8,475 bases of DNA, from assembly GCA_020629355.1 (NCBI GenBank), contig JAHDDM010000042.1, positions 1 through 8,475 of the forward strand. Direction: 5' to 3'. The notes under the pieces were generated by a model. The model did not search any database, was not told the DNA's origin, and saw only the letters and a program-made list of their open reading frames with translations. The position numbers and the translations under genes are program-made. Below, piece after piece: positions 1-8,475 of the stretch. How positions within the stretch are numbered: position 1 is the stretch's first letter; the number at the start of each line of letters is the position of its first letter. The DNA is from Rhodospirillaceae bacterium (GTDB taxonomy: Bacteria; Pseudomonadota; Alphaproteobacteria; JABSOH01).

Positions 1-820
1 CGGCCTTTTCCACTAATGCCTCGTTGGTTGCAAGCACGCCTTTCGAGAGCAGCAAATTGTCTTCAAGTCCAACCCGAACATTGCCACCTGCCAGCACCGC
101 TGCGGCGACATAAGGCATTTGGCTACGCCCCAAACCAAAGGCCGAAAACGTCCAGCCTTCAGGGACATTATTCACCATCGCCATAAAAGTATTCAAGTCA
201 TCTGGCGCCCCCCACGGCACACCCATACAGAGCTGTACCAAGGCATCGGGTTGGAGACAGCCGTCTTGAACAAGCTGTTTTGCAAACCAGAGGTGCCCTG
301 TATCAAAGGCTTCTATTTCGGGTTTTACGCCAAGTTCGGTCATCATCCGCGCCATGGTCTGCAAAGTTCCTGGCGTGTTGGTCATCACATAATTGCTTTC
401 GGCGAAATTCATCGTGCCGCAATCGAGCGTACATATCTCTGGACGGCATTCGGCGATATGTGCCACCCGCGCCGTTGCGCCTATCATATCCGTGGATTCA
501 CTGAGCGGCAAAGGAGTCTCTGGATCACCAAACACGATATCCCCGCCCATCCCTGCCGTAAGGTTCAGAACAACATCGGTCTCAGAATCACGAATCCGTT
601 CCGTGACCTCGCGGTAATAGGCCAATTCGCGGGAGGGTACGCCCGTCTCTGGATCACGGACATGACAATGTACCACGGCAGCACCAGCCTTCGCCGCTGC
701 TATTGCACTATCGGCGATTTGCTGCGGGCTTCTAGGCACATACGGACTACGGTCTTGTGTCGCGCCTGATCCCGTAATTGCACAGGTAATAAACACTTCA
801 CGGTTCATGGCTAGAGGCAT
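1..820 (-). CDS. Beta-keto acid cleavage enzyme (BKACE, DUF849), 3' end cut by window edge
   Basis: Reading the minus strand from 820 gives 273 open codons to the window edge; the family is usually about 300-310 residues, so only the C-terminus is missing. BKACE enzymes condense a beta-keto acid with acetyl-CoA to give acetoacetate and a new CoA thioester, using a divalent metal in a cytoplasmic TIM barrel. Visible signatures are the N-terminal NREVFITCAITG strand, the metal-binding HCHVRDPETG segment (His51, His53), NLTAGMGG (86-93), the LDCGTMNFAE segment (132-141), FDTGHL (172-177), GVPWGAPDDL (200-209) and VRVGLEDN (248-255), where Glu253 matches the third metal ligand. The start at 820 is preferred over the in-frame ATG at 808 because GAGAG lies 8 bases upstream of it. 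Genome pipelines usually call this 3-keto-5-aminohexanoate cleavage enzyme, but that substrate is proven for only one clade. The extended similarity I recall to dehydrocarnitine-cleaving members makes carnitine breakdown a possible role. It is divergent from the ridA gene. Confidence 0.93.
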   Translation of the reverse strand, partial: MPLAMNREVFITCAITGSGATQDRSPYVPRSPQQIADSAIAAAKAGAAVVHCHVRDPETGVPSRELAYYREVTERIRDSETDVVLNLTAGMGGDIVFGDPETPLPLSESTDMIGATARVAHIAECRPEICTLDCGTMNFAESNYVMTNTPGTLQTMARMMTELGVKPEIEAFDTGHLWFAKQLVQDGCLQPDALVQLCMGVPWGAPDDLNTFMAMVNNVPEGWTFSAFGLGRSQMPYVAAAVLAGGNVRVGLEDNLLLSKGVLATNEALVEKA

Positions 821-835
821 GATAAGGACTCTCGA

Positions 836-854
836 ATATTGATTCCAACAATAT
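836..854. promoter_or_regulatory. Operator-like palindrome in the divergent control region
   Basis: ATATTG (836-841) and CAATAT (849-854) form a perfect 6-bp inverted repeat around 7 bases, which also contains a T-N11-A core typical of LysR-type regulator sites. It lies between the divergent BKACE gene (start 820) and ridA (start 900). A weak -35-like TTGATT (839-844) overlaps it on the plus strand, but no convincing -10 box follows at the right spacing. The position suggests joint control of both directions by one regulator, which is not encoded in the window. AT-rich palindromes of this size can arise by chance. Confidence 0.35.
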
Positions 855-899
855 CTTTATGTGATACCATCGAAAAGTATGGAACAAAAAGGAAAAATC

Positions 900-1241
900 A
901 TGATCGAGCGTCTGCATACTTCAGCCCGAATGAGCAAGATTGTCAAACACAATGATATAGTTTACCTGTGCGGTCAAGTCGGTAGCGGCACAACCGTCAC
1001 CGAACAGACTACGGATTGCCTATCGCGGGTGGACGCTTTATTGCTTGAGGCAGGATCGGACCGCACGAAAATATTACAGGCCATTGTTTGGCTGGCAGAC
1101 ATGGCAGATTTCGCGGAGATGAATGCAGTTTGGGATGCTTGGATACCCGAAGGCCATGCGCCAGCACGGGCTTGTGGCGAAGCAAGACTTGCCCGTGCAG
1201 CATTGAAAGTCGAGGTTATTATTACGGCTGTTTGTGATTAG
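900..1241 (+). CDS. RidA (YjgF/YER057c/UK114) family protein
   Basis: A 113-residue single-domain protein of the RidA superfamily, whose characterised members form cytoplasmic trimers and hydrolyse reactive enamine/imine intermediates such as 2-aminoacrylate. The sequence shows the family N-terminal strand with VYLCGQVG (21-28) and the C-terminal [13 protein letters not shown] segment (85-97). Arg90 aligns with the substrate-carboxylate arginine of E. coli RidA (Arg105). The glutamate of E. coli RidA that positions water (Glu120) aligns with Ile107 here, so classic 2-aminoacrylate deaminase activity is uncertain. ATG 900 is chosen because AAGGA sits 6 bases upstream and the resulting N-terminus ([15 protein letters not shown]) fits the family; the GTG at 861 and the ATG at 879 would add non-conserved residues. 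It is the first gene of a plus-strand run and is followed 83 bases later by the nucleoside transporter. Family assignment is firm; substrate is unknown. Confidence 0.9.
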
Positions 1242-1324
1242 GGTCTGAACTCACTAAATCCCTATTGCTCTGCTGCAAGAGACTGTGCTATGGCAGCAAT
1301 TTTCAAGGTTTGAGGGACTGAAAA

Positions 1325-2635
1325 ATGGATGTGATGTTTTCAAAAATAATGAGTTTGGTCGGAATGGCCGTCTTTATCGGTATCTGTTTCGGGCTTTCGA
1401 GTGATCGCGGTGCAGTAAAACACCGTGTTATTTACTGGGGAATCGGTCTTCAGGCTATTTTCGCTACGCTCATTTTAGGCATTCCCATGATTGGCCTGCC
1501 TGGTATTCTACAACCTGTATTTGCAGGAGTCACTGACTTCTTCAATGCTCTACTCACCTTCACCCAAGCTGGAACGCAATTCCTATTCGGTTCGTTCGCC
1601 AGCGACAAATATGGCTTTGTCTTCGCCCTTTCTGCACTGCCCACAATCGTGTTCCTATCTGCTCTGCTGAGTGTTCTATATCATCTTGGAATTATGCAGA
1701 AAATCGTTAAGGGCTTTGCTTGGATCATGTACAAGACCATGCGGATTTCTGGTGCTGAATCTCTATCTGCTGCGGCAAACGTCTTTGTGGGTCAAACCGA
1801 AGCGCCTCTTCTGGTGCGCCCCTTTGTCCCAAACATGACCAATTCTGAACTTTTCTGCCTGATGGTGGGCGGCATGACCACCGTTGCTGGCGGCGTGATG
1901 GCGGTGTATGTTGGTATGCTGTCTGGTTTCATTCCCGATATTGCAGGACATCTTTTGACTGCCAGTGTGCTTTCCGCACCAGCTGCGATCATGATTGCGA
2001 AGATTATGATTCCAGAAACAGGAACCCCTGAAAGTGCTGGAGATGTTCCCCAAGAAAAAAGCGAAAAGATTGATTACAACTTCATCGAAGCCGCAGCACG
2101 CGGGGCAACCGAAGGGATGCATTTGGCGTTCAACGTTGCAGCAATGTTGCTGGCATTTATCGCGCTGATTTTCATGCTGGATTCGATTCTGACCTCAATA
2201 GGCGACTTGGTTGGCTTTGGCAGCTGGGGTGCAGACATTGTTGCAGATGCGCTGAAGCAAAATGGCGAGGCCAAATTGACACTCGCGGTTATTCTATCGT
2301 GGCTCTTTGCACCAGTGGCGTTTCTGCTGGGTGTGCCTTGGGCAGAAGCTGGTGCAGCTGGCGCGCTTCTTGGCGAGAAAATTGCCATCAATGAATTTGT
2401 CGCCTACCTGCATCTCGCGGAAATTGGCACGGGACTTTCAGAGCGTACCGTACTTATCCTGTCTTATGCACTGTGTGGCTTTGCAAACTTTGCCTCTATC
2501 GCTGTTCTGATCGGAGGCATTGGCGCAATTGCACCAAAGCGCCGTGGTGATCTGGCACGGATGGGCTTTAAGGCCATTGCTGGCGGCTCAATGGCGGCCT
2601 TTATGACCGCATGTATTGCAAATATCTTTATCTAA
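1325..2635 (+). CDS. Concentrative nucleoside transporter (CNT/NupC family)
   Basis: A 436-residue inner-membrane protein, the normal length for bacterial CNT (TC 2.A.41) members, which import nucleosides with sodium ions or protons. The family hallmarks are in order: GQTEAPLLVRP (156-166), where Gln157, Thr158 and Glu159 correspond to base-binding residues of the Vibrio transporter; the CNT signature GxKxxxNEFVAY (350-361), with Glu357 expected to contact ribose; and CGFANFASI (384-392), with Asn388 and Ser391, followed by GGIGAIAP. Several long hydrophobic segments fit the CNT fold, with a short hydrophilic loop at about 230-252. The start is supported by GAGGGA 7 bases upstream. It lies 83 bases after ridA and its 3' end overlaps the kinase gene by 25 bases, so co-expression is likely. 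No clear terminator or promoter is seen in the 83-base gap. Family is certain; nucleoside preference cannot be read from the sequence. Confidence 0.93.
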   Translation: MDVMFSKIMSLVGMAVFIGICFGLSSDRGAVKHRVIYWGIGLQAIFATLILGIPMIGLPGILQPVFAGVTDFFNALLTFTQAGTQFLFGSFASDKYGFVFALSALPTIVFLSALLSVLYHLGIMQKIVKGFAWIMYKTMRISGAESLSAAANVFVGQTEAPLLVRPFVPNMTNSELFCLMVGGMTTVAGGVMAVYVGMLSGFIPDIAGHLLTASVLSAPAAIMIAKIMIPETGTPESAGDVPQEKSEKIDYNFIEAAARGATEGMHLAFNVAAMLLAFIALIFMLDSILTSIGDLVGFGSWGADIVADALKQNGEAKLTLAVILSWLFAPVAFLLGVPWAEAGAAGALLGEKIAINEFVAYLHLAEIGTGLSERTVLILSYALCGFANFASIAVLIGGIGAIAPKRRGDLARMGFKAIAGGSMAAFMTACIANIFI

Positions 2636-3573
2636 AATTGCGCCATAAGAAACTCATTCAGCAGGTATTGCCTCTTTGGGGATTTTCCCTCGAAGCAGAG
2701 GTAGACCTGCTGAATATTTCTGAAAACACCACCTTCAAGATTACACACCCTGAGGGACAGCACTATATCTTGCGTCTATACCGCACGGGACATCATTCCA
2801 AGGCCGCGATTGCTTCAGAACTGGCGTGGATGCAAGCACTGAACAATGATCACATATTGCCGACACCGAAGGTCATTGCTGGCATCAATGGTGCAGAGAT
2901 TCAACAATATGACGGCTCGTTTCTGGTGCTGTTTGAATTTCTTTCTGGTGATGAGCCGCAAATGGCGGATGATTTACGCCAGCCGTTTCAGCAGCTAGGC
3001 AAGCTTGCCGCGCGTACTCATCTGCATAGTCAAAACTGGCAAAGACCCAAAAATTTTACGCGCCCAACATGGGATGAAACCGCCGTTTTTGAGCCTGATC
3101 CGCTTTGGGGGCATTGGCGTACAGGGCCTAATGTCCAGCCCGAACATTGCCGTATTCTGGAAGCAGCACAGACACAGATACAAAAACGCCTGGCGCATTA
3201 TGGTAAAGCTCCAGAACGTTTTGGTTTGATCCATGCCGATATGCGGCTGGCAAATTTACTGGTGAATCAGGACACCACCCATGTTATCGACTTTGACGAT
3301 TGCGGTTTCAGCTGGTGGATGTATGACTTTGCCGCCGCCATTAGCTTCTTTGAGGATCATCCGCAAATTCCTGCCCTGAAACAGGCGTGGCTCTCAGGCT
3401 ATCAGACTATTCGGTCTTTAGAGCCAGAGGACATTGCCGAAATGGATACTTTGATTGTCTTGCGCCGAATGCATCTGCTGGGCTGGCTAGGCACTCATCA
3501 GGACACCGAAATATATACTGAACTCGCGCCACATTTTGCAGAAGGCACCGCAAAATTGGCGCAGGTTATATAG
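2611..3573 (+). CDS. APH-fold small-molecule kinase (COG2334 phosphotransferase)
   Basis: A 320-residue soluble protein of the aminoglycoside phosphotransferase/choline kinase fold, in the branch containing SrkA/YihE, type II homoserine kinases and hydroxylysine kinase. The N-lobe nucleotide-binding strands are around 39-75 (HYILRLYR, then Glu70 in the helix). The catalytic loop is HADMRLAN (208-215: His208, Asp210 as base, Asn215), and the metal-binding IDFDDCGF follows with Asp227. All catalytic residues look intact. The ATG at 2611 lies inside the transporter gene (25-base overlap) and lacks a strong Shine-Dalgarno sequence, so translation is probably coupled; TTG 2638 is an alternative start. 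The stop codon (3571-3573) lies inside the terminal TATAG of the downstream repeat. Next to a CNT importer, phosphorylation of the imported solute is a reasonable inference, but a homoserine or hydroxyamino-acid substrate cannot be excluded. Confidence 0.85.
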   Translation: MYCKYLYLKLRHKKLIQQVLPLWGFSLEAEVDLLNISENTTFKITHPEGQHYILRLYRTGHHSKAAIASELAWMQALNNDHILPTPKVIAGINGAEIQQYDGSFLVLFEFLSGDEPQMADDLRQPFQQLGKLAARTHLHSQNWQRPKNFTRPTWDETAVFEPDPLWGHWRTGPNVQPEHCRILEAAQTQIQKRLAHYGKAPERFGLIHADMRLANLLVNQDTTHVIDFDDCGFSWWMYDFAAAISFFEDHPQIPALKQAWLSGYQTIRSLEPEDIAEMDTLIVLRRMHLLGWLGTHQDTEIYTELAPHFAEGTAKLAQVI

Positions 3574-3758
3574 CCAGTCTCATATAAATTGGATACTTCC
3601 ATTTACCTAAGATTTTGATGCAGATAGGGGTAAAGGGCGAAATTGAGTACCGGATAATATCTTGATATATTTGAGGAACGGAGATGAGCGATTTGCCACT
3701 AGATGCGCAAAAGATAGGTAAATGGAGGTGTCCAATTGATTATGTGAGACTGGCTATA
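3569..3758. repeat. Outer palindrome of the left repeat, interrupted
   Basis: The left half (3569-3590) begins TATAGCCAGTCTCATATAA and the right half (3738-3758) ends GTGAGACTGGCTATA; they are near-perfect reverse complements. Removing the 143-bp insertion and one AATT duplication leaves exactly 43 bp, the same length as the intact palindromes at 3879-3921 and 8324-8366. Confidence 0.8.
3591..3733. mobile_element. 143-bp MITE-like insertion with inverted ends and AATT duplication
   Basis: The ends are imperfect inverted repeats of about 26-27 bp: GGATACTTCCATTTACCTA on the left and, read inward from the right, GGACACCTCCATTTACCTA, each continuing to a TTTTG. AATT is present directly on both sides (3587-3590 and 3734-3737), as expected for a 4-bp target duplication, although AATT is itself palindromic. 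The core contains GAGGA six bases before an ATG at 3684, which may be the translation start of a deleted transposase whose reading frame then runs into the right end. This suggests an internally deleted insertion sequence. The parent family is not identified; 4-bp duplications occur in several IS families. Confidence 0.7.
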
Positions 3759-3878
3759 GGAGCGCGACCGCGCGACCAGCGCGCATGCGCTGCCCCCGCG
3801 GAGCAGTTTTGTTGCGATGGTCGGCGGTAGAACCGCCGACAAGGCCGTAAGGCCGATGGGCGTGAGCGATGAAAGAGC
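3759..3878. repeat. GC-rich, hairpin-rich linker of the left repeat
   Basis: The linker contains a perfect tandem GCGCGACC (3762-3769 and 3770-3777), a 6-bp stem with 4-base loop (3777-3792), CCCCCGCGGAG, an 8-bp stem with 5-base loop (GTCGGCGG...CCGCCGAC, 3820-3840), GGCC-GTAA-GGCC (3843-3854) and then GGGCGTGAGCGATGAAAGAG. The right copy shares the flanking blocks but lacks the 8-bp stem and about 36 bases around it. Such dense stems suggest a structured DNA or RNA element; no known RNA family is recognised. Confidence 0.7.
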
Positions 3879-3921
3879 TATAGCCTATCTCATATGATCA
3901 AATTATATGAGATAGGCTATA
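3879..3921. repeat. 43-bp palindrome at the 3' end of matB
   Basis: TATAGCCTATCTCATAT pairs with ATATGAGATAGGCTATA around a short AT-rich centre. With GAGC before it and GCTC after it, the perfect arms reach 21 bp (3875-3925). In matB mRNA it would fold into a strong hairpin directly at the stop codon, followed by CUCUUUC, so it could act as a weak terminator or 3' stabiliser in addition to being a repeat. Confidence 0.85.
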
Positions 3922-5401
3922 GCTCAATAAACATATCCTGATATTCCTGTCGTAGCAGATTTTTTTGCACTTTACCCATGCTGTTGCGTGGCAATGACGC
4001 GACAGTCAGCAGTGTGCGCGGATGTTTGTACCGTGCGAGGCTCTTGTTTAGAGTTGCAGTTATTGCTTCAAGATCAATGGTTTCGTTTGGCTGTGCAACC
4101 AATACTGCAATGGCGGCCTCACCCAAGTCTGGATGCGGTATGCCAATAACCGCACTTTCGGCAACATTGGGTTGGTCATCAAGGACAGTTTCTATTTCTT
4201 TCGGGTAAATATTATAACCACCAGAGATAATCAGGTCTTTGTTGCGTCCAACAATGTGAAGATAGCCACGCTCATCAATCAAGCCCAAGTCTCCAGTGAT
4301 AAAGAAACCATCGGCGCAAAATTCTTCGGCGGTTTTCTCGGGCATCTGCCAATAGCCTTGAAAGACATTATCGCCGCGTACCTCGATAGAACCAATTTCG
4401 CCATTCGGTAAAGACGCGTGGGTTTCAGGATCAGCAACCCGTATCTCAATATCAGGCAGCGGGAAACCCACCGTACCCGCGCGGCGTTCACCGTCATAAG
4501 GATTCGAGGTATTCATGCTGGTTTCCGTCATGCCATAGCGTTCCAGAATCCTGTGTCCCGTGCGCTGTTCAAATTCGGTGTGGGTCTGCGACAATAGCGG
4601 CGCACTGCCAGAGATAAACAACCGAATATGCTGGCAGAGCTCTTTGCTGAAACGCGAATCAGCCAGTAGTCGCGTGTAGAAAGTCGGCACGCCCATCATG
4701 CAGGTGGCTTCGGGTATTCCGATATTGATTAGGGTGTCGATATCGAACTTAGGCATGAAAATCATGCTCCCACCCGCCAGCAACATAACATTACACGCCA
4801 CGAATAGGCCGTGAGTGTGAAAAATCGGCAGGGCATGAATCAAGACATCCTGTTCTGTGAATTGCCAATATTTCACCAGAGCCTGAGCATTGGAAAGTAA
4901 GTTTTTTTGGCTTAACATTACGCCTTTCGCACGGCCTGTCGTGCCAGAGGTATATAATAAAGCCGCCAGATCATCTTCAGACCGCGCCACCGTTTCAAAG
5001 GATATAGGATAGTCATTGCTGGCTTGAATGAGGCTTTCTAGGGTTTCGCAACGGCAATCGTGCTGAGATTCATGATCGGTGATCAGCAATTTTGCGCCGC
5101 TATCCGCGATAAAATAGCTAAGTTCATCGGATGTATAGGCGGTATTCAACGGTAAGAATACCAGCCCCGCCTGTACACAAGCCGCGTATAAAGCCAGAGC
5201 TTCTGGCGACTTCGTCACCTGAGCTGCAACACGGTCTCCAGCCACAAGGCCAATTTCGCAAAAGTAGTGTGCAAACTGTGCAGAAAGCTCAAGAAAGTCC
5301 TTGTGGCTCAAGCTGTTGCCATCAGGAAGATGCAGAAAAGGCGTGCACTGATCAATATGCGGTGCAAACAGGGCATCATATAAAGGATTAGAGAATGTCA
5401 T
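3917..5401 (-). CDS. matB: Malonyl-CoA synthetase (MatB), ANL superfamily
   Basis: A 494-residue cytoplasmic adenylate-forming ligase that should convert malonate, ATP and CoA to malonyl-CoA, AMP and pyrophosphate. The P-loop is YTSGTTGRAKG (150-160), the A5 motif ERYGMTET (287-294), the ATP ribose-binding ITGDLG (368-373), the hinge and A8 region GRNKDLIISGGYNIYP (385-400), and the catalytic Lys477 in NSMGK. MatB-specific features are Arg244 in VPTFYTRLL and Arg288 in ERYGMTET, matching arginines that bind the free carboxylate of malonate in characterised MatB proteins, plus the NTSNPYDGERRAGTVGFPLP segment (297-316). The start codon overlaps the dctM-type gene's stop by 4 bases (ATGA), so translation is coupled. 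The TAG stop is formed by the terminal TATAG of the adjacent palindrome, yet the length is close to normal (about 500). Substrate methylmalonate is also possible, as some MatBs accept it. Confidence 0.9.
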   Translation of the reverse strand: MTFSNPLYDALFAPHIDQCTPFLHLPDGNSLSHKDFLELSAQFAHYFCEIGLVAGDRVAAQVTKSPEALALYAACVQAGLVFLPLNTAYTSDELSYFIADSGAKLLITDHESQHDCRCETLESLIQASNDYPISFETVARSEDDLAALLYTSGTTGRAKGVMLSQKNLLSNAQALVKYWQFTEQDVLIHALPIFHTHGLFVACNVMLLAGGSMIFMPKFDIDTLINIGIPEATCMMGVPTFYTRLLADSRFSKELCQHIRLFISGSAPLLSQTHTEFEQRTGHRILERYGMTETSMNTSNPYDGERRAGTVGFPLPDIEIRVADPETHASLPNGEIGSIEVRGDNVFQGYWQMPEKTAEEFCADGFFITGDLGLIDERGYLHIVGRNKDLIISGGYNIYPKEIETVLDDQPNVAESAVIGIPHPDLGEAAIAVLVAQPNETIDLEAITATLNKSLARYKHPRTLLTVASLPRNSMGKVQKNLLRQEYQDMFIEL

Positions 5402-6711
5402 TGCATGGTTCCCATCATCAACTCAGGCAGCCAAGTTGCAATTGCAGGAAACAGGCACAGTAAGACAATGGCAACAATCATGCACAGCACAAAGGGAATA
5501 GAACCGCTGAGGATAGTCTTTAAGGAAATATCTGGTGCAATACCGTTGATCACATAAAGATTCAGCCCAACAGGTGGCGAGATTAAGCCAATTTCCATAT
5601 TGATGGTTAAGACAACCGCGAACCAAATTGGGTCAAAACCCGCATTGGTGATCACGGGCAATAAAATCGGTGCCGTCATCAAAATAACCGCAACGGGCGG
5701 CAGGAAAAACCCTGCAACCAGAAGGAATAGGTTAATCGCCAGCATCAAAACCCAGCGATTCACGTCAAGTGTTCCAATCCATTCCGCGATAGATTGCGTG
5801 ATGAACAGGCTCGAGAGCATATAGGAGAACACTCCAGCCGCAGCAATGATGAACAGGATCATAATGCTTTCTTTGCTGCTGTCTCGGAGGATATGCCATA
5901 ATGCACCAGGTTGCCAAAGCCTGTAGATAATCACCGCCATTAACAGACAGAGCAAAGCCCCTACGGCTGCGGTTTCCGAAGGCGTAGCAACCCCGCCATA
6001 CATGGCATAGAGAACCCCAAGAATAATCACAATAAAAGGCAGAACGCGCGGCAGAATTTCAAAGCGTTCTCGCCAGCTGTAATGCGTTGCAATAAGGGAT
6101 GTGCCGCCGCTTCGCCATGTCGAATAGATGGACCATGCCATGAACAGCCCAACCAGCATCAGACCAGGCAGAACCCCCGCGAGGAACAGCCGCCCGATAG
6201 AGGTCTCTGTGGCGACACCATAGACGATCATCGTGATGGAAGGCGGGATGAGAATCCCTAACGTGCCGCCAGCTGCAATAGAGCCTGCCGCGACACCATC
6301 GGGATAACCGCGTTTGCGCATTTCAGGAATCCCCATCTTGCCAATGGCGGCACAGGTGGCGGGGCTGGAACCAGACATAGCCGCAAATAACGCACATGCG
6401 CCAAGGTTTGAAATCACTAATCCGCCAGGGACACGGGTCAACCAACGCTCTAAGGATTCGTACAGATCTGCTCCAGCACGGGTTGAGGCAATAGACGATC
6501 CCATGATGATGAACATCGGGATGGAAAGTAGTGCAAAATTATCCAGCTTGCCAAAGAAAATCTCTGGCATGAGTTCCAAGGAACGCATCCCATCGAAGGC
6601 AATCAGGAAACCTGCCGCAACCAGCAACAGACCCAAGGCCACGGATATGCCAGAAAACAATACCAAAATGGTGACCAGAGCAACCAGACCACCAAGCAAA
6701 ATAGGATCCAT
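5398..6711 (-). CDS. matM: TRAP transporter large membrane subunit (DctM type), probable malonate importer
   Basis: A 437-residue inner-membrane protein with many hydrophobic helices, the usual length and profile for the DctM subunit that carries out sodium-driven transport of the solute delivered by the binding protein. Family hallmarks are SIPMFIIMGSSIA (63-75), AAMSGSSPATCAAIGKMGIPEM (111-132) with the GSSPAT re-entrant hairpin, and GGTLGILIPPS (148-158). A second repeat half contains LFLLVAGFFLPPVAVILMTAPILLP and INMEIGLISPPVGLNLYVI, as expected from the inverted two-fold design of the subunit. The start is 2 bases after the small-subunit stop and its TGA overlaps the matB start. The gene symbol follows the Sinorhizobium matPQMAB system, based on linkage to matB; family assignment is firm and the substrate is inferred. 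Confidence 0.93.
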   Translation of the reverse strand: MDPILLGGLVALVTILVLFSGISVALGLLLVAAGFLIAFDGMRSLELMPEIFFGKLDNFALLSIPMFIIMGSSIASTRAGADLYESLERWLTRVPGGLVISNLGACALFAAMSGSSPATCAAIGKMGIPEMRKRGYPDGVAAGSIAAGGTLGILIPPSITMIVYGVATETSIGRLFLAGVLPGLMLVGLFMAWSIYSTWRSGGTSLIATHYSWRERFEILPRVLPFIVIILGVLYAMYGGVATPSETAAVGALLCLLMAVIIYRLWQPGALWHILRDSSKESIMILFIIAAAGVFSYMLSSLFITQSIAEWIGTLDVNRWVLMLAINLFLLVAGFFLPPVAVILMTAPILLPVITNAGFDPIWFAVVLTINMEIGLISPPVGLNLYVINGIAPDISLKTILSGSIPFVLCMIVAIVLLCLFPAIATWLPELMMGTMQ

Positions 6712-6713
6712 GT

Positions 6714-7268
6714 TTAATTGTCCTCTATTCCAAAAGGCTGCTCGAGATCACTGATTACAGCGCAAAGTTCAGAAAAAAGCTGTAAAAACAACAGGGCAAA
6801 GCCCAACGGTAAGGAGAGATACGGTATCCACAAACGCACCCCCCAGATAGTATCAGAACGCCAGTTGCGGTCAAAAGCCGTGTACCAATATTCGCTACCA
6901 TACCAGAACATCACAGCGACTATCAGGCACGAGAGACTCAGGGTGAGTATCGCCAATCGTTTGCGCCAAACTCTGTTCAGGCTGATGGGAATAAGGTCAA
7001 CATTCACATGTCCGCGTAAAAGCTGGACATAAGGCAAGCCAATTAAGGTTGCCGCAACCACGAGATAAATCACGGCTTCGGTTTGCCAGACCGTCGAGCC
7101 ATTCAGGACAAAACGAATGAAAATCATCTGCACGGTGATCATCACAGCAATGACGATCATGGCGGCAGCTGACCAGCCGCTAAGAGTCGATAAGGCAGAA
7201 GCAATCCGCATGAATACCCGCGCGTATCTGTACGAACATCCATGCGGTTCTAAAGTTGTTTCTGGCAT
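6714..7268 (-). CDS. matQ: TRAP transporter small membrane subunit (DctQ type)
   Basis: A 184-residue protein with four predicted membrane helices (about 33-54, 64-82, 104-123 and 146-168), the standard architecture of DctQ subunits, which partner the large subunit. The WQTEAVIYLVVAATLIGLPY segment with Glu64 and the following RGHVNVDLIP motif (85-94) are family hallmarks. The ATG at 7268 shares one base with the preceding gene's TAA (TAATG), a typical coupled start; an in-frame ATG at 7364 would extend the protein across 96 bases of the solute-binding protein gene in another frame with an Arg-rich non-family sequence, so it is not used. The substrate is inferred as malonate from the operon. 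Confidence 0.9.
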   Translation of the reverse strand: MPETTLEPHGCSYRYARVFMRIASALSTLSGWSAAAMIVIAVMITVQMIFIRFVLNGSTVWQTEAVIYLVVAATLIGLPYVQLLRGHVNVDLIPISLNRVWRKRLAILTLSLSCLIVAVMFWYGSEYWYTAFDRNWRSDTIWGVRLWIPYLSLPLGFALLFLQLFSELCAVISDLEQPFGIEDN

Positions 7269-8248
7269 TATTGAACAGCGAGAGCCATATCCAGAAGTTC
7301 TTTGCCGCCTTCGACCTCTTCGATGAACTTGGCATAGGAGGTCTCTTGTGCAATCGCGCGCCAAGCATCAAAATCTGCTTGGCTCATATGGGCAATCTCG
7401 ACACCCGCATCCTTGAAGACCTTGGCAGAATTGGCATCCTGCTTTTTGGCTTCTGCCAAATAGTATGCCTCAGCTTTTTTGCTGGCGGCAAGCAGCGCCT
7501 TTTGTTGTGCTGCATTCAGACCTTCAAAGGTGGACTTGTTCATCAATAACGGCTGATACATAAACCACAGGGCGTATTTTCCTGCTGGTGTATAGCACTT
7601 GACCTGTTCATAAATCCGATAGGACACAAAGGACGAAGACGAGGTATTCGCCGCGTTCAAAACACCAGTCTGCATGGCATTATAAATCTCCGAAGAGGCC
7701 ATCGAAGCAATGGACGCCCCTGCCCCTGCAAGCATTTGCTCGAAGGCTTTACCAGCAGCACGAGTTTGTAGCCCTTTCACATCCGAAGGTTTCGTAATAC
7801 ATTTGTCTTTGCCAACAAAGCCACCCGCCAGATAACCACGCACCAAGGTGATTACATCATCTTCGGCCATTTTGGCTTCTATTTCTTGCATAAACGGCGA
7901 ATAGTTCAGCCGTGCAGCATGATCGTGATTTTTGACCAGTCCTGGCATGAGGGTCAAGTTGTAAGAAGGCTGTTGCCCACCAGCATAACTTAGAGGGAAT
8001 ACAGTCATGTCCAACAGACCGCGCGAAAGCGGCTTGTATTGCTCGCGTGGTTTGAACAGGGACTTTGAGCCGAAAATTTTAATTTCCAGATCGACATTCG
8101 CCGCCGCGACTTCGTTTGCAACAATTTCGGCAACCTTGTGGCGGACATCCGTATTTGCCCACTGATGCGACAGCCTGAGTTCCTTAGCCTGTGCCTGAGT
8201 GCTCAAAGCCAGCAATAGAGATGCGGCGGTAATAAGTAAGCGTTTCAT
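7268..8248 (-). CDS. matP: TRAP transporter periplasmic solute-binding protein (DctP type)
   Basis: A 326-residue secreted protein and first gene of the malonate operon. The N-terminus MKRLLITAASLLLALSTQAQA is a signal peptide with probable cleavage after Ala21, leaving KELRLSHQW, a typical DctP first strand. The carboxylate-binding arginine of the family is expected at Arg163 in LQTRAAGKAF, and the second conserved block is EIYNAMQTGVLNAANTS (187-203). The mature protein has two cysteines, Cys150 and Cys218, that could form a disulfide. ATG 8248 is chosen because GGGAG ends about 7 bases upstream and the signal peptide starts immediately; an in-frame ATG at 8299 would put 17 hydrophilic residues before it. 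Linkage with matQ, matM and matB makes malonate the leading ligand, although DctP proteins bind many carboxylates. Confidence 0.9.
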   Translation of the reverse strand: MKRLLITAASLLLALSTQAQAKELRLSHQWANTDVRHKVAEIVANEVAAANVDLEIKIFGSKSLFKPREQYKPLSRGLLDMTVFPLSYAGGQQPSYNLTLMPGLVKNHDHAARLNYSPFMQEIEAKMAEDDVITLVRGYLAGGFVGKDKCITKPSDVKGLQTRAAGKAFEQMLAGAGASIASMASSEIYNAMQTGVLNAANTSSSSFVSYRIYEQVKCYTPAGKYALWFMYQPLLMNKSTFEGLNAAQQKALLAASKKAEAYYLAEAKKQDANSAKVFKDAGVEIAHMSQADFDAWRAIAQETSYAKFIEEVEGGKELLDMALAVQ

Positions 8249-8323
8249 AGTTTCTCTCCCAAAATAATAAGATGCATGATGCGGATATGATATTGGCACT
8301 ATCTGTTTCCAAAATCAACGTTC
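8249..8323 (-). promoter_or_regulatory. Leader and likely promoter region of the matPQMB operon
   Basis: The 75 bases between the right-hand repeat and matP must hold the operon promoter unless transcription begins inside or beyond the repeat. On the minus strand there is TTGATT (8318-8313) and, further down, TATCAT (8292-8287), a 5-of-6 match to a -10 box, but the spacing between them is 20 bases and therefore poor. AATATC (8294-8289) has an 18-base spacing but a weaker match. A strong Shine-Dalgarno GGGAG precedes matP. No clear GntR-type operator is seen. Confidence 0.25.
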
Positions 8324-8366
8324 TATAGCCTATCTCGTACAATCAATTTATATGAGACTGGCTATA
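8324..8366. repeat. 43-bp palindrome upstream of matP
   Basis: TATAGCCTATCTCGTACAA pairs imperfectly with TATATGAGACTGGCTATA. One arm carries TA and the other the complement of AG after TATAGCC, so it is a hybrid of the two arm types seen in the left copy. The central TCAATT corresponds to the AATTGA site that was split by the insertion at 3591-3733. Confidence 0.85.
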
Positions 8367-8475
8367 TCTCTTTATCGCTCACGCCTGTCGGCCTTACGGC
8401 CTAGGCTCCGCGGGGGCGCCACATACGTGGCGGTCGCGCAGTCGCGCTCCCATAGCCAGTCTCATACAATCAATT
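8324..8475. repeat. Composite palindromic repeat, right copy, inverted and cut by window edge
   Basis: The order is an intact 43-bp palindrome (8324-8366), an 84-base GC-rich linker (8367-8450) and the first 25 bases of a second palindrome (8451-8475, CATAGCCAGTCTCATACAAT and onward). Compared with the reverse complement of 3921-3569 it shares the palindrome ends, the CTCTTT/ATCGCTCACGCC block, GGCC-TTAC-GGCC (8390-8401), CTCCGCGGGGG, GTCGCGC-GTCGCGCTCC and the outer palindrome start. It lies just upstream of the matP leader. The rest lies beyond the window. Confidence 0.85.

What the first reader, a model, noticed from the sequence alone, without database searches (positions are those of the whole stretch)
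3777..3792. Compensatory stem changes in a conserved hairpin of the dispersed repeat
In equivalent positions between identical flanks (CTCCGCGGGGG on one side, GTCGCGC on the other, same reading direction), the left copy has CAGCGC-ATGC-GCGCTG and the right copy (8417-8432) has CGCCAC-ATAC-GTGGCG. Three of the six base pairs differ, and each change is matched by a change in the opposite arm, so the 6-bp stem and 4-base loop are kept while the sequence is not. This pattern is expected if the folded form, as RNA or single-stranded DNA, matters, and it points to a structured mobile element rather than junk.
Basis: partly seen in the sequence, partly recalled or inferred. Interest (0 to 1): 0.72.

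Follow-up and report, generated by a model that had tools for sequence, protein, structure and literature searches.

The report
Mobile three-hairpin element with co-varying stems
The two hairpins belong to a short DNA repeat found in many alphaproteobacteria, whose copies keep their folds but not their stem sequences and which, in a related genus, is cleanly absent from the same spots in sister genomes, so it is a mobile element that is likely moved by a transposase borrowed from elsewhere.

Summary
Fetched host stretches hold 20 intact copies of the hairpin; 19 have all six pairs (arms shuffled: mean 4.7, maximum 15). It is the middle of three stem-loops in an ~80-base core. In 106 matches from 20 other genomes and one viral contig, 22 of 24 pairs change on both sides (covariation 0.429; shuffled 0.117; slid at most 0.049), while a few internal-loop bases are nearly fixed.

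In the host the core usually lies between TA-ended palindromes. In a distant genus (G288) the whole 149-base unit is missing at orthologous sites, leaving a single TA: base-exact in 6 of 28 aligned empty sites, at 3 of 10 loci. Most units whose flanks could be classified lie at gene 3' ends; in the window both convergent genes end on TAG inside the outer palindromes.

G.T wobbles and their mirror A.C are about equally rare (22 and 19 events), favouring DNA-level over one-strand RNA-level maintenance. An IS630-type transposase is a likely, unproven mover.

Nearest known kinds are TA-target MITEs (RUP, CIR) and REPs; no Rfam match to the core. Verdict: real; an apparently undescribed variant of a known kind.

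The parts
3569..3587 (.). left arm of outer palindrome P1 (TATAGCCAGTCTCATATAA); its TAG at 3571-3573 is the stop codon of the APH-type gene
   Evidence: (pair I11, 95% complementary to 3740-3758); gene 2611-3573 +
3588..3739 (.). unrelated ~150-bp repeat A nested between the arms of P1
   Evidence: (pair I5)
3740..3758 (.). right arm of P1 (TTATGTGAGACTGGCTATA)
3759..3873 (-). left core (5' end CGCTCACGCC at the high-coordinate end)
   Evidence: covariance-model match, 63.0 bits
3777..3792 (-). H3, the reported hairpin, left copy
3804..3842 (-). extra 39-base hairpin module inside the left core; also seen in C91 and in variant copies C95 and C119
3879..3921 (.). outer palindrome P2 (TATAGCC...GGCTATA); the TAG read at 3919-3917 is the stop codon of the AMP-binding gene
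   Evidence: gene 3917-5401 -
8324..8366 (.). palindrome P3, 3 mismatches between its arms
8371..8450 (+). right core, H1/H2, H3 and H4
   Evidence: 105.3 bits; fold
8417..8432 (+). H3, the reported hairpin, right copy
8452..8475 (.). first part of palindrome P4, cut by the end of the contig

Best explanation
The hairpin is one of three stem-loops in an ~80-base core that sits between two TA-ended palindromes in a miniature transposable element, which is likely moved as DNA by an IS630-type transposase acting in trans and whose stems likely co-vary because the hairpins are recognised or re-copied as DNA. Shown: the core and its covarying structure in the host and in 20 other genomes and a viral contig; the position of most classifiable copies at gene 3' ends; and, in the G288 genus, presence or absence of the complete 149-base unit at orthologous sites with one TA at the empty site. 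Inferred: that the window's units move the same way (ends TATAGC...GCTATA instead of TAGAGC...GCTCTA); that the palindromes are the transposase-binding ends; that an IS630-type enzyme is the mover. Because the ends start with G (or TAG) after the TA, an insertion into the TA of a stop codon would rebuild a stop codon, so copies landing there likely do little harm and persist.
For: Covariation: 22 of 24 pairs with changes on both sides, score 0.429, 0 of 500 shuffles reach it, slid at most 0.049. Unit 149 bp counting both TAs at 14 of the 16 (of 20) G288 loci where both ends were recognised. Empty site GACGTTTAGGTCTCC in G389 for TTTA[unit]TAGG; joined flanks of 14 more loci matched across the junction at 9; of 28 aligned empty sites 6 are base-exact, at 3 of 10 loci. 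Gene 3' ends on 52 of 60 classified 5' flanks and 45 of 59 classified 3' flanks. G.T and A.C about equally rare. IS630-type elements in the same genus with TA-bounded ends starting GAGC at 3 of 18 matches, one lying directly against a unit. In the window, removing the left unit and one TA in a script leaves the AMP-binding protein at 494 residues with a TAA stop and lengthens the APH protein by two.
Against: No IS630 match in G288 or in the 65%-complete host; the IS630 ends agree with the unit's ends in only the first few bases and a TCC/TCG further in. 22 of 28 empty sites have drifted edges. No empty site for the window itself. G219 and G308 hold tandem cores without TA palindromes, which this mover does not explain. 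Unpaired columns are not more conserved than paired ones on average (1.06 and 0.91 bits). Stop-codon location could be selection alone. Some palindromes seem to occur alone, so they may move without the core.
Confidence: 0.58

Rival explanations
1. RNA-level element: the core is transcribed as part of 3' untranslated regions and selected as a folded RNA, for instance against exonucleases; mobility only spreads it.
For: Copies lie at gene 3' ends. In codirectional settings the core's strand matches the gene strand in 9 of 11 loci (p 0.065). The right unit folds far better than shuffles (z -5.5).
Against: G.T is not clearly commoner than A.C (31 and 19 cells, p 0.12; 22 and 19 events, p 0.76), whereas one-strand RNA selection should give a clear G.T excess. 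The core alone folds only z about -2 on either strand. No Rfam match to it. No expression data here.
Confidence: 0.17
2. Mutational palindrome correction: template switching during replication copies one arm onto the other, so stems co-vary without any use of the fold.
For: Compensated Watson-Crick changes greatly outnumber wobble intermediates (399 cells changed on both sides; 31 G.T and 19 A.C). The flanking palindromes are also nearly perfect while differing in sequence.
Against: The same fold is kept in 20 genomes with near-invariant letters at set places (T9, C10, C12, T79, C82, G90, T144), which a copying process alone does not predict. In one orthologous pair a stem base changed with no matching change (L226/L237).
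Confidence: 0.12
3. REP-like single-strand mobility: an HUH (RAYT-type) transposase recognises the hairpins in single-stranded DNA, and the TA palindromes are separate passengers.
For: Strand-symmetric hairpins with fixed unpaired letters; tandem and inverted groups of cores; cores without TA palindromes.
Against: The REP foot is missing: GTAG at 1 and CGTC at 2 of 135 x 2 core edges. In the G288 genus the palindromes leave together with the core and the target is TA. RAYT genes were not searched.
Confidence: 0.08
4. Two-way transcription terminators between convergent genes, spread as useful cassettes.
For: 33 of 75 single-orientation loci lie between two gene 3' ends; T-rich bases precede the core.
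Against: No terminator-like site in either window region.
Confidence: 0.05

Closest known systems
CIR, CcrM-associated intergenic repeats of Caulobacter and Brucella (from the review PMC2229807: sections 4 and 7 and passages read; the original paper is not held)
   Same: Alphaproteobacterial, intergenic, TA at the ends, two stem-loop arms joined by a linker, incomplete MITE features.
   Different: CIRs are ~110 bp and marked by GANTC sites; GANTC is in only 2 of 135 cores and in few flanks. Here the linker is itself a conserved three-hairpin core.
RUP of pneumococcus, mobilised by IS630-Spn1 (same review, passages)
   Same: Short non-coding unit with a TA target and a proposed IS630-type mover in trans.
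   Different: RUP is 107 bp with ends closely alike to its IS; here the ends agree only in part and a covarying core is kept across genera.
GTAG and CGTC REPs (PMC3733652: abstract, section 15 and passages read)
   Same: Dispersed palindromes next to gene 3' ends, often between convergent genes; GTAG ends often supply a TAG stop codon; some REP dimers lie inside longer palindromes.
   Different: REPs are single 20-40 bp hairpins with a GTAG or CGTC foot; here three stem-loops, no such foot, and a 149-bp unit where measured.

Membership tests
TA-target MITE (RUP/IS630 type) | short unit without a coding frame of its own | tested here: met
   149 bp counting both TAs at 14 of 16 G288 loci
TA-target MITE (RUP/IS630 type) | terminal inverted repeats | tested here: met
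   TA-GAGCG...CGCTC-TA in G288 with some copies altered; TATAGC...GCTATA in the host
TA-target MITE (RUP/IS630 type) | TA target duplication shown by empty sites | tested here: met
   G288 genus only: 6 of 28 aligned sites base-exact, 3 of 10 loci; not testable for the host
TA-target MITE (RUP/IS630 type) | transposase element with matching ends | tested here: inconclusive
   GAGC ends at 3 of 18 IS630 matches in congeners; none in G288 or the host
CIR | GANTC motif in the repeat | tested here: not met
   2 of 135 cores
CIR | sequence likeness to CIR1-4 | not testable with these tools
   original paper not held
GTAG/CGTC REP | GTAG or CGTC foot at the hairpin edge | tested here: not met
   GTAG at 0 of 135 5' and 1 of 135 3' edges; CGTC at 1 and 1
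GTAG REP | associated RAYT transposase gene | not tested
   no search made
Any Rfam 15 family | covariance-model match to the core at the gathering score | tested here: not met
   window and 20 other loci; the one gathering-level hit is a tRNA beside a core
Intrinsic terminator | G+C-rich hairpin followed by a T run | tested here: not met
   0 sites in 3400-4100 and 8100-8475

The most novel reading that the evidence does not exclude
The core is an old folded DNA domain that has changed transposon ends again and again: carried between different TA-type palindromic ends, or copied in tandem without them, it is recognised by its hairpins and fixed internal loop while its stem sequences run free, and it delivers ready-made stop codons to gene ends across alphaproteobacteria.
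Probability: 0.25. Interest if true: 0.75.

Novelty: new variant of a known kind. Interest (0 to 1): 0.55.

Why it matters
It is a clean natural case of a dispersed DNA repeat that keeps its fold but not its sequence, with many paralogues per genome and empty sites for comparison. That makes it testable whether bacterial repeats co-vary through RNA function, recognition of DNA hairpins, or template switching. The core also gives a usable profile for annotating gene-end repeats in alphaproteobacteria, which no Rfam family matched here.

Tried and rejected
Rfam: no match to the core. Annotated phages and plasmids by DNA: no match with two queries. The congener G001 has no core match and its best match to the AMP-binding protein is 30% identical, so no empty site for the window was found. 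One of two viral contigs (L131) looks like a chance match inside a long open frame, without CGCTCACG beside it.

Literature. led to PMC4666352 (abstract and passages read), where the match is a primer and unrelated. PMC2573895 (passages read) names RIME and other rhizobial repeats without their sequences. None of the titles and abstracts shown describes this element; subscription papers are mostly not held, and RIME and CIR sequences were not compared.

A strict palindrome scan of the readable part of 20 host contigs found no TATAGC palindrome; it missed at least one imperfect copy. Gene ends rest on a crude frame and GC3 caller, not on annotation; a simpler caller left about half the flanks unclassified. 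Four of 24 pairs (the weak ones) were left out of the wobble count. 28 of the junction-spanning matches were aligned; others, among them L433 and places without a locus, were not.

Full report
What was checked. The window is a whole contig of an incomplete genome (1.25 Mb, 187 contigs, 65% complete). The exact flanked pattern occurs 16 times there and 0 times read backwards. Over the fetched stretches 20 copies hold a full 16-base hairpin with six different left arms; 19 are fully paired and one has a C.A at the base. Shuffling right arms among copies gave a mean of 4.7 and never more than 15 of 20. Copies with a cut, replaced or lost hairpin are outside this count.

What the hairpin belongs to. 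It is the middle stem-loop (H3) of an ~80-base core: CGCTCACG opens a stem with an internal loop (H1/H2), then CTCCGCGGGG, H3, and a small hairpin H4. A covariance model from 12 host copies, two copies on one viral contig and one copy of a distant genome matched 22 of 385 genomes of the class, the host included, at E<=1e-3, and 7 of 299 genomes of the phylum, namely the host and six of the same class. Twenty positive genomes searched more deeply gave 1 to 38 matches each at E<=0.01. A looser pattern in named genomes gave 118 stretches; of the 80 listed titles 78 carry alphaproteobacterial names, among them Asticcacaulis, Henriciella, Rhodobium, Mesorhizobium and Hyphomicrobium (the class of some names is recalled).

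Structure. In 106 matches from 20 genomes and the viral contig, 91.2% of cells form standard pairs, 22 of 24 pairs change on both sides, and the covariation score is 0.429 against a shuffled mean of 0.117 (0 of 500 reach it) and at most 0.049 with partners slid. The alignment was fitted to the model, which leans towards it; the small starting alignment gave 0.184 against 0.112, slid at most 0.077. Ten columns at the internal loop and junctions (T9, C10, C12, G13, C78, T79, C82, G87, G90, T144; some of them paired) are 0.98-1.00 conserved, yet unpaired columns as a whole are not more conserved than paired ones (mean 1.06 and 0.91 bits).

DNA or RNA. If one strand were kept as RNA, G.T should be clearly commoner than A.C, which is G.T on the other strand. 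Over 20 of the 24 pairs there are 1901 Watson-Crick cells, 31 G.T, 19 A.C and 59 others; counted once per genome, pair and type, 22 G.T, 19 A.C and 41 others (p 0.12 for cells, 0.76 for events). This favours a DNA-level cause without excluding RNA. The right unit folds far better than shuffles (z -5.5), with its outer arms paired; the core alone gives z about -2 on either strand. Orthologous copies in G219 and G308 (L226/L237) differ by one stem base with no matching change, so not every copy is held to its fold.

The whole unit. In the host, cores lie mostly between palindromes with TATAGC...GCTATA ends, which also vary in sequence with 0 to 3 mismatches between arms. Eight host palindrome loci have no core match; four of them lie so near a contig end that a core beyond it cannot be excluded. 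In G288 the unit is TA-GAGCG...palindrome-core-palindrome...CGCTC-TA; both ends were recognised at 16 of 20 loci, 149 bp apart at 14 of these. G219 and G308 have tandem cores without such palindromes, and other genomes have mixed forms.

Mobility. One G288 locus (L198) has its flanks adjacent in congener G389, where the site reads GACGTTTAGGTCTCC against TTTA[unit]TAGG. Joined flanks of 14 more loci were searched in six congeners; 9 of 14 gave a match across the junction. Of 28 aligned empty sites, 6 are base-exact on both sides, at 3 of 10 loci, each with a single TA; the other 22 have drifted edges of up to 55 bases. At L193 the four aligned empty sites read CGCTATACTC, so the target is TA; the left copy in G288 now reads TG.

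Gene ends. With a crude frame caller on 80 loci (75 in one orientation; 5 inverted pairs left out), 52 of 60 classified 5' flanks and 45 of 59 classified 3' flanks are gene 3' ends. Of the 52, 41 show a stop codon in the flank (21 TAG, 12 TGA, 8 TAA) and 11 run open to the core's edge. Distances are 0-5 nt in 19 and 33-35 nt in 18 of the 52, the latter fitting a 5' palindrome. In the L198 empty site the TA lies in the stop codons of both convergent frames (read from the sequence). In the window the APH-type gene stops on TAG at 3571-3573 and the AMP-binding gene on TAG at 3919-3917, both inside the outer palindromes. Removing the unit and one TA in a script leaves the AMP-binding protein at 494 residues with a TAA stop and lengthens the APH protein by two residues; that is a prediction. 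Stop codons supplied by repeat ends are already reported for GTAG REPs (PMC3733652, section 15).

Mover. TA targets suggest an IS630-type enzyme, as proposed for RUP (PMC2229807, passages). Of 18 IS630-type matches in 8 of 11 genomes, three loci in the G288 genus have TA-bounded inverted ends starting GAGC (14 of 18 bases alike between their two ends), and one of these elements lies directly against a unit. G288 itself and the host have no IS630 match. The mover is likely, not shown.

Place among known kinds. It works like a TA-target MITE and resembles CIRs in layout. The CIR mark GANTC is absent from 133 of 135 cores, the REP foot is essentially absent, and no Rfam family matches the core. 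I call it a new variant of a known kind. The statement that it seems undescribed rests in an open-access library only.

Noticed in passing
window 3588-3739: A separate ~150-bp inverted-repeat element (ends TGGATACTTCCATTTACCT) sits in the loop of palindrome P1; one search lists some 30 further host matches to it.
   Followed up: partly
L080, L086 (host contigs C33, C153): H3 is replaced by, or carries inside it, a different hairpin (CCCTGTCGCGGTAGAACCGCTCC...), so the core seems modular.
   Followed up: no
L132 (IMG/VR contig), 796-881 and 1541-1626: Two near-identical cores directly after the stop codons of two frames on a viral contig.
   Followed up: partly
L144, L264: Cores lie close behind what look like tRNA 3' ends; the one in L264 is an Rfam tRNA hit.
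   Followed up: no
L444 (G387), about 1399-2456: An IS630-type element of 1,054 bp with GAGC ends lies directly at the TA end of a unit.
   Followed up: yes
L099, L100, L101, L093 (host contigs C43, C178, C111, C33): TATAGC palindromes without a core match nearby, possibly able to move alone.
   Followed up: partly
L210, L220, L223, L261: Pairs of cores in opposite orientation, 53 to 78 bases apart.
   Followed up: no
window 8475 and other host contig ends: Several host contigs end inside these palindromes or cores, so the repeat probably breaks the assembly and copy numbers are lower bounds.
   Followed up: no
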